A stretch of DNA of 64,000 nucleotides from NCBI RefSeq assembly GCF_002215215.1, contig NZ_CP018632.1:6072501-6136500 (forward strand), in the 5' to 3' direction. Positions 1 to 64,000 of the stretch are shown here, in pieces. The DNA is from Granulosicoccus antarcticus IMCC3135 (GTDB lineage Bacteria; Pseudomonadota; Gammaproteobacteria; Granulosicoccales; Granulosicoccaceae). Under the pieces are notes generated by a model. It worked only from the letters and a program-made list of their open reading frames with translations, made no database searches and was not told where the DNA came from. The position numbers were made by a program, and so were the translations under genes. Each line of letters begins with the position of its first letter. Position 1 is the stretch's first letter.

Positions 1-1065
1 CGTTGAGCCATTGAACTGGAAAGGATTATAAACCGGGACCACTTTCTCGGTATGTGCAGAATCGGGACTGAGCACGTTGACATAGAACTGATCTTCGCCA
101 TTGATGACGCGATATTCGTAACGCTCGCCATTGAACTCACCGTCCCAACGCAGCTGCGAATGCCAACGGTAAGGGTTCAGAGCAGTACCGTTGAACTCAT
201 CACTGAAAACCAGCTCGTAGCCACTCTTCTGTGATGTTTCCGAATAATTGTATGAAGCCGGGTCGATCAGGCTTTGCACACTGGATGCACTCTCGTCGCC
301 CACTATCTGTTCCGGTGGTGGCGCAGTAGAGTCACTCAAGAGAACGCCGCTGCTGCTTCTGCCGTTTCCAAGAGTTGTTACATTGGCCTTGAAGGTCTCT
401 GACTGAACAGATTTGAGGCCATTGGCGTCAACCGCCTTGACTGTCAGTGAATGCTCGCCAACCCAGAGGTTGCTGCTGGTATATAGCAATTCTGAAGTTT
501 CGCCAGCATAAGCACCATCAACGGTGACTTCGTAAGTGCTGGCGCCCTCTACGCTGCCCCAGCTCCAGACGATCGAGCCATTACCGTCTTCGGTGCCACG
601 ACCATCACCAGGAGCTGTAAAGCCACTGCTAGCGTTGCGTGAGACGGGTACCACACTGTTGTTGTTGCTGCTGGCTGCCTGCTGAGTTCCACCAATGACA
701 GTACTGCGGCTGACAGATGAGGCGTTGAACTGGCTATTGACAGTGATCTTGACCGTATTGGTGCTCACTGAAGAGGTGCCGTTGGCTTCGATCGCACGCA
801 CTTGCATGGAGTGATCGCCCTGCCAGAGGTTACGACTGAAATATTGAGGATCTCGAGTAATACCCTCGTAGTTACCGTCGATGGAGATCTCATAGTGAGC
901 AGCACCAGGAACACTGGCCCACTCCCATTTGACAGTAGATTGGGCTACCTCAGTACCGCGAGGATCCTGTGGGGCATCGATAGCGTAAGCCACGGAAGTT
1001 GTGAGTCCTGAACCTACCAGAACAAGCAACATGCACGACCTAATTACAAAGTTATTACTGGTCAT
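1..1065 (-). CDS. GH16 family secreted glycoside hydrolase, 3' end outside window
   Basis: Open from an ATG at 1065 to the window edge (355 codons, no stop), so the C-terminal part is missing. Residues 1-28 look like a Sec signal peptide ending in a VAYA cleavage motif. Two homologous modules follow, at about residues 46-115 and 165-235. Each starts with a WEW or WSW motif, has an SVPGA/SVEGA turn, and contains a matching NLWQGDHS / NLWVGEHS stretch, so they are tandem beta-sandwich (Fn3- or CBM-like) repeats, each preceded by an RGTE linker. From about residue 281 the sequence GYELVFSDEFNG, then an R-W-H segment and GERYEYR, is the start of a GH16 (laminarinase/agarase-type) domain. The catalytic EIDxxE segment would lie beyond position 1, so activity cannot be judged. 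Probable role is extracellular degradation of an algal beta-glucan or galactan; the substrate is inference. Confidence 0.82.
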   Translation of the reverse strand, partial: MTSNNFVIRSCMLLVLVGSGLTTSVAYAIDAPQDPRGTEVAQSTVKWEWASVPGAAHYEISIDGNYEGITRDPQYFSRNLWQGDHSMQVRAIEANGTSSVSTNTVKITVNSQFNASSVSRSTVIGGTQQAASSNNNSVVPVSRNASSGFTAPGDGRGTEDGNGSIVWSWGSVEGASTYEVTVDGAYAGETSELLYTSSNLWVGEHSLTVKAVDANGLKSVQSETFKANVTTLGNGRSSSGVLLSDSTAPPPEQIVGDESASSVQSLIDPASYNYSETSQKSGYELVFSDEFNGTALNPYRWHSQLRWDGEFNGERYEYRVINGEDQFYVNVLSPDSAHTEKVVPVYNPFQFNGST

Positions 1066-1099
1066 CGTTTATCGTCTAAATTCTCATCAGCACTATGCG

Positions 1100-1132
1100 C
1101 TTCAAGGGAGGTCCTACCTTGGCCCCCTGAAG
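1100..1132 (-). promoter_or_regulatory. Stem-loop in the leader of the GH16 gene
   Basis: Arms CTTCAAGGG and CCCTGAAG face each other around a 15-16 nt loop, which itself contains a small AGGT/ACCT inverted repeat. The structure ends about 35 nt upstream of the GH16 start codon, so it would sit in the 5' untranslated leader. Function unknown; it does not match a riboswitch class I can recognise. Confidence 0.35.
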
Positions 1133-1363
1133 ACAATAAATGCCTTGGTGTAATTAGCAGAAACCATTTGCGCTTGAAAATCCTCTCGCGGCAAACGGCT
1201 TACAACGTATGAAGTAAAGTAGTTTCGAGCTGCCCCAGACTTAGGTCTCGGTACTGCACACACATGAAATATCCACTACAGATTAAAAGTCTACGGGAAA
1301 ACTACCGTAAACCCGGCCAAACCTTGCCTGTAATTCGTGAGGATTTGGACATGATAGAAGGGC

Positions 1364-1383
1364 AAAAAGGGGCCAAAAGGCCC
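1364..1383 (-). terminator. Possible intrinsic terminator downstream of the GGDEF-EAL gene
   Basis: On the minus strand a GGGCC stem, TTTT loop and GGCCC stem are followed directly by CTTTTTG. It lies about 150 nt beyond the stop of the GGDEF-EAL gene. The stem is short (5 bp), so this is a weak call. Confidence 0.35.
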
Positions 1384-1535
1384 ATGCCAATAGCATTGAC
1401 AATCAGGAATAAGTCTTATTCTTGACTAAATGGCAAGGATAAAGTCATTACTGAATTGGTGCTACATCAGGCTTAAACTATAAAAAATAGTAATATAAAT
1501 CACTATTTTAACGGTAAAATTTCTTTTATTCAAGC

Positions 1536-4067
1536 TCAGGAAATTAATTCTGGCTCACCCAAATGGAAACCCTGGCCAAAGTCAATACCTATTTCCCTAA
1601 CAGCATCCAGCAGCTGTGGTGACTCGATAAATTCGGCAACGGTGCGTTTTCCGAGCGATTTGCTGATATCGCTGATGGCTTTTACCAGGGTGAAATCAGT
1701 CTCGTCATCCAGAATATCCTTGATCAACAAACCGTCTATTTTCAGAAAATCGACGGGTAATTTTCTAAGATAGGCAAAGGAGGACAAACCTGAGCCGAAG
1801 TCGTCAATACCGAAACGGCAACCAATTGCAGACAGCTCATGCATGAAGGCGCTGACCTTTGACAGATTGGTTATGGCGGCAGTTTCGGCAATTTCGAAAC
1901 ACAGCTTACTGGCCGGCACTGGACTGCTGGCAATTGACTTGACCAGTCGCTGGCAAAACTGCGCATCCGTGAAGGAGCCTGCTGACAAGTTGATGGAGAC
2001 GTGTCGAATGTTATGCAGCAACTCCGAATTGGCACTGAGCCAGCTCAACGTCAATTCTATTGCTCTCTCGTCCAGCGCCGAAACCAGCCCATAGCGCTCA
2101 GCGGAGGGTAGAAAGGCCTGCGGCACGATCAACTCTCCATTAGGCAACTCCAATCGCAACAGCATTTCGAATCGCAATCCGTCAGAAGCCTTGTTCAACG
2201 GCATGATTCTCTGACAGGCCAGGCGCAGCCGCCCCGTCTCCAGAGCGGCGTTGATTTCCTCTACCCAATGGGTCGACACTTTGCGATTGCTCGCATTGCC
2301 CTCGCCTTCCCGGTAGACAACGACTCGATTACGGCCTTCGTTCTTGGCGATATAGCAGGCTGAATCAACGGCACCGAACAGGGACTGGATGCTCTCCCAT
2401 CGATCATCCACCACCACCAGCCCCACACTGACACCGATCGTGAAGCGGTTCTCGTGCCAGAGAAACTGAAAATTCTCGACTTCGTGCCGAATCTGATTCG
2501 CCAGTTTGAGCGCTTCAGGAACACCACACTTATATAGCAGCACACCAAATTCATCGCCACCCAATCGAGCCAATACGTCACTTTTTCGCACCAGAGAGTC
2601 AAATAGCTGAGTCAGCTGACGCAACAGCTCATCGCCTGCCTGATGACCGCAGGTATCGTTGACGATCTTGAAGGAGTCCAGATCCATGAAGCACAGGGCG
2701 TGTGCCTGTCGCGTCAACCGGGAAGCGACCAGGGCTTCTTGCACCGTACTCTCAAAACTACGCCGATTCACCAGACCTGTCAGTGCATCGTGACTGGCAT
2801 GATAGGCCGTTGTCTCAGCCTGGCGAACCGAGGCGGTCACATCGCACCCGACACCCCGGTAACCAACAAATTCGCGCGCCTGATTGAAGACCGGAATACC
2901 GCTATAACGTACAACGCGAGTTTCGCCACCCACAGACCATCGGAATTCAAAATCACGAAAAGGCCGGCAAGCACGCAACTGTTTCAAATGCCCAGCCCAA
3001 TGGGACTCTGTATTGATATTGGCTGGATGATCCAGCAGTTGGTCGATTGTTCGACCGACAATATTTTCGCGCGTAATACCCAGCACACGTGCCAGACCGT
3101 CCGATGCCACTCGAAAAGTCAGTTTGGCATCCAGCTCCCAGAAAAAATCGGCAGCCGCACTTGCATAATGCCGGTAACGTTGTTCATTGGCGCGAATGCG
3201 CTGCATTTCTGCCAGTTGTTTTTTCAATTCACCAGCCCGCATGGCCAGTGCGACATTTTGTGGTTGCTGAGTAATTGCCACATCGACGAAAGACAGAAGA
3301 GTGGCTTGCGTTTGCCCCCACTGTACTTGCGTGACTCGGGCAATCAACCGCACCAGACTGCCGGTTTGCGATTGCGCCTGCAAATTGATGCGCTGTTCTT
3401 CAGCACGCACCGCAGAGATCTGATCAGTGAGCGCCATACGAGTCGCACGCTGCAACTCTTGAGCACTGAACAACTCACTGACCTGCCCATTTTCCATCAG
3501 AGCCTGAGCGCTGGGATAACCGAGCACCCGTGCAGCCATGTCGTTGGCGAACAGTATCGTGGTGCGATCAATGATCAGGCTGCCCTGGATACCATCGTTG
3601 ACAAGGGTCTGATAGTCGATGGTAACCGCGGAGTTCGGCAAGTTCAGTTGCGGGCCGCCGATCAACCGGATATCGATGCCACGAACCTTGTTATCACTCG
3701 TAATGATCGGTGTCCGCACAATCATGGCTTGCACCTGCCCCTCGTCACGAGCAAGGGAATCAAGACGGATTGCGCTGATGTCAGCCTGCGCGGAAAATAT
3801 GGCCTGACTGTCCAGAGCCATCTGCTCACGGGCAATTTCACCGGAAAACAGATCAAAATCGGTTCTGCCAATGACTTCGTCAGGCGACCCGCGACCGACG
3901 CTGAGAGCGAAAGCCATTGAACATGCACGATAGATCAGGCGTTCGTCCTTGAGGGCAACTCGGTCGCTACCTTGCCCAAGGACGCCACCCCGAATCAGCA
4001 TCTGCACATTGATTCCATTCTTGAGCAACTGAGGTTCACGGAGAAACAGGCATCTCGTTCTGGCCAC
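1536..4067 (-). CDS. PAS-PAS-PAS-GGDEF-EAL diguanylate cyclase/phosphodiesterase
   Basis: Predicted bifunctional cyclic-di-GMP enzyme of 843 residues. Three PAS-like regions (about 40-135, 145-265 and 295-415; the third contains FFWELD and ends in GVGCDV) precede a GGDEF domain with an intact LGGDEFGVL signature. An RKSD inhibitory-site motif lies five residues before it. The EAL domain has EML in place of EAL (FEMLLRL) but keeps the catalytic set: NLS, FEIAET, GIDDFGSG, LKIDG, AEFIES and a late GQG. Both activities therefore look possible, with product inhibition of the cyclase. No transmembrane segment is seen, so it is probably cytoplasmic. The annotated start is GTG at 4067; an ATG at 4001 (residue 23) is an alternative. 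It is divergent from the thiolase gene. Confidence 0.9.
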   Translation of the reverse strand: MARTRCLFLREPQLLKNGINVQMLIRGGVLGQGSDRVALKDERLIYRACSMAFALSVGRGSPDEVIGRTDFDLFSGEIAREQMALDSQAIFSAQADISAIRLDSLARDEGQVQAMIVRTPIITSDNKVRGIDIRLIGGPQLNLPNSAVTIDYQTLVNDGIQGSLIIDRTTILFANDMAARVLGYPSAQALMENGQVSELFSAQELQRATRMALTDQISAVRAEEQRINLQAQSQTGSLVRLIARVTQVQWGQTQATLLSFVDVAITQQPQNVALAMRAGELKKQLAEMQRIRANEQRYRHYASAAADFFWELDAKLTFRVASDGLARVLGITRENIVGRTIDQLLDHPANINTESHWAGHLKQLRACRPFRDFEFRWSVGGETRVVRYSGIPVFNQAREFVGYRGVGCDVTASVRQAETTAYHASHDALTGLVNRRSFESTVQEALVASRLTRQAHALCFMDLDSFKIVNDTCGHQAGDELLRQLTQLFDSLVRKSDVLARLGGDEFGVLLYKCGVPEALKLANQIRHEVENFQFLWHENRFTIGVSVGLVVVDDRWESIQSLFGAVDSACYIAKNEGRNRVVVYREGEGNASNRKVSTHWVEEINAALETGRLRLACQRIMPLNKASDGLRFEMLLRLELPNGELIVPQAFLPSAERYGLVSALDERAIELTLSWLSANSELLHNIRHVSINLSAGSFTDAQFCQRLVKSIASSPVPASKLCFEIAETAAITNLSKVSAFMHELSAIGCRFGIDDFGSGLSSFAYLRKLPVDFLKIDGLLIKDILDDETDFTLVKAISDISKSLGKRTVAEFIESPQLLDAVREIGIDFGQGFHLGEPELIS

Positions 4068-4269
4068 CGGAAGGAACTTGATTATAGTTTAATATCCAAA
4101 GACAAACGTTATACGTGTCAGTGAATATTGTTGAATCTTTGCGACAAAATGCGTGGTTTACACGTTTCTGGCTGCCACCAGCAGCTGCTGACACAATATG
4201 TGACATTACCGCCCTGTTCGTTGAATTTCAAACCTTGTCAAAGCCTGCCTGATCGGACGATACCTCATC

Positions 4270-5466
4270 ATGAAAATAATGCCCACCGACCCCATCGTCA
4301 TCGTAGAAGCCGCCCGCACCCCGATGGGGGGATTCCAGGGAGACCTGTCGCCGGTTTCAGCAACCGAGCTGGGTGCCGTCAGCATTCGGGCAATACTGGA
4401 ACGTACCGGCATCAACGTCGAGGAGATTGACGAAGTCATCATGGGCTGCGTTCTGCCTGCCGGTCTTGGCCAGGCGCCGGCCCGCCAGGCATCTCTGGCA
4501 GCCGGCTTGCCCGACTCTGTTGGTTGTTCAACGGTTAACAAAATGTGTGGTTCTGGCATGAAGGCCACCATGTTCGCTCATGACCAGCTGCTGGCTGGCA
4601 CCAACAAGATTGTGGTGGCAGGTGGTTTTGAAAGCATGAGCAATGCTCCCTACCTACTTCCCAAGGCCCGGGAAGGTTTGCGTATGGGGCACGGCGAGGT
4701 CAAAGATCATATGTTCCTCGACGGCCTGGAAGATGCCTACGAGACTGGCAAGTTGATGGGCCACTTCGCCGAGCTCACGGCCACTCATTATCAATTTACA
4801 CGTGAAGCTCAGGATGCCTTTGCCATCACATCGTTGCAACGTGCTCGACAGGCAATTGAGTCTGGCGCGTTTTCCCGCGAAATTGCGCCGGTTACCGTCA
4901 AGAGTCGCAAAGGCGACACACAGATTTTGCACGATGAGCAACCGCCCAAGGCCAACCTGGAACGCATACCCGGACTGCGCGCCGCCTTTGCCAAGGACGG
5001 TACCGTCACCGCTGCCAACGCCAGCTCCATATCCGATGGCTCTGCAGCCATGCTACTGATGCGTGAGTCCGAAGCCGAGCGACGCGGCCTGACGCCACGA
5101 GCCCGCATTCTGGCACACGCGACCCATGCGCAGGCACCCGCCTGGTTCACCACGGCACCGGTCTATGCGATGGAAAAATTACTGGCAAAAATAGGCCGAC
5201 AAGCCAGTGATATCGACCTGTATGAGATCAACGAAGCCTTCGCTGTCGTCACCATGGCCGCCATGCACGAACTCAAACTGCCGCATGAGAAGGTTAACGT
5301 TCATGGCGGTGCCTGTGCTCTGGGCCATCCCATTGGTGCCTCAGGTGCGCGCATTCTGGTTACCTTGTTGCACGCACTCGAACATCATTCGCTATCTCTG
5401 GGCATGGCCTCTCTGTGTATCGGTGGCGGCGAAGCAACAGCAGTTGCAATAGAGAGAGTCATATGA
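4270..5466 (+). CDS. Acetyl-CoA C-acyltransferase (thiolase)
   Basis: A 398-residue thiolase of normal length. The nucleophilic cysteine is in NKMCGSGMKA, the histidine in GGACALGHPIGASGAR, and the second cysteine in the C-terminal CIGGGEA motif; NEAFAV is also present. It catalyses thiolytic cleavage of 3-ketoacyl-CoA or the reverse condensation. Sequence alone does not separate biosynthetic acetoacetyl-CoA thiolase from a degradative one. It begins a run of three same-strand genes with an isomerase-like and an enoyl-CoA hydratase-like gene, which favours acyl-CoA catabolism. ATG at 4270; a second ATG at 4279 is possible. Confidence 0.92.
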   Translation: MKIMPTDPIVIVEAARTPMGGFQGDLSPVSATELGAVSIRAILERTGINVEEIDEVIMGCVLPAGLGQAPARQASLAAGLPDSVGCSTVNKMCGSGMKATMFAHDQLLAGTNKIVVAGGFESMSNAPYLLPKAREGLRMGHGEVKDHMFLDGLEDAYETGKLMGHFAELTATHYQFTREAQDAFAITSLQRARQAIESGAFSREIAPVTVKSRKGDTQILHDEQPPKANLERIPGLRAAFAKDGTVTAANASSISDGSAAMLLMRESEAERRGLTPRARILAHATHAQAPAWFTTAPVYAMEKLLAKIGRQASDIDLYEINEAFAVVTMAAMHELKLPHEKVNVHGGACALGHPIGASGARILVTLLHALEHHSLSLGMASLCIGGGEATAVAIERVI

Positions 5467-5502
5467 TGTGATTACAGCGCTGGAAAAACAAAAAGGAATC
5501 GG

Positions 5503-6117
5503 ATGAGCAACTGCATAGACTTCTATTTTGACTACTCTTCGCCCTACGGCTATCTTGCCTGTGAACGAATTGAAGCGATTGCCGCCAAATCCGGTTGCAC
5601 GGTGGTTTGGCATCCGATATTGCTGGGTGCCGTTTTCAAGATCACCGGACAGAAGCCTCTGACTGAATCGCCTCTGAGAGGCGACTATGCTGTCAGAGAT
5701 TTTTCTCGTTCAGCGCGGGAGCACCAGCTCGAGTATCAGCACCCTGCCCAGTTCCCTATTGGCGCAATCGCCGCCTCACGCGCTAGCTTATGGCTACGAG
5801 ACAACAGCGACCCGCAATTAAGAGCCAAAACCGCAGACTTCATCCATGCGATTTATCGTGCCTATTTCAGTGCGGGCCAGGACATTACCGATGCCACCGT
5901 CATCGCGGCGGTAGCCGGTTCGCTAGACATCGATTCTGAGGCGCTACTACTGGCCATCGCAACACAAGCGGTCAAGGACTCTTTGCGCATTGAAATCGAG
6001 CAGGCAATTTCTGCAGGTGTTTTTGGTTCTCCCACCATGATTGTCAACAATGAGCCTTTCTGGGGACACGACCGACTGGAACAAATGGAACGCTGGATCA
6101 GCAGTGGTGGCTGGTAA
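5503..6117 (+). CDS. 2-hydroxychromene-2-carboxylate isomerase-like protein (DsbA fold)
   Basis: 204 residues of the NahD/kappa-GST group. The N-terminal FYFDYSSPYGYLA motif carries the glutathione-contacting serine-proline of this family, and the C-terminal GVFGSPTMIVNNEPFWGHDRLEQ is the thioredoxin-fold signature with a cis-proline. Family members isomerise 2-hydroxychromene-2-carboxylate in naphthalene breakdown, but most genomic copies lack an aromatic pathway and their substrates are unknown. No other aromatic genes are seen here. A good AAGGA ribosome binding site lies 7 nt before the ATG, 36 nt after the thiolase stop, so co-transcription is likely. Confidence 0.85.
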   Translation: MSNCIDFYFDYSSPYGYLACERIEAIAAKSGCTVVWHPILLGAVFKITGQKPLTESPLRGDYAVRDFSRSAREHQLEYQHPAQFPIGAIAASRASLWLRDNSDPQLRAKTADFIHAIYRAYFSAGQDITDATVIAAVAGSLDIDSEALLLAIATQAVKDSLRIEIEQAISAGVFGSPTMIVNNEPFWGHDRLEQMERWISSGGW

Positions 6118-6252
6118 GCCTACCGCGCTGCGATTTCGAATTCAGTCCGCTTGACGTAATTCTGTGATGCCCGCTATTGATCGTGATGGCCGTTGTGGCT
6201 TATCGTCTGTCTCTGGATCTTAATCACTGACTGACACCGAACCCGTTATTAC

Positions 6253-7035
6253 ATGGCTTACCTGAAAACTGAAACCGATACACGCGGCGTTACTACCATT
6301 ACGCTGAATCGCCCCGACCATCACAACGCAATGGATCGTGCGTTCATCGATGAATTCACGGCCACACTGAGTCATCTTTTTTCCAGCAACACCCGCATAT
6401 TGATCATCAGAGCCACTGGCAAGAACTTCTGCGCCGGTGCCGACATCAACTGGATGAAAGCCTCGGTCAAGCTTAGTCCCGAGCAAAACGCCGCCGATGC
6501 CATGGCATTGTCAAACATGCTCGATGCCTTGAACTCGTTCGACCGCCCGACCATTGCCCGCGTTAGTGGAGCCGCCCTGGGTGGCGGCACCGGCCTGGTG
6601 TGCTGCTGCGATATCGTCGTTGCCGATGAAACCGCTCAATTTGGTTTCTCAGAGGTTCGCCTCGGCATCATCCCTGCCACCATCAGTCCCTATGCCATTG
6701 CTGCGATTGGGCCACGAGTCGCCAGACGCTACTTTCTGACCGGCGAACGCATCGACGCTGTCGAGGCCTACCGAATTCGACTGATCCATGATGTCTGCTC
6801 CAGCGACAATATGGACCGCCGGGTTAACGAGAAGGTCAGCGCGTTACTGGCAGGTGGTGCGATGGCTCAAGGCGCCTCCAAGAAACTGATCGCCGACGTC
6901 ACCGGCAAACCCATCGACGAACAACTCAGAACCACCCTTAGCCAGCGACTGGCACACATTCGTGCAGAGGACGAGGCTCAGGAAGGGCTCGCAGCATTTC
7001 TGGAAAAACGTCCCACCAGCTGGTCCAAGCAGTAG
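6253..7035 (+). CDS. Enoyl-CoA hydratase/isomerase, LiuC (methylglutaconyl-CoA hydratase)-like
   Basis: A 260-residue crotonase. The oxyanion-hole segments are NFCAGADINWMK and SGAALGGGTGL. The first catalytic glutamate of true enoyl-CoA hydratases (GGGxEL) is a glycine here (GGGTGL), while the second is kept in SEVRLGIIPATISPY. This pattern, with the NWMK motif, fits methylglutaconyl-CoA hydratase and the related AtuE/LiuC group of leucine or isoprenoid catabolism. No liuABD/E partners are present nearby, so the substrate is tentative. It follows the isomerase gene after 135 nt and may have its own promoter. Confidence 0.85.
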   Translation: MAYLKTETDTRGVTTITLNRPDHHNAMDRAFIDEFTATLSHLFSSNTRILIIRATGKNFCAGADINWMKASVKLSPEQNAADAMALSNMLDALNSFDRPTIARVSGAALGGGTGLVCCCDIVVADETAQFGFSEVRLGIIPATISPYAIAAIGPRVARRYFLTGERIDAVEAYRIRLIHDVCSSDNMDRRVNEKVSALLAGGAMAQGASKKLIADVTGKPIDEQLRTTLSQRLAHIRAEDEAQEGLAAFLEKRPTSWSKQ

Positions 7036-7229
7036 CCAAGTCTAATTGGTCACCACACTACACATTGCCATTTTCAGAACAAATTACCACTTGTTTATTG
7101 GAATCAAGGATAAATGGCTAGCTGTTGTCAAGAAAACTACCTATCCGTAAATGTAATTTTTACAAAAAAATGACAACAAAAATCGTGCTCGATCTAGACG
7201 GAACGCCTCAGCCTCATATCTTTATAGTG

Positions 7230-7934
7230 CTAGCGATTCATCAAGCTCATGATTTCCAGGGTTTCAGCACTATCTTCACCAAACGTTAATTTGCTTGCCG
7301 TTAATGCCTTTTCATAATAATTATTTGCAATAGCGAATTCTTTTTTCAGGCCATGGATATTTCCCAATTTTTTAAAGGCAGATATAGTGGCTTCATTGTT
7401 TAGCCTAATGTATCTTAATCGCGAATTATGCATCCCTGTAATCATACCTTCTTCTTCCTTTTTTATATTTTCCGTATCACCCAATCTTTTTAATAAGGAT
7501 TTTTCATAATACATTTGTGCTTGATCATATTGCTTATCGTCTTCAGCAAGTGATCCCAGCTTATCGTATGTGTTAGCAAAGCCATACATATCTGATTCCT
7601 TCAGTTGCTCTTTTATATGTAAAGATTTCAGATAATAATTTTTTTCTTCCACCTTGCTGCCAAGCAACAAAGATAGCCTTGCCATCTCTTCATAAATAGC
7701 CGCTGTTTCGGCATTATTTTCATTGTCGTCCTTTATCCGTTCTTCAATAATTTTTTGATAAAGGTCCAGTGCAATGTTGTTTTCTCCTTTATCTACCGCT
7801 TCTTTTATGGATAGTTCTTGTTTGCTTTTTGTTAGATTTCCAAAAAAATCAGGGTAGATAAAATGAATGATTAAAGCGTAAATAATGATGGATATAACGC
7901 TATAAAATATTATGTTCGATTGACGGTTTGTCAT
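7230..7934 (-). CDS. Membrane-anchored TPR-like protein, function unknown
   Basis: 234 residues. One N-terminal transmembrane segment (about 9-31, IIFYSVISIIIYALIIHFIY) is followed by a charged alpha-helical domain with TPR-like repeats: ALDLYQKIIEERI, AIYEEMARLSLLLG, YGFANTYDKLGSLA, QAQMYYEKSLLKR and IANNYYEKALTASK. The soluble part probably faces the periplasm and serves protein interaction. Codon use is strongly AT-biased, unlike genes before 7 kb and after 11 kb. An AGGA ribosome binding site precedes the ATG. The C-terminal FGEDSAETLEIM resembles the FGxxHPxTA turn of tandem kinesin-light-chain TPRs. No function can be assigned. Confidence 0.7.
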   Translation of the reverse strand: MTNRQSNIIFYSVISIIIYALIIHFIYPDFFGNLTKSKQELSIKEAVDKGENNIALDLYQKIIEERIKDDNENNAETAAIYEEMARLSLLLGSKVEEKNYYLKSLHIKEQLKESDMYGFANTYDKLGSLAEDDKQYDQAQMYYEKSLLKRLGDTENIKKEEEGMITGMHNSRLRYIRLNNEATISAFKKLGNIHGLKKEFAIANNYYEKALTASKLTFGEDSAETLEIMSLMNR

Positions 7935-8008
7935 TAAATCCTGTTTATTGATCGTTCTGAATAATTAATCGGAATATGGTCATTTTATATTTTTATACCT
8001 CATTACAC

Positions 8009-8572
8009 TTACAAAACCATCTCACACTGTAAATCGATTAGCTCTACAGATAAAAAATCTGCTAATTTTTCAGAATCACTCTTCAATTGAACAAGGTCAT
8101 TATGATTAAGGATATTAATTCGACGACCATTCTTGGTTAACATATTGAGCTCGTAACATGGGTAATTTAGCCCGTTCTTACTCGTAATCACTTTATCGAG
8201 TATTTGTAATGAGACGATGTTTCCAAGTTCTACCTTACGATCGATATTATTTCTGAATGAACCTCTATTCTTATCAAAAGTAACCTGCTTGACAAAAGGC
8301 ATGACCAGGGTGATACCGAAAGTCAGAATGGCTATCCCAAACGCTCCAAGGAAGATTGTAAAATCTAATTGATGATTTTTCACATAGACAATCACTGCCA
8401 GTAGCAATAGAAACAAACCCACTACGATATAGATAACACAAAATAACAGTGAGCTGATGGTAGGTTTAAGATCGGCTACATTCTCATTAAAAATAATCGT
8501 ATGTGATCTAAATTTCGGCCCTTTTTGCAGTAAAGCTTTTTTGAGATCTATGGGTGTATCTTTTACCTTCAT
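8009..8572 (-). CDS. Two-TM membrane protein with PH-like C-terminal domain, unknown function
   Basis: 187 residues. Two hydrophobic segments (about 41-63 and 71-93) form a hairpin. They are followed by a beta-rich cytoplasmic domain with VTFDKNRGSFRN, VSLQILDKVITSKNG, YELNMLTKNGRRINILNHND and a C-terminal helix, a layout common in bacterial PH-like membrane proteins that sense or scaffold. AT-rich codon use matches the neighbouring TPR gene, which follows 74 nt downstream on the same strand, so the two may form an operon. An AGGAA ribosome binding site precedes the ATG. It is separated from the upstream symporter gene by an intrinsic terminator. Not recognised beyond this. Confidence 0.68.
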   Translation of the reverse strand: MKVKDTPIDLKKALLQKGPKFRSHTIIFNENVADLKPTISSLLFCVIYIVVGLFLLLLAVIVYVKNHQLDFTIFLGAFGIAILTFGITLVMPFVKQVTFDKNRGSFRNNIDRKVELGNIVSLQILDKVITSKNGLNYPCYELNMLTKNGRRINILNHNDLVQLKSDSEKLADFLSVELIDLQCEMVL

Positions 8573-8631
8573 TAGAATTATTCCTGCTAATTATTTTTCG
8601 TACATTTCTGTTATTTATTACTAACACACAT

Positions 8632-8662
8632 AAAAAAAGCCCACCTGAGTGGGCTTTTTTTT
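8632..8662 (-). terminator. Bidirectional intrinsic terminator after the AGCS symporter gene
   Basis: A 6-bp GC stem (GCCCAC/GTGGGC) with a CTGA loop is flanked by seven or more A on the left and eight T on the right, so it can work in both directions. It lies 25 nt beyond the symporter stop. It is the only textbook U-tract terminator I see in the window, and it is inside the AT-rich island. Confidence 0.9.
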
Positions 8663-8686
8663 AACTACGTGGATTTGTTAAATCCA

Positions 8687-10237
8687 TTATTTGTATTTTT
8701 TGATTTCACCTGATTTTACGCGAGCTACAAATGAAGCTAACTCATCTTTAACAATCGGCATCAAGAAGTACAAACCAATAATATTGAAGATAGACATTGC
8801 AAATATTGCCGCGTCAGAGAAGTCGATTACCGCACCGAACTGGATAGTTGCGCCAACGACTACGAAGATACAGAAAATTATTTTAAATATCATCTCTGTT
8901 GCTTTGCCTTCACCAAAAAGGTAAGTCCAGGCTTTAAGACCGTAGTAAGACCATGAAATCATCGTTGAGAATGCAAACATGATTACTGCTACAGCAAGGA
9001 AGTATTTGAAAACACCAATTGAATCTGAGAATGAAGCAGCTGTTAATTGAACACCTGTCAAGTCAGCGCCATCAAATGGAGCTACGTTCAAACCTGCAAT
9101 AGTAATTACCAATGCAGTCATCGTACAAATAACCACTGTATCGATGAATGGCTCAAGTGTTGCAACCAAGCCTTCTGTAATTGGCTCTTTTGTTTTAACT
9201 GCTGAGTGAGCAATTGCCGCAGAACCGACACCCGCCTCATTAGAGAACGTTGCACGTTTCAGACCCTGAATCATTGCACCGATAACACCACCTACAACAC
9301 CTGCTCCTGTAAATGCACCGTCGAATATTGCACCGAAAGCAGCTCCGATTTGACCCGCATTCAGCGCAATAACAATGATACCCATACCAAGGTATAGAGC
9401 AGCCATGTAAGGAACAATCTTCTCAGTTACTGATGCAATTGAAGGCATACCACCGACAATTACCGAGAACACTAATGCTGCAATAACCACACCTGTGATG
9501 ACTCCGAACTCAGCAGGAACACCAAATGCATAAGTTAACATCGCATGAGCCTGGTTAGCTTGGAACATGTTACCGCCACCAAGTGAGCCCAAGATACACA
9601 TTAATGCAAAACCAATGGCAAGGAACTTCCCTAAGCCACCAAAGCCTCTTTCTGCCATTGCATCACGCAGGTAATACATTGGACCACCAGAAATAGCTCC
9701 TGAAGGAAGAACTGTTCTATATTTAACACCCAAAGTACACTCAAAGAATTTTGAAGCCATACCTAACAGGCCACACAAAATCATCCAGAAAGTTGCACCT
9801 GGTCCACCGATAGCTACCGCAACGCCAACACCTGCGATATTACCCAAACCAACTGTACCTGATAACGCCGTTGTTAAAGCCTGGAAATGAGAAACCTCAC
9901 CATCTTCTTTCGCGTCTGGATCAGAATATTTACCACTAACAATACCTAAAGCCAAACCAGAACGTCTGAATTGAACAAATCCGAAGTAGATCGTAAAAAT
10001 TATTGCTGCAATAAACAACCAACCGACGATTAAAGGAAATGCAGTATCACCGACAGGGACACTATAGAAAATAAGATTAACAAACCAACCTAAATAATCC
10101 TTGAAAAAGGTATCTACCCCAACACTTATACTTGTAAGCAATGAACTGAAAGCACCTGGATCTCCTTCAGCAGCATATGCACTCATTGTAAAAAAAGTTA
10201 AAAATATCCCTATGGGATATCTATTCGGTTTTTTCAT
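8687..10237 (-). CDS. Alanine/glycine:cation symporter family (AGCS) protein
   Basis: A 516-residue sodium:alanine/glycine symporter. Family signatures include TALSGTVGLGNIAGVGVAVA, GGPGATFWM, GPMYYL, and NEAGVGSAAIAHSA followed by KTKEPITEGLVA. About eleven transmembrane segments are visible. An N-terminal hydrophobic stretch ending in SAYAAEG looks like a signal peptide, as in several marine AGCS proteins. Role is Na+-driven uptake of alanine, glycine or related amino acids at the inner membrane. Codon use is AT-rich, unlike the chromosome on either side. An AAGG ribosome binding site lies upstream of the ATG. A degraded fragment of a second AGCS gene lies about 530 nt upstream on the opposite strand. 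Confidence 0.95.
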   Translation of the reverse strand: MKKPNRYPIGIFLTFFTMSAYAAEGDPGAFSSLLTSISVGVDTFFKDYLGWFVNLIFYSVPVGDTAFPLIVGWLFIAAIIFTIYFGFVQFRRSGLALGIVSGKYSDPDAKEDGEVSHFQALTTALSGTVGLGNIAGVGVAVAIGGPGATFWMILCGLLGMASKFFECTLGVKYRTVLPSGAISGGPMYYLRDAMAERGFGGLGKFLAIGFALMCILGSLGGGNMFQANQAHAMLTYAFGVPAEFGVITGVVIAALVFSVIVGGMPSIASVTEKIVPYMAALYLGMGIIVIALNAGQIGAAFGAIFDGAFTGAGVVGGVIGAMIQGLKRATFSNEAGVGSAAIAHSAVKTKEPITEGLVATLEPFIDTVVICTMTALVITIAGLNVAPFDGADLTGVQLTAASFSDSIGVFKYFLAVAVIMFAFSTMISWSYYGLKAWTYLFGEGKATEMIFKIIFCIFVVVGATIQFGAVIDFSDAAIFAMSIFNIIGLYFLMPIVKDELASFVARVKSGEIKKYK

Positions 10238-10608
10238 AAAATATAAACCTTATGTTTTGATTTGTAGGGTTTCAAAAATGACTGCTGAGAAGCTATGCAG
10301 CTTTAGTAACTAAAAATCCAAGTAGCTTACCCTAGTGTCCTGTAAAAACAGTTGTGTAAACGTGTGACTATTCACCTATAGCAGCAAACCCATTGTGACT
10401 TTCTTATTTACTGAGAAATCACCGGGAGTGAGGTTTCAGTACATCGTATTTTTACCGTTTCCAGAAAGAGGATGCGGGTTGAATTGAAATAAAATGGAAT
10501 TGTGAAGTTACACTCAAATCAACACAGCCCGCACGATGAAACATAGCAAATCTGACGTTCCTTGTAAATTTATGCTCGTCTGAATAGTCAGAGAGAACAA
10601 GTACTGGA
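10238..10608. other. Non-coding region with symporter promoter and probable IS debris
   Basis: No gene is supported. The part next to 10237 must hold the AGCS promoter. Further on, the sequence at 10336-10361 resembles the end of a transposable element. A GCGGGTTGA ... TCAAC/GCCCGC interrupted inverted repeat spans about 10472-10535. A short ATG-started reading frame at 10536 stops after 15 codons. The stretch reads as remnants left by transposition and decay. Confidence 0.5.
10336..10361. mobile_element. Possible terminal inverted repeat of an IS (IS256-like), remnant
   Basis: The sequence runs TGTCCTGTAAAAACAG followed by TTGTGTAAAC. On the opposite strand it reads as a GTTTACACAA-type end, the style of ends seen on IS256-family (mutator) elements. 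No transposase of that family and no second end were found, so this is only a hint supported by the IS debris to its right. Confidence 0.25.
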
Positions 10609-10763
10609 ATGCAGATCAAGACTATCCTGAATCACGTCCAGAAGTTCAAGTCTTTTGTGCACGGAGAGGTCCGATTGCTGGCAAACACCAAGCAGCCTAT
10701 CCTGGATAGTCGAGGTGCAATAGGATTGAGCAGATGCCCTGGGCACTGGGCAAGCGACCTTAG
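10609..10763 (+). pseudogene. ISL3-family transposase, N-terminal remnant
   Basis: The first ~30 codons from the ATG at 10609 (MQIKTILNHVQKFKSFV, then HGEVRLL) match the characteristic start of ISL3-family transposases. The similarity then fades: the zinc-finger region that normally follows is represented only by scrambled fragments in different frames (RCPGHWAS), and stop codons interrupt. At 10764 the sequence switches abruptly to a piece of a symporter gene on the same strand. The rest of the transposase (over 350 residues) is missing. The family call comes from recollection of the conserved N-terminus. Confidence 0.6.
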
Positions 10764-10935
10764 ATCTTCGACGGCGCCTTTACGGGTCTGGGAGTCGCTG
10801 GTGGTTTCGTTGCTGCTCTGATTCAAGGCTTCAGGTGAGCCGCTTTCCCCAATGAAGCGGGTGTCGGGTTATGCAACGATTGCTCACTCAGCGGTAAAAA
10901 CCAAAGAGCCAATCACAGAGGGCTTTGCCTCTCTG
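10764..10935 (+). pseudogene. Degenerate internal fragment of a second AGCS symporter gene
   Basis: Reading from 10764 gives IFDGAFTGLGVAGGFVAAL, IQGFR, a stop, then AAFPNEAGVG. After a one-base insertion, the next frame gives ATIAHSAVKTKEPITEG and FASL. This is collinear with IFDGAFTGAGVVGG through ITEGLVATL in the intact symporter at 8687-10237. The damage is one in-frame TGA, one frameshift (an extra G after GTGTCG) and loss of everything before and after. Orientation is opposite to the intact gene. It was a paralogue, not a recent copy: wording differs at many codons and the GC content is higher. Confidence 0.85.
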
Positions 10936-10961
10936 CGTTTGAAGTCAGGCTACCGCCCTTT

Positions 10962-11399
10962 TTATTGGTCGCCCGTTCGCAGCTGCTTGGCAGTCTCGAA
11001 CCAGAAGTTCAGCAAGTTGCTGATATCCGTCCTGATAGTCTTGATGTCTATGCCCTTGGACATATAGGCGTTGGCATGATGCTGATAGCAGAATTCGATA
11101 TCGTCCGGGTTCTCGGATGTCGTCATCATGACCACCGGAATCTCCTGATATTCCTCGCTCTTCTTCAAAAAAGCCAGAGTTTCACGCCCGTCCATCAAGG
11201 GCATGCGAATATCCATGATGATCAGCCTGGGACGCAAGGTAGCCAGAGCGACAATGGCCTCACGACCATTGATGGCCCTCACAATTTTGACATCCGGACG
11301 CAAGACAGTGATGCTGCGCTTGAGCATCATCGCATCAATATCATCATCCTCAACCAGCAGAATTGTATTTTCACTAATCATGTCAGATTCGGGCATCAA
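10962..11399 (-). CDS. CheY-like single-domain response regulator
   Basis: 145 residues, receiver domain only, with no output domain. The acidic pair is in LLVEDDDIDAM, the phospho-acceptor aspartate in LIIMDIRMPLMDG, the conserved threonine in VVMMTTSENP and the lysine in AYMSKGID. It is of the Rcp1-like group usually paired with phytochrome-type histidine kinases. Its start overlaps the end of the histidine kinase gene by 17 nt; a second ATG (11381) would remove the overlap. It therefore is the likely phosphotransfer partner of that kinase and acts through protein contact rather than DNA binding. The end abuts the AGCS relic. Confidence 0.92.
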   Translation of the reverse strand: MMPESDMISENTILLVEDDDIDAMMLKRSITVLRPDVKIVRAINGREAIVALATLRPRLIIMDIRMPLMDGRETLAFLKKSEEYQEIPVVMMTTSENPDDIEFCYQHHANAYMSKGIDIKTIRTDISNLLNFWFETAKQLRTGDQ

Positions 11400-12786
11400 G
11401 TTTTTTCAAATTGGCTTGGCAAGGTAACGTTATACAAATGCGCGTCCCCCCTCGATAATCGTCGTCTACTTTGATCTGCCCACCATGAGCATTCACTACG
11501 GTTCTAGCAAGAGATAGACCGATACCGGTCCCTGAGTACTCTGCCTGGCCTGAATGCAAACGCTGCAGAGGTTCGAAAACCCGTTGTGCATGCTCACACG
11601 GAATGCCAATCCCGTTGTCGCTTATCACTATTTGCATTGCCCCCCCTTCCAGATCATCAAGATACTTCGCTACTATGTTGACGTCCGGAGGCAGGCCCGT
11701 CTTCATGTATTTAAGACTGTTATCCATCAGATTGTGCAATACACGACGTATTAACAAGGCGTCTGCCAATATTTTGCCTTCGGCCTGCACTGTAACCCTT
11801 GCGTGCGTCTCATCTATGGGTATCTGAAACTCCGAGACGACATCCATGATGAGCGGCTTGATGTCTATCAGTATCAGTTCAGGCTGTTTAAAACCGGTCT
11901 TGGTGAAATCCAGCAGACTGCTGATCAACTCGGTTATACGCAATACCGACGCCTGACTCATGCAAACGTGATTTCGAACCATTTCCCCGTTGTCTATATC
12001 TTCCAGAATCTGGTTGTTGAACAAACTGATATGACGCAGCGGGCCTTTCAGGTCGTGAGAGACGATGCCCGCAAACTGTTTCAATGAGGTGTTGGCTTCC
12101 GTCAATCGGGAGTTACTGGCGGCCAGTTGTTCATTGAGCGCATCAATCGAAATCATATGCTCATTGCGGTGACGACGCTGTATGAACAGGGTCAAAATCA
12201 ATAATGACAACGCGATGGTGCCAGCCAGACTTACCAGGTTCAGGATTCGTCCCTGCGTTTCGATGTTCTCGACCTGAAAATTAACTGACACCGACAACTG
12301 ATCCAGCAGACTGCTGATCTCCTGAATGGCGAATCGGTCATCCAGTCTCAGCGCTCTGTCCAGTTGATGGGCGGACATGCCAGAATCGACCAATCCGGGA
12401 ATGCGTTGCAGCCTCTCACTGTAGCCATCAATTATGGAGCGTGTGTTCGACAGGGTTGTTTCGAAACCCAGACTACTGGCGCTTTGCTCCAGCTCCCAAA
12501 CCAGTTCATCGGCAGTTCTTGCAGCCTCTTTGCCGGCCTCCAGATACTGTATCTCGTCAGGTCGCAGCAGAAAATTCTTGAAATGATGGATGAGCCCACC
12601 GTAACCCAACACCTGAGTCAACTCCAATGCCACACCATAGGTGGTATTCAGACTGTGGCGAAGATCCAGAGTTCGTGCCTGCACACGAGCACCGACCCAG
12701 AATTGCACAGAGATCAACAGAACGATGATCAACGGCACAATAAACCACTGAACTCCTCGCGGTTTCAGAATGTTTGAGAACCCCAT
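11383..12786 (-). CDS. Membrane sensor histidine kinase
   Basis: 467 residues. Transmembrane segments at about 13-34 and 187-206 bracket a ~150-residue helical periplasmic domain of unknown ligand. There is no clear HAMP; a coiled coil (IDALNEQLAASNSRLTEAN) leads to the H-box FAGIVSHDLKGPLRHI with the phosphorylated histidine near residue 245. The ATPase domain has HNLMDNSLKY (N), DNGIGIP (G1), FEPLQRLH (F) and GTGIGLSLAR (G2), all intact. The kinase core resembles those of phytochrome-type kinases, in keeping with the single-domain regulator encoded immediately downstream and overlapping. No target genes are evident nearby. Confidence 0.92.
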   Translation of the reverse strand: MGFSNILKPRGVQWFIVPLIIVLLISVQFWVGARVQARTLDLRHSLNTTYGVALELTQVLGYGGLIHHFKNFLLRPDEIQYLEAGKEAARTADELVWELEQSASSLGFETTLSNTRSIIDGYSERLQRIPGLVDSGMSAHQLDRALRLDDRFAIQEISSLLDQLSVSVNFQVENIETQGRILNLVSLAGTIALSLLILTLFIQRRHRNEHMISIDALNEQLAASNSRLTEANTSLKQFAGIVSHDLKGPLRHISLFNNQILEDIDNGEMVRNHVCMSQASVLRITELISSLLDFTKTGFKQPELILIDIKPLIMDVVSEFQIPIDETHARVTVQAEGKILADALLIRRVLHNLMDNSLKYMKTGLPPDVNIVAKYLDDLEGGAMQIVISDNGIGIPCEHAQRVFEPLQRLHSGQAEYSGTGIGLSLARTVVNAHGGQIKVDDDYRGGTRICITLPCQANLKKLDARI

Positions 12787-13038
12787 AGTTGGTTCAACTC
12801 AACAATAGAAAGGCTCGAATCATCATCGTATGAAGGAATCTGCATTACATATCCATTGCGCACTAGCCATTTTCATCCTCTGAATTACCAACTGCTCGCC
12901 GACCTTAACCCAAAAGATATAGCCGTCAACTGCCATAGTGTTACAGAAATTTACACTTCCATTTATCGGATCGTAAACCCCATTTTTCAAAAATCAACGT
13001 TCTGCTTATTACTACTTACAGAAAGTTGACCTACGAAC

Positions 13039-14823
13039 ATGAAAAAATTGACGCAGTCCACTACTTGCCTGGTCCTGACCTCGCTCACTCTGATGACAGC
13101 GGGTTGTTATCGGGAAAATGCAGGTATTACCCGGTCTTCGCCTGATCAGATTGCTTCAGACTCACCGGTCAGGGTGTCTCCTTCACCCACTACGTCGAGT
13201 AAAGGTCGCCAGGCTGAAATGCCAATGGGGATAGTCAGCGACGAAGCCGTGTCGCAACCTCAAAGTGCCATGAGCTTCACACGCCAAAAGATCCAGAGCA
13301 ACGAGCACCGGCAAGCACCAGTGAATGCATATTCTGCCCAGAGCCAGGAAACCTATGCAGCATTGATACGCAATGCGACGGTGCAAACGTCGACACAAGC
13401 TGTGTCTACCTTCAGCATCGATGTCGACACAGGAGCCTATTCAAATGTTCGACGGTTTATCCAGAACGGCCAGCTGCCACCTGAGAATGCCGTGCGAGTT
13501 GAGGAATTACTGAACTATTTCTCCTATAACTATGAAGCAGCAACTGATACGCAAGTGCCCTTCAGCGTTACCACGGAAGTGGGCAAGACGCCATGGAATG
13601 ACAAAACCCAACTGCTGCACATAGGTCTGAAAGGCTACGTTCCCCCGGCAGCGGACACTATCGCTGCCAATCTCGTTTTTCTGATTGATGTCTCCGGTTC
13701 GATGGATAGCCCCGACAAACTCGGCTTGCTGAAGTCGTCCATCAGCCTGCTAAGCCATGAACTGTCGGCCAACGACACCGTCAGCATTGTTGTCTACGCC
13801 GGATCCTCGGGCACGGTACTGGAGCCCACCCCCGGCAACCAGCATCAAAAAATTGACCAGGCATTGAACCGGTTAACCGCTGGCGGCTCCACCAACGGAG
13901 CTCAAGGCATTGAGCTGGCGTATCAACTGGCCAATGAAAATTTTCAGATCAATGGTATAAATCGCATCATTCTGGCCACCGATGGTGATTTCAATGTCGG
14001 CAACAGCGATGTCAAATCACTCACAAAACTGATCACCAGAAAACGTGAATCGGGTATCGCTCTGACGACTCTGGGATTTGGTACTGGCAATTACAATGAC
14101 CAACTGATGGAACAGTTGGCCGATGCGGGCAACGGCTCCCATGCCTATATCGACACCTTGGGAGAGGCTCGCAAAGTCCTGGTTGATGAAATGCAGGCAA
14201 CCTTGCTTACGATTGCAGGAGACGTCAAAATCCAGGTCGAATTCAATCCTGAACAGGTCAGCGAGTACCGTCTCATCGGCTACAGCAACCGGCAGCTTGC
14301 CAACGAGGACTTCAATAATGATCGTGTGGATGCTGGCGAGATAGGAGCCGGTCATACAGTCACAGCGCTTTATGAAATTGCCTTGCAAGGCGATGGCGGC
14401 GAAAGGCATTCAGCCAAACGATACGAAACGTCAGCACAGGCAGAGAAAGAGTTGAACGGTGTGGCTTCGAGCGATCCTCGACTGGATGAAATTGCCCAGG
14501 TTCACCTGCGCTACAAATTGCCGGATGAGACAAAGAGCCGCCTGACGACGCATATCATCAAGAAACCCGATCCGGAACACCCGGCACCACTGTCAGAGGA
14601 TTTTTTGTTTTCGGCAAGCGTTGCAGCATTCGGACAATTGCTGCAAGGCGACAATCGACTGGAATCTTTCAGCTATCAGGACGTTCGCCAATTGGGCGCA
14701 GGCTCCCTGGGTGACGATCCTTTCGGTTACCGGGCAGAATATCTGCGCCTGGTTGACATGAGCGGCAGTCTGGACCGATTCAGCCGTCTTGAAAATCGTG
14801 CTGACATACCCGATGCAGGTTGA
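13039..14823 (+). CDS. vWA-domain lipoprotein, YfbK family
   Basis: 594 residues. The N-terminus has a lipoprotein-type signal with TAGC at about residues 20-23. A low-complexity region (to ~125) is followed by the YfbK-type N-terminal module (TFSIDVDTGAYSNVRR, NAVRVEELLNYF). The von Willebrand A domain follows, with a complete MIDAS set: DVSGSMDS, the GGSTNG threonine and ATDGDFNVG. A C-terminal DUF3520-like region ends near 590. Probably an outer- or inner-membrane-attached, metal-dependent adhesion or scaffold protein. It is followed after ~130 nt by an ECF sigma factor and its membrane partner, an arrangement seen repeatedly for this family. Function within that operon is not established. 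Confidence 0.9.
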   Translation: MKKLTQSTTCLVLTSLTLMTAGCYRENAGITRSSPDQIASDSPVRVSPSPTTSSKGRQAEMPMGIVSDEAVSQPQSAMSFTRQKIQSNEHRQAPVNAYSAQSQETYAALIRNATVQTSTQAVSTFSIDVDTGAYSNVRRFIQNGQLPPENAVRVEELLNYFSYNYEAATDTQVPFSVTTEVGKTPWNDKTQLLHIGLKGYVPPAADTIAANLVFLIDVSGSMDSPDKLGLLKSSISLLSHELSANDTVSIVVYAGSSGTVLEPTPGNQHQKIDQALNRLTAGGSTNGAQGIELAYQLANENFQINGINRIILATDGDFNVGNSDVKSLTKLITRKRESGIALTTLGFGTGNYNDQLMEQLADAGNGSHAYIDTLGEARKVLVDEMQATLLTIAGDVKIQVEFNPEQVSEYRLIGYSNRQLANEDFNNDRVDAGEIGAGHTVTALYEIALQGDGGERHSAKRYETSAQAEKELNGVASSDPRLDEIAQVHLRYKLPDETKSRLTTHIIKKPDPEHPAPLSEDFLFSASVAAFGQLLQGDNRLESFSYQDVRQLGAGSLGDDPFGYRAEYLRLVDMSGSLDRFSRLENRADIPDAG

Positions 14824-14952
14824 TTGGATATCACGCCCTGATCGTCGCTCATCATGTTGATGAGCGACGTTGCACTGCTATCATCGATGACTACTGAGCG
14901 ATGGGGGCAGCAGCTTTCAGTCGCAGGAGCCGGCATTCACTTGACGACCGAT

Positions 14953-15513
14953 ATGGACGAAGATGGGCAATTGATGAAAGCCTATGCAGGCGGCGACGCC
15001 GCAGCATTTGAAACCTTGTACTCACGCCACAAACAACCGTTGTTTCGATTTGTAAAAAACAGTTGTGGCAACGAAGCTATCGCACATGAACTCTATCAGG
15101 ACATCTGGTTGCATGTGATAAAAGGTCGATCAAGCTATCGTCTGGAGTCGCCGTTCCGAGCCTGGCTCTACCGCATCGCACGCAATCGCCTGATTGACCA
15201 TTACCGCCAACAGCCGGTACTAGCCGATAGCTCGTTTGATCCGGACACCCATGTCATCAGTCTATCCACAATGACCAGCGCGCCATTGACACCCGATGAA
15301 ATTGCCGAACTCGGTGAGCGCGCACAGGTGCTTCATGCGGCACTGCAAACCCTGCCCGCAACACAACGAGAGAGTTTACTGCTGCGCTACATTGCCGGCA
15401 TGAGCCTCAAAGAGGTTGCCGCAATAGTCAACGAAGGTACTGAAACAATAAAGAGTCGATTACGCTACGCCACCGCCAAACTGAGAACGCAACTGAAGGA
15501 GTTGTCGCAATGA
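14953..15513 (+). CDS. ECF-family RNA polymerase sigma factor
   Basis: 186 residues from the ATG at 14953. Region 2 (AFETLYSRHKQPLFRFV, ELYQDIWLHVI, FRAWLYRIARNRLIDHYR) and region 4 (LQTLPATQRESLLLRYIAGMSLKEVAAIVNEGTETIKSRLRYA) are complete. The reading frame is open back to an ATG at 14854, giving 219 residues. I chose the inner start because homologues begin with an MDxxQLMxAYxxGD motif. Neither start has a strong Shine-Dalgarno. The gene ends in a 4-nt overlap with the next gene, so the two are translationally coupled. It probably directs RNA polymerase to this operon and other targets, controlled by the downstream membrane protein. Confidence 0.92.
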   Translation: MDEDGQLMKAYAGGDAAAFETLYSRHKQPLFRFVKNSCGNEAIAHELYQDIWLHVIKGRSSYRLESPFRAWLYRIARNRLIDHYRQQPVLADSSFDPDTHVISLSTMTSAPLTPDEIAELGERAQVLHAALQTLPATQRESLLLRYIAGMSLKEVAAIVNEGTETIKSRLRYATAKLRTQLKELSQ

Positions 15514-16220
15514 GCAACGACAAAGAGGTCGCCTCATCAGACGACCGCGATCTGGTCGAACTATTCGACTCGCAACAGGAGAGTGTTCCCGAAGCGCTGG
15601 ACAAGTACATTCTGAATGCGGCGCAGGATGCCGTATCACAAACCGGTACAACGGACGATAGACAAACCGGTGTCGGGATCAAGGGCTGGTTCGCAATAGC
15701 GGCAACCCTATTGCTCGGTGTGACAATCACGCCCCTGCTTCTGCAGTCTCCAGAGTCTGCACTCAAGAGCACTACATCCAGGGTTACGGCGACAGCAGAT
15801 GCTGCGTCCGAGTCCGCCTTCGAACCCGAATCCGCCACCCAATCCGAATCCCGTTACCTGGCTTCGGCAGATAGAGAAGAGATCGTCTCTCCAGCAGCCG
15901 ACGCCCCCATTCTTGAGAGCCCTGACAATCAAATCAGCGCAGATAGTGCCATTACCCATGAGCAAGCCGGCATCGTGGCTGCCAGTCCCATGGTATCTGC
16001 CATTCGAGCACCGAGCCCCACCGCAAAAAGTGAACGTGGCGAGCTGGTTGAAAACCGCAATGTGCCGGATGAGCCTCTGTATCGTCAGTCAGCAAAGGAT
16101 TGGATCAAGGAAATTAGTCGTTTGGTGGATGACAAAAACCCTGACAAAGCCCAGACAGAATACGATCTTTTCCGAAAGGTCTACCCGGAATATGAACCAG
16201 ATTTCCAACTGGACTACTAG
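15510..16220 (+). CDS. Single-pass membrane protein, putative anti-sigma partner
   Basis: 236 residues, start overlapping the sigma gene stop (ATGA). A short acidic cytoplasmic N-terminus (EALDKYILNAAQDAV) precedes one transmembrane helix at about 57-75 (GWFAIAATLLLGVTITPLLL). A Ser/Glu/Pro-rich periplasmic linker follows, then a compact C-terminal domain (DWIKEISRLVDDKNPDKA, QTEYDLFRKVYPEY). The topology and position directly after an ECF sigma gene are those of anti-sigma factors. A recognisable zinc-binding ASD motif is absent, so the role is inferred from position. Together with the vWA lipoprotein it forms a three-gene unit. Confidence 0.75.
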   Translation: MSNDKEVASSDDRDLVELFDSQQESVPEALDKYILNAAQDAVSQTGTTDDRQTGVGIKGWFAIAATLLLGVTITPLLLQSPESALKSTTSRVTATADAASESAFEPESATQSESRYLASADREEIVSPAADAPILESPDNQISADSAITHEQAGIVAASPMVSAIRAPSPTAKSERGELVENRNVPDEPLYRQSAKDWIKEISRLVDDKNPDKAQTEYDLFRKVYPEYEPDFQLDY

Positions 16221-16295
16221 TGGACTATTCATGTGCTTCGCCACTCTGATATCGCCACCCTACTCCCTCATGGCACCGAAACACGACACAACAAT

Positions 16296-16892
16296 ATGAA
16301 CCTGAAGACCAAGAAGTACTGGCTGTTCGACATGGACGGAACTCTGACTCAAGCCATGCATGATTTTGATGCCATGCGCAGTACCCTCGGACTGCCAGCC
16401 GGCATGCCGATCCTGGAAGCTCTGGCAGCCATGGATCCCGAACAAGCCAAGGTGAAACATGCCGCTCTGGATGCCATGGAGCTGGACATGGCCGCAGATG
16501 CAATACCTCAACCAGGTAGCCACGAATTGCTTTCTCTATTACAAAGTCAAGGGGCTACACTTGGCATAGTAACTCGCAATGGCAAGCAGATAGCCAATGT
16601 AACATTGGCGGCTTGCGGTCTGGATGAGTTTTTCTCCGATGCGGACATCATCAGTCGTGACTGCTGCGTTGCCAAACCGGATCCAGCCGGTGTTCAACTA
16701 CTGCTGTCTCGCTGGACAGCTGATCCTGCCGATGCTGTCATGGTAGGCGACTACCTGTTCGATTTGCAGGCCGGTCATTCTGCAGGAATTGACACTGTTC
16801 ATATGGATGTAGACAGCCGCTTCGAATGGCCTCAGTACACCAGCGTTTCCGTGAATTCCTTGCAGGCGTTGACTGCTTATATAAGCCCTTAG
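16296..16892 (+). CDS. HAD-superfamily hydrolase (phosphoglycolate-phosphatase-like)
   Basis: 198 residues from ATG 16296; an upstream in-frame extension to 16233 lacks family similarity. HAD motifs are complete: FDMDGTL (nucleophile Asp and acid/base Asp), IVTRNG (motif II), AKPDP (Lys) and MVGDYLFD (motif IV). The helical cap between motifs I and II is of the C1 type. A magnesium-dependent phosphatase on a small phosphorylated metabolite is likely; the substrate is unknown. Its TAG stop codon overlaps the first bases of a palindromic repeat that occurs a second time at 26780-26800. Confidence 0.88.
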   Translation: MNLKTKKYWLFDMDGTLTQAMHDFDAMRSTLGLPAGMPILEALAAMDPEQAKVKHAALDAMELDMAADAIPQPGSHELLSLLQSQGATLGIVTRNGKQIANVTLAACGLDEFFSDADIISRDCCVAKPDPAGVQLLLSRWTADPADAVMVGDYLFDLQAGHSAGIDTVHMDVDSRFEWPQYTSVSVNSLQALTAYISP

Positions 16893-16911
16893 GGATCGTG
16901 AAACAATCCCT
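16891..16911. repeat. 21-bp palindromic repeat, copy 1
   Basis: An imperfect palindrome with arms AGGGATCGT and ACAATCCCT around a 3-nt centre. Its exact reverse complement occurs at 26780-26800. On the minus strand it folds into nine consecutive pairs including one G-U. The TAG stop of the HAD gene overlaps its first two bases, and the convergent GntR gene ends 36 nt further on. No U-tract follows. Confidence 0.8.
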
Positions 16912-16946
16912 TAGGACTAGCGAGAAACCACCATCTCAATTGAAAC

Positions 16947-17639
16947 TCATTTATGCTCCCCGGTGAAAAAATCAGGAAATTCGCAAGCAATCTGATCAAT
17001 GGACTTGAGGATGCCTTGCAAGTGTTTTCGCATCTGTTCAATGGCATCCAGGGGCTGGCCCTTCGCAATGGCAGACACGATATCTGCATGCTGGCTGACC
17101 AGACGCTCCATGTGAAAATCGTTGAATGAAAGAAAACGCACTCGATCCATTTGCGTCTTCACGTCTTCAATGACACGCCAGGCGTAAGGTTTGCCTGCAG
17201 CTTCCGCCAGTGTCCGGTGGAATTCGTCATCCAGCTTCATGAATTGCACCGGTGGCTGCTTCAGCAGTTTTTTCTGTGCTGCCAGCAAGGCCTTTAGCTC
17301 TTTGATGACAGAACTCTCGGCAGACTCAGCCACGACTCTGACGATATCAGCCTCAATCGCTTCGCGCACAAAGCGCGCATCCAGCACCGCTGGCACCGAT
17401 ATACGCCTGACAAAGGTGCCTCGCTGTGGGCGGACGTCCAGCAGGTCTTCTGCCTGCAATCGCATGAAAGCCTCGCGAATAGGCTGACGGCTGATGTCCC
17501 ATGTTTTTGCCAGCTCGATATCGGACAGGCGCTGACCAGGCAGCATATCTGCTCTGATGATTGCTTCCTTGAGCATCTGGTAGACCTGCGGACTCAAGGC
17601 ACTACCCGGATCGATCTCTCCTGTCAGAACGGCAGCCAT
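16947..17639 (-). CDS. GntR-family (FadR/FCD) transcriptional regulator, likely uxu regulator
   Basis: 230 residues. The winged helix lies at about 15-80 (LSDIELAKTWDISRQPIREAFMRL, then QRGTFVRRI). The all-helical FCD ligand-binding domain (about 90-220) has DDEFHRTLAEAAG and QHADIVSAIAKG, which carry the metal/ligand-binding Asp/His residues. It is transcribed divergently from the mannonate dehydratase gene with 137 nt between start codons, the usual layout for a local repressor of hexuronate catabolism. The ligand (mannonate, fructuronate or similar) is inferred from that neighbour. Confidence 0.9.
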   Translation of the reverse strand: MAAVLTGEIDPGSALSPQVYQMLKEAIIRADMLPGQRLSDIELAKTWDISRQPIREAFMRLQAEDLLDVRPQRGTFVRRISVPAVLDARFVREAIEADIVRVVAESAESSVIKELKALLAAQKKLLKQPPVQFMKLDDEFHRTLAEAAGKPYAWRVIEDVKTQMDRVRFLSFNDFHMERLVSQHADIVSAIAKGQPLDAIEQMRKHLQGILKSIDQIACEFPDFFTGEHK

Positions 17640-17664
17640 GCGGCGTTATCCAGTTGCGTAGGAT

Positions 17665-17686
17665 ACTAATATATTACTATACTAGT
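17665..17686. promoter_or_regulatory. Possible operator between GntR gene and uxuA
   Basis: An AT-rich interrupted palindrome with outer ACTA/TAGT arms and an inner AATATATT sits in the divergent promoter region, about 25 nt upstream of the regulator start codon and 90 nt before uxuA. Position and symmetry suit binding of the dimeric GntR regulator. It could equally be only promoter -10 sequence. Confidence 0.35.
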
Positions 17687-17776
17687 TTCGCACGCAAGCC
17701 TTTTTTGGCGGTTTGGTTCCCCAGGGCGCAATATGGTCCTGTCAGCTTTCATTCAACAACGCATGGACATACGAAC

Positions 17777-18994
17777 ATGAAGCACACATGGCGATGGTTT
17801 GGTCCCAAGGATCTGGTTAGCATTGATGATGTCTGCCAGGCAGGGGCAAAGGGAATAGTCTCCGCCCTTCACCATATCGACAATGGTGAAATCTGGAGTC
17901 CGCAGGAAATCCAGACGCGCCAACAGGCCATTGCAGTACGCAAGGACAATTCAGCCTCGGGGCTGACATGGGATGTCGTGGAGAGCGTACCCGTCTCGGA
18001 AGACATCAAGAAACAGGATGGCCAATGGCACACTCATATCCAGAACTATAACCAGACACTCACCAATCTGGCGGCAGCCGGTATAGAGACGGTCTGTTAC
18101 AACTTCATGCCGATACTGGACTGGACACGCACTGATTTGCGCTGGGAACTACCCAATGGCGGCACCTGCATGCGCTTTGATCTGACTGACTTTGCGCTGT
18201 TTGATATCCACTTGCTAAAACGCCCGGGAGCCGCTGAGGATTACCCTGAACAGATTGTCGAAGCCTGTACACGCAAACATCGCAGCCTGTCTGACGAGCA
18301 ACTGAAGCAGCTGCAAACCTCGATTGTCTGTGGTCTGCCCGGAGCCAATCAGGAACTGACTATTGACGATGTGCGTGCACTGCTTTCACAGTACGATGCC
18401 ATTGATGCCGATCGACTTCGCAAGCATCACCATCAGTTTCTGGAGATGGTCGCCCCGCATGCACAGAGTCTGGGTATGCGCCTTTGCTGCCACCCTGATG
18501 ATCCACCGTTTTCACTGCTGGGTCTGCCTCGCGTGGTGTCTACCGAGGCGGATTATCAGGCCATGCTAGAGGCGGTTGATGTCCATGCCAATGGCGTCAC
18601 TCTATGCAGCGGATCGCTGGGTGCACGTGCCGACAATGACCTGCCTGGAATGATGCGACGCCTGGGTTCACGCGTGCATTTTCTGCATATGCGCAATGTC
18701 ACACGTGACAATGACGACCTGCCCTGCTCTTTCTACGAAGCAGAGCACCTGGCCGGCAGCACCGATATGGTGGCGCTGATTGGTGCAGCCCTTGATGAAG
18801 AGCAGCGCCGCCGCGATGCCGGTCAGAGTGACTGGCAGATCCCGATGCGGCCAGATCATGGTCAGGATATTCTCGATGACCTGGGCCGCCGAACGCAACC
18901 CGGCTATCCGTCCATCGGCAGGCTCAAAGGTCTGGCCGAGCTGCGAGGGGTGGAAACCGCACTGGCCTCCTTGAAACAGACCGTCGTCGCCTGA
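17777..18994 (+). CDS. uxuA: Mannonate dehydratase
   Basis: 405 residues from the ATG at 17777 (MKHTWRWFGPKDLVSIDDV); the frame is open further upstream but homologues begin here. UxuA converts D-mannonate to 2-keto-3-deoxygluconate in glucuronate catabolism, as a metal-dependent TIM barrel. Typical segments are GIVSALHHI, WDVVESVPVSEDIK, VCYNFMPILDWTRTDL, RLCCHPDDPP, VTLCSGSLGAR, VHFLHMRN and MRPDHGQDI, which include the metal-binding Cys/His/Asp residues. The divergent GntR gene probably regulates it. No uxuB, uxaC or kdgK is present in the window. It ends directly against the convergent esterase gene, whose stop codon starts at the next base. Confidence 0.95.
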   Translation: MKHTWRWFGPKDLVSIDDVCQAGAKGIVSALHHIDNGEIWSPQEIQTRQQAIAVRKDNSASGLTWDVVESVPVSEDIKKQDGQWHTHIQNYNQTLTNLAAAGIETVCYNFMPILDWTRTDLRWELPNGGTCMRFDLTDFALFDIHLLKRPGAAEDYPEQIVEACTRKHRSLSDEQLKQLQTSIVCGLPGANQELTIDDVRALLSQYDAIDADRLRKHHHQFLEMVAPHAQSLGMRLCCHPDDPPFSLLGLPRVVSTEADYQAMLEAVDVHANGVTLCSGSLGARADNDLPGMMRRLGSRVHFLHMRNVTRDNDDLPCSFYEAEHLAGSTDMVALIGAALDEEQRRRDAGQSDWQIPMRPDHGQDILDDLGRRTQPGYPSIGRLKGLAELRGVETALASLKQTVVA

Positions 18995-20569
18995 TCAGGA
19001 ATTATCTTGCAAGCAGCTGCGCCGGGCCCGTACTACGGGGTGACGGCGCAGCCATAAAGTCAGGGCCAGCAGCCATGGCAGCACAACACCTGCTCCACTG
19101 CCACTCTCGCCACTGGTCTCAGAGACTTCATCTTCAGCAGGTCTCTGGCCAGCTTCAGTGCCATCAATGCCTCGCCCCGTGTTATTGGCAAAACTGACAG
19201 CATCGCCGATGGCACTTGCCACCTCCTGACGCGAAGCCTCGCTACCCGAAGGACATAGATCGGTGGGCAATAGTGCTCCCGCCAGACAGACATCCAGGGC
19301 ATGCTCGCCTTCGCGAATCAGTTGCAGCTGAGAACTCGCTCCCGAGCCCGCACCGCACTGAACGATTTCCCGCAACGTGTCAGGTTGTTCCACTTCGGCA
19401 TCCAGAGCCAGTAATTGCCTGCCCGCCAAAGCGTCACACAGACGAACGGACTGTCGCGCCTCAACCAGCCCATCCTGCATGCCATGCACCATGAACACAG
19501 GTGGTATATCGATTCCTTCCTGCACGATTCGCAGTGGAAAACTATTTTCCGGGATCGGCGACGCACTCACATCGGCCTCATCGGCACTCACATTCAGCAA
19601 GCGCTCAAGAATGCCCAGACCTTGCTCGTCGGTGTAGAAGCCCTGCTGCGCACGCAGAGCAAAATCCGTGAAATCTGTCGGCGTATAGAACAACACGGCG
19701 CTTGCCACTTCGCTGGACCTGTTAACTGCCAGAGAAGTAGCCAGATGTGCCCCGGCCGATTGCCCAAAGACCACCGGCTTGGGAGAGCTGCCATAGTCGG
19801 TCGCATGAATCTGCACCCAGTCCAGCGCAGCCGCCGCATCATCACTGATCTGTTCGATACTCGCCTCATTACAGGCAGCACTCCCTTCAGAATCTCCCAG
19901 CAGACGATAGAACGGTGCATAAACCACAAACCCTGCGTCAACATAATGCGGGATAGTCATTTCAAGGCCGAAGAAACCAAATCCGCGGCTACTCCAGCTG
20001 CCACCATGCAAGGCGAGCAACGAAGGCCGCTGTTCACCCTCACTCACCGGACTCGGAGCGTAGACTCGCATTTCCAGAGCACACTCCCCCCGCAACGTCT
20101 GCACCGTGCGATAGATCTGCCGTTGCAGATAAGGCTGCTGCACACCCTCCAGCGAACGGGCACCCACATCCAATCGTGTACCCGGTGGAAGAGTCCATAC
20201 CGGCGGTGTATTGATGCCCTGCCCCTCACCCAGTTGGTCAGCATTGAGCAGTAACTCGCAATGACTGGCGAGTGTAGTCGGCTCGAAGGCGACGGGGATT
20301 TCACAGCCAGCATCACTGAAATAGTCTTGATCAAGTTCATCAGGTACGCGGCTGACACAACGCCCCTGCTCCTGCCGATACAGAGGCGTAACCCTCATGT
20401 CTGCCAACAATGGCTCTATCAACGCGCAGGCCAGAGAACTTCTGAAAATATCGCTCAACGATGGCTGGGCTGCCACTGCACTCGTTGTCGATAGCAAGCT
20501 GAGGATCAGCAGCGTGCCATAAGCGGAACATCTAGCGAACGTTCTTTTACTACTGCATTCTGGCTTCAA
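18995..20569 (-). CDS. Secreted alpha/beta-hydrolase esterase with GlyGly-CTERM-like tail
   Basis: 524 residues. Signal peptide to about residue 34 (LLILSLLSTTSAVAA). The alpha/beta-hydrolase fold has an oxyanion-hole HGGSW, nucleophile GQSAG, an acid in MVHGMQDGLVEA and a histidine in GEHALDV, as in the acetyl-esterase/HSL-like group. The C-terminus (about 480-520) has a Gly/Ser/Glu-rich stretch (SGESGSGAG), a hydrophobic helix (VVLPWLLALTLWL) and a basic end (RRHPVVRARRS). This is the tripartite form of GlyGly-CTERM sorting signals that are cleaved by rhombosortase. It is thus probably exported and processed to the cell surface. The start overlaps the end of the M48 protease gene by 20 nt; the pair is likely an operon. 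Confidence 0.85.
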   Translation of the reverse strand: MKPECSSKRTFARCSAYGTLLILSLLSTTSAVAAQPSLSDIFRSSLACALIEPLLADMRVTPLYRQEQGRCVSRVPDELDQDYFSDAGCEIPVAFEPTTLASHCELLLNADQLGEGQGINTPPVWTLPPGTRLDVGARSLEGVQQPYLQRQIYRTVQTLRGECALEMRVYAPSPVSEGEQRPSLLALHGGSWSSRGFGFFGLEMTIPHYVDAGFVVYAPFYRLLGDSEGSAACNEASIEQISDDAAAALDWVQIHATDYGSSPKPVVFGQSAGAHLATSLAVNRSSEVASAVLFYTPTDFTDFALRAQQGFYTDEQGLGILERLLNVSADEADVSASPIPENSFPLRIVQEGIDIPPVFMVHGMQDGLVEARQSVRLCDALAGRQLLALDAEVEQPDTLREIVQCGAGSGASSQLQLIREGEHALDVCLAGALLPTDLCPSGSEASRQEVASAIGDAVSFANNTGRGIDGTEAGQRPAEDEVSETSGESGSGAGVVLPWLLALTLWLRRHPVVRARRSCLQDNS

Positions 20570-22139
20570 GAATGACCACCCTGAGTTGATTTGCCTGTTG
20601 CTGCGTCAAGCGACGCTTCGTATCGATCTGATGCCGCTGTCCGGCAGGGATTACCTGACGAACACTGTGCAGCTGCTGTCGTGACCCCGATCTAGCGCTA
20701 ATACCCAGCTTTACAAAGCCAATATCACGAGATGTCTGGTTGATCAGTTCAATCGCAAATGTACCCCGACTGGTCAGCCCCTGACGCACCAGCAGAGTGG
20801 TCTCGGGACCGACCGGTGGATCCAGTCGCATGAGTGAGGCACGCGCCTTGCTCGCCTCATCTCCTGTTGCCTGAGCGGCCATCGCATAATAACGCTTCGC
20901 CACCGAGAGTTTGCCAGCCCGCTCGGCATACTGCCCCAGACTGAGTTGAGCCGCCGTTGTCGGCAGCAACTTGATACTGTTGGCGTAGTCGGCCTGGGCT
21001 GCCCGTGAGTTTTTCTGCAGCTCGTTGATCTTGCCACGTTGCAGATAGTAGTAATAGAATTTGTCGTTCAGCGAAATAGCCTTGTCGAATGAGCGCTTGG
21101 CACTGGACAGATGACGCTGCGAGAGTGCGATATCACCCATCAGTGAATGGAAATGGGCCTCATTGGGCTCAATACGCATGGCTTCGCGTAGCAGAGCCGA
21201 TGCCTGTTTCGAATTCTTTTTCTGGAAAGCCAGCTGCGCCATATCAAAGTCTTTATAGGCTTTTTCCGTCTTGAACAGACGCGCCATGGCTCGGCGATAT
21301 TCGCTCTGTCCTACCTTGCCACCCTTGCTCAGGCCACTGGCGGTCTTGATATTCTGAGCCACTCGTTTTTCTGACGGCGGATGACTGGCAAACAGCCGCG
21401 ACAGCGAATCACTTCTCTGCCCTTTGGACAAGGCGACGAAAGTTCGCTGTAACTCGACCGCGCCCTGCGGATCATAGCCAGCCTTGGCCATGTAATCCAT
21501 GCCATAACGGTCCGATTCCAGCTCGGCACCCTGACCGTACTGACTGTTGATGATTTGCGCACCCACACTGGAAACCAACTGCACCTGCTGGCCATAGCCT
21601 TCACGTGCCCCCAGGATGGATGCGGTCATGATGCCCACCTGCAAGCCGATTCCACGAGTCTGCCCTTTAGCACCATGCTTGGCGGCTGCATGCACAATTT
21701 CGTGACCCAACACGGCCGCCAGTTCAGATTCGCTCTTCAACCGGACAAGCAGGCCCCGGTTGATGCTGATCTTGCCTCCCGGCAAAGCCCAGGCATTCGG
21801 GGTGGAATCGTTGATGACATGAAACTCATACGCCAGCTTCCGGTCACTATGGGCGGCCAGTCGTTGCCCGACTGACTTTACATAGGCCTCCACGCTCGGA
21901 TCAACGACATAGTCACCACCTTGAGCCTGCCGCTGAGGCAGGTATTCCCGCGCCCCCACCTGCATTTCCCAGTCTTCGGATACCAGCAGAAAATCCTTTT
22001 TGCCTGTCACCGGGTTCTGTACGCAGGCACTGAGCACCAGCATACTGAGCATGCCAGTGGCAGGCAGCATTCTCCATCGCTGCACAACAGCCCGGATACT
22101 GCTGTTCTGAAGATATGTTCGTAGTCCTGAGCAAATCAT
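20550..22139 (-). CDS. M48-family periplasmic metalloprotease with TPR repeats (BepA/YfgC-like), lipoprotein
   Basis: 529 residues. A hydrophobic segment ends in VLSAC at about residue 39, indicating a lipoprotein; the real start may be a later ATG (22070 or 22052). The zinc protease motif is HEIVHAAAKH, with the third ligand in ELESDRYGMDYMAKAGYD. The C-terminal half holds TPR-type repeats (KQASALLREAMRIEPNEAHFH, SAKRSFDKAISLND, AQADYANSIKLLP). BepA-like proteins act in outer-membrane protein quality control and LptD assembly, and this is the likely role. The downstream esterase gene overlaps it. Confidence 0.9.
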   Translation of the reverse strand: MICSGLRTYLQNSSIRAVVQRWRMLPATGMLSMLVLSACVQNPVTGKKDFLLVSEDWEMQVGAREYLPQRQAQGGDYVVDPSVEAYVKSVGQRLAAHSDRKLAYEFHVINDSTPNAWALPGGKISINRGLLVRLKSESELAAVLGHEIVHAAAKHGAKGQTRGIGLQVGIMTASILGAREGYGQQVQLVSSVGAQIINSQYGQGAELESDRYGMDYMAKAGYDPQGAVELQRTFVALSKGQRSDSLSRLFASHPPSEKRVAQNIKTASGLSKGGKVGQSEYRRAMARLFKTEKAYKDFDMAQLAFQKKNSKQASALLREAMRIEPNEAHFHSLMGDIALSQRHLSSAKRSFDKAISLNDKFYYYYLQRGKINELQKNSRAAQADYANSIKLLPTTAAQLSLGQYAERAGKLSVAKRYYAMAAQATGDEASKARASLMRLDPPVGPETTLLVRQGLTSRGTFAIELINQTSRDIGFVKLGISARSGSRQQLHSVRQVIPAGQRHQIDTKRRLTQQQANQLRVVILEARMQ

Positions 22140-22204
22140 GTACTGGAACCCTTTGGCTGTTTACTCGTTGAAAGCGCCTGCACTGCAAACCCTGCAATCG
22201 AGAT

Positions 22205-22756
22205 TTAGTGGTGGTGTCCACCCACCCCATGAGCATGCCCATGGGCACGCTCTTCAGCACTTGACTCACGAACTGAAACGATCTGTATATCAAAGGTCAG
22301 ATCAACCCCTGCCAACGGATGATTGACGTCCACATCAATATTGAATTTTCCCACTTTGATCACGGTGGCTGGACTCGGCCCGTGCTCACCTTGCATGGTA
22401 ATCACCTGACCGGGACGGAACGTTTGCTGTTTGCCTCCGTCTATCTTCTTGCGAGGCAGGCGCTGCTTGCGATCGGGGTAGCGTCTGCCATAGGCCTTTT
22501 CATGGGGTATGGTTATCGAAAAATCATCACCGGCAACCTTGCCAACAAAGGCATCCTGTAATGCCAGCAACACGCCGCGTTCGCCGTGTAAACACAGGAC
22601 GGGCTCGCCTGCTTTGGATGATTCCATCTTTTGCGCTTTGCCGTCATACAGGTCGTAATGAAAACCGATAACCATATTCGGCCCTGCAACAGCACCACTG
22701 TTGCTACCCGTGCCTTCGCTGGCATCTGCTTCTATAGGTGTCTGATCGTCTGGCAT
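22205..22756 (-). CDS. SlyD-like FKBP-type peptidyl-prolyl isomerase
   Basis: 183 residues from the ATG at 22756; a TTG 24 nt further upstream is less likely. FKBP core with inserted chaperone (IF) domain: YDLYDGKAQKMESS, LALQDAFVGKVAGDDFSITIPHEKAYG, QVITMQGEHGPSPATVIKV, and DVDVNHPLAGVDLTFDIQI, which is the SlyD/SlpA signature. The C-terminus is histidine-rich (HGHAHGVGGHHH), a short form of the metal-binding tail of SlyD. A cytoplasmic folding helper with probable nickel or zinc binding. The N-terminal ~30 residues are a low-complexity extension not usual in SlyD. Confidence 0.92.
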   Translation of the reverse strand: MPDDQTPIEADASEGTGSNSGAVAGPNMVIGFHYDLYDGKAQKMESSKAGEPVLCLHGERGVLLALQDAFVGKVAGDDFSITIPHEKAYGRRYPDRKQRLPRKKIDGGKQQTFRPGQVITMQGEHGPSPATVIKVGKFNIDVDVNHPLAGVDLTFDIQIVSVRESSAEERAHGHAHGVGGHHH

Positions 22757-22846
22757 TCTAGTGTCTCTGCTGCTCTTCAAAGTGTCGACAGTGTCATCCT
22801 CGATGCGTCAGTAGAAGGCAGACGCGCGTTGTACACTGGAGTGACC

Positions 22847-23815
22847 ATGATAACCACTACTCCACAGCCGCGGGCAACTCGCAAGCACTTGTCTGATCTG
22901 CCACGTATCATCTCTGCTCTGGCCCTGCTACTCATGCTTGCCAGCTGCACCAACAGCAAATTGCTGGTCACGCCTTTCTATAATAAGCTTGATGACAAGA
23001 TTCTCGCTGAATTCAACAAGCTCGCCGACTTCAACAAAGCCCAGAGCGCTGTTTTTGAACAAGCTGTCGGTACCTTTCATGTCTGGCACAGGCAATCTGA
23101 ACTACCGCAGTATGCCCAGCTGCTACAGGACATTGCCCGCACAATCACAGAGCCCGAGGCCACCACGGACAAGGCAGTCACACAATGGGTGAACACGGCT
23201 GAAACACTCTCGCGCTCTGTACGTGAATGCTATCCGATCAATTTCATGGCCGGCACTGCCAAGACGCTCACTGACAAGCAGATCAATAGCATCGAGAGCT
23301 ATATCCAGAACGAACAACGCGAGGATCGCCAGCGCCATGAATCACTCAGTGCCGAAGAGCGCATGGACAGACGCGTAAAAAATGCCGACAAATGGGCTGA
23401 CCGTATCGACCTGAAACTGACTCAGCAACAACGCGATGCTTTGCGTGACAGCTTCTCCCGGCAAATCAGCCTTCGCAAACAATATCTGGACCTGCTGGAG
23501 ACCTGGAACCAACAATTGTTTGCCATCGCACGCAATCAACAAGACAAGAATTACGAAGCAAAAATCCAGGCGCATATCGCCAAGCGATGGACGTTGCTTG
23601 AAACCAATCATGCGGATGAATCGCGGAGCAACCGCCAGCTGTTTCGAGAGACGGTTCAGGAATTTGTTCACAGCCTGGATGCACAGCAACGCCGCAGTGT
23701 CAGTCGCTGGGTAGGCAAGATGGGATCCACGCTACAGGCGGTGTCGCAAGACAAGCCCTCATTCAGACCAGGCAAAGATGCCAGCGTCGGCTGTCTGGTG
23801 CAAACGGCAAACTGA
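22847..23815 (+). CDS. DUF6279-type lipoprotein
   Basis: 322 residues from ATG 22847 (a GTG two codons earlier is possible). The frame is open much further upstream, but that part overlaps the opposite-strand slyD-like gene. A lipoprotein signal ends in LLMLASC at about residue 33. The mature part is helical and charged, with LLVTPFYNKLDDKI, FNKAQSAVFEQAVGTFHVWHRQSELPQYAQLL and many Arg/Gln/Glu-rich helices. This matches the DUF6279 family of proteobacterial lipoproteins, whose function is unknown. It is monocistronic and converges on the Dus gene. Confidence 0.82.
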   Translation: MITTTPQPRATRKHLSDLPRIISALALLLMLASCTNSKLLVTPFYNKLDDKILAEFNKLADFNKAQSAVFEQAVGTFHVWHRQSELPQYAQLLQDIARTITEPEATTDKAVTQWVNTAETLSRSVRECYPINFMAGTAKTLTDKQINSIESYIQNEQREDRQRHESLSAEERMDRRVKNADKWADRIDLKLTQQQRDALRDSFSRQISLRKQYLDLLETWNQQLFAIARNQQDKNYEAKIQAHIAKRWTLLETNHADESRSNRQLFRETVQEFVHSLDAQQRRSVSRWVGKMGSTLQAVSQDKPSFRPGKDASVGCLVQTAN

Positions 23816-23830
23816 GAGCACCTCCCCTGA

Positions 23831-24856
23831 TCAGGCAAGCCTGTCGGGGGACACCGCTCGTCGATGCTCGGCAAAGGCTGCAACCATGGCATTGACATCG
23901 CGCAGCGTTCGCAATCTGGCGAACAATTCATTGGCTTCCGGATAGGTCCGCTTCAGATACGCCAGCCACTGTTTCGTCCGGTTACCGACATGCCGCGGGC
24001 TCTGACTGTCCGATCGCAGAAACTGCGCCTCCACATGCTGTGATATATCCAGCCATGCCATGGGAGCCAGTGGCGCCTGGCCTGCAGCCGCTGCGCGGAT
24101 ACGCAGCGCCAGATCGGGAGCTGCCAGTGCTCCGCGCCCCAACATCAAATGCCGACAACCGCTGGCCAGACGCGCCCGCACACTGTCATCTACATTCCAG
24201 ATTTCACCATTGATATAGGTCATGTTGTCATCGGGCTGCACGACACTCGCCACCTCAGCCCACCACGCCGGTGGCTTGTAACCGTCAAACTTGGTGCGGG
24301 CATGAATGGCCAGTTCGGTTGCACCCGCTTCACGAACCCCCTGGACTATCTCGGCCAGGGCGTCGCTGTTGTCGTAACCGAGACGAATCTTGGCCGTCAC
24401 CGGTACTTCGGCCGGAACCGCATCCCGCACAGCTCGCACGATACTGGCAACCTTTTGCGGTTCGCGCAACAGAATCGAACCTCCCAGGCTGTTGTTGACC
24501 GTTTTTGCAGGACAACCAAAATTCAGATCGACTCCTGGCGCCCCCAACTCCACCGCCCTGCGGGCGTTGGCCGCCAGACATTGCGCATTACTGCCCAATA
24601 ACTGCGTGTAGACCGGCACACCACTTTCGGTCTGACCGTCGGTCTCCAGCTCCGGACAAAGTCGCAGAAAGACCTTTTCAGGCAGCAGGACCGTGGTTAC
24701 CCGGATGAACTCTGTCACACAGCGGCTGTATCCTCCCAGCCCGGTCAGCAAGCGTCGCATGGGCGCATCGATGACGCCTTCCATGGGTGCAAGCACGATT
24801 TGCCCTATGGGTAGCTGGTCCCTTGTTAAGGGCGAGGCAGAGATCGGATCGAGCAC
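23831..24856 (-). CDS. tRNA-dihydrouridine synthase (DusC-type)
   Basis: 341 residues from a GTG at 24856; a TTG at 24877 is also open. Flavin-dependent reduction of uridine in tRNA. Motifs: VLAPMEGVIDAPMRRLL (FMN-binding start), CVTEFIRV, QLLGSNAQCLAANA, LNFGCPAKTVNNSLGGS with the catalytic cysteine, VTAKIRLGYDNS, HARTKFDGYKPPAWW and LMLGRGALAAPDL. The YKPPAWW motif is typical of DusC, which modifies U16. The C-terminal helical tRNA-binding domain is present. Convergent with the DUF6279 gene, 15 nt apart. Confidence 0.92.
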   Translation of the reverse strand: MLDPISASPLTRDQLPIGQIVLAPMEGVIDAPMRRLLTGLGGYSRCVTEFIRVTTVLLPEKVFLRLCPELETDGQTESGVPVYTQLLGSNAQCLAANARRAVELGAPGVDLNFGCPAKTVNNSLGGSILLREPQKVASIVRAVRDAVPAEVPVTAKIRLGYDNSDALAEIVQGVREAGATELAIHARTKFDGYKPPAWWAEVASVVQPDDNMTYINGEIWNVDDSVRARLASGCRHLMLGRGALAAPDLALRIRAAAAGQAPLAPMAWLDISQHVEAQFLRSDSQSPRHVGNRTKQWLAYLKRTYPEANELFARLRTLRDVNAMVAAFAEHRRAVSPDRLA

Positions 24857-24985
24857 GATAAGTAGAATTATTGTCAAAAACCAGGACAGACATCTTATAC
24901 GGAACGCATTCTCGACGGGTTTTACGACATCACAGGACGCGAAGTAGTAGCATCCCGCGGCTTACCCGCCTAAACTGCCCAGATA

Positions 24986-25828
24986 ATGGATATTGGCCTG
25001 ACACAAGAACTTGTCGTTCTCGAACGCAACCGCAACTCACTGCTGCTGGACGATGGCGCTGGAGGTGTGGTCCCTCTCCCGACCAATGAAGCTGAATTGG
25101 CAGAACCGGGAGAGCTCCTGCGCGTGTTCATTTTCGTCGATGCTCAGGGAAAACCGCTGGCCACCACGAAACAACCACTGGTCGAACGCAATCAATGCGC
25201 CTCTTTGAAGGTGGTGGACATCACCAATGCCGGTGCATTCCTGGACTGGGGTCTGGCCAAGAATCTGCTGCTGCCCTTTGCCGAACAGCGCAGACCTCTG
25301 GAAGTCGGACGCCATGAAAGCGTGCTGGTCTATCTGGACAAGAGCGGACGCCTGGCTGCCAGCAGCCGTCTGGATCATCATATGCCTGAGACCGGTGAAG
25401 ATTTTCAACCTTGGCAGAGCGTTTCTCTCCTGATCTTTCAACGCACCGATCTGGGCTTGAAAGCCGTGATCGACAACCGCGTCCTGGGGCTGCTCTACAA
25501 AGATGAGATCTTTCAGGACGTACGTGTGGGTGACACACATCAAGGCTATATCAAGCGCGTGCGACCCGATGGACGTATTGATCTGACATTGCAGCCACAA
25601 AAAAAGATGCTCCAGCCCAATCTGGCCGATGCGATCATCGAGAATCTGCAAGCTAACAATGGCGTGTGCTTTCTCAGCGACAAAAGCTCACCAGAAGCCA
25701 TCCAATCAGTATTCCAGGTCAGCAAGAAGAATTTCAAGCAGACTTTGAGCACGCTATACAGGGAACGACGCATCACCATCCATCCGGACCGAATAGAGCT
25801 CGTTGAACCTGACACGGGCAATCACTGA
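24986..25828 (+). CDS. CvfB/YitL-family S1-domain RNA-binding protein
   Basis: 280 residues. Three S1-like OB domains, with VVDITNAGAFLDWGLAKNLLLPFAEQ and GLLYKDEIFQDVRVGDTHQGYIKRVRPDGRIDLTLQP clearly visible, are followed by a C-terminal winged-helix part (FQVSKKNFKQTLSTLYRERRITI). This is the CvfB architecture. Staphylococcal CvfB affects virulence gene expression through RNA binding; in proteobacteria the role is unknown. It overlaps by one base with the following GTPase gene (TGATG), so the two are translationally coupled, and both are linked to RNA or the ribosome. Confidence 0.9.
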   Translation: MDIGLTQELVVLERNRNSLLLDDGAGGVVPLPTNEAELAEPGELLRVFIFVDAQGKPLATTKQPLVERNQCASLKVVDITNAGAFLDWGLAKNLLLPFAEQRRPLEVGRHESVLVYLDKSGRLAASSRLDHHMPETGEDFQPWQSVSLLIFQRTDLGLKAVIDNRVLGLLYKDEIFQDVRVGDTHQGYIKRVRPDGRIDLTLQPQKKMLQPNLADAIIENLQANNGVCFLSDKSSPEAIQSVFQVSKKNFKQTLSTLYRERRITIHPDRIELVEPDTGNH

Positions 25829-26781
25829 TGGCTATTCAGTGGTTTCCCGGGCATATGCACAAAGCCCGCAAGGAAATGGCCAAGGTATTGCCCGAAGTCG
25901 ATGTAATCATCGAGGTTCTGGATGCCCGCATTCCCTGGAGCAGCGAGAACCCGATGCTGGCCAACATTGCCGGCGACAAGCCCTTGTTACGGGTTCTGAC
26001 AAAAGCCGATCTTGCCGACCCTGTCCGGACTGAGCAATGGCTGGTCGAATTACGTCGCCACGAGCGGCACGATGCCATTGCAATCACTGCCGGTGACCCG
26101 GCGATCACCAAGGCCATACCGCAACGCCTCAAAGCACTGGTCCCACCTCCGACCTCACCTCGCCTCAAGCCCTATGTCGCCATGGTGATGGGCATTCCCA
26201 ATGTTGGCAAATCCACATTGATCAACAAACTGGCAGGTCGGGTTGTGGCTAAAACCGGCAATGAGCCTGCCATCACCAAACGACAGCAGCTGATCACTCT
26301 CAGCGAACACTGGCGCCTGCGCGACACCCCGGGCATGCTGTGGCCCAAGGTTGAGAACGAAGCCAGCGGCTACCGGCTGGCTGCTACGGGAGCGGTGCGA
26401 GATACCGCCATGGACAGCTCAGAAGTAGCGGCCTACCTGCTGGATCACCTCTGTGTTCACTACGCAGAAGCATTACGGGCCCGTTACGGCAAGACGCTAC
26501 CGTTGGATGAGAGCGTGCAGACGCTAGAGGCCATTGGCAAGATGCGCGGCTGCCTTGGTGGCGGTGGATTGATCGATTTTGATCGAGCCGGACGTCTGCT
26601 GTTGTCCGAATTTCGTGCCGGCCTACTGGGTGGAATGACGCTTGAGACTCCGGCCATGCGCCAGAAAGAGGAGGCAGAAACCGCCAAACGGCTCGCTGAA
26701 ATCGCCGCACGACGCGAACAGCGTCGCGAAAAGAAATCCGAAGAGCGCAGTGCCAGAAAAGCACGCAAGAAAAACAGTTAG
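25828..26781 (+). CDS. Ribosome biogenesis GTPase YlqF/RbgA family
   Basis: 317 residues, circularly permuted GTPase. The order is G4 (TKADLAD, ~50), G5-like, G1/P-loop (GIPNVGKSTLINKLAG, ~135), a switch with conserved threonine, and G3 (DTPGMLWPK). The N-terminal IQWFPGHMHKARKEM is the signature of the family. It matures the large ribosomal subunit in Bacillus; many Gammaproteobacteria lack or vary it. The C-terminal tail is strongly basic (REQRREKKSEERSARKARKK), probably rRNA-contacting. Its TAG stop codon is formed partly by a palindromic repeat. Confidence 0.93.
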   Translation: MAIQWFPGHMHKARKEMAKVLPEVDVIIEVLDARIPWSSENPMLANIAGDKPLLRVLTKADLADPVRTEQWLVELRRHERHDAIAITAGDPAITKAIPQRLKALVPPPTSPRLKPYVAMVMGIPNVGKSTLINKLAGRVVAKTGNEPAITKRQQLITLSEHWRLRDTPGMLWPKVENEASGYRLAATGAVRDTAMDSSEVAAYLLDHLCVHYAEALRARYGKTLPLDESVQTLEAIGKMRGCLGGGGLIDFDRAGRLLLSEFRAGLLGGMTLETPAMRQKEEAETAKRLAEIAARREQRREKKSEERSARKARKKNS

Positions 26782-26800
26782 GGATTGTTTCACGATCCCT
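26780..26800. repeat. 21-bp palindromic repeat, copy 2
   Basis: Exact reverse complement of 16891-16911: arms AGGGATTGT and ACGATCCCT with a TTC centre, nine base pairs including a G-U in the + strand RNA. Its first two bases complete the TAG stop of the YlqF-like gene, as copy 1 does for the HAD gene. It may act as a transcript end without a U-tract, or be a dispersed REP-like element. Confidence 0.8.
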
Positions 26801-26987
26801 TAAGCGAGTAAGCAGTGGCGATCGTTCACAACTGAACAGTCGCCGACTCGGTGTCCAGGAGCCTAAAACCTTGACCACTCCACAGAACAGGCCTGCAATC
26901 GCTCCGAATATGCCGCCATCGCGAGTCACTGCTCGATAAAATAACCCCAACGCCGCTAATTTCTCTACCTGCCTCGGCTTCATTAGG

Positions 26988-27025
26988 TTTTCGACAGGTT
27001 TGGAGGCTTCCGAACCTGTCGGAAG
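26988..27025 (+). promoter_or_regulatory. Leader hairpin overlapping the Shine-Dalgarno of the small lipoprotein gene
   Basis: CGACAGGTT (26992-27000) pairs perfectly with AACCTGTCG (27013-27021). The stem can be extended by TTTT with GGAAG, including wobble pairs, reaching into the ribosome binding site GGAAGGGAG at 27021-27029, 8 nt before the ATG at 27038. The 12-nt loop contains its own GGAGGC-type sequence. The layout suggests that folding could lower translation initiation. Evidence is by eye only. Confidence 0.45.
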
Positions 27026-27037
27026 GGAGATACAGCA

Positions 27038-27439
27038 ATGTCCGGCGACAAGATTTCGATCGTACCTGCACTACTCATCAGTGTCAGTTTACTGGGCGCG
27101 TGTTCCACCACGCCCAGCTCTCACAAGGCACAGCAGGGCGAAATCATTGCGCGCTGGACTCATTGCATTCAAAAATTCAGCCATGCATACACAGGCTCAG
27201 CTGCCATGATGGCGCGGCGAGCAGAGGCGCACTGCGAAGGGCACCGTCGGGATGTTGTTGCCACCTTCCCGGGGCACTTGAAGAACCGGATTGAATCGCT
27301 ACTTTCACAACGTGCATACAAGATAACCACAGCGCAAGTTATCAAGACGACTGGTAGTGACTCCTGGAGTGCCTCGAAAGATGCCCAATTTGACATCTTG
27401 AGGATGCGCTTGCTGGAGGCGCGAAAGGCCGATCTGTGA
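27038..27439 (+). CDS. Small putative lipoprotein, unknown function
   Basis: 133 residues with a lipoprotein signal (ISIVPALLISVSLLGAC, acylated Cys at about 22). The mature part is basic and helical, with two more cysteines (WTHCIQKF, AHCEGHRR) that could form a disulfide. A strong GGAAGGGAG ribosome binding site supports the start. No family is recognised. It lies 60 nt upstream of the FKBP gene on the same strand, so it may share a transcript, and it is preceded by a stem-loop overlapping its ribosome binding site. Confidence 0.7.
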   Translation: MSGDKISIVPALLISVSLLGACSTTPSSHKAQQGEIIARWTHCIQKFSHAYTGSAAMMARRAEAHCEGHRRDVVATFPGHLKNRIESLLSQRAYKITTAQVIKTTGSDSWSASKDAQFDILRMRLLEARKADL

Positions 27440-27499
27440 CATAGTGCCGAGGTTTTCAAATCTACCTCTATTCTTTCAAGACAAGGATCGGATCGACTA

Positions 27500-28180
27500 A
27501 TGAAACGAACACTACTAGCTTCCGCCACGGCTGCAATACTCACCGGTGCGCTGGCCAGCTCAGCTATCGCGCAAGACACAACCCTCGAAACTCCAGAGTC
27601 CAAGATCAGCTACGGTCTGGGCATGATGATCGGTGAACGCGTTCTGCAGCAATATGGCGAACTGGACTACGACCTGCTTATGCAAGGTATGAAAGCCCAG
27701 AAAGCCGGTGAAGAAACGCTGATCACGATGGAAGAGGCACAAATGGCTCTTCAGGCTCAGCAGGAAGAAGTTGCGGCAGCCGCAGCTGCTGTTGCTCAGG
27801 AAAAAGGCGACGGCTTTCTGGCTGAGAACAAAGCAAAAGAAGGTGTTGCAGTCACTGATAGCGGCCTGCAGTATGAAGTCATCACTGAAGGCGACGGCGC
27901 CAAGCCAACTGCCGATGACACGGTCAGTGTTCACTATGTCGGTACGCTGATGGACGGCACTGAGTTCGATAGCTCAATTGCTCGTGGCGAACCAGCCTCT
28001 TTCCCTCTCAAGGGCGTCATTCCGGGCTGGACCGAAGGTCTGCAGCTGATGAATGTTGGCAGCAAGTACCGCTTCGTGATTCCTTCTGATCTGGCTTATG
28101 GTGAGCGTGGCGCTGGCCAGGCGATCGGACCCGGCGAGACACTGGTATTCGAAGTCGAACTGCTTGAAATCAAGTCGTAA
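27500..28180 (+). CDS. Periplasmic FKBP-type peptidyl-prolyl isomerase (FkpA/Mip-like)
   Basis: 226 residues. Signal peptide to about 24 (LASSAIAQD). The N-terminal dimerisation domain (SKISYGLGMMIGERVLQQY, then a long Ala/Gln/Glu helix) is followed by the FKBP domain from about 120 (GLQYEVITEGDGAKPTADDTVSVHYVGTLMDGTEFDSS, GVIPGWTEGLQLM, YRFVIPSDLAYGERG, LVFEVELLEI). The active-site aromatic and acidic residues (Y, F, D, W) are in place. A periplasmic folding catalyst and chaperone. A 12-bp hairpin follows the stop. Confidence 0.94.
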   Translation: MKRTLLASATAAILTGALASSAIAQDTTLETPESKISYGLGMMIGERVLQQYGELDYDLLMQGMKAQKAGEETLITMEEAQMALQAQQEEVAAAAAAVAQEKGDGFLAENKAKEGVAVTDSGLQYEVITEGDGAKPTADDTVSVHYVGTLMDGTEFDSSIARGEPASFPLKGVIPGWTEGLQLMNVGSKYRFVIPSDLAYGERGAGQAIGPGETLVFEVELLEIKS

Positions 28181-28201
28181 TAACGACTAGTCAGTGAAGT
28201 C

Positions 28202-28233
28202 GCATGGCGGGCCGATACTCTGGCCCGCCATGC
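28202..28233. terminator. Strong hairpin between convergent fkpA-like and betA genes
   Basis: A perfect 12-bp GC-rich stem (GCATGGCGGGCC / GGCCCGCCATGC) with an 8-nt loop lies 21 nt after the FKBP stop and 12 nt beyond the end of the convergent betA. There is no U-tract on either side, so it is not a classical intrinsic terminator, but its position suits a transcript end or RNA 3'-end protection in both directions. Confidence 0.65.
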
Positions 28234-28245
28234 AAAATAGCCCGA

Positions 28246-29934
28246 TCAGACTGCTTTTCTGTCGTGTCCAGTCTTGGACCGTTGCAGATTTCGCCAGTCA
28301 TCCGGCTCCCACACTGGCGCATCTTCCGCTGGTAGTGACTTGCCCCTGATCAGATCAGCGGCACGCTCAGCCACCATCATGCTTGGTGCATTCAGATTGC
28401 CATTGGTGATACTGGGGAAAATCGAAGAATCGACCACCCGCAAGCCCTGGGCTCCGCGAACACGGCAATCCTGATCCAGCACCGCCATCGGATCATTGTC
28501 GGCCCCCATCTTGACGGTACACGAAGGATGATAGGCACTTTCCACATTAGCCTTGACCCAGCGATCAATCGACTCATCTGATTCCACATCGAAACCTGGC
28601 TGAATTTCGTCGCCACGAAAAGGTGCCAGAGATTTTTGTTGCAATACTTCCCGGGTCAGCCGAATGCAGTCACGCCAGTCCTGGATATCCTGCTTGTCCT
28701 GCAGATAGTTGAACTGAATCTTCGGCGGCTGGAACGGATCAGCCGAACTGATTGCGACATGCCCGCGACTACGCGGCTTGTTCGGTCCGACGTGAACCTG
28801 AAAACCATCACCGGCAAAAGCGGCACGTCCGTCATAACGCATGGCACCTGGCAGGAAGTGGTACTGGACGTTTGGCCATTTAAGACCGGCGCGTGAACGG
28901 ATAAAGCCACAGGACTCAAAATGATTGGTAGCGCCCAGGCCCTGCTTGGTGAAAACCCAGCGAGCACCGATCAACCCCTTGCGCCACCATGACAACTCAC
29001 GATTAAGCGAGATTGGCTGTGTGCATTTGTACTGGAAATAGACTTCCAGGTGATCCTGCAGATTGGCACCGACACCGGGAGACTCTATTACAACGGGTAC
29101 ATCAGCCGCCGACAGAACATCGACAGGACCAATGCCAGAGCGTTGCAATATGGCTGGTGAACCGATGGAGCCTGCCGACAGAATTACTTCACCGCGCGTG
29201 AATATCTTCATCTGGCGACCGGCGGTGCGATAACTCACACCTATAGCCCGAGTACCTTCCATGATCACCTGATCGACAACGACGCGTGGAATGATCTTCA
29301 GATTAGAACGACCACGTATCGGCTTGAGGTAACTGCGAGAGGCTGAGGCGCGCTGGCCTCCGGCAATCGACATGTTCTTCTGACCAAAGCCTTCCTGCTG
29401 ATAACCGTTGTAGTCGGCAGTAAAGGGATAGCCGGCATCTTCGCCGGCGTCAATAAAGGCCTGATAAAGCGGGTTGAGACGCATATCGTTGCCGCCGTTG
29501 ACCCCCACAGGTCCGTCACCACCACGATAGCGATTCTCGCCGTGATGCCAGGCTTCCATGCGCTTGTAATAGGGCAGGCAATTGGCGTAGTTCCAGCCGG
29601 TGGCACCGGCCTCTTCCCATTCATCAATATCGCAGGCATGCCCCCTCACGAACGCCATGCCATTGATGGAAGAGGAACCACCAATAACCTTGCCACGTGG
29701 GCAATCCATGCGACGCCCGTCAAGCCCGGGCTCCGGATCCGACTCGAACCCCCAGTTGTATTTCTTCATGTTCATGGGAATTGACAGCGCCGTAGGCATT
29801 CGGATCAACAAGCTACCGTCATCCCCGCCCGCCTCCAGCAAGGCAACCGACACACTGGGATCTTCTGACAGCCGTGCAGCCAGCACACAACCGGCTGAAC
29901 CGGCCCCTACAATGACGTAGTCAAATTCGATCAT
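28246..29934 (-). CDS. betA: Choline dehydrogenase (GMC oxidoreductase)
   Basis: 562 residues, FAD-dependent. The dinucleotide-binding motif is [23 protein letters not shown] signatures are [20 protein letters not shown] and [16 protein letters not shown]. The catalytic histidine lies in [13 protein letters not shown] and a second conserved polar residue in [11 protein letters not shown]. Length and motifs fit BetA, which oxidises choline to betaine aldehyde in glycine-betaine synthesis or choline catabolism. No betB, betI or choline transporter adjoins it, so the aldehyde step must be encoded elsewhere. A related alcohol as substrate cannot be excluded. Confidence 0.92.
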
Positions 29935-29970
29935 GAATAATTTTTCTCAGTTCGCTCGTGAAACCTCTGA

Positions 29971-30630
29971 CTACTTGGTACCGAAGATGCGGTCACCGGC
30001 ATCACCGAGACCCGGGACGATATAGCCATGGTCGTTGAGTTTTTCGTCAACAGCTGCCGTCACGACCGGTACGTCCGGATGTGCCTTGTTGAATGCTTCG
30101 ACGCCTTCTGGGGCGCTGATCAGGCAGACAAAGCGTATATCACGAGCACCACCTTGCTTCAGGCGATGAATCGCGGAAATAGCCGAATTTCCGGTAGCCA
30201 GCATGGGGTCGACGACAACAATCAGACGATCCTCCATGTTGTTGGGCACCTTGTAGTAGTACTCAACCGCCTGCAGCGTTTCCGGATCCCTGTACAGACC
30301 GACATGCCCGACCCGGGCAGAAGGAATGACGTCGAGCATACCGTCGAGCATGCCATTACCGGCACGCAAGATGGAGATGAAAGCCAGCTTGCGACCCTTC
30401 AGCATGGGTGCATCCATGGCCTGTACCGGCGTCTCGATACTGCGATTTTCCAGAGGCTGATCGCGCGTGACTTCAAAACACAGCAACCACGATATTTCGC
30501 GCAGCAACGCGCGAAAAGCCGATGTCGGCTGCTCTTTCATGCGCATCAGGGTCAGCTTGTGCTGCACCAATGGATGGCGAACGATGGTGGCCTTCAGGCC
30601 TCTGTCAATCAAGTCCTGTTCAGTCAGCAT
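29971..30630 (-). CDS. upp: Uracil phosphoribosyltransferase
   Basis: 219 residues. Pyrimidine salvage: uracil plus PRPP to UMP. Visible features are [13 protein letters not shown] at the N-terminus, [16 protein letters not shown], the PRPP-binding loop [13 protein letters not shown], and the uracil-binding C-terminal [17 protein letters not shown]. Slightly longer than the ~208 residues typical of E. coli Upp. Lies 36 nt downstream of nothing on its strand except ettA (54 nt upstream), so it may be read with ettA. Confidence 0.96.
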
Positions 30631-30684
30631 GTTTTTGAGGTTTCCGTGTCGTGGTTAGTCTTGATCTCATTGTCCAGCAGCCGT

Positions 30685-32352
30685 TCAAACAGCCAGTTTC
30701 TTGTAACGTACACGCTTGGGCTGACTCGCAGACTCACCCAGGCGTTCGCGACGATCGGCTTCGTACTCGGTGTAGTTACCGTCAAAGAAATTGATTTCAC
30801 TGGGGTCTTCGTAAGACAGAATATGGGTAGCCACACGATCCAGGAACCAGCGATCATGCGAGATGACAATGGCGCAGCCGGCAAAATCCAGCAGTGCCTC
30901 TTCCAGTGCACGCAGTGTTTCAACGTCCAGATCGTTTGAGGGCTCATCGAGCAGCAAGACGTTGGCGCCCTGCTTGAGGGTCATGGCCAGATGTAGTCGT
31001 CCACGCTCTCCACCGGACAGATCCTTGACGAACTTCTGCTGATCGCTGCCTTTGAAATTGAAGCGTCCCACGTATTGGCGCGCAGGCATTTCATAGTTGT
31101 TGATGGAGATCATCTCACTGCCTTCAGCAAGCACATCGAAGACAGTTTTCTCGCCATTCAGATCATCACGACTCTGATCCACGTAGGCCAGTTCAACGGT
31201 TTCACCGATAGTGATTGCACCAGAATCTGGCTGTTCCTCACCCATCAACATGCGGAACAAGGTCGATTTACCTGCCCCGTTGCCACCAATGACACCCACG
31301 ATGGCGCCTTTGGGAATACTGAAGGAGAGATCTTCTATCAGGACTCTGTCACCGTAGGACTTGGTAACATTTTCAAAATCAATGACCTTGTCACCCAGAC
31401 GCGGGCCAGGTGGGATATATATTTCGTTGGTCTCGGAACGCTTCTGAAATTCCTGAGACTGCATTTCCTCGAAACGCTGCAAGCGCGCCTTGGACTTGGA
31501 CTGACGGCCCTTGGCACCTTGTCGTACCCATTCCAGTTCTGCCTTCATGGCCTTGGCATGGGAAGATTCTTGCTTGGACTCGGCATCAAGTCGGGCGGAT
31601 TTCTGATCAAGCCAGCCTGAATAGTTGCCTTCGTAGGGAATGCCTTGCCCCCGATCCAGCTCCAGAATCCAGCCAGCCACGTTGTCCAGAAAGTAACGGT
31701 CATGGGTAATGGCAACCACAGTACCGTTGAAATCGTGCAGAAAGTGCTCCAGCCAGGCAACCGAATCGGCGTCCAGATGGTTGGTTGGCTCATCGAGCAA
31801 CAACATGTCGGGGCCAGAGAGCAGCAAACGACACAAGGCGACTCGTCGTTTCTCACCACCGGACAAATGGGCGACATTCTCGTCCCAGGGTGGCAGTCTC
31901 AGGGCGTCTGCTGCGATATCCATCTGATGTTGCAGATTGTGGGCATCGGATGCCTCGATAATGGCTTCCAGTCTACCCTGCTCTGCTGCCAGAGCGTCGA
32001 AATCAGCATCGGGCTCGGCATAGGCGGCATAGACCTCGTCCAGCCGTGCCTGAGCGCTCTTGATCTCGTCAACAGCCTCTTCGACCACTTCACGCACGCT
32101 CTTGGCCGGATCCAGCTGGGGCTCCTGCTCCAGGTAACCCACCTTGATGCCCGGCATGGGCCGTGCTTCACCTTCTATTTCCTCATCCAGACCAGCCATG
32201 ATCTTGAGTAAGGTAGATTTACCGGAACCATTCAGGCCCAGCACGCCGATCTTGGCGCCGGGAAAGAACGAGAGCGATATGTTCTTGAGAATTTGTCGCT
32301 TGGGTGGCACAACCTTGCCAACCCGGTTCATGGTGTAAACGTACTGAGCCAT
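30685..32352 (-). CDS. ettA: Energy-dependent translational throttle protein EttA (ABC-F)
   Basis: 555 residues, two ABC domains without membrane segments. Walker A GLNGSGKST and GGNGAGKST; signatures LSGGEKRRVALCRLLL and LSGGERGRLHLAMTL; Walker B LLLDEPTNHLDADS and LLLDEPSNDLDVET. The N-terminal MAQYVYTMNRVGKVVPPKRQIL and the linker (KQESSHAKAMKAELEWVRQGAKGRQSKSKARL, shown here only as a position marker around residues 255-285) are typical of EttA. It binds the ribosomal E-site and couples translation to ATP/ADP level. Confidence 0.96.
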   Translation of the reverse strand: MAQYVYTMNRVGKVVPPKRQILKNISLSFFPGAKIGVLGLNGSGKSTLLKIMAGLDEEIEGEARPMPGIKVGYLEQEPQLDPAKSVREVVEEAVDEIKSAQARLDEVYAAYAEPDADFDALAAEQGRLEAIIEASDAHNLQHQMDIAADALRLPPWDENVAHLSGGEKRRVALCRLLLSGPDMLLLDEPTNHLDADSVAWLEHFLHDFNGTVVAITHDRYFLDNVAGWILELDRGQGIPYEGNYSGWLDQKSARLDAESKQESSHAKAMKAELEWVRQGAKGRQSKSKARLQRFEEMQSQEFQKRSETNEIYIPPGPRLGDKVIDFENVTKSYGDRVLIEDLSFSIPKGAIVGVIGGNGAGKSTLFRMLMGEEQPDSGAITIGETVELAYVDQSRDDLNGEKTVFDVLAEGSEMISINNYEMPARQYVGRFNFKGSDQQKFVKDLSGGERGRLHLAMTLKQGANVLLLDEPSNDLDVETLRALEEALLDFAGCAIVISHDRWFLDRVATHILSYEDPSEINFFDGNYTEYEADRRERLGESASQPKRVRYKKLAV

Positions 32353-32571
32353 TGATTATCCGGCGAGCTATAAAGAACCCTAGTGTATCGAAAATGGCGC
32401 CGACTCCCCAGTATCAGGAGCTTCTGGACGACCTTGACGGGTCTTTAATAACCACAAACTGCGAACTTGTCATTTCCAAACTAGACTAAGCCAGCATTCG
32501 TACGGCTTTGACGGCTGCGCCTGAGCCATCGCCAAGCCTTCTCCGACACTTCTTCAGATCCAGAACGCCTC

Positions 32572-33810
32572 ATGTTCCAATCCTTTTTCCCCAGACCCAA
32601 GGTCTTTTTTCTTTCCGCTGTGGCATGGTTTTTTGTCTGCCTGGCCATCTGGTATGGTTTTGCTGATGGACTGGCTGATCAACTCAGTCTCATGCGAGAG
32701 GCCATGCCGACGATTGAGGGTGAACGCCCTCCTTTCCTGGACCCAGACAAGGTATGGGTCTATCAATTCATCGTGCTGGCAACTGCGTTGTTCTGTGTCG
32801 CCTGGTATTTCATTGATCGTAACCGCTGGTATTGGTGGGCTGTGTGCGGTAGTGCCGTGATTCTGCTGGTCTCCTACTTCCAGGTACAGCTAGGTGTCTG
32901 GTTGAACAACTGGTATGGCGATTTTTACGACCTGATTCAGCTGGCACTCTCGGAACAGGGCGTCAGCAAGATTACCACCGAACAGTTCTATGGCCAGCTG
33001 CTCACAGCGCTCTATATCCTGGTTCCCAATATCATCATTCTGGTTACCTTCGCATTCTTCACGTCGCACTATGTTTTCCGCTGGAGAACAGCAATGAACG
33101 ACTACTACATGACGCACTGGCAGGTTTTGCGTAACGTGGAAGGTGCCGCGCAGCGTGTCCAGGAAGACACCATGCGATTCGCCAGCATCATGGAAGGGCT
33201 GGGCTCAGCGTTCGTCAGCTCCATCATGACGCTGATTGCCTTTCTGCCATTGCTCTGGACTCTCTCAACCCATATTACAGAACTGCCTCTGGTGGGTGCC
33301 GTCAACGGCTCTCTGGTTTTTCTGGCGCTGATGTCTGCCATCTTCGGGACCGTCTTGCTGGCCCTGGTTGGCTACCGCCTGCCGGGATTGGAGTTCAACA
33401 ACCAGAAAGTCGAAGCGGCTTACCGAAAAGAGCTGGTGTACGGTGAAGACAGTGACGAACGGGCTGCGCCACCCACTATTCGCAATCTGTTCAGCGATGT
33501 ACGCCGAAACTACTTCAAGCTGTACTTCAACTATCTTTATTTCAATGTCTTTCGCTACGCCTACCTGCAGGGTGCCAACTTCATTCCGCTGATTGCTCTG
33601 GGCCCGACCTTTGTTGCTGGCGTCATCACCTTCGGTCTGTATCAGCAAATCAGCAATGCCTTCGGTCGTGTCGAGAACTCCTTCCAATTTCTGGTCAATT
33701 CATGGACCACCATCGTCGAGCTGATGTCAATTCACAAGCGTCTGAAAACATTCGAGTCACGCATAGATACCAGCCCGCAAGCTGCCGTCAAGCCTTCTCT
33801 AGAGCTATAA
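32572..33810 (+). CDS. sbmA: SbmA/BacA-family inner-membrane peptide transporter
   Basis: 412 residues with about seven to eight transmembrane segments and no ATPase domain. Characteristic stretches: YQFIVLATALFCVAWYFIDRNRWYWW, VWLNNWYGDFYDLIQ, YVFRWRTAMNDYYM, RVQEDTMRFASIMEGLG, and the C-terminal GRVENSFQFLVNSWTTIVELMSIHKRLKTFE. SbmA is a proton-driven importer of proline-rich antimicrobial peptides, microcins and bleomycin-like compounds. BacA of rhizobia supports host association, which would suit an alga-associated lifestyle (inference). Divergent from ettA with a 219-nt gap where no other gene is seen. Confidence 0.93.
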   Translation: MFQSFFPRPKVFFLSAVAWFFVCLAIWYGFADGLADQLSLMREAMPTIEGERPPFLDPDKVWVYQFIVLATALFCVAWYFIDRNRWYWWAVCGSAVILLVSYFQVQLGVWLNNWYGDFYDLIQLALSEQGVSKITTEQFYGQLLTALYILVPNIIILVTFAFFTSHYVFRWRTAMNDYYMTHWQVLRNVEGAAQRVQEDTMRFASIMEGLGSAFVSSIMTLIAFLPLLWTLSTHITELPLVGAVNGSLVFLALMSAIFGTVLLALVGYRLPGLEFNNQKVEAAYRKELVYGEDSDERAAPPTIRNLFSDVRRNYFKLYFNYLYFNVFRYAYLQGANFIPLIALGPTFVAGVITFGLYQQISNAFGRVENSFQFLVNSWTTIVELMSIHKRLKTFESRIDTSPQAAVKPSLEL

Positions 33811-33827
33811 GTCCAAGCGCTGGAACA

Positions 33828-33855
33828 AGCCACGAGGAAATATTGCCTCGTGGCT
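33828..33855. terminator. Hairpin between convergent sbmA and carbonic-anhydrase genes
   Basis: A perfect 10-bp stem (AGCCACGAGG / CCTCGTGGCT) with an 8-nt loop, 17 nt after the sbmA stop and 50 nt beyond the end of the opposing gene. No U-tract follows in either direction. Confidence 0.6.
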
Positions 33856-33905
33856 GCAGTCACTGTCAGGGGATCAAAATATCGGGTTGTATCACTCTTG
33901 GGCCC

Positions 33906-34430
33906 TTAGCATCTGACCACCGATAATTCGTTGTTATACAGATCAATCTTGTCCTTGTAGTTTTGTGCAGCCTTTGACAAATCCACCAAGGCCGCCTCAC
34001 TCAGAGGCTTGATGATCTTGGCCGGCGAGCCCAGCACCATTGAGCCATCAGGCACGATGGTGCCTTCGGTCACCAGGGCATTGGCGCCTATCAGGCAATT
34101 CTTGCCTATCACCGCATTATTGAGTACCACCGCATTCATGCCAATCAGGCTGCCATCGCCAATGGTGCAGCCATGCAGCATGACCTTGTGGCCCACCGTG
34201 ACATTCTTGCCGATACTCAGCGGTACGCCCTCATCCACATGCAGCACTGAACATTCCTGAATGTTGCTGCCCTCGCCAATCTCGATTGCCGCGTTGTCGC
34301 CACGAATGACGGCGTTAAACCAGATGCTGACATCTTCGCCGATCGTGACATTGCCGATCACCACTGCATCAGGGGCAATGAAATGACGCTCACTCAGGAC
34401 AGGCTGGTTATCTCCCAGGGCATACAGCAT
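33906..34430 (-). CDS. Gamma-class carbonic anhydrase family protein (YrdA-like)
   Basis: 174 residues forming a left-handed beta-helix of hexapeptide repeats (VVIGNVTIGEDVSIWFNAVIRGD, SVLHVDEG, NVTVGHKVMLHGCTIGDGSLIGMNAVV). The three metal-binding histidines are in LHVDEG and GHKVMLHG. The catalytic loop of archetypal Cam is absent, as in YrdA and CaiE-like proteins, so carbonic anhydrase activity is uncertain. The C-terminal helix (ALVDLSKAAQNYKDKIDLY) is normal for the group. Confidence 0.92.
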   Translation of the reverse strand: MLYALGDNQPVLSERHFIAPDAVVIGNVTIGEDVSIWFNAVIRGDNAAIEIGEGSNIQECSVLHVDEGVPLSIGKNVTVGHKVMLHGCTIGDGSLIGMNAVVLNNAVIGKNCLIGANALVTEGTIVPDGSMVLGSPAKIIKPLSEAALVDLSKAAQNYKDKIDLYNNELSVVRC

Positions 34431-34689
34431 GGCGTTTCATCCGATTTTGTGAAAATGAGCTAAATCTTAACGTAGTCGCCCCTCATCGTGATAATTGCGG
34501 GTTCGCAGGGGGCTGCATTAACAGTCATCGCTGAAGGACTACTCAGCTCTCATGAAATCAAGGTTTGTGAAACACATCTCAGCTTGAGCAACAGTGGGAC
34601 GACAAAGTACCAGCGCAGATACTTTCCGACCTTCAGCATCGCCCCCAACAAACCGCTAAGACAGAGGTAACACAAAACAGCAGAGCCTC

Positions 34690-35193
34690 ATGAGTCACTC
34701 GAACGTTCTAGATCAAAGTGCGATCAAAGCCGAGAAGACTGCGCAAAGACGCAGCGTCCTCAACGCCGTCTGGCAACCGTTTCTGCAATTCAAATTGCTT
34801 ATGTACATGCTCGGTAGCACGGCGCTGGTAGCCGTGTTGTTAGGAGCATTTCTATACTTTGCTTTCAGCGACCTGATCAGTGTCATGACGGGCCAGGCTG
34901 AGGCGACCAGCTACTACGGTGAGATGATCGAGATTCAGCTGGTGCATCTGTTCCGCTACTGTGGTGCTCTCTTCGTTCTGTATATCCTGCTGCTGGCAGC
35001 TGTCTGTGTTGCCTACACACACCGCCTGATCGGCCCACTGCGCCCTTTCACCCGGCATGTGGAGTCTTTGAGCAAGGGCGACTACGGCAGTCGGATCGTA
35101 TTGAGAAAAAGCGACCTTGAGTTGTATACCGACTATGCCGCGAAGCTCAATGAGCTGGCTGTGCATCTGGAGATGAAAGAAAACGATCGCTGA
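34690..35193 (+). CDS. Two-TM membrane protein with HAMP-like domain
   Basis: 167 residues. Transmembrane segments at about 37-60 (LLMYMLGSTALVAVLLGAFLYF) and 95-118 (ALFVLYILLLAAVCVAYTH) enclose a short periplasmic loop. A HAMP-like region follows directly (RLIGPLRPFTRHVESLSKGDYGSRIVLRKSDLELYTDYAAKLNELA). There is no kinase, cyclase or chemotaxis domain, so it looks like a sensor with output by protein contact or a relic of one. Stand-alone HAMP proteins of this size occur in other Gammaproteobacteria. No operon partner is adjacent; 259 nt upstream hold no gene. Confidence 0.78.
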   Translation: MSHSNVLDQSAIKAEKTAQRRSVLNAVWQPFLQFKLLMYMLGSTALVAVLLGAFLYFAFSDLISVMTGQAEATSYYGEMIEIQLVHLFRYCGALFVLYILLLAAVCVAYTHRLIGPLRPFTRHVESLSKGDYGSRIVLRKSDLELYTDYAAKLNELAVHLEMKENDR

Positions 35194-35220
35194 TCGTTGC
35201 CTTGTGTTGATGTCCTGAAC

Positions 35221-35257
35221 TGGCTGCCAGGCTGTGCGATTGCCTGGCGGTCAGCCA
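35221..35257. terminator. Hairpin between convergent HAMP-like and acetyltransferase genes
   Basis: Arms TGGCT+GCCAGGC and GCCTGGC+AGCCA form a bulged stem of about 12 pairs in the 68-nt gap between two converging genes. Only a short A/T run follows. Same style as the hairpins at 28202 and 33828. Confidence 0.5.
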
Positions 35258-35261
35258 AATT

Positions 35262-35927
35262 TCAGACGCTACCCTGCCCACTCACACAGCCTTGCAACGC
35301 CTCAACATCGGCTGCAACAATCAGCTCAAGATGCTCTGTGATTTTTTCGACAGGCCAATCCCACCAGGCGATTGATTCAAGCACGGTGATCACATCCGGT
35401 TCGAACCGGTATCTTATCGGCTTGGCCGGATTACCACCCACGACACAGTAGGCTGGTACATCAGCGCTCACCACCGAGCGCGATGAAATGATGGCGCCAT
35501 TGCCGATATTGACGCCTGGCATGATCAAGGCCTCATAGCCGATCCAGACATCATTGCCAATGATGGTGTCGCCCTTGTAAGGTAACTCTCCCGGTTTGGG
35601 CATGGCTTTCTCCCAGCCATTGCCAAAGATATAAAACGGATAGGTGGAGATACCATCAAGCTTGTGGTTGGCACCGTTCATGATGAACCGGGTGCCTCGT
35701 GCAATAGCGCAGAACCTGCCGATGATCAGCTTGTCGCCGATAAAGGGAAAGTGATAGAGAACGTTGCGTTCGAAGTTCTCGGCATCCTCAGGGTCGTCGT
35801 AGTAGGTGTAATCCCCAACGATGATATTGGGGTTGTCCACGGTGTTCTTGATGAAACACACTTGTGGGAAGCCTGTCAGCGGATGCTTGTTATAGGGGCT
35901 TGGGCCTCTCGTGGATTGATCTTCCAT
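35262..35927 (-). CDS. Vat/CatB-type xenobiotic acyltransferase (hexapeptide)
   Basis: 221 residues, left-handed beta-helix acetyltransferase. The N-terminal VGDYTYYDDPEDAENFERNVLYHFPFIGDKLIIGRFCAIARGTRFIMNGANH, noted here by its ends (residues ~38-90), carries the catalytic histidine in GANH. GNDVWIGYEALIMPGVNIGNGAIISS and GGNPAKPIRYRF are family signatures. Relatives acetylate streptogramin A (Vat) or chloramphenicol (CatB), but many environmental homologues have unknown substrates. It stands alone without mobile elements, so it is probably resident. Confidence 0.88.
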   Translation of the reverse strand: MEDQSTRGPSPYNKHPLTGFPQVCFIKNTVDNPNIIVGDYTYYDDPEDAENFERNVLYHFPFIGDKLIIGRFCAIARGTRFIMNGANHKLDGISTYPFYIFGNGWEKAMPKPGELPYKGDTIIGNDVWIGYEALIMPGVNIGNGAIISSRSVVSADVPAYCVVGGNPAKPIRYRFEPDVITVLESIAWWDWPVEKITEHLELIVAADVEALQGCVSGQGSV

Positions 35928-36023
35928 TTTTCCTCCCCAACCGCAGCGCAGTCAAGCTGCCCTGAGACACTGGCCCAAGCCGGGCCAGCTCCAACAATTC
36001 GACATCAACTACTTGTTCGTGAA

Positions 36024-37400
36024 CTACTTGATCATGATCTCCGGTCCCATCATCACTGTTGGCAACCAGGTTGACAGTGGCGGCCAGTAGGTCACCAGAA
36101 TCAGGAAGGCAAACAGGATGGCGACAAACGGTAGTGCTGCGCGAACAACATTCAATACGGACAGCTTGGCAACTCCTGCCGTAACGAACAGGTTCAGCCC
36201 TACAGGTGGCGTGATCATGCCTATTTCCATATTGACCACCATGATGATGCCCAGATGAATCGGATCGATCCCCAGCTCCATGGCAATGGGGAATACCAGC
36301 GGCGCCACGATAATCAGCAAGCCCGACGGCTCCATGAATTGTCCACCGATCAGTAGCAACAGATTGACCACCACCAGAAACATGATGGGACCCAGACCGG
36401 CACCCAACATCAGATCAGCGATAGCCTGAGGGATCTGCTCTTCGGTTAATACATGCTTGAGTATCAGAGCGTTGGCAATGATGAACATCAGCATGACGGT
36501 CAGCTTGCCGGACTCGAACAGGACCTTGCGTGTGTCCTTGTGCAACCAGACAGTCAACAGACTTTGTGGGTTTTTCCACAGAGACAGATGTGGATTACCA
36601 TCGGGTGTCACCAGAGGTCCCATGTCCTTGTAGACGAAATTGGCGATGAAAAAGGCATACATGGCTGCAACGGCTGCCGCCTCTGTCGGTGTGAATTTGC
36701 CACTGTAGATACCACCCAGGATGATCACGATCAGCAGCAGTCCCCACAAGGCATCCAGACCCGAAGCGCCAATCTCTTTCCAGCCTTTCCATGGCTGACT
36801 AGGTAGCTTCTTGATGCGCGCCATCACATAGATGCCGATCATCAGAAACACACCGGCCAACAGACCCGGGAAAACTCCAGCAAGAAACAATCGCCCAACC
36901 GATACATCGGTTGCAGCGGCATACACCACCATGACTATGGAGGGTGGAATAAGAATACCCAGCGTTCCGGCACTACAGATGACACCGGACGCAAATTCCT
37001 TGGTATAGCCCACCTCACGCATACCGGCAATGACGATGGTACCGATAGCGACTACCGTCGCCGGTGAGGAACCGGACAAGGCTGCAAACATCATGCAGGC
37101 AAATACCGATGCGATAGCAAGGCCACCGCGCATATGGCCTACCACGGCGATGGCAAAACGAATAATGCGTTTGGCCACACCGCCCGTGGACATGAAGCCC
37201 GAGGCCAGCACGAAGAAGGGAATGGCCAGCAAAGTGTAGTGACCCGTAAAGGCACTCATCAGAGTCTGGGCCATGGACGCCAATGAAGCGTCGGAGAAAA
37301 TCATCAGAAAACCGATACTGGAAAAACCCAGAGACACGGCGATGGGCACGCCCATCAACATCAGACCGATGACAACAAGAAATAGTAGTAGCGCATCCAT
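36024..37400 (-). CDS. dctM: TRAP transporter large permease, DctM family
   Basis: 458 residues, about twelve transmembrane segments. Features: GVPIAVSLGFSSIGFL, PFFVLASGFMSTGGVAKRI, FAALSGSSPATVVAIGTIVIAGM, CSAGTLGILIPPSIVMVVYA, NMEIGMITPPVGLNLFVTAG. It is the ion-coupled translocation subunit. Third gene of a dctPQM operon, one base after dctQ. Slightly longer than the ~430 usual because of an extended loop around residues 235-300. Confidence 0.94.
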   Translation of the reverse strand: MDALLLFLVVIGLMLMGVPIAVSLGFSSIGFLMIFSDASLASMAQTLMSAFTGHYTLLAIPFFVLASGFMSTGGVAKRIIRFAIAVVGHMRGGLAIASVFACMMFAALSGSSPATVVAIGTIVIAGMREVGYTKEFASGVICSAGTLGILIPPSIVMVVYAAATDVSVGRLFLAGVFPGLLAGVFLMIGIYVMARIKKLPSQPWKGWKEIGASGLDALWGLLLIVIILGGIYSGKFTPTEAAAVAAMYAFFIANFVYKDMGPLVTPDGNPHLSLWKNPQSLLTVWLHKDTRKVLFESGKLTVMLMFIIANALILKHVLTEEQIPQAIADLMLGAGLGPIMFLVVVNLLLLIGGQFMEPSGLLIIVAPLVFPIAMELGIDPIHLGIIMVVNMEIGMITPPVGLNLFVTAGVAKLSVLNVVRAALPFVAILFAFLILVTYWPPLSTWLPTVMMGPEIMIK

Positions 37401-37401
37401 A

Positions 37402-38010
37402 TCAGTCAGCTACCTTTGCGTCGATGAGATCTGATTCAGCTTCATGACTTTCGATGATGAGAATTTGTTCGTTGCGCCAGATACGCAGTCCCGCCTGAAT
37501 AAAACGGATGGTCAACAGCAAGGTGCTAAAGGGCAATACGATATAAGGCATGAAACGCGGCATTTTTTCGTACAACTCGCCATCATTGAGCCAGTGTGCG
37601 AAAAACTGCAAAAAGCCTGGCATGGGTATGTCGTTGACTTCATAGAAGGCACGACTACTGGCAAACGGCCACCAGTAATCCCAGCTGCCTTTTAGCAGCA
37701 GCAGACTGAAGGCAATGCAAACAGCGACTGCAAACAAAGTGACTATTCGTCGCTTTGCCGGTGCCAACAATTGCACGGCCACATCAATACCGATATGAAA
37801 ATTGTGCTTGACGGCGTACGAGGCTCCGATAAGCACCAACCAGGCAAACAGGAATACGGTTGCCTCCAGAGCCCAGAGTATATTGCTGCTCATGAGACGT
37901 GCGATCACATTGGCAAATGTGATCAAGGTCATGGCGCCCAGCAGAAACGCCATTGTCGATTCTTCAATGCTGTCGCCAAAACTTCTACCGTGATCAACGG
38001 GACTGGCCAT
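37402..38010 (-). CDS. dctQ: TRAP transporter small permease, DctQ family
   Basis: 202 residues, four transmembrane segments (SSNILWALEATVFLFAWLVLIGASYAVK, then HNFHIGIDVAVQLL, is the DctQ signature). Scaffold partner of the large permease. It lies between the binding-protein gene (86 nt upstream with a large hairpin between) and dctM (1 nt downstream). Confidence 0.92.
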   Translation of the reverse strand: MASPVDHGRSFGDSIEESTMAFLLGAMTLITFANVIARLMSSNILWALEATVFLFAWLVLIGASYAVKHNFHIGIDVAVQLLAPAKRRIVTLFAVAVCIAFSLLLLKGSWDYWWPFASSRAFYEVNDIPMPGFLQFFAHWLNDGELYEKMPRFMPYIVLPFSTLLLTIRFIQAGLRIWRNEQILIIESHEAESDLIDAKVAD

Positions 38011-38048
38011 GCACTTCTCCGCAGAGTTTCTGGCTGATTGGAATCAAA

Positions 38049-38086
38049 CAGGCGCCAACCGGTCGAGGTTCGACGATCGGCGCCTG
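38049..38086 (-). promoter_or_regulatory. Intercistronic stem-loop between dctP and dctQ
   Basis: Outer arms CAGGCGCC and GGCGCCTG, with inner complementarity (CCGGTCGA / TCGACGATCGG), make a stable structure just after the dctP stop. No U-tract follows. In binding-protein operons such structures commonly protect or terminate the upstream message so that the binding protein is made in excess. Confidence 0.6.
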
Positions 38087-38096
38087 AGTCACATCT

Positions 38097-39092
38097 TTAG
38101 TTAAACGATTGAGCCGCTTCGATCATGTCGGCACCGACATCACCTTCGAACTGTTCCCAAACAGGTTTCAGAACTTCAACCCAGGCAGCACGCTGCTCAT
38201 CAGTAAGCTCACGCACCACGCCACCGGCGGCGATGATAGCAGCCTTGGCCTCTTCATTGACTCGGGTGGACTCGGCGTTGCGAGTTTCAGTCACCTCTTT
38301 CAAAATAGTAGCCAGCTGATCACGTACCGGCGCATCCAGCCCTTCCCACCAATCGGAACCGGTGACGACCAGGTAGTCCAGTACGCCATGATTTGACTCG
38401 GTAGTACCATCCTGTACTTCAAAGAATTTCTGACCGTAGACGTTGGACCAGGTGTTCTCCTGTCCATCGACAACACCCGTTTGCAGCGCGCCATAGACTT
38501 CGCTGAACGCCATCTTCTGTGGGCTGGCCTTGAGTGCATCGAACTGGGCGACCAGAACATCTGAAGGTTGTACGCGGAATTTGAGTCCAGCCGCATCACC
38601 TGGCAGCTCAAGCGGCTTGTTGGCCGAGATCTGCTTCATGCCGTTATGCCAGAAACCCAGCCCTTGCAGACCGCGCTTGTTCATGGAGTTCAGCATGGAC
38701 TGACCAGCTTCCGAGTTCTGGAAAGCATCGACTGAGTCAATGTTCTTGAACATGAAAGGCAGGTCGAATATGCGGTATTTCTTGGTGAAAGTTTCGAACT
38801 TTGACAAGGATGGAGCTGCCATCTGGACGTCGCCATTCAGCATCGCTTCCAGCACTTTATCATCGTCATACAGCACTGAGTTGGGGAACACTTCCATGCA
38901 GGCAACGCCGTTCATTTCCTCGTTAACCCGCTTTTGCAGCAAGGAGGCAGCGATTCCCTTGGGGTGTTTGTCGGTGTTGGTGACATGGCTGAACTTGATC
39001 ACCATTTCGCCATCATCACAATCTGCCTGAGCAGCGCCGGACAGCCCAGCCAGCAACAGGGCTGTGGCTATAACACTTGTTCGCAATTTCAT
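38097..39092 (-). CDS. dctP: TRAP transporter substrate-binding protein, C4-dicarboxylate DctP type
   Basis: 331 residues from the ATG at 39092, chosen because an AGAGGA ribosome binding site and a Sec signal peptide (TSVIATALLLAGLSGAAQA) follow; the frame extends upstream without them. The mature part has IKFSHVTNTDKHPKG, the substrate arginine region LKFRVQPSDVLVAQF and GVVDGQENTWSNVYGQKFFEVQ, as in DctP proteins binding malate, succinate or fumarate. No dctBD sensor-regulator pair is in the window. Confidence 0.92.
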   Translation of the reverse strand: MKLRTSVIATALLLAGLSGAAQADCDDGEMVIKFSHVTNTDKHPKGIAASLLQKRVNEEMNGVACMEVFPNSVLYDDDKVLEAMLNGDVQMAAPSLSKFETFTKKYRIFDLPFMFKNIDSVDAFQNSEAGQSMLNSMNKRGLQGLGFWHNGMKQISANKPLELPGDAAGLKFRVQPSDVLVAQFDALKASPQKMAFSEVYGALQTGVVDGQENTWSNVYGQKFFEVQDGTTESNHGVLDYLVVTGSDWWEGLDAPVRDQLATILKEVTETRNAESTRVNEEAKAAIIAAGGVVRELTDEQRAAWVEVLKPVWEQFEGDVGADMIEAAQSFN

Positions 39093-39301
39093 ATCAGATC
39101 CTCTGTGTCGTTTCAATGACATACGGTGGTCTAGTGTGAAAATAAAAATCACATTCGGCTTCTTCAACGTCCGGGCAATCTGTGCCTGATCGTCGCAACA
39201 CTGCCAACCATATGCAGGCAATTTCCTGTTCGCATGTTACGACAGGCGGGAAAGAAATACCGCTAACTCAGGTAAGAATTAACCAAAAGTGCGATCCGAC
39301 C

Positions 39302-41005
39302 CTAATGGGACTTGGCAGAATCGAGCAGGCGCTGACGGCTCCACTCCCGCCCCGGTATGGCTTCCAGCAGTTCACGGGTATAGGGGTGTGTTGCATTTTC
39401 GAACAAGCCAGCCGTGGGCCCCTGCTCCACCACTTTGCCAAGCCGCATGACAGCGATACGATCACAAACCTGGGCCGCAACACGCAGATCGTGGGTAATG
39501 AAGACCATCGATAGTTGTAACCGCTCCCGAATGTCTGCCAACAGATCCAGAACCTGAGCCTGAATTGAAACATCCAGTGCCGAGACGGGCTCATCGGCGA
39601 CAAGAATCTCCGGACGCATGACCAGCGCGCGCGCCAGTCCAATCCGCTGCCGCTGCCCACCGCTGAACTCGTGTGGATATCGATCAAATGCGCGAGCATC
39701 CAGGCCGACCGTTTCCAGCATTTCTCGGGCACGCGATTCTGCAACCTTTGCAGACTCTCCCATGATGATGGGACCGACGGTCAGAATACGACCCACCGTG
39801 GCTCGAGGGTTCAAGGATGCATAAGGATCCTGAAAAACCATCTGTATTTTAGAGCGGTACGGTCTCATGGCTGATCGATCAAGCGAACACAAGTCCTGTC
39901 CTCGATAGATGATCTGGCCAGAATCGGTGGTATGCAGACGCACAATACAACGTGCCAGTGTGGACTTCCCCGAACCGGACTCCCCGACAATGCCGAGCGT
40001 CTCGCTTTCATTGAGTGTCACATCGACATGGTCACAGGCATGCACCTCTTTCTGCGGTTTGCCCAAACCTAAAAAGCCGCCACCGGATCGGTAGCTCTTC
40101 ACCAGTTGGTTGACCTTCAGAATGACAGCACCGCTATCCGATTTCAAAGGCCGTGGCTGCAGACTGGGCACCGCATTGATCAATGCGCGTGTGTATTCGT
40201 GTTGTGGATGATTCAGAACCTTGTCGACCGTGTCTATTTCGACAATCTGCCCATGCTGCATGACTGCCACCCGATCGGCAATATCGGCCACCACACCAAT
40301 ATCGTGCGTGATGAACAAGACTCCCGTATCGTGCTTCGCCTGCAGCTCCTTGATCAGGTGCAGTATCTGCGCCTGCGTGGTGACATCCAGCGCCGTGGTT
40401 GGCTCATCGGCTATCAATACCTTGGGTTCCAGCGCCAGTGCCATCGCAATCATGGCTCGCTGTCGCTGCCCACCGGACAACTCATGTGGATACGCGCTCA
40501 TGATGCGTGGTGGGTCTGGCAGGTGGACGTCGGCCAGCAAAGACAAGGCCAGTTCATGCCGTGCTTTGCGCGGCAGTTTTTCATGGAAGCGAATCACTTC
40601 ATCAATCTGGTCACCGATACGCATCACTGGATTCAGCGCGGTCATCGGTTCCTGGAAAATCATGGATATCTCACTACCTCGAACCTGCCGCATACGCTCT
40701 GGGCTGGCTTGAGTGAGATCTTCTCCCTGAAACAGAATGCGCCCTTTTTCGTAGAGTACGTGCGGTGCCGGCAGCAATCCCATGATAGCGCGCGCTGTCA
40801 GTGACTTGCCTGAGCCGGACTCACCCACGACACACAGTATTTCGCGAGGAGCCAGCGAATAGCTGACATTCTCCACCGCGTGGGTGCGCTCACTGCCCAG
40901 GGGTAGTTGCACATGCAGACCTTCTATAGTCAGAACAGGAACTGACGAATCACTGTGCGTCGAGGCAGTCTGTGCCACACCTTTCATCTGCTCTGAGATT
41001 TTCAT
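39302..41005 (-). CDS. Peptide-type ABC transporter, fused two-domain ATPase (DppD-DppF-like)
   Basis: 567 residues, two nucleotide-binding domains in one chain as in GsiA/YejF. Walker A GESGSGKSLTA (first) and GESGSGKSTLA (second); signatures LSGGQRQRAMIAMAL and FSGGQRQRIGLARAL; Walker B VLIADEPTTALD and ILVADEPVSALD. Each half ends with the oligopeptide-transporter C-terminal motif (HPQHEYTRALINAVPSL; HPYTRELLEAIPG). Last gene of the operon, overlapping the upstream permease by 4 nt. Confidence 0.94.
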   Translation of the reverse strand: MKISEQMKGVAQTASTHSDSSVPVLTIEGLHVQLPLGSERTHAVENVSYSLAPREILCVVGESGSGKSLTARAIMGLLPAPHVLYEKGRILFQGEDLTQASPERMRQVRGSEISMIFQEPMTALNPVMRIGDQIDEVIRFHEKLPRKARHELALSLLADVHLPDPPRIMSAYPHELSGGQRQRAMIAMALALEPKVLIADEPTTALDVTTQAQILHLIKELQAKHDTGVLFITHDIGVVADIADRVAVMQHGQIVEIDTVDKVLNHPQHEYTRALINAVPSLQPRPLKSDSGAVILKVNQLVKSYRSGGGFLGLGKPQKEVHACDHVDVTLNESETLGIVGESGSGKSTLARCIVRLHTTDSGQIIYRGQDLCSLDRSAMRPYRSKIQMVFQDPYASLNPRATVGRILTVGPIIMGESAKVAESRAREMLETVGLDARAFDRYPHEFSGGQRQRIGLARALVMRPEILVADEPVSALDVSIQAQVLDLLADIRERLQLSMVFITHDLRVAAQVCDRIAVMRLGKVVEQGPTAGLFENATHPYTRELLEAIPGREWSRQRLLDSAKSH

Positions 41006-41838
41006 GAGCGTTCGCGCAACCGTGGATTGAGGGCATCGTTCAGACCCTCACCGACCAGATTGATGGCCAGAACTGTCAGCATGATGGCAATACCGGGAAA
41101 AGTGCAGACCCACCAGGCACTTCGCAAAACCGTACGGCCAGCACCGATCTGAAACCCCCAGCTGATGATGTTCGGATCACCAAGACCCAGAAACGCCAGA
41201 GCGCTTTCAATCAGAATGGCCGAAGCCACCATGAGTGAACCTGTCACGATAATGGGCGACAGACAGTTGGGCAGTATTTCCCTGACCATGATGCGCCAGT
41301 CACTCATGCCGATGATATGGCAGGCCTGCACGAATTCACGATTACGCATGGACATGAATTCGCCACGCACTAGTCTGGCCACCGCTGGCCAGCTGACAAC
41401 AGCGATAGCGAGTACCACACTGTAGATTGACGGCTTTATGATGGCCACGATCAAAATGGCGAATATGAATGAAGGAATGGTCTGGAAAATCTCGGTGATA
41501 CGCATCAGCACATCATCCACCCAGCCACCAAAATAGCCAGCCAGAGCACCCAGCAACACACCCAACATGACGGCAACTGATGTGGCAAGTAATCCGATCA
41601 TCAAGGACACTCGAGCACCATGAGCCATACCGGCAGCGACATCCCGACCGAGCGTGTCACTACCGAGCAGAAAACCGTTCTCTCCCGGGGGCGACATAGC
41701 CTTCCCGACCAGCCTGAACGGATCCTCGGGAAAGATGACATCCGCCATGATTGCGACGAATAACACGGTTCCCAGTATTGCCAGGCCGATCACTGCCGAG
41801 CGACTTCGGCAGAACCGCCTCCAGAAAGACTTATTCAT
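41002..41838 (-). CDS. Peptide-type ABC transporter permease (DppC/OppC family)
   Basis: 278 residues, about six transmembrane segments. FLLGSDTLGRDVAAGMAHGARVSLMIGLLA is the DppC-type N-terminal signature, given here by position ~55-85. The EAA loop is VIGMSDWRIMVREILPNCLSPI. The N-terminal amphipathic extension found in DppC is present. Overlaps the neighbouring permease and ATPase genes by 4 nt on each side, so the three are translationally coupled. Confidence 0.93.
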   Translation of the reverse strand: MNKSFWRRFCRSRSAVIGLAILGTVLFVAIMADVIFPEDPFRLVGKAMSPPGENGFLLGSDTLGRDVAAGMAHGARVSLMIGLLATSVAVMLGVLLGALAGYFGGWVDDVLMRITEIFQTIPSFIFAILIVAIIKPSIYSVVLAIAVVSWPAVARLVRGEFMSMRNREFVQACHIIGMSDWRIMVREILPNCLSPIIVTGSLMVASAILIESALAFLGLGDPNIISWGFQIGAGRTVLRSAWWVCTFPGIAIMLTVLAINLVGEGLNDALNPRLRERS

Positions 41839-42821
41839 GCCACCTCGATGCGAGGATCAAGAAATGAATACAACAGATCCACCACCAGATTGATTGCTAC
41901 CACCAATAGAGCTGAGAGCAGGAAGATTCCCAACAACAGATTGAGATCGCGTGAAAACAGGGCTTCGAAAGCCAGCATACCCAGACCAGGCCATGCGAAT
42001 ACAGACTCGACAATGACTGAGCCACCTATCAGAGAACCGACTTGTACACCCGCCATGGTCACGACAGGTAACAAGGCATTTCGAAGAATGTGCACAAAGA
42101 CGATCCGACGTTCTGTCAGCCCCTTGGCTCGAGCCGTGGTGACATAGTCCATATCAGCCTGCTCCAGCATGGAGGCCCGCATGAGACGTGTGTACAGGGC
42201 AAGATAGAACAACGACAGTGTCAAGGTTGGCATAACCAGATGGTGGGCAATGTCCTTAACCCGCTCCCATCCCTCGTAGAACATAGCTACATTCTCCATA
42301 CCGCTGGTTGGAAACCAGTGAAGTTTCAGGGAGAACACCACGATCATCATCAGACCTACCCAGAACAACGGTGTGGCATAGGAGATGAGTGCAAACACAC
42401 TGATGACAGTGTCGCGCCAGTTGTTGAGATTGGATGCTGCAATCAGCCCCAGTACGATACCAAAGCCAACTGCCAGCGTAATGGTGCTGACCATCAGCAA
42501 CATCGTTGGCATCAGACGGTCCAGCACCAATTGCGCAACAGGCATGTCATGTCTGAATGAATAGCCCAGATCAAAACTCAGCACATTTTTCATGTACACA
42601 CCCAGCTGCACCAGCAGGGGTTGATCGAGACCGAATTTTTGCCGTAACTGCGCCATGTACTCAGGCGTGGCAGAACCTGCCTCGCCTGCCAGCACATCGA
42701 CCGCATCGCCTTCTGCAAGTTGTAACAGGAAGAAGTTGATCACCACAATGGCAATCACAACCGGTACAGCCTGCAGAAGACGCTTCAACACATAACGCGA
42801 ACGTTGAGCCGTTTGACTCAT
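41835..42821 (-). CDS. Peptide-type ABC transporter permease (DppB/OppB family)
   Basis: 328 residues, six transmembrane segments. The N-terminal YVLKRLLQAVPVVIAIVVINFFLLQL and the loop GEAGSATPEYMAQLRQKFGLDQPLLVQ are typical of DppB proteins. The EAA loop is ARAKGLTERRIVFVHILRNALLPV. Located 14 nt after the binding-protein gene. Confidence 0.93.
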   Translation of the reverse strand: MSQTAQRSRYVLKRLLQAVPVVIAIVVINFFLLQLAEGDAVDVLAGEAGSATPEYMAQLRQKFGLDQPLLVQLGVYMKNVLSFDLGYSFRHDMPVAQLVLDRLMPTMLLMVSTITLAVGFGIVLGLIAASNLNNWRDTVISVFALISYATPLFWVGLMMIVVFSLKLHWFPTSGMENVAMFYEGWERVKDIAHHLVMPTLTLSLFYLALYTRLMRASMLEQADMDYVTTARAKGLTERRIVFVHILRNALLPVVTMAGVQVGSLIGGSVIVESVFAWPGLGMLAFEALFSRDLNLLLGIFLLSALLVVAINLVVDLLYSFLDPRIEVA

Positions 42822-42835
42822 GATAACTGTCTACT

Positions 42836-44461
42836 CTACTTGTCGAGATAAGCGCGATCAAAGGAACCATAAGGACCCATTGCCGAGACGGTATGATCCT
42901 TCAGCTTTTCGCTATAGACCGTAAGAAACTCCATCTCGAACAGATTCACGACAGGCAACTCGTCTGCAAGAATATTCTGCAATTCGGCATAGATGGCACC
43001 GCGCTTGTCAGCGTTCGCCTCGACGGCACCCGCCTCCAGCAGTTCATCTACCCGCGCGTTAGAGTATCGGGCAGAGTTGACGAAAGGTGTGCCCTGACGA
43101 ATCTGATCAGTACCGTAATGGCGTTGAACGCCGATGACCGGATCGGGTAGCTGATAGAAGTAGTTGATATTAAGCGAGAAGTCATAGTCCGCATACACTC
43201 GCTTGAGCCACGTTGGCACATCCTCGTATCGCAATTCCAGCTTGACGCCGATGTCACCCAAAGACTGTTTGAGGTATTCACCCACTCGTCTCCATTCTTC
43301 ACCGTAGGGAATGAGATCAATGACTGCCGTTGCCCGGACGCCATCGGCATCAGGCTTGATACCAGCAGCATCCAGCAAGGCAATCGCTGCAGGAACATCG
43401 GCTGTGGATGGGTAGTTTGCAGTTGGTGTGTACAGACCCAAAGGTGCGTAGTTAGAGGTCATGGCGCTGGTAGCAGGCTTGCCATATCCGAACCAGATAT
43501 TATCGATCATGAACTGACGATCAACGGCCAGAGAGATAGCCTGACGCATGGCCTTGCTATCGAACGGAGGTTTGGTGACGTCAAACTCTATCAAGGCCAT
43601 GGGATTGATCATGGCATATCCATCAGTGGTCACACCGATCTCATCAAAGTCACGCAGGCGAATCACATCGACATTCGGAATGGCACCGAACGCACCATAA
43701 TGTACCTCACCACTTTCCATGGCCGCTGTACGGGTTGATGCATCAGGGATGACCCGGGCAACGATCCGGTCCAGCAGTGGATAGCCTTTCTTCCAGTAAT
43801 CAGGGTTTTTATCCAGCCTTATATACTGACCTTTTTTCCACTCGACGAATTTGAATGGACCTGTGCCCACCGGGTTATTTGACAGATCAGCCTCACGGAC
43901 ATCTTTGCCTTCCAGTAAATGTTTGGGCACTATCGGAGATTCGTAGGCGGAGAATGCGCGCAGCATATAAGGCGCTGGTCGTTCCAGATTGAAGACGGCG
44001 GTCAGTTCATCAGGTGTATCGATTGAGTTGACTTCACGAAAAGTGTTAGGTCCGCGCGGATGGAATTTTTTCAACACTTCCATGATCGAGAACTGAACAT
44101 CAGCGGATGTAAAGGGCTCTCCATCGTGCCAAGTGACACCTTTGCGCAAGTTGAATGTCATTGTCTTGCCATCTTCACTGATGTCGAAAGACTCTGCCAG
44201 ATCTCCTATCGGGTTCAGCTGAAGATCGTAGTCCAGCAAACCACTGTAGATCTTTGGAGCCACCAGACCGATCGGACCGGAGGTTGACAGATAAGGCGCT
44301 AATGACGGTGGCTCTGGCTGGGCAATCATCACCATGGTGCCACCCGCGTTTTGAGCGATGGCATGTGATGAGACCGCCAGAGCGAGTGTAGCCAAAACGG
44401 AGGCACACACTTTCTTGACTAGTGTCTCTGGCATTAAAGACTTCAACGAACAACGGGTCAT
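42836..44461 (-). CDS. Peptide-type ABC transporter substrate-binding protein (SBP family 5)
   Basis: 541 residues. Signal peptide to about 36 (LATLALAVSSHAIAQ); the start may be the internal ATG at codon 10. Family 5 signatures: PEPPSLAPYLSTSG, LAESFDISEDGKTMTFNLRKGVTWHDGEPFTSADV by position ~88-125, and NNPVGTGPFKFVEWKKGQYIRLDKNPDYWKKG. Binds oligopeptides or other amide/opine-like ligands in the periplasm. The upstream amidase gene on the same strand suggests the ligand or its product carries an amide bond. Confidence 0.92.
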   Translation of the reverse strand: MTRCSLKSLMPETLVKKVCASVLATLALAVSSHAIAQNAGGTMVMIAQPEPPSLAPYLSTSGPIGLVAPKIYSGLLDYDLQLNPIGDLAESFDISEDGKTMTFNLRKGVTWHDGEPFTSADVQFSIMEVLKKFHPRGPNTFREVNSIDTPDELTAVFNLERPAPYMLRAFSAYESPIVPKHLLEGKDVREADLSNNPVGTGPFKFVEWKKGQYIRLDKNPDYWKKGYPLLDRIVARVIPDASTRTAAMESGEVHYGAFGAIPNVDVIRLRDFDEIGVTTDGYAMINPMALIEFDVTKPPFDSKAMRQAISLAVDRQFMIDNIWFGYGKPATSAMTSNYAPLGLYTPTANYPSTADVPAAIALLDAAGIKPDADGVRATAVIDLIPYGEEWRRVGEYLKQSLGDIGVKLELRYEDVPTWLKRVYADYDFSLNINYFYQLPDPVIGVQRHYGTDQIRQGTPFVNSARYSNARVDELLEAGAVEANADKRGAIYAELQNILADELPVVNLFEMEFLTVYSEKLKDHTVSAMGPYGSFDRAYLDK

Positions 44462-44627
44462 GAACGACTCCTTGATTTCAGGAATTGACGGACAACCGTA
44501 GTCGAACGGCTATTGCGTAGATGATCCGGACAAACATAACCTTGCAAGCCTCTTGCAGTCAAAACTAATTTCATCAGGCAATAGCGACTAGCAGCATCCC
44601 AACCGCAGAGCCTGATCAGAACTGCCC

Positions 44628-44720
44628 TGCACCAGTGCAAAACGGGTAGACGTATTGTATTAGTGCAAACCCGTAGCTTGCCTTCGACTGGATCTTCGGA
44701 TGAAACAATAAATTGTTTCA
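44628..44720. promoter_or_regulatory. Inverted and direct repeats in the amidase-ABC operon gap
   Basis: Between the amidase stop and the binding-protein start (265 nt, no gene) lie three motifs. The first is a TGCAC-CA-GTGCA palindrome at 44628-44639. The second is a direct repeat of AGTGCAAA (44634 and 44662). The third is a palindrome with 9-bp arms TGAAACAAT / ATTGTTTCA at 44701-44720, just 6 nt past the amidase stop. The first two look like operator half-sites for an unknown regulator; the last could be a 3' hairpin of the amidase message. No regulator gene adjoins. Confidence 0.4.
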
Positions 44721-44726
44721 CCACCA

Positions 44727-46091
44727 TTAACGGCTTTTCAACAATCTCTCGACGGCTCGACCGGTAGCCAGTAAACGCGCATCATGATTCAGTGGCATGG
44801 TCATCTGCAAGCCGGTGGGCAGACTACCAACAGCGCTCGTATCATGCATGGGCAGTGTCAGTCCACACATATCCAGTAGATTGCCTGGCTGTGTATTACG
44901 AGAGGCGAGCAACGCCCGTTCGTGGATGGCAGGATTAGCCAGGTCGGCCAGTGGCATCGGCACGATCGGACAGGTAGGTGAAAGCCAGAGGTCAACATCA
45001 TTGAAAGTCGCATTGGCCATTTCTATTAATGCTCGCCGCCGATGCTGCGCCTTGACGTAGACATGCGCTGGAGTCTCCAGACCGACCGAAGCTCTTGCCT
45101 CCGTCACTGGGTCCACGCCATCGCGAATCGCCATAAACCGCTCAGGTGTCAGTGTTTTTATCAGCTCAGCTGGCACGATGGCACTGAACAATGAGGTGCG
45201 TTCATGCACTTCGGGAAATGACAGCGGTACTCGGGTAGCTCCGTAACGCTCCAGAAGCTGGCAGGCCCGTTCGAAATCCTCCGCAACCTGTGGATCGAGA
45301 TCGTCCATGAAAAGATCATCGATAATTCCCAACCGCAGTCCGCTGACATCCGCTCGATCAGCCACTGGCTCGCCCGTCATGAAAGTATGCATCAATGCCG
45401 CATCATCAACGGTTCGGCATAACGGACCGGCCGAGTCCAGCGTCGAGGAGAGCGAGAAAATACCGTCCAGCGGCCAGATCCCTACCGAGCTCTTGTAACC
45501 CACGATTCCTGTCAGACAGGCTGGCGCCCGAATGGAGCCGCCGGTGTCCGACCCCAAAGCCATGCCAACCATACCGCTGGCGGTAGCGACAGCCGAACCA
45601 CTGGATGAGCCACCCGGAATACGATGAACTTCTCTATCGACCGGGTTCCAGGGTGTGCCGCGCGAGGTGTTCACACCTGTTGCACCCAGGGCGAACTCGA
45701 CCGTCCGCGTTTTTCCCAGGGGAATCAGTCCTGCCATGCGCAAACGCCTGACCAGCCTGCCTTCACCACCGGTCAGTTCAGCCGTATCGGCGTTCGAGCC
45801 ATTGGTCGTCGGCAACCCTTCGACAGCCATGATGTCCTTGACGCCCATGGGCAATCCCATCATGGGACCCAGATCAGTACCCTGTGCCAAGAGTGCATCC
45901 AGTGCGGCAGCCGTGCCAAGCGCACGCTGCGCATCCATGCATTCAAAGGCGTCCAGCGACTGATTGTCATCAACACGTTGCAGACAATTTTGCACGCTTT
46001 GTACAAAACTCAGCGAACCGTCGCGCACCCGTTCGGCCCAGGGCTGAATACCATCGGCAAAAAGATCATCGGTTGTCTGCGTATCAGTCAT
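44727..46091 (-). CDS. Amidase (amidase-signature family)
   Basis: 454 residues from the ATG at 46091 (MTDTQTTDDLF), with an AGGA upstream; a longer frame to 46160 lacks family similarity. The Ser-cisSer-Lys triad is visible: Lys in GVKDIMAVEGLPTTNGS, cis-Ser in GGSSSGSAVATASG and nucleophilic Ser in GSDTGGSIRAPACLTGIVGYK. Hydrolyses a carboxamide; the specific substrate is unknown (GatA-like, allophanate- or aryl-amide-type). It is upstream of the peptide-type ABC operon on the same strand, which suggests shared substrate use. Confidence 0.9.
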   Translation of the reverse strand: MTDTQTTDDLFADGIQPWAERVRDGSLSFVQSVQNCLQRVDDNQSLDAFECMDAQRALGTAAALDALLAQGTDLGPMMGLPMGVKDIMAVEGLPTTNGSNADTAELTGGEGRLVRRLRMAGLIPLGKTRTVEFALGATGVNTSRGTPWNPVDREVHRIPGGSSSGSAVATASGMVGMALGSDTGGSIRAPACLTGIVGYKSSVGIWPLDGIFSLSSTLDSAGPLCRTVDDAALMHTFMTGEPVADRADVSGLRLGIIDDLFMDDLDPQVAEDFERACQLLERYGATRVPLSFPEVHERTSLFSAIVPAELIKTLTPERFMAIRDGVDPVTEARASVGLETPAHVYVKAQHRRRALIEMANATFNDVDLWLSPTCPIVPMPLADLANPAIHERALLASRNTQPGNLLDMCGLTLPMHDTSAVGSLPTGLQMTMPLNHDARLLATGRAVERLLKSR

Positions 46092-46269
46092 GTAACGATC
46101 CTGCCGTTGGCCGGAAAAATGAAGAGACTTGAATGATAGCGCCCTGTCGCGCTCGCCCACAAGCTGCGCCGAAAGACAAGACGGACCGGAACTTGTCGTT
46201 GAATCAGCTGCCTCACACTTTTACTAAAGTCGGCCTACACTAATCAGTGTAGTCGACGCCCGATTACCG

Positions 46270-48156
46270 ATGCAATCTGCCCCCGACAAAGCTCGCCATG
46301 GCTCGATAGTGAAAAAAAATTTAGTAAATCCCGACGCAGTACCTCGGTGGCATGGACGAATACCAATAACCATCACACTGGCGGCGGCCATTGGTTTGCT
46401 GGTGCTGGTCACTGTCGGCGTCGTATTTGGTGTCGGTGTCTGGATTGCACAGAAAAACACCTTCGATCTGCTCAATCTCAATGCTCAACAAACCGTGGCC
46501 GCTGAGGTCAACCAGTTCGAACAGCACCTCAGACCTTCAGAGAATCTGACACGATTTCTGGCCGAGCGGATCTCCCGAGGTGAAGTCGATCCCGCAAACA
46601 AGGAGCAGTTCAGCCGCATGCTGATCGGCGCCCTTGCCGGCGTACAGCAGGTTGAAGTGATCGGCTTCATCGATACGCAACTGCAATCTACCTCCGCTCG
46701 GCGCGAGCGTGAGCTAGGCAGCGTCATCGTCAGCAATACCGATCAATCCAGTGACCCGGTGTTTCAGAGCCTTCTGGGTCGTGTTTCCGAAGGAGCTGTC
46801 TGGGGTCCGCCGGCATGGCGTGAGGAAATCCAGCGATCCTACCTCTACCGAGCGCATCCGGTCAGGCGCAACGGCGAGCTGATCGGTGCCATGGTCGCCG
46901 TGACATCGATCGAGGGCCTGTCAACCTTCATCAGTGAGCACGGAATCAAATCAGCGGGTAACAGCTTCATCCTCTACGGACGAGATGAGGTGCTGGCACA
47001 CTGGCTCCTGATCGACGGCTATCCGAATCGATCCAGCGAATATCCGCTACCCAGCCTGTCACGATTTGGTGATCCGGTGCTGGCATCGATCTGGCAGCCG
47101 GCTGAACCATCACGAAACCCGAACAAGCCTGTGGATGGCATTCAGACTCATCTTCTGGAACTGTTCAACGATAGCTACGTCTATGTGTATCGCAGCCTGA
47201 AGGGTTTTGGGCCGGAGCCCATGATCATCGGTGCCTATTTCCAGGCCAACAACTCCGTCAAGGAAATCCGGCGGATGTTCGCCGCATTGGTGGCAGGCAT
47301 CGTTGCACTACTGATTTCACTCATTGCAGCCATCATTCTCGGCCATCGGATAGCACGTCCCATCGTGCGCTTTTCGGCCGCTGCAGGCCAGATTCGGGAA
47401 CTTGATGTCTCCCAGATAGAGGACCTGCCCGGTAGCATGTTGAGGGAACTCAACGACCAGTCAATCGCGTTCAACACCATGCTCAGGGCATTACGCTGGT
47501 TCGAACTCTACGTGCCAAAGAAGATTGTAGAACGCCTGATCAGACAAGCTGATGTTCGTGACACCATTTCGGATGCGCGCGAAATCACAGTCATGTTCAC
47601 CGACATTGCCGGATTCACCAGCGTCTCGGAAGGCATGCTCGCGCCTGAAGTTGCAGCATTTGTGAACCATCACTTCTCACTGCTGGCAGATTGCATAGAG
47701 GCTGAAGAGGGCACCATCGACAAGTTCATGGGAGATGCCGTCATGGCCTTCTGGGGAGCTCCCGATGAGCAGACCGACAGCGCCGAACGCGCCTGCCGAG
47801 CCGCGCTTGCTATCGCCAGCACCATCCATGAAGACAACAAACAACGGCTGGCCAACGGAGAACAGGCTGTCGATATACGTATTGGCATTCATACGGGCAT
47901 GGCCACCGTGGGCAATATCGGCGCACCAGGCCGGCTTAATTACACCGTCATTGGCGACACTGTCAATATCGGCCAGCGGCTGGAGCAATTGGGCAAAGAG
48001 ATCTACCCGACTCACAACAAGGTGTCTATTCTGGTCAGCGACAAGACGGCCATCAAACTCAGCTCTGCCTTCACCCTCGCTGCAGCAGGCAATCACAAAC
48101 TCAAGGGCCGCCAGGATGGAATGGCAGTATTTGAAATTGTCACTGATATTGCCTGA
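46270..48156 (+). CDS. Membrane class III adenylate cyclase with periplasmic sensor and HAMP-like linker
   Basis: 628 residues. Transmembrane segments at about 33-58 and 335-360 flank a ~275-residue periplasmic sensor, probably dCache-like (VGVIGFIDTQLQ-type strands, then RAHPVRRNGELIGAMVAVTSIEGL). A HAMP-like segment (GHRIARPIVRFSAAAGQIREL) leads to the catalytic domain from about 430. Metal-binding aspartates are in MFTDIAGFTSV and FMGDAVMAFWG. The adenine-selecting lysine is in TIDKFMGD with GDTVN, and the transition-state Asn/Arg are in NIGQRLE. All catalytic residues are present, so cAMP production in response to an external ligand is expected. Confidence 0.92.
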   Translation: MQSAPDKARHGSIVKKNLVNPDAVPRWHGRIPITITLAAAIGLLVLVTVGVVFGVGVWIAQKNTFDLLNLNAQQTVAAEVNQFEQHLRPSENLTRFLAERISRGEVDPANKEQFSRMLIGALAGVQQVEVIGFIDTQLQSTSARRERELGSVIVSNTDQSSDPVFQSLLGRVSEGAVWGPPAWREEIQRSYLYRAHPVRRNGELIGAMVAVTSIEGLSTFISEHGIKSAGNSFILYGRDEVLAHWLLIDGYPNRSSEYPLPSLSRFGDPVLASIWQPAEPSRNPNKPVDGIQTHLLELFNDSYVYVYRSLKGFGPEPMIIGAYFQANNSVKEIRRMFAALVAGIVALLISLIAAIILGHRIARPIVRFSAAAGQIRELDVSQIEDLPGSMLRELNDQSIAFNTMLRALRWFELYVPKKIVERLIRQADVRDTISDAREITVMFTDIAGFTSVSEGMLAPEVAAFVNHHFSLLADCIEAEEGTIDKFMGDAVMAFWGAPDEQTDSAERACRAALAIASTIHEDNKQRLANGEQAVDIRIGIHTGMATVGNIGAPGRLNYTVIGDTVNIGQRLEQLGKEIYPTHNKVSILVSDKTAIKLSSAFTLAAAGNHKLKGRQDGMAVFEIVTDIA

Positions 48157-48213
48157 TCAAGGCAACGGGCTGCCATTGACGCTCGCCTATTCTGACAAGG
48201 ACCAGCAGGGCTT

Positions 48214-49128
48214 TCAGTTGTTACTGAACTCGCGGCCATCCGCCCCGCTGGACAAGCGCTGTTTGCGTCTGGACTCGCGATGCACCGTGTAGATGGAAGC
48301 CCCGATAATGATTGCAGCGCCCACCCAGGTGCTTATGCCCGGCAATTCACTGAACAACCACCAGCCGAACAGTGTGGCGTACACAAGGCGCACATAGTCC
48401 AGAGATGCCAGCAACGACGCTTCACCATAGGAATAGGCGTAAATATTGGCTTTCTGCGAAAAGTAGGACACCACGCCGATACCCGCCAGTAAAACCCACT
48501 CATGCAAGGTGGGCGGCACCCAGTAAATATAGGCGGGGATAGCCATGACCAGGCCCACCCCTATAGCCTGAAAAGCGAGGATCGTACTGGGCGCCTCGGT
48601 TCGTGAGAGCATGCGGATGATCACCATGACCAGCCCGGCGCTGGCAGCGCCTGTCACAGCCATCAGACCGTAGATTGTGAAACCATCAGCGCCGGGCCTC
48701 AACATCACCAATACACCGATAAAGCCGATTGCCACAGCCGACCATCGATAGAGCCCGATAGTCTCCTTGAGAAACCACACCGCAAAGATGGTGACGAAAA
48801 AACTCTTGGCGAAAGCAATGGCGGTTGCATCAGCCAAGGGCATATTCAGAATAGCTGTGAAGCCACACAGCATGGCAATCATGGCCAATAGAATTCGGGC
48901 AATCTGCAACGGTAAACGGGATGTTCGCAGCGAATCAGGAAAAGTCCTGACCAGCACAGGAGCCAGCATCACGGTCATACCCAGCTGACGGACAAACAGA
49001 ATCTGGGTGACCGGCAGGCGTTCTCCCACCAGCTTGATCATGGCGACCATCAGGGAGAAACCAAAGGCTGCCAGCATCAATATCAGAGCACCCTTGACGT
49101 TGTCAGACTGCTTGTCGAAATGCTCCAA
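48214..49128 (-). CDS. EamA/DMT-family transporter
   Basis: 304 residues, ten transmembrane helices in two EamA repeats (first ~10-140, second ~150-285). LPLADATAIAFAKSFFVTIFAVWFLKE-type and YSYGEASLLASLDYVRLVYATLFGWWLFSE (positions ~245-275) are typical of the DMT group that includes S-adenosylmethionine and metabolite exporters. Substrate unknown. Convergent with the cyclase gene. Confidence 0.9.
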   Translation of the reverse strand: MEHFDKQSDNVKGALILMLAAFGFSLMVAMIKLVGERLPVTQILFVRQLGMTVMLAPVLVRTFPDSLRTSRLPLQIARILLAMIAMLCGFTAILNMPLADATAIAFAKSFFVTIFAVWFLKETIGLYRWSAVAIGFIGVLVMLRPGADGFTIYGLMAVTGAASAGLVMVIIRMLSRTEAPSTILAFQAIGVGLVMAIPAYIYWVPPTLHEWVLLAGIGVVSYFSQKANIYAYSYGEASLLASLDYVRLVYATLFGWWLFSELPGISTWVGAAIIIGASIYTVHRESRRKQRLSSGADGREFSNN

Positions 49129-49189
49129 TTAATTCTCTGCCCTTGAGTAGAGAGTCAGCTTACCGAAAAAAACTACTGCAGAATACCGC

Positions 49190-50011
49190 TCATTGCTTGA
49201 TCGGCCTGATCGTTTTTCTGGTCGGGTCACCCACGACAATCATGACCTCTCGCGAGGCGCGCTGGAGTGTGTCGCCCGGGTTGATGGCCGTAAAGCGGAA
49301 AACATGCTCCCCCTCATCATCATTGTCCGTGTCCCAGTAAAATGTACGACTGCCGTCGCCATTGGCCTCGAAGCTGGCAGTGTATGGCAGCCTGTCTACC
49401 TGCAACACGGGAATCAGACCACCGGGCAGGATTGCATCCACATGCAGACTGACAACAACACCGGCGCTGACAACCTGGTTAGGCAGCTCAATCAGCATGG
49501 GTTCAGCAGCAGAGTCCACAGCCCAACCCGAGGGCAGATAGTCCTCCTTCGGCTCAAGCAAGGACTTCTGCCAGGATTCCTGCAAGAGCTCAGGGGGCGC
49601 TACTGCCCGCCCTGTTTTCATAGCGCGTTGAATCAACAGATCACGACTCTCCAGCATCTGGCCGGTGTCGACATTGGAGAGCAATATTTCGATTCGGGTT
49701 TCCAGAGCGAGATCGGGCCCTGCTCGCCAGTCCACGAATAACTGCCCTGCATCGTCCACAACCAGACGCGCGCCCGCCGGCGCATCGCCCAGGGAGACCT
49801 GGACCCGCACACCCTGATCGGTCACCGCCGCCATCGGCTGCTGCAAATGCTCGCCCGGCGCCAGCATGAGGGACTTTGTCACGACCAGGTTAGCGGCGTT
49901 CGCGGCGGACATTCCCACCATTGCCAACACGACCAACAACACGCCACCTGGAGTCACTGTCCTATGCCTCTTGCAATAACTGTATTTCAAAACCCTACCC
50001 CTCCATGTCAT
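49190..50011 (-). CDS. Secreted protein of unknown function, coupled to alkB
   Basis: 273 residues. A basic N-terminus and a hydrophobic segment ending in GMSAANAAN (about residue 40) form a signal peptide. The mature protein is beta-rich: GVRVQVSLGDAPAGARLVVDD, a central linker, then two strand-rich parts, VVVSLHVDAILPGGLIPVLQVDRLPYTASFEANGDGS (positions ~180-215) and FYWDTDNDDEGEHVFRFTAINPGDTL. The latter resembles a cadherin- or Ig-like domain with an acidic DTDNDDEGEH loop. Its start codon overlaps the alkB stop (ATGA), so it is translationally coupled to a DNA-repair gene, an odd pairing. No family is recognised. Confidence 0.72.
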   Translation of the reverse strand: MTWRGRVLKYSYCKRHRTVTPGGVLLVVLAMVGMSAANAANLVVTKSLMLAPGEHLQQPMAAVTDQGVRVQVSLGDAPAGARLVVDDAGQLFVDWRAGPDLALETRIEILLSNVDTGQMLESRDLLIQRAMKTGRAVAPPELLQESWQKSLLEPKEDYLPSGWAVDSAAEPMLIELPNQVVSAGVVVSLHVDAILPGGLIPVLQVDRLPYTASFEANGDGSRTFYWDTDNDDEGEHVFRFTAINPGDTLQRASREVMIVVGDPTRKTIRPIKQ

Positions 50012-50631
50012 AGCGCCTTGCGAAACGTCAGATTCCAGCGCACCGGGCCAAAACGTGGATGCTCGGAAAACTTGAGTTTGCGCACCCCGTGAAAAAACAG
50101 ACGTGCCGGACCACCAAATACCAGTACGTCACCGTCGCTCAAGTTTACTGGGATTGAGCTCCCCCGTCGCTCTGATCCGAGCACGAAAAAGCGTGCATTA
50201 ATCCCTAAAGATACTGAAACGATAGGTGCATCACAATCTGACTCATCCCTATCCTGGTGAGCCCCCATTTGTGTGCCGGGCTGATAGTAATTGATCAGGC
50301 AGGCATCCGGTCGAAAGCCTGGAAATCCGGCCAACTCCGCAGCCGTTTCTGCCAGCTGGCGAAAAATTACAGGCATCACCGGCCACGGCTCTCCTGTCAG
50401 CGGATCAATGTCGCTGTAGCGGTACCCTTGCCGGTCAGACAACCAGCCAAACTGGCCGCAATTGCTGGTCTGCACAGACATATACGAGCCTCTTGATGTC
50501 TGCATGCGGCGCAACGGCGCCGCCATCAGAACCGACTCGAGCTCACCCTGCAAAGCAGCCGAGTCGGCGAAGTCACGCAACAAGACCATACCTGGACAAA
50601 TTTCAACCGAATCGGAAAAAAGATCTCTCAT
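50008..50631 (-). CDS. alkB: AlkB-family DNA repair dioxygenase
   Basis: 207 residues. Fe(II)/2-oxoglutarate-dependent demethylase of alkylated DNA bases. The iron ligands are HQDRDE (His, Asp) and FFHGV (His); the 2-oxoglutarate-binding arginines are in RFGPVRWNLTFRK. YYQPGTQMGAHQDRDE and VSVSLGINARFFVLG are clear AlkB signatures. No Ada protein is fused or adjacent. First gene of a two-gene unit with a secreted protein of unknown function. Confidence 0.95.
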   Translation of the reverse strand: MRDLFSDSVEICPGMVLLRDFADSAALQGELESVLMAAPLRRMQTSRGSYMSVQTSNCGQFGWLSDRQGYRYSDIDPLTGEPWPVMPVIFRQLAETAAELAGFPGFRPDACLINYYQPGTQMGAHQDRDESDCDAPIVSVSLGINARFFVLGSERRGSSIPVNLSDGDVLVFGGPARLFFHGVRKLKFSEHPRFGPVRWNLTFRKAL

Positions 50632-50702
50632 CGAAGCCCCCTTCGCTGCTTTCTACCCGGGATCGGGCATAATTCCTGACTTACTCCCTCGCATTACGCA
50701 CA

Positions 50703-50984
50703 ATGCGCTCTATGCTCACTTCCAAGGCTCCAACCGAACTGGTCGAACATCTGTGCCGACACAGTAGTCTGAACTCATTCGATGCAGTCCGTCTGATCGA
50801 TGAAATTCTGGCCTTCTATGACGAATCCAGCGCCAGCTTCATCCAGCGCAGACATCATGAGCTGCAGAAGTCGGGACTGGCGAACGCTGCCATTTACAAA
50901 CAGATCAGCGAAGAGCTGGAACACCACCGGTTCAAGGTTGAACCACTCACGGAACGCCAGATCCGCCGCACTATCTACGGCTGA
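50703..50984 (+). CDS. Small helical protein of unknown function upstream of glmS
   Basis: 93 residues, all-helical and charged: LVEHLCRHSSLNSFDAVRLIDEILAFYDES, SFIQRRHHELQKSGLANAAIYKQISEELEHHRF (positions ~12-80) and a basic end (TERQIRRTIYG). No signal or membrane segment. It precedes glmS by 51 nt on the same strand and may be co-transcribed. The pattern of conserved-looking polar residues, and an antisense strand without a competing gene, support a real gene, but no family is recognised. Confidence 0.7.
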   Translation: MRSMLTSKAPTELVEHLCRHSSLNSFDAVRLIDEILAFYDESSASFIQRRHHELQKSGLANAAIYKQISEELEHHRFKVEPLTERQIRRTIYG

Positions 50985-51035
50985 ACTGGCTAACGACCTT
51001 CTGACCCATCAATTTCCAACGGCATCTAGACACTC

Positions 51036-52856
51036 ATGTGCGGAATCATCGCTTATACCGGTAGCAAGGAGGCCAGCTCCATTCTCATAGACGGCCTTCA
51101 CCGTCTGGAATATCGCGGCTATGACTCTGCCGGCATTGCGCTGGTCCATCGCAAACGGATTCGCTGCTGGAAGGCTGCTGGCAAGATATCGATGCTGGAA
51201 CAAGGCTTGCCCGAGACCACGCCGGGCCATTGCGGCATCGGTCATACTCGCTGGGCGACACACGGCGCTCCGACCGATGCGAATGCCCACCCTCATACCG
51301 ATACCGATCTGAGAATTGCTGTCGCTCACAACGGCATCATCGAAAATGCGGACTCTCTGCGTGCACAACTGATTGCTCAAGGTGTCACGTTCAGCTCGGA
51401 GACCGATAGCGAGGTGCTGGCCCACTTGCTGGCCGCATACGACGGCTCGCTTATTGATGCCATGCGCACCGTACTCCCCAAGGTACAGGGTACCTACGGA
51501 CTGGCTGCTATCGATCGCAATGCGCCAGACACGATCGTTGTGGCCCGTCTGGGTAGCCCGGTCATTCTGGGCATCGGCGAAAACGAGATGCTGGCCGCCT
51601 CCGACATGTCTGCGCTGGCCAGACATACACAGGAGATCGTGCACCTGGATGACGGTGAAGTGGCAGAACTGAGCCCCAGGGGTTTTCACGTCACCACCAT
51701 GGATGCCCGTCCCAGTCAGAAGTCCTCAACTCAGCTCTCAGGAGCTCTGGCCGATTACGACAAAGGCGGCTATGCCCACTACCTGCACCGCGAAATACGC
51801 GATCAGGTTGAAGTAGTGCAACGTACCCTCAGCGGCCGACTGGACTTGCGTTTTTCCACCGCTCACCTTGGCGGCCTGAACCTGGCCCCGCGTGATCTGC
51901 TCAATACCCGTCGAATAAAGATTCTGGGCTGTGGCTCTGCCTACTACGCAGGCATGGCCGGAGCTCATATGATCGAAGGACTGGCGCGTCTGCCGGTCAG
52001 TGCCGAACCGGCTGCCGAGTTCCGCTACCGGAACCCGGTAGTGGAGCCGGAGACCTTGTACATCGTGGCCAGTCAGTCGGGGGAGACGTTCGATACATTA
52101 GCCGCATTGCGAGAGATACGACGCAAGGGAGGCTTCGTACTGGGCATTGTCAATAGTGTGGGCAGCACGATTGCACGAGAGGTAGATGGTGGCATCTATA
52201 TGCATGCAGGACCTGAAGTCTCCGTAGCATCGACCAAGGCCTATACCAGCATGCTGACTGTATTCTCCCTTCTTGCCTTGATGCTCGGACGTCTACGAGA
52301 TGTCTCACCACAACGTGGCAGCACCCTGGTGGCAGCTCTGCAGGAACTACCTGACAAGGTCGGTGAGACACTGGCTCTGGAAGACTCCATAGCAGCCATA
52401 GCACCGACACTGATCAAGGCTCACAGCGCTTTCTTTCTGGGTCGCACCGCCTCCTATCCGGTAGCCCTGGAAGGTGCGCAAAAACTCAAGGAAATCTCCT
52501 ATATACATGCTGAGGCCTACCCCGCCTCCGAACTCAAACACGGGCCGCTGGCGTTGATCAGTAGTACAACCCCGTGCATCGTTTTGCTACCTGATGATGA
52601 GTTGCTGACCAAATCTCTGACCTCGCTCGAGGAGATCAGAACACGCGGGGCACCCATCATAAGCCTCACCGATTCCAATCATCCACGCATCCACGAGCTC
52701 AGCGATCAGCTCATAACACTACCGGCCGTAAGCACGCTGCTACAGCCCATCGTGGCAGGCATTGCCTTGCAATTACTGGCCTATCACTGCGCCCTCTTAC
52801 TCGAACGAGACATTGACCAACCGCGCAATCTGGCCAAGAGCGTCACGGTGGAATAA
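51036..52856 (+). CDS. glmS: Glutamine--fructose-6-phosphate aminotransferase (isomerizing)
   Basis: 606 residues. The N-terminal glutaminase has the nucleophilic Cys2 (MCGIIAYTG) and GYDSAGIAL, HTRWATHG, HPHTD and HNGIIEN. Two SIS isomerase domains follow from about 285 (ILGCGSAYYAGMAG, SQSGETFDTL; FLGRTASYPVALEGAQKLKEIS). The C-terminal DQPRNLAKSVTVE is invariant in the family. First committed step to UDP-GlcNAc for peptidoglycan and lipopolysaccharide. No glmU is seen beside it. Confidence 0.97.
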   Translation: MCGIIAYTGSKEASSILIDGLHRLEYRGYDSAGIALVHRKRIRCWKAAGKISMLEQGLPETTPGHCGIGHTRWATHGAPTDANAHPHTDTDLRIAVAHNGIIENADSLRAQLIAQGVTFSSETDSEVLAHLLAAYDGSLIDAMRTVLPKVQGTYGLAAIDRNAPDTIVVARLGSPVILGIGENEMLAASDMSALARHTQEIVHLDDGEVAELSPRGFHVTTMDARPSQKSSTQLSGALADYDKGGYAHYLHREIRDQVEVVQRTLSGRLDLRFSTAHLGGLNLAPRDLLNTRRIKILGCGSAYYAGMAGAHMIEGLARLPVSAEPAAEFRYRNPVVEPETLYIVASQSGETFDTLAALREIRRKGGFVLGIVNSVGSTIAREVDGGIYMHAGPEVSVASTKAYTSMLTVFSLLALMLGRLRDVSPQRGSTLVAALQELPDKVGETLALEDSIAAIAPTLIKAHSAFFLGRTASYPVALEGAQKLKEISYIHAEAYPASELKHGPLALISSTTPCIVLLPDDELLTKSLTSLEEIRTRGAPIISLTDSNHPRIHELSDQLITLPAVSTLLQPIVAGIALQLLAYHCALLLERDIDQPRNLAKSVTVE

Positions 52857-52890
52857 CAACACGCCTGCCCGTGACATGCGCAGCAAATAT

Positions 52891-52907
52891 GGCACCATTC
52901 TGGTGCC
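52891..52907. promoter_or_regulatory. NtrC binding site upstream of urtABCDE
   Basis: GGCACC-ATTCT-GGTGCC is a perfect palindrome and matches the NtrC consensus (GCACC, five bases, GGTGC). A weaker second half-site pair (GCACC, five bases, ATTGC) follows at 52914-52928. The main site is centred about 118 nt before the predicted sigma-54 start point, a typical enhancer distance. Confidence 0.75.
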
Positions 52908-52991
52908 GATAACGCACCATTAAATTGCATCATTGCGGCAATACCCGGTTACATAAAACCCAAGCCATTGAAAACATGAGCTAATTACCAT

Positions 52992-53007
52992 TGGCACAGT
53001 CCCTGTA
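52992..53007 (+). promoter_or_regulatory. Sigma-54-like promoter of urtA
   Basis: TGGCAC at the -24 position is perfect; the -12 element CTGTA departs from TTGCA at two bases. The spacing between the GG and the GT (10 nt) is correct. With the NtrC site upstream this indicates nitrogen-limitation control. The start codon of urtA is about 55 nt downstream of the expected start point. Confidence 0.6.
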
Positions 53008-53071
53008 ATAACAGTACTGATTGTTCATGAAAGAACAACGGATCTGCTAACCATTCAGGGATACATGTCAC

Positions 53072-54370
53072 ATGCTGTTTAAACGAAGCTCTCGTCGATC
53101 AATTCTGGCCATGACCGCAATCGGTCTGACTACTTTGAGCCTGTCGCTGCAGGCGCAGGAAGACACGATCAAGGTCGGAATTCTTCATTCCCTGTCCGGC
53201 ACCATGGCGATCTCGGAAACCACACTCAAAGACACCATGCTGATGCTCATCGAGCAACAGAACGCCAACGGTGGCCTGCTGGGAAAACAACTGGAAGCCG
53301 TTGTTGTCGATCCTGCCTCGGACTGGCCTCTGTTTGCAGAAAAGGCACGTGAGTTGATTGACAAGAATGGTGTCGCTGCCATTTTTGGCGGCTGGACCTC
53401 AGTGTCACGAAAATCAGTATTGCCGGTCATCGAAGAACTCGACAGCCTGATGTTCTACCCGGTTCAGTATGAAGGCGAAGAGTCTTCGAAGAACGTCTTC
53501 TACACCGGCGCCGCTCCCAACCAACAGGCAATCCCTGCGGTCGATTACCTGACAAACGATATCGGTGTCGAGCGCTGGGTACTGGCAGGTACCGATTATG
53601 TCTACCCTCGAACCACCAACAAGATTCTGGAGGCCTATCTGAAAGCCAACGGTGTTGCTGATGAAGACATCATGATCAACTACACCCCTTTCGGCCATTC
53701 AGACTGGCAGTCCATCGTTGCTGATATCAAACGCTTCGGTTCAGAAGGCAAGAAAACCGCTGTTGTATCTACTGTCAACGGCGATGCCAATGTGCCTTTC
53801 TACAAAGAGCTGGGCAATCAGGGTATCTCTGCTGAAGACATCCCGGTTATCGCCTTCTCTGTCGGTGAAGAGGAACTCTCAGGTTTTGATACAGCACCTC
53901 TGGTAGGTCATCTGGCTGCATGGAACTATTTCATGAGTATCGATAGTGAAGCCAATGATGAGTTCATCGACAGCTGGATCGAGTTTACCGGCAACGAAGA
54001 TCGCGTAACCAATGACCCCATGGAAGCTCACTACATCGGCTTCAACATGTGGGTAAAAGCGGTAGAGAAAGCAGGTACAACAGAGTCCGCAGCTGTGCAG
54101 GATGCAATCATCGGTGTTGCCGTACCTAACTTGTCCGGCGGCTACTCGGCCATGATGCCTAACCACCACATCACCAAGCCCGTTCTCATTGGTGAAATCC
54201 AGGATGACGGCCAGTTTCAGGTCGTTTGGGAAACACCCGGTCTGGTAGCCGGTGACGCATGGTCTGACTTTCTGGATAGCTCCAAGGACATTATCTCCGA
54301 CTGGCGTGCACCCTTGTCCTGCGGAAATTACAACGTGACCACCAACGTGTGCTCTGGGCAGAATCTCTAA
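53072..54370 (+). CDS. urtA: Urea ABC transporter, substrate-binding protein
   Basis: 432 residues, periplasmic. Signal peptide to about 28 (GLTTLSLSLQAQED). Type I periplasmic-binding fold; IKVGILHSLSGTMAISETTLKDTMLMLIEQQNANGGLLG by position ~33-70, AAIFGGWTSVSRKSVLPV and MFYPVQYEGEESSKNVFYTGAAPNQQAIPAV are diagnostic of UrtA. First gene of the urt operon; a GC hairpin follows its stop. Confidence 0.96.
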   Translation: MLFKRSSRRSILAMTAIGLTTLSLSLQAQEDTIKVGILHSLSGTMAISETTLKDTMLMLIEQQNANGGLLGKQLEAVVVDPASDWPLFAEKARELIDKNGVAAIFGGWTSVSRKSVLPVIEELDSLMFYPVQYEGEESSKNVFYTGAAPNQQAIPAVDYLTNDIGVERWVLAGTDYVYPRTTNKILEAYLKANGVADEDIMINYTPFGHSDWQSIVADIKRFGSEGKKTAVVSTVNGDANVPFYKELGNQGISAEDIPVIAFSVGEEELSGFDTAPLVGHLAAWNYFMSIDSEANDEFIDSWIEFTGNEDRVTNDPMEAHYIGFNMWVKAVEKAGTTESAAVQDAIIGVAVPNLSGGYSAMMPNHHITKPVLIGEIQDDGQFQVVWETPGLVAGDAWSDFLDSSKDIISDWRAPLSCGNYNVTTNVCSGQNL

Positions 54371-54400
54371 GCTGCGCTAAAGCCGACGCAAGTGTACGAC

Positions 54401-54424
54401 GCCCTGCACCCTGTGGTGCAGGGC
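54401..54424 (+). promoter_or_regulatory. Intercistronic hairpin between urtA and urtB
   Basis: A perfect 10-bp stem (GCCCTGCACC / GGTGCAGGGC) with a CTGT tetraloop, 30 nt after the urtA stop. No U-tract. Likely sets a higher level of binding protein than of permease, like the structure between dctP and dctQ. Confidence 0.65.
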
Positions 54425-54539
54425 TATTAGCCCCAAACTTCCTCACGCGACCTCAACTGACGCCTCTGGCATGCAGCCAGATATCCGGTGTTTTTCTGAC
54501 TTATCAACTCACGGCTCAGAAAGGAAATTCATTACAACT

Positions 54540-56186
54540 ATGGCCCTTTCACCACAATCACGATTTCGCCTGCTCCGACCTTTATTATTACTCTTACCGC
54601 TGGTGTGCTCCCTACTGGCCACAGCAGCCAATGCCGAAGTAAAGAGTGGCATCGACGAGCTTGACGGGCCCTTCACCCAATTTGTCGAAGGCAAGGGTGC
54701 GGATCGCACCAAGGCCCTTGATGCCATCGCCGCGCTGGAGCGCAATGACACACGAGAAGTTCTCGACGGCATCCTGAATGGAGATCTGATGCTTCACAAG
54801 GCTACCGATACCATTGTCTGGGCAAGCCTTGATGGACGAAAATACACCATGCAGTCGCTGGATCGCAGCAAGGATCTGGGCAGCGATACCAAGCGCAAAC
54901 TGTCACGACTGAAGGTAACCAATAGCATCAGGAGCCATCTGCGTAGCCTGATTGCCAGCCTCGGCCTGCGATCTGACAACCCGGTCCAGCGTCTGGCAGC
55001 CATTGACGCCCTGATGGAAACACCAGAACAACTGCCTGATGAGACTCTGACAGAGCTACTCGGCAGCGAATCTGACAAAAAGGTACTTGCCTCGCTGCAT
55101 GCTCTGGAAGCACGCAAACAGGCAATCTCTGATAATCCGGCGACACGGCTTCAGGCTCTCGAGACATTAAAGACAGACCTTTCCGGCAGCAGCCGTTCTC
55201 TGGTCCAGCAAATGGCCGCCACCGACGTTGAGCCATCCGTGCAGGAAGCCGCTGCAAAGGTCGTCATTCGTCAAGCCGAGAAAGTCACCTTCTTTGCCAG
55301 ACTGGAAACTGTTTTCTTCGGACTGAGCCTTGGTTCGGTTCTGGTGCTGGCCGCCATTGGCCTTGCCATCAGCTTCGGGGTCATGGGCGTCATCAACATG
55401 GCCCATGGAGAGTTGATCATGCTGGGTGCCTACTGTGCCTGGGCCATGCAGCAACTCATGCCCAACGCACTGGGGGTCTCCCTGCTGCTTTCAATTCCTG
55501 TCGCTTTTCTATTCACAGGATTAATCGGCATATTCATCGAACGCACCGTTATCCGCTTTCTGTATGGACGCCCACTGGAAACACTGCTTGCCACTTTTGG
55601 TATCAGCCTGATTCTGCAGCAACTGGTGCGAACCTTTATCTCCTCCCAGAACGTACCCGTGGCTAACCCCGAATTCATGAGCGGTGTCGTTGAAATCAAC
55701 AGCGTCTTCAGTCTGACTTCTAACCGTTTGTACATACTTGCATTCTGTTTAGTGGTTTTCTTCCTGCTGTTATCACTGCTCAGATACACACGCTTTGGCC
55801 TGGAAGTACGTGCGGTAAGCCAGAACCGATCCATGGCCAGAGCCATGGGCGTGCGCTCCTCACGTATTGATTCACTGACCTTCGGTCTGGGAGCCGGCAT
55901 CGCCGGCATTGCCGGGGTCGCGCTGTCGCAACTGACCAATGTGGGACCCAACCTGGGTCAGGCCTATATCGTCGACAGCTTCATGGTTGTTGTATTTGGC
56001 GGTGTAGGCAATCTGTGGGGCACACTCATCAGTGGCATGACACTGGGTATAGCCAACAAGATAATGGAGCCATGGGCCGGCGCCATACTGGCGAAAATTC
56101 TGGTGCTGATTTTTCTCATCATGTTCATACAAAAGCGCCCCAGAGGGCTCTTTCCACAACGCGGCCGTGCTGTGGAGGCAGGTTGA
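54540..56186 (+). CDS. urtB: Urea ABC transporter, permease UrtB
   Basis: 548 residues from ATG 54540, followed by a signal peptide (LLLLLPLVCSLLATAANA). Like other UrtB proteins it has a ~230-residue N-terminal periplasmic helical domain before the LivH-type permease core (from about 270: GLSLGSVLVLAAIGLAISFGVMGVINMAHGELIMLGAY by position, GLGAGIAGIAGVALSQL, GVGNLWGTLISG). The next gene starts 1 nt after its stop. Confidence 0.95.
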   Translation: MALSPQSRFRLLRPLLLLLPLVCSLLATAANAEVKSGIDELDGPFTQFVEGKGADRTKALDAIAALERNDTREVLDGILNGDLMLHKATDTIVWASLDGRKYTMQSLDRSKDLGSDTKRKLSRLKVTNSIRSHLRSLIASLGLRSDNPVQRLAAIDALMETPEQLPDETLTELLGSESDKKVLASLHALEARKQAISDNPATRLQALETLKTDLSGSSRSLVQQMAATDVEPSVQEAAAKVVIRQAEKVTFFARLETVFFGLSLGSVLVLAAIGLAISFGVMGVINMAHGELIMLGAYCAWAMQQLMPNALGVSLLLSIPVAFLFTGLIGIFIERTVIRFLYGRPLETLLATFGISLILQQLVRTFISSQNVPVANPEFMSGVVEINSVFSLTSNRLYILAFCLVVFFLLLSLLRYTRFGLEVRAVSQNRSMARAMGVRSSRIDSLTFGLGAGIAGIAGVALSQLTNVGPNLGQAYIVDSFMVVVFGGVGNLWGTLISGMTLGIANKIMEPWAGAILAKILVLIFLIMFIQKRPRGLFPQRGRAVEAG

Positions 56187-56187
56187 A

Positions 56188-57336
56188 ATGACTACTAAAA
56201 CCGTAGAGACCGTAGAGGCTGTGAAAGAAGAAGCCGTAGAAACAGCTGCCCCCAGATCCGCAGGGCGACAACGTGGCAGCCTTGTATTTATCCTGACGCT
56301 GATCGCACTGATCATCGGCGTCTCGATTTGCAACAAGCTACCTGAAGGCCATGCCCTGTATGTCAGCAACTACATGGTGACGTTGCTGGGCAAATACTTG
56401 ACCTATGCGATTCTGGCAGTCGCTGTCGATCTGGTCTGGGGATACCTGGGCATCCTCAGTCTGGGCCATGCAGCCTTCTTTGCACTGGGTGGTTATGTCA
56501 TGGGCATGCACCTGATGCGCCAGATTGGCGATCGTGGTGTTTATGGCAATCCGGACCTTCCCGACTTCATGGTATTTCTCAACTGGACAGAACTACCGTG
56601 GTACTGGACAGGCTTTGACAACTTTGCCTTCACCGCCTTGATGATCCTGCTTGTGCCAGGCCTGCTGGCCTATGTTTTTGGCTGGTTCGCCTTCCGCTCA
56701 CGGGTCAATGGTGTCTACTTGTCTATCATCACTCAGGCTCTGACCTATGCATTGATGCTGGCCTTCTTCCGCAACGAAATGGGCTTTGGTGGCAACAATG
56801 GTTTGACCGATTTTCGCGAACTACTGGGATTCGACCTGCGCTCCAACGATGTCCGACTCGGTCTTTTCATCGCATCCGGCGTCGCCCTACTGCTGACCTA
56901 TTTGTTGTGCGACATGATCCTGCGCTCGCGCCTGGGCAAGGTGGCTGTTGCCATTCGTGATGCTGAGAATCGTACCCGCTTCATTGGCTATCGAGTAGAT
57001 CGCGTCAAACTGGCCCTGTTCGTCTTGTCTGCCATGATTGCCGGTTTAGCCGGAGCCTTGTATGTGCCTCAGGTAGGCATCATCAACCCCGGAGAGTTCT
57101 CGCCGTTGAATTCCATCGAAGTGGTGGTCTGGGTTGCTATCGGCGGTCGCGGCACCCTCTATGGGGCCGTGCTGGGTGCCTTGGGTGTCAACTATGCCAA
57201 GACCTGGTTCACCGGAGCCTTTCCTGAGGCCTGGTTATTTGCCCTGGGCTTGCTGTTCGTCGTGGTGACACTCCTGCTGCCACGTGGAATTGCCGGGCTT
57301 CTACGCTACAAACGATCAACACAGGCGGCCTCATGA
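56188..57336 (+). CDS. urtC: Urea ABC transporter, permease UrtC
   Basis: 382 residues from ATG 56188, with a GGAGGCAGG ribosome binding site; an upstream in-frame codon at 56167 lies inside urtB. LivM-type permease: DLVWGYLGILSLGHAAFFALGGYVMGMHLMRQ by position ~75-105, NGVYLSIITQALTYALMLAFFRNEMGFGGNNGLTDF, and IGGRGTLYGAVLGALGVNY. The N-terminal 30 residues are Glu/Thr-rich. Confidence 0.95.
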   Translation: MTTKTVETVEAVKEEAVETAAPRSAGRQRGSLVFILTLIALIIGVSICNKLPEGHALYVSNYMVTLLGKYLTYAILAVAVDLVWGYLGILSLGHAAFFALGGYVMGMHLMRQIGDRGVYGNPDLPDFMVFLNWTELPWYWTGFDNFAFTALMILLVPGLLAYVFGWFAFRSRVNGVYLSIITQALTYALMLAFFRNEMGFGGNNGLTDFRELLGFDLRSNDVRLGLFIASGVALLLTYLLCDMILRSRLGKVAVAIRDAENRTRFIGYRVDRVKLALFVLSAMIAGLAGALYVPQVGIINPGEFSPLNSIEVVVWVAIGGRGTLYGAVLGALGVNYAKTWFTGAFPEAWLFALGLLFVVVTLLLPRGIAGLLRYKRSTQAAS

Positions 57337-58184
57337 GCAGCAATTCAGCAATGAACCCTCAAGCGGCTTTCCGACGAGATCGCGTCTTCGAATTCCTGAT
57401 TCCCAAGCAGGTGGAGGATCTGGATCTTTCGCATGGAACGGCTCTTTACCTGGAAGACATTTCTGTCAATTTTGATGGCTTCCAGGCCATCAAGGATCTG
57501 AACTTCTACGTCAACACCGGTGAATTGCGTTGCCTGATAGGTCCCAATGGCGCAGGCAAAACAACCTTGATGGATATCGTGACCGGTAAAACCCGGCCTG
57601 ATACCGGAACGGCCTGGTTCGGTCAGAAAATCAACCTGCTACGAATGGATGAAGCTGAAATCGCACAGGCAGGAATTGGCAGAAAATTCCAGAAACCGAC
57701 CGTCTTCGAAAATCTCACTGTTTTCGATAATCTGGAACTCTCCATGGCCGGCACCCGCAAGCTCTGGGCAACCTTCCGTGCCAAGCTGGATAACGAGACC
57801 ATGGATCGTATTGAAGCCATGGCCGATACCATCAATTTACGCCAGCAACTGCATGCCCAGGCAGGTAGCTTGTCGCATGGCCAGAAGCAGTGGCTGGAGA
57901 TCGGCATGCTCATCATGCAAAATCCCGTATTGCTACTGGTTGATGAACCGGCGGCTGGCATGACTCACCAGGAAATGGACAGAACGGTTGAGCTGCTGAG
58001 CAGTCTGGCTGGCGATCATGCCATCGTGGTGGTCGAACATGACATGGACTTTGTCCGCGCCCTGAACTCTCCCGTCACTGTTTTGCATCAGGGTAGCGTG
58101 CTGGCCGAAGGCAGCATGTCTGACATTCAATCGAACGCAGACGTCATGCGCGTCTACCTGGGAACGGAGGATGCCTCATGCTGA
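57333..58184 (+). CDS. urtD: Urea ABC transporter, ATPase UrtD
   Basis: 283 residues, LivG-like. Walker [11 protein letters not shown]-loop region [15 protein letters not shown], signature [15 protein letters not shown] (the [11 protein letters not shown] form is typical of UrtD), Walker [14 protein letters not shown] and H-loop [10 protein letters not shown]. The ~40-residue N-terminal extension is usual. Overlaps urtC by 4 nt and urtE by 7 nt. Confidence 0.96.
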
Positions 58185-58873
58185 CACTCGACAAACTCAA
58201 TCAGTTTTACGGCTCCTCGCATACGCTAAAAGACCTCAGCCTGACCATCAGACCCGGTGCCTGCACCGTCATCATGGGCAGGAACGGCGTCGGCAAGACA
58301 ACTTTAATGCAATGTGTGACAGGTCTACAGGCGCTCAAGAGTGGCTCGCTTACCCTGTCTGGCAAGGATATTACCAATATCCCCGCTGAAGAGCGGGCCG
58401 CCGCGGGTATCGGCTATGTGCCTCAGGGACGCCAGATATTCCCTCTACTGAGTGTGGAAGAGAATCTGCGTATCGGCTTGCGGGCCAGACGTGATGGCCT
58501 GAAAACCATCCCTGATCTGATCTATGAGCTGTTCCCGGTATTGAAAGAAATGCTGCACCGGCGCGGCGGGGATCTGTCCGGCGGACAACAGCAACAGCTG
58601 GCCATTGGCCGAGCCCTGGTCACCCAGCCAGAACTACTGCTGCTGGATGAACCGACCGAGGGCATTCAGCCCAACGTCGTTCACGACATCGGCACGATCA
58701 TAACGCGACTCAACAAGGAGATTGGCCTGACCGTGGTATTGGTGGAACAAAAGCTGCCCTTTGCCCGACGGGTCGGTGATGACTATGTCTTGATGGACCG
58801 TGGCGAGGTTGTCGCCAACGGTCCGATGGAGGATCTGGGTGAGGATCTGGTCAGGCAATACCTGACCGTCTGA
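58178..58873 (+). CDS. urtE: Urea ABC transporter, ATPase UrtE
   Basis: 231 residues, LivF-like. Walker [32 protein letters not shown], signature [15 protein letters not shown], Walker [16 protein letters not shown]-loop [12 protein letters not shown]. The [13 protein letters not shown] form marks UrtE. Last gene of the operon; no urease or urea amidolyase gene follows. It converges on the acyl-CoA synthetase gene with 16 nt between. Confidence 0.96.
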
Positions 58874-58889
58874 GCCCGACAGATCTGCT

Positions 58890-61151
58890 TCAGTTGGCCA
58901 TGTTCTCCTGACGCACCGCCAGAAAGGCGTCGACAGCCGTACAGGCTTTCGCCGTACACAACAATGGATTGATTTCCAGTTCGACCAATCGCTCTCCCAG
59001 CTGCAGGGCTGCCAATTGCACAGATTCGAGTGCATCCAGCAGGCATTCTCGATCCACCGCAGGGCGATTGCGAAAACCATTCAACAACGGCGCACAGCGA
59101 AGACGCTCGAGGCGACGATCCAGCTCATCACGGGATGCCGGAATCAGGCACTGTACCGAATCTGCCAGCACCTCGGTAGCAATGCCACCGGCACCGATGG
59201 TCATCACCAGACCATGCACAGGATCATGGATGACACTGACGAGAAGCTCGACAACCGAGCCTTGGACCTGTTCCTCGATCAGGCAACCACCCGCACAATC
59301 AATCTGCCGGATAGCCCGCTCCAGATCCCGACGATTGTCAATATTCAAGGCGATGGCATTGGCCTCGCTCTTGTGAGCAATACCCAGGCCCTTGGCCACT
59401 ACAGGATAGGTGAACACGGGCGAGGCCTTGTCCAGTGCATGACTCAAACGCAAGGATGAGCGAACATCTGCAAATGACAAACGGATATTCACAGGAACAT
59501 TCACGCCAAAACGACTGAGCCAGCGTTTAGCCGTGCTTTCGTCCAGCTGCCGGGTTGCCGGAGCATCGGCTTCTGCACACTGCACCAGTCCCCAGGCTTT
59601 CTGACTGGCATAACGCGCACTACGGCCCGAACGTGTACTACCGGTACCTTCCACCAGAGAAAGGCCCGCACTCGTGAATGGGACATCCGAATGCTCAGGC
59701 AGCCACACCGGCTCACTGGGTTTGGTAGCATCCGCCATATCAAACCATGCTGCATTGGCCAGGGCTTTCATGCCATCAGCCAGCCCACACAGTGCCACCA
59801 CGTCGTGCGCCATCAGAGATTCGACAACTTCCTCGGGCATATTCTCAGGCAAAGTGGCGACAACGGCCGCCACACCCTGCCAATGACTGGCCACGGCGAC
59901 AAAGGCATCCAGCGCTCGCTGCCAGGAAGGTGCCTCGCAACGATCCGCTCTTGGAAAATCCAGAACCATCAAAGCCACATCTGCCACTGAAGGAAACTGA
60001 TCATTGGCGGAAGTTGTCACACTGGCGGGTGGCTTGCGTATCTGCAACATGGCCGACACCATTGCTTCCATCGCCGCCATGTCGTCCCAGATGACCGTGT
60101 GATAGTCCAGAGGATTAGCCAAGGCAACATTCTCACCCAGCGCCTCACGCAATGACTGTTTTTGAGTCGCCTCCAAGGGTGGAAACTGCAAGCCATGCGA
60201 CAAGCCAGAATCACTGACCAGAGCGGCTTCGCCACCAGAGCAGCTCATCGACAACACCCGATAGCCACCGACCTTGTGCGGCAGATGCAATACTTTCAAG
60301 GTCTCGATGAACTCACCGATACCACGCACCCGCAGCAGTCCCAGACGTTCGATAAACGCGCTGGCTGCCGAATCGTTACCTGACAAGGATCGGGTATGAG
60401 AAATCAATGCAGCTCGAGCCAACGGTGTGACACCGGTTTTCAGAACGATAATCCGCTTGCCCAGGGCACGTGCCCTTGATGCCAGGCTTTCAAAGGCTCG
60501 TATGTCTGAAAAACCTTCTATATGCAGACCCAACGCGGTAACCCGCTCATCTTCCAGTACAGCGATTGCAAGTTCTGCCAGAGAGGTCTGTGCCTGATTG
60601 CCGGCGGTGATCAGATAGGCCACCGGCAGACCCCGCTTCTGCATACTCAGATTGATGGCGATGTTGGATGACTGCGTAATGATGGCCACACCCCGCTTGA
60701 CCGTCTTGCCGCCGTGCACATCGGGCCACATCACAATCTGATCCAGATAGTTGATCAGTCCATAGCAGTTGGGACCGATAACCGGCATGTCGCCGGCCGC
60801 CTCGATCAGACGATCCTGCCGTTTATCGCCATCGCTATCCAGTGCCGCACTCTCACCGAATCCGGATGCGAAACAGATGGCGCCACCTGCCCCCGCATCA
60901 GAGAGTTGCTTGACTATCTCGATGGTACGGTCTTTATTGACACCGATGAAGCAGGCATCAGGCACGCCAGGCAACTCATCGATATTTCGAAAACAACGCT
61001 CCCCAGCCAGGGTTTCACGGGTCGGGTGAACCGGCCAGACATCCCCCTCGAAGCCAGCCTTTCGACATTGCTTGATGACCTCTTCTGCCCAATGCCCTCC
61101 CAGAACTGCAATCGAGCGGGGCTTTAGTAGTCTTCCAAATCTATTGTGCAT
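58890..61151 (-). CDS. ADP-forming acyl-CoA synthetase (acetate--CoA ligase family), fused alpha-beta
   Basis: 753 residues. The N-terminal CoA-binding Rossmann domain (LLKPRSIAVLGG, PVHPTRETLAGERCFRNIDELP) is followed by succinyl-CoA-ligase-like domains with GPNCYGLINY and the phosphohistidine segment ISHTRSLSGND (about residue 255). A C-terminal ATP-grasp domain lies from about 535 (PVVAKGLGIAHKSEANAIALN, GCLIEEQVQGSVVELLVSV, LVELEINPLLCTA). It converts an organic acid, CoA and ATP to acyl-CoA, ADP and phosphate. It lies 3 nt downstream of the TRAP binding-protein gene, so it probably activates the imported acid. Confidence 0.9.
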   Translation of the reverse strand: MHNRFGRLLKPRSIAVLGGHWAEEVIKQCRKAGFEGDVWPVHPTRETLAGERCFRNIDELPGVPDACFIGVNKDRTIEIVKQLSDAGAGGAICFASGFGESAALDSDGDKRQDRLIEAAGDMPVIGPNCYGLINYLDQIVMWPDVHGGKTVKRGVAIITQSSNIAINLSMQKRGLPVAYLITAGNQAQTSLAELAIAVLEDERVTALGLHIEGFSDIRAFESLASRARALGKRIIVLKTGVTPLARAALISHTRSLSGNDSAASAFIERLGLLRVRGIGEFIETLKVLHLPHKVGGYRVLSMSCSGGEAALVSDSGLSHGLQFPPLEATQKQSLREALGENVALANPLDYHTVIWDDMAAMEAMVSAMLQIRKPPASVTTSANDQFPSVADVALMVLDFPRADRCEAPSWQRALDAFVAVASHWQGVAAVVATLPENMPEEVVESLMAHDVVALCGLADGMKALANAAWFDMADATKPSEPVWLPEHSDVPFTSAGLSLVEGTGSTRSGRSARYASQKAWGLVQCAEADAPATRQLDESTAKRWLSRFGVNVPVNIRLSFADVRSSLRLSHALDKASPVFTYPVVAKGLGIAHKSEANAIALNIDNRRDLERAIRQIDCAGGCLIEEQVQGSVVELLVSVIHDPVHGLVMTIGAGGIATEVLADSVQCLIPASRDELDRRLERLRCAPLLNGFRNRPAVDRECLLDALESVQLAALQLGERLVELEINPLLCTAKACTAVDAFLAVRQENMAN

Positions 61152-61154
61152 TTT

Positions 61155-62228
61155 TTATGAACGCTGCCTGTACATGGCGCCCTGCATCAGATTGGCGTAT
61201 TCAATGGCAGGTTTCAGGAACGCATCGTAACTATCCATGACTTTCTTGAAGCCTGCATTTTCTCCTGCCAGCTTGTTGATGACATCACTCGAGGCTACGC
61301 GCAACGCCGCGACAACATCATCTGGAAACTCCAGAAATTCCACACCTTCTTCGCGCAGCTGGCCCAGTGCCTGAGTATTGAAGTAGTCGAACTGCGCCAG
61401 AGTCTCTGCCGAAGTTGCTTCTGCCGCATTGGCAACAATCGCCTGCAGGTCCGCAGGCAGCTCATCAAAGGCATCCTGATTCACGACGATGGACAGCGCT
61501 GCACCCGGCTCATGAAAGGCTGGCACGTAGCAGATCTTGGCAACCTTGTACAAGCCGAAAGCCTGATCCAGCAATGGCCCTACCCACTCAGCAGCATCGA
61601 TTGCTCCTGATTTGAAAGCCGGAAAGATTTCAGGAGGCGGCAGCAATACTGCATTCACGCCCAGGGCACGCATCGCCTCTCCACCAAGACCGGCAATCCG
61701 CATGTTAAGGCCCTTGAGATCATCGACTGAATTGATCGGCTTGCTGAACCAGCCACCACTCTGAGTACCACTGTTTCCCGAATAGAAAGGCTTCAGGCCT
61801 CGTTCGGCGTACACCTCGTCCCACAATTCCTGTCCACCACCGTAGCGTAACCAGGCTGCATGCTCGGTTGCAGACATACCAAAAGGGACGGTGCTGAAAA
61901 AGTGCAGTGCCGGGTTCTTGCCTGCCGCATAGTACGGTGTTGAATGTCCAATCTCGGCAGTGCCCTGCTGAACGGCATCTTCAACGGCAAACGGTGGCAC
62001 CAGCTCACCACTGGAAAAGATCTTGAACGTCAATCTGCCATCTGACATGGCAGCCACACGTTCGGCAAAACTGACCACATTGGTGCCGATCCCCGGAGCC
62101 TTGGCCGGAAAACTGGTGGGCAATTTCCATTCGATCTTGCCTTGGGCAATAGCCGGAGCACCGGTAATAAGCGCAGTCGATGCTGCCGCACCGGCGATGC
62201 TGGACTTGACGAAGTCACGACGTTTCAT
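61155..62228 (-). CDS. TRAP transporter substrate-binding protein, TakP-like (2-oxo/monocarboxylate type)
   Basis: 357 residues. The N-terminus has a twin-arginine-style motif (MKRRDFVKSSIAGAAAS) with a hydrophobic region ending in APAIAQG. The mature part has WKLPTSFPAKAPGIGTN, GTAEIGHSTPYYAAGKNPALHFFSTVPFGM by position ~90-120, the ligand arginine in LNMRIAGLGGEAM, and IDAAEWVGPLLDQAFGLYK. The last of these is typical of TakP-family proteins binding 2-oxo acids or lactate. The gene order permeases, binding protein, ligase is unusual for TRAP operons, where the binding protein usually comes first. Confidence 0.9.
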   Translation of the reverse strand: MKRRDFVKSSIAGAAASTALITGAPAIAQGKIEWKLPTSFPAKAPGIGTNVVSFAERVAAMSDGRLTFKIFSSGELVPPFAVEDAVQQGTAEIGHSTPYYAAGKNPALHFFSTVPFGMSATEHAAWLRYGGGQELWDEVYAERGLKPFYSGNSGTQSGGWFSKPINSVDDLKGLNMRIAGLGGEAMRALGVNAVLLPPPEIFPAFKSGAIDAAEWVGPLLDQAFGLYKVAKICYVPAFHEPGAALSIVVNQDAFDELPADLQAIVANAAEATSAETLAQFDYFNTQALGQLREEGVEFLEFPDDVVAALRVASSDVINKLAGENAGFKKVMDSYDAFLKPAIEYANLMQGAMYRQRS

Positions 62229-62280
62229 GGGAAGATCCTCTATGGTTTCAAGCCAACGATAAATCGTTGATATCCATTTT

Positions 62281-63873
62281 TCATATCAATAGCGCCGGCA
62301 GCCAGGTTGCCAGCTGCGGGAATAGCGCCACCAAGCATAGCGCAAGCAATTGCAGCACAACAAATGGAATAACGGCCCTGTAGATGCCTAGTGTACTAAG
62401 AGAAGGCGGCGCCACCGAACGAAAATAGAAAAGTGCGAACCCGAACGGTGGAGTCAGGAACGAGGTTTGCAGATTCAGAGCCAGTAAAATGGCTATCCAC
62501 ACCGGATCGAAATCGCTGGCCAACAGGATAGGACCGACTATCGGTACCACGATGAAGATGATTTCGACAAACTCAAGTACGAATCCGAGCAGAAAAACGA
62601 CCAGCATGACCACCAGCAGCGTGCCCCACTGCCCCCCGGGCAAGTCACTAAGCAGGTGTTCGATCAGTTCATCGCCGCCAAAGCCACGAAAGACCAGCGA
62701 CAACATGGACGCACCGATGATGATGCCGAACACCATGGCAGACACCAGTGTGGTTTCCCGCAGCACGGCCTGCAATACCTGATGCCTCCAGAGCACGACA
62801 CAGGAGGCCACCAGCCCCACCGCGCTCAGTATCACCACACCGCTAGCCAGGGTCAGGCCCATCTCATGATGGCGGATACCGCCCGGCAGAATGAAGTTCA
62901 TGACCAGCAGAAACACCAGTGCGAGCACGGCAAGCAGATTCAGGCGACTGATAACACGTGTATTTGCCACATGACTGGCGGCCAGTAGCAAAGCACCCGC
63001 AGCACCAATGGATGCCGCCTCGGTCGGGGTGGCAACACCACCCAGAATCGAGCCCAGCACCGAGAGAATAAGCAGCAGTGGCGGCATAAAAATCTGCAAC
63101 ACAGAAAGCCATGTCAATTGTTCCGGAAGCGCTACCTCATCGACAGTCTCCTCTGACCCAGCCGGCTGCTTGAGCGGCATGACAGGGCCATTGCGACGGC
63201 TCCAGAATTTGAGAAACACCGCCACATAGACCGCGTACAGACTGACTAGCAGCAGGCCCGGGATTAGTGCCCCGGCAAACAGATCTGCAACCGACACCGG
63301 CTCTGGAGCAAAATTGCCAGCCGCATGCTGAGCTTCAAGGTAGGTGTTTGAAATCTGATCACCCAGCAGAATAAGCACCACCGAAGGCGGAATGATCTGC
63401 CCCAATGTGCCAGAGGCGCAAACCAGCCCGCTGGACAGCTGAATTGGTAAACCCGCCCGCGTCATGGCCGGCAAACTGATGAGTCCCAGCATGACAATGG
63501 TGGCACCGATGATACCGGTAGAGGCCGCAATCAGTGCACTGACAACCAGCACCGAGAACGCCAGACTGCGTGCAGAGCCGCCCAATAAGCGAGCCATCAC
63601 CAGCAGCATGCGCTCAGCTGTACGCGAGCGCTCCAGCAACACGCCCATGGCGATGAAAAGTGGTACTGCAATCAGCAGCGTATTGCCCGTCAGACCAAAT
63701 ACACGCTGTGGAAACGCCTGCAGATAGCTCAGATCAAAAGCACCCAGCAACGAGCCCAGAAATCCGATGATCAATGGCACACCCAGCAGCACCAGCATGA
63801 CCGGCACACCTGAGAGGATGCCTGCCAGCAAGCCCAGGAACAATATGATGATAAAAACAGTGGAGATATCCAT
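62281..63873 (-). CDS. TRAP transporter large permease, DctM family (extended)
   Basis: 530 residues with more than the twelve usual transmembrane segments. GVPVMLVLLGVPLIIGFLGSLLGAF, VPLFIAMGVLLERSRTAERML and CASGTLGQIIPPSVVLILLGDQI are DctM signatures. A ~90-residue insert (about 215-340) with extra hydrophobic segments is usual for the TakM-like subgroup and explains the length. Its start overlaps the stop of the small permease gene (TGATG). Confidence 0.93.
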   Translation of the reverse strand: MDISTVFIIILFLGLLAGILSGVPVMLVLLGVPLIIGFLGSLLGAFDLSYLQAFPQRVFGLTGNTLLIAVPLFIAMGVLLERSRTAERMLLVMARLLGGSARSLAFSVLVVSALIAASTGIIGATIVMLGLISLPAMTRAGLPIQLSSGLVCASGTLGQIIPPSVVLILLGDQISNTYLEAQHAAGNFAPEPVSVADLFAGALIPGLLLVSLYAVYVAVFLKFWSRRNGPVMPLKQPAGSEETVDEVALPEQLTWLSVLQIFMPPLLLILSVLGSILGGVATPTEAASIGAAGALLLAASHVANTRVISRLNLLAVLALVFLLVMNFILPGGIRHHEMGLTLASGVVILSAVGLVASCVVLWRHQVLQAVLRETTLVSAMVFGIIIGASMLSLVFRGFGGDELIEHLLSDLPGGQWGTLLVVMLVVFLLGFVLEFVEIIFIVVPIVGPILLASDFDPVWIAILLALNLQTSFLTPPFGFALFYFRSVAPPSLSTLGIYRAVIPFVVLQLLALCLVALFPQLATWLPALLI

Positions 63874-64000
63874 CAGTGGGCTCGTCGCAGCAAGATGGAA
63901 TTAATGCCCTGCAGAATCATCAATACGCAGCTCAGCGGGAAAAGTGTCTTGATTAGATAGACGCCGCCCAGTCCACCGGTTTCCCGGGAGCCTTCACGGA
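63873..64000 (-). CDS. TRAP transporter small permease, 5' end outside window
   Basis: Only the last ~42 codons are in the window; they read REGSRETGGLGGVYLIKTL followed by FPLSCVLMILQGINSILLRR and a TGA at 63873-63875. The Gly-Gly-Leu turn followed by a helix and a basic end is the C-terminus of DctQ-type small permeases of the TakQ group. The stop overlaps the start of the large permease gene, so they are translationally coupled. Confidence 0.85.
   Translation of the reverse strand, partial: REGSRETGGLGGVYLIKTLFPLSCVLMILQGINSILLRRAH

Follow-up and report, generated by a model that had tools for sequence, protein, structure and literature searches.

The palindrome and its setting

The window, that is, the whole 64-kb stretch of DNA analysed here, covers positions 6072501-6136500 of a single 7783862-base contig. 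Within it, as the sequence-only reading had reported, the 21-mer AGGGATCGTGAAACAATCCCT occupies 16891-16911, and 26780-26800 holds the exact reverse complement. Each copy completes the TAG stop codon of an open reading frame (ORF) as "T plus AG", a further point of that reading which holds at both sites (Table 1). The first ORF encodes a HAD-like hydrolase. The second encodes a ribosome-binding GTPase, presumably RbgA/YlqF-like from its QWFPGHM motif, with its best matches in Granulosicoccus. Shuffling the window 100 times with its dinucleotide content preserved gives no matches to the 21-mer at three or fewer mismatches (mean 0.00). This result and the genome-wide copy counts, with zero control matches, lead to rejection of a chance origin.

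Table 1. Features of the two palindrome copies in the window
Feature	Position	Strand	Remarks
HAD-like hydrolase ORF, stop carries copy 1	16233-16892	+	PF13419, 3.3e-20
Left TTA target duplication, copy 1	16889-16891		With G16892 gives TAG stop 16890-16892
19-bp element core, copy 1	16892-16910	-	GGGATTGTTTCACGATCCC on - strand
Right TTA target duplication, copy 1	16911-16913		Inferred pre-insertion CCCTTAGGAC: TAG, same place
Ribosome-binding GTPase ORF, stop carries copy 2	25828-26781	+	PF01926, 9.6e-16
Left TTA target duplication, copy 2	26778-26780		With G26781 gives TAG 26779-26781; original stop TAA (inferred)
19-bp element core, copy 2	26781-26799	+	
Right TTA target duplication, copy 2	26800-26802		

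Another palindrome to which the earlier reading drew attention does exist at 44701-44720, but it is not a copy of the element, as it lacks the GGG/CCC ends and the TWA flanks. It reads TGAAACAAT-AA-ATTGTTTCA and lies shortly past the stop of the minus-strand ORF 44727-46160; it has the inner motif of the family described below, without the ends or the duplication. The stretch that holds it shows no conservation in genomes G044 and G045. The window also contains a 59-bp inverted repeat (9168-9226 and 10867-10925, 85% complementary), the first arm of which lies inside ORF 8687-10237 and within a lower-G+C stretch.

A family of short, intermediate and long elements

Copies of the palindrome are not confined to the window. 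The genome contains 13 exact copies of the 21-mer and 18 at one mismatch or fewer (five with one substitution), and none with exactly two mismatches; a backward control pattern gives no matches in either the exact or the mismatch searches. The core of the palindrome is 19 bp (GGGATTGTTTCACGATCCC), and an 18-bp copy at 2067498-2067515, which is the 19-mer minus one base, brings the short class to 19.

The genome also holds at least 27 long elements of 156-171 bp (eleven of 156, twelve of 157 and four of 171 bp), and inverted terminal repeats of the GGGNT(C/T)GTGAAA type are common to the 27 catalogued copies. At least 15 intermediate elements, 22-38 bp long, end in the same manner as the short and long elements. 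On the outside the elements are bounded by GGG...CCC, from which a few intermediates depart by single changes. Among the catalogued elements, a direct repeat of TTA or TAA flanks the element perfectly in 27/27 long, 15/19 short and 8/15 intermediate cases; were the 18-bp copy placed among the intermediates instead of the short class, the last two counts would be 14/18 and 9/16. The catalogue was built from 100 of 160 ends and may miss decayed elements, and its counts exclude partnerless or doubtful ends and a bare half-end near 3.807 Mb.

The 3-bp TTA/TAA duplication and the long relatives with inverted ends place the element with the miniature elements (MITEs) of DDE transposons. The 21-bp palindrome is therefore very probably a minimal MITE-derived element and not a REP. 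We infer that a DDE transposase, IS5/PIF-Harbinger-like, moves the family.

Several peculiarities of individual family members may be recorded here. The 171-bp elements (846242, 987533, 6332030 and 6826606) have 14 additional bp, a GGGGACGCCCAGTC-like block close to one arm; it sits in otherwise differing backgrounds, as if exchanged between copies. Solo family ends at 7164684, 1038756 and 2634872 have no visible partner end and are apparently truncated elements. At locus L239 (~1115-1147), a decayed family-like short element (GGGCTCGTGAAAAATTATTTCACACCCC) adjoins the end of another insertion sequence; it is one that the catalogue misses.

Target sites and stop codons

In both the short and long classes, the base preceding the duplication is mostly C and the base following it mostly G, so the target can be written C|TWA|G. 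The inferred empty sites in the window are CCC-TTA-GGA at 16889, with a TAG stop, and CAG-TTA-AGC at 26778, with a TAA stop. Duplication of TTA in front of an element that starts with GGG yields T-TAG at both window sites, while a TAA target is merely duplicated. Because the element starts with GGG, insertion into TAA or T-TAG regenerates the stop. The "T plus AG" arrangement is thus the signature of an insertion rule that preserves stops, and the palindrome is often found exactly at stop codons because this rule leaves a working stop.

The gene-end bias proposed in the earlier reading is borne out by the genome-wide copies. Eight of 18 short copies lie at stops, as against 2.5 expected (simulated P 0.001), and the nearest gene boundary is a 3' end for 17 of all 19. 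Intermediates are also found at stops more often than expected (4/13 vs 1.2, P 0.024); long elements are close to expectation (5/27 vs 3.7, P 0.30). Expectations were drawn from non-coding TWA sites with matched flanks, and in this test the 18-bp copy, itself not located at a stop, was counted with the intermediates. Gene context comes from an in-house ORF caller. Gene calls cover the catalogued elements except three intermediates, and none of the elements so covered falls within a called gene. The other possibility raised from the sequence, a selected 3'-end signal, is not needed, since insertion at TAA or T-TAG keeps the stop unaided.

Origin of the 19-bp form

How a MITE family comes to include a 19-bp form is a separate question. 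There is about an even chance that each short copy is a long MITE collapsed in place by slippage, and this reading is slightly favoured over a spread of the 19-mer itself. The MITE (a short non-autonomous DNA transposon) inserts at C|TWA|G, with duplication of TTA or TAA. Its long parent form, of 156-171 bp with two near-complementary arms, occupies non-coding sites, stop codons among them, because TWA plus the leading GGG recreates TAA or TAG. Parents with a TA-type end GGG-ATTGT-GAAA carry ATTGT as a direct repeat on either side of the hairpin. Slippage during replication across that hairpin could then join the ATTGT repeats to give GGG-ATTGT-TTCACGATCCC, the 19-mer, with the target duplication retained. 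Slippage of DNA polymerases between direct repeats at a hairpin has been described (PMC4134008).

Some long elements contain the repeats that such a collapse would use. GGGAT ends occur in 16 of the 27 long elements, and four of these 16 have GGGATTGT as their TA-type end. In these four, one arm has ATTGT as its positions 4-8, a second ATTGT lies 12-16 bases in from the opposite end, and deletion between the repeats gives exactly GGGATTGTTTCACGATCCC. The ATTGT pair is a joint-longest arm-to-arm repeat in their outer 60 bases. The intermediates also resemble deletion derivatives, each distinct and single-copy (for example, those of 26 bp and 37 bp). Counter-evidence comes from the uniformity of the short class, since all copies of 19-mer size have one junction. 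Equally long 5-bp repeats predict products of 30, 38 and 39 bp, none of which is in the catalogue, and an 8-bp repeat would give a 34-bp product in 6/12 GGGATCGT elements that is likewise absent from it. The required T is now present in only 4/16 GGGAT-type long elements, and C occupies that position in 0/19 short copies. Comparison between genomes turned up no locus at which one carries a long element and another the 19-mer; the relatives, at ~75% DNA identity, are too far removed.

A less probable but serious possibility is that a single ATTGT deletion produced the 19-mer and that the family's transposase, or some other route, then moved it to at least 18 new CTWAG-like sites, with a TTA or TAA duplication made at each. 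The single shared junction, the near-identity of the copies (13 exact, five with one substitution, one with a 1-base deletion) and the 19-mer's own TWA duplication in 15 of 19 cases would follow from such a spread. So would the single-copy state of the other deletion products and the lack of equal or better predicted slippage products, including the 34-bp product of the 8-bp repeat. However, on 19 bp the two end-sites would overlap nearly fully, and on general knowledge a normal DDE synapse could hardly use them; the fork orientation bias of the short copies, described below, is also opposite to that of the long elements. If the 19-mer is mobile, it consists of two overlapping transposon ends and is among the smallest elements of DNA-transposon type, nearly invisible to the host because insertion in a stop codon regenerates the stop. 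Self-mobility would bring the lower size limit of DNA transposons very far down and would pose the question of how a transposase uses overlapping ends.

Replication-fork orientation, position and age

For orientation relative to the fork, the origin was taken as the contig start, where the ORF reads by eye as dnaA, and the terminus was placed by GC skew near 3.9 Mb, a position known to ~3.9-4.2 Mb. The comparison omitted all 15 intermediates, as well as a long element in which both ends are of the TA type. Short copies are TG-end-last in 15/19 cases and long elements in 5/26 (Fisher 9e-5); compared with the 157/171-bp class (4/16), p is 0.002. Without the 18-bp copy the short count is 14/18, with p 1.7e-4 against all long elements and 0.005 against the 157/171-bp class, and without elements near the terminus the contrast has p 0.001. 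Scoring by interior arm sequence leaves 10/16 of the 157/171-bp elements unscored and gives p 0.13 against them and 0.002 against all long elements.

The bias counts for in-place collapse because the TG-end-last orientation suits slippage, although this argument is post hoc and not an independent prediction: as reasoned after the bias had been seen, lagging-strand synthesis would copy the deep repeat first and free the outer one. Within the 156-bp class the bias runs 9:1 in the direction opposite to the short copies (one unscored), and GGGGT is never found at both ends of a short copy; given the 156-bp bias, the contrast may not come from collapse at all. Neither gene orientation nor target-duplication orientation is supported as an explanation of the fork bias. 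If the short copies are collapse products, the opposite fork orientations would document, across the genome and in a natural setting, strand-biased slippage at hairpins. Taken by themselves, the long elements lie 21/26 one way relative to the fork (p 0.0025), a bias that suggests a coupling of insertion to replication.

Target duplications are perfect in 15/19 short copies as against 27/27 long ones (p 0.024), and by this damage the short copies look older. Short copies also lie closer to the origin (median distance 0.92 vs 2.37 Mb, p 0.009); neither class alone is clearly non-uniform in position (KS 0.11 for short, 0.09 for long).

Terminator and REP interpretations

It is improbable that the palindrome has been selected as a transcription terminator or as a hairpin at mRNA 3' ends. 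Such a role would fit its enrichment at stops and its fold in one strand, a 9-bp stem with a 3-nt loop (-5.6 kcal/mol, z -4.6, DNA parameters; the other strand folds at -3.9 kcal/mol). It would leave the direct TWA flanks and the long relatives unexplained, however; the T run that should follow the G+C-rich hairpin of an intrinsic terminator is absent at the two window copies, and relative to the nearest gene 11 copies point the same way and eight the opposite way. As the sole cause, a terminator or regulatory site is disfavoured.

The least probable reading, a REP/REPIN element moved by a RAYT, accords with a short palindrome, a gene-end bias and the 12 Y1_Tnp matches in the genome, but is rejected because the palindrome lacks the GTAG or CGTC end tag and has a 3-bp target duplication and inverted-end parents, and because no 19-mer was found at 10 of the 12 Y1/RAYT-type loci, searched over ~1.5 kb on each side. 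The suggestion of a mobile REP-like element at gene ends thus survives in its mobile-element origin and its gene-end bias, and fails as to REP. About 0.7 kb from the tandem pair L317/L318, two of these ten Y1 loci, lies one end of a long family member.

Relation to known elements

Bacterial MITEs such as RUP and Correia/NEMIS resemble this family in being short and intergenic, with inverted ends and a target duplication. Those described in PMC2229807 are of 107-168 bp. The present family differs in that its commonest short form is 19 bp and no parent insertion sequence (IS) was found. The TWA duplication and the C|TNA|G-like target recall the IS5/PIF-Harbinger (PHIS) group. According to PMC4482050, PIF/Harbinger elements have a TWA duplication, the related NuwaII has a C|TNA|G target and bacterial IS5 elements fall in the same tree, those compared there having ANT. 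Assignment of the family to this group is by target only, with no transposase linked to these ends.

REPs and REPINs are likewise palindromes, of 20-40 bp, often near gene ends; as described in PMC3733652, REPs carry GTAG or CGTC tags, and GTAG ones are often near RAYT genes. The present family differs in lacking these tags, in showing no RAYT link and in its target duplication. Compared with cyanobacterial small dispersed repeats, it differs in its 3-bp duplication and its identifiable long parent; such repeats, of 21-27 nt, were reportedly argued to be mobile by Elhai et al. in 2008. A MITE family can leave 19-bp protein-silent marks at gene ends that are mistakable for terminators or REPs. 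The family was not found in the literature searched, which is weak evidence, as most subscription journals lie outside its coverage.

Other genomes and the search for an autonomous partner

Among 48 genomes of the taxonomic family, the palindrome occurs at zero or one mismatch only in this one. Genome G010 has one match to a degenerate pattern, without the core or TWA flanks, and the congener G045 holds three long relatives but nothing that matches the short patterns. A gapped short-element pattern gives 29 matches here and 0-3 in each of 26 other congeners (control 0-2). The orthologous sites could be aligned in three relatives for copy 2 and in two for copy 1; none holds the element, and all are too diverged for an empty-site call. 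Viral contigs gave no matches to two patterns, and blastn with the long element found none in plasmids and phages.

A pattern for the ends of the family matched 1/369 genomes of a class sample, namely this genome, and 5/48 family genomes. These five are this one, G045 through its three long elements, and G027, G036 and G041, where a single end apiece is close to what the control gives. No autonomous element was recognised by the pattern among these 48, and none with family ends was found at 30 of the 43 DDE_Tnp_1 (PF01609) loci of this genome. IS5-like genes are present in it, none seen with family ends. A 19-mer lies ~1.2 kb from PF01609 locus L242, not as an end of the IS, and the decayed element at L239 abuts an IS (a PF01609 locus), again not as its end.

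Some resemblance is shown by an IS of this genome at loci L230-L233, L235 and L236, which we take to be IS427-like. Its copies are near-identical, with ~864 bp between GGG and CCC and two short ORFs. Like the family, it starts GGG...GT, ends ...CCC and has an A+T-rich inner part; it shares a CTAR-type target and has a DDE_Tnp_1 ORF. Unlike the family, it has a 2-bp TA duplication in 6/6 copies, and its ends are GGGC(C/A)TGTCATCAATTAA rather than GGGATCGTGAAACAAT.
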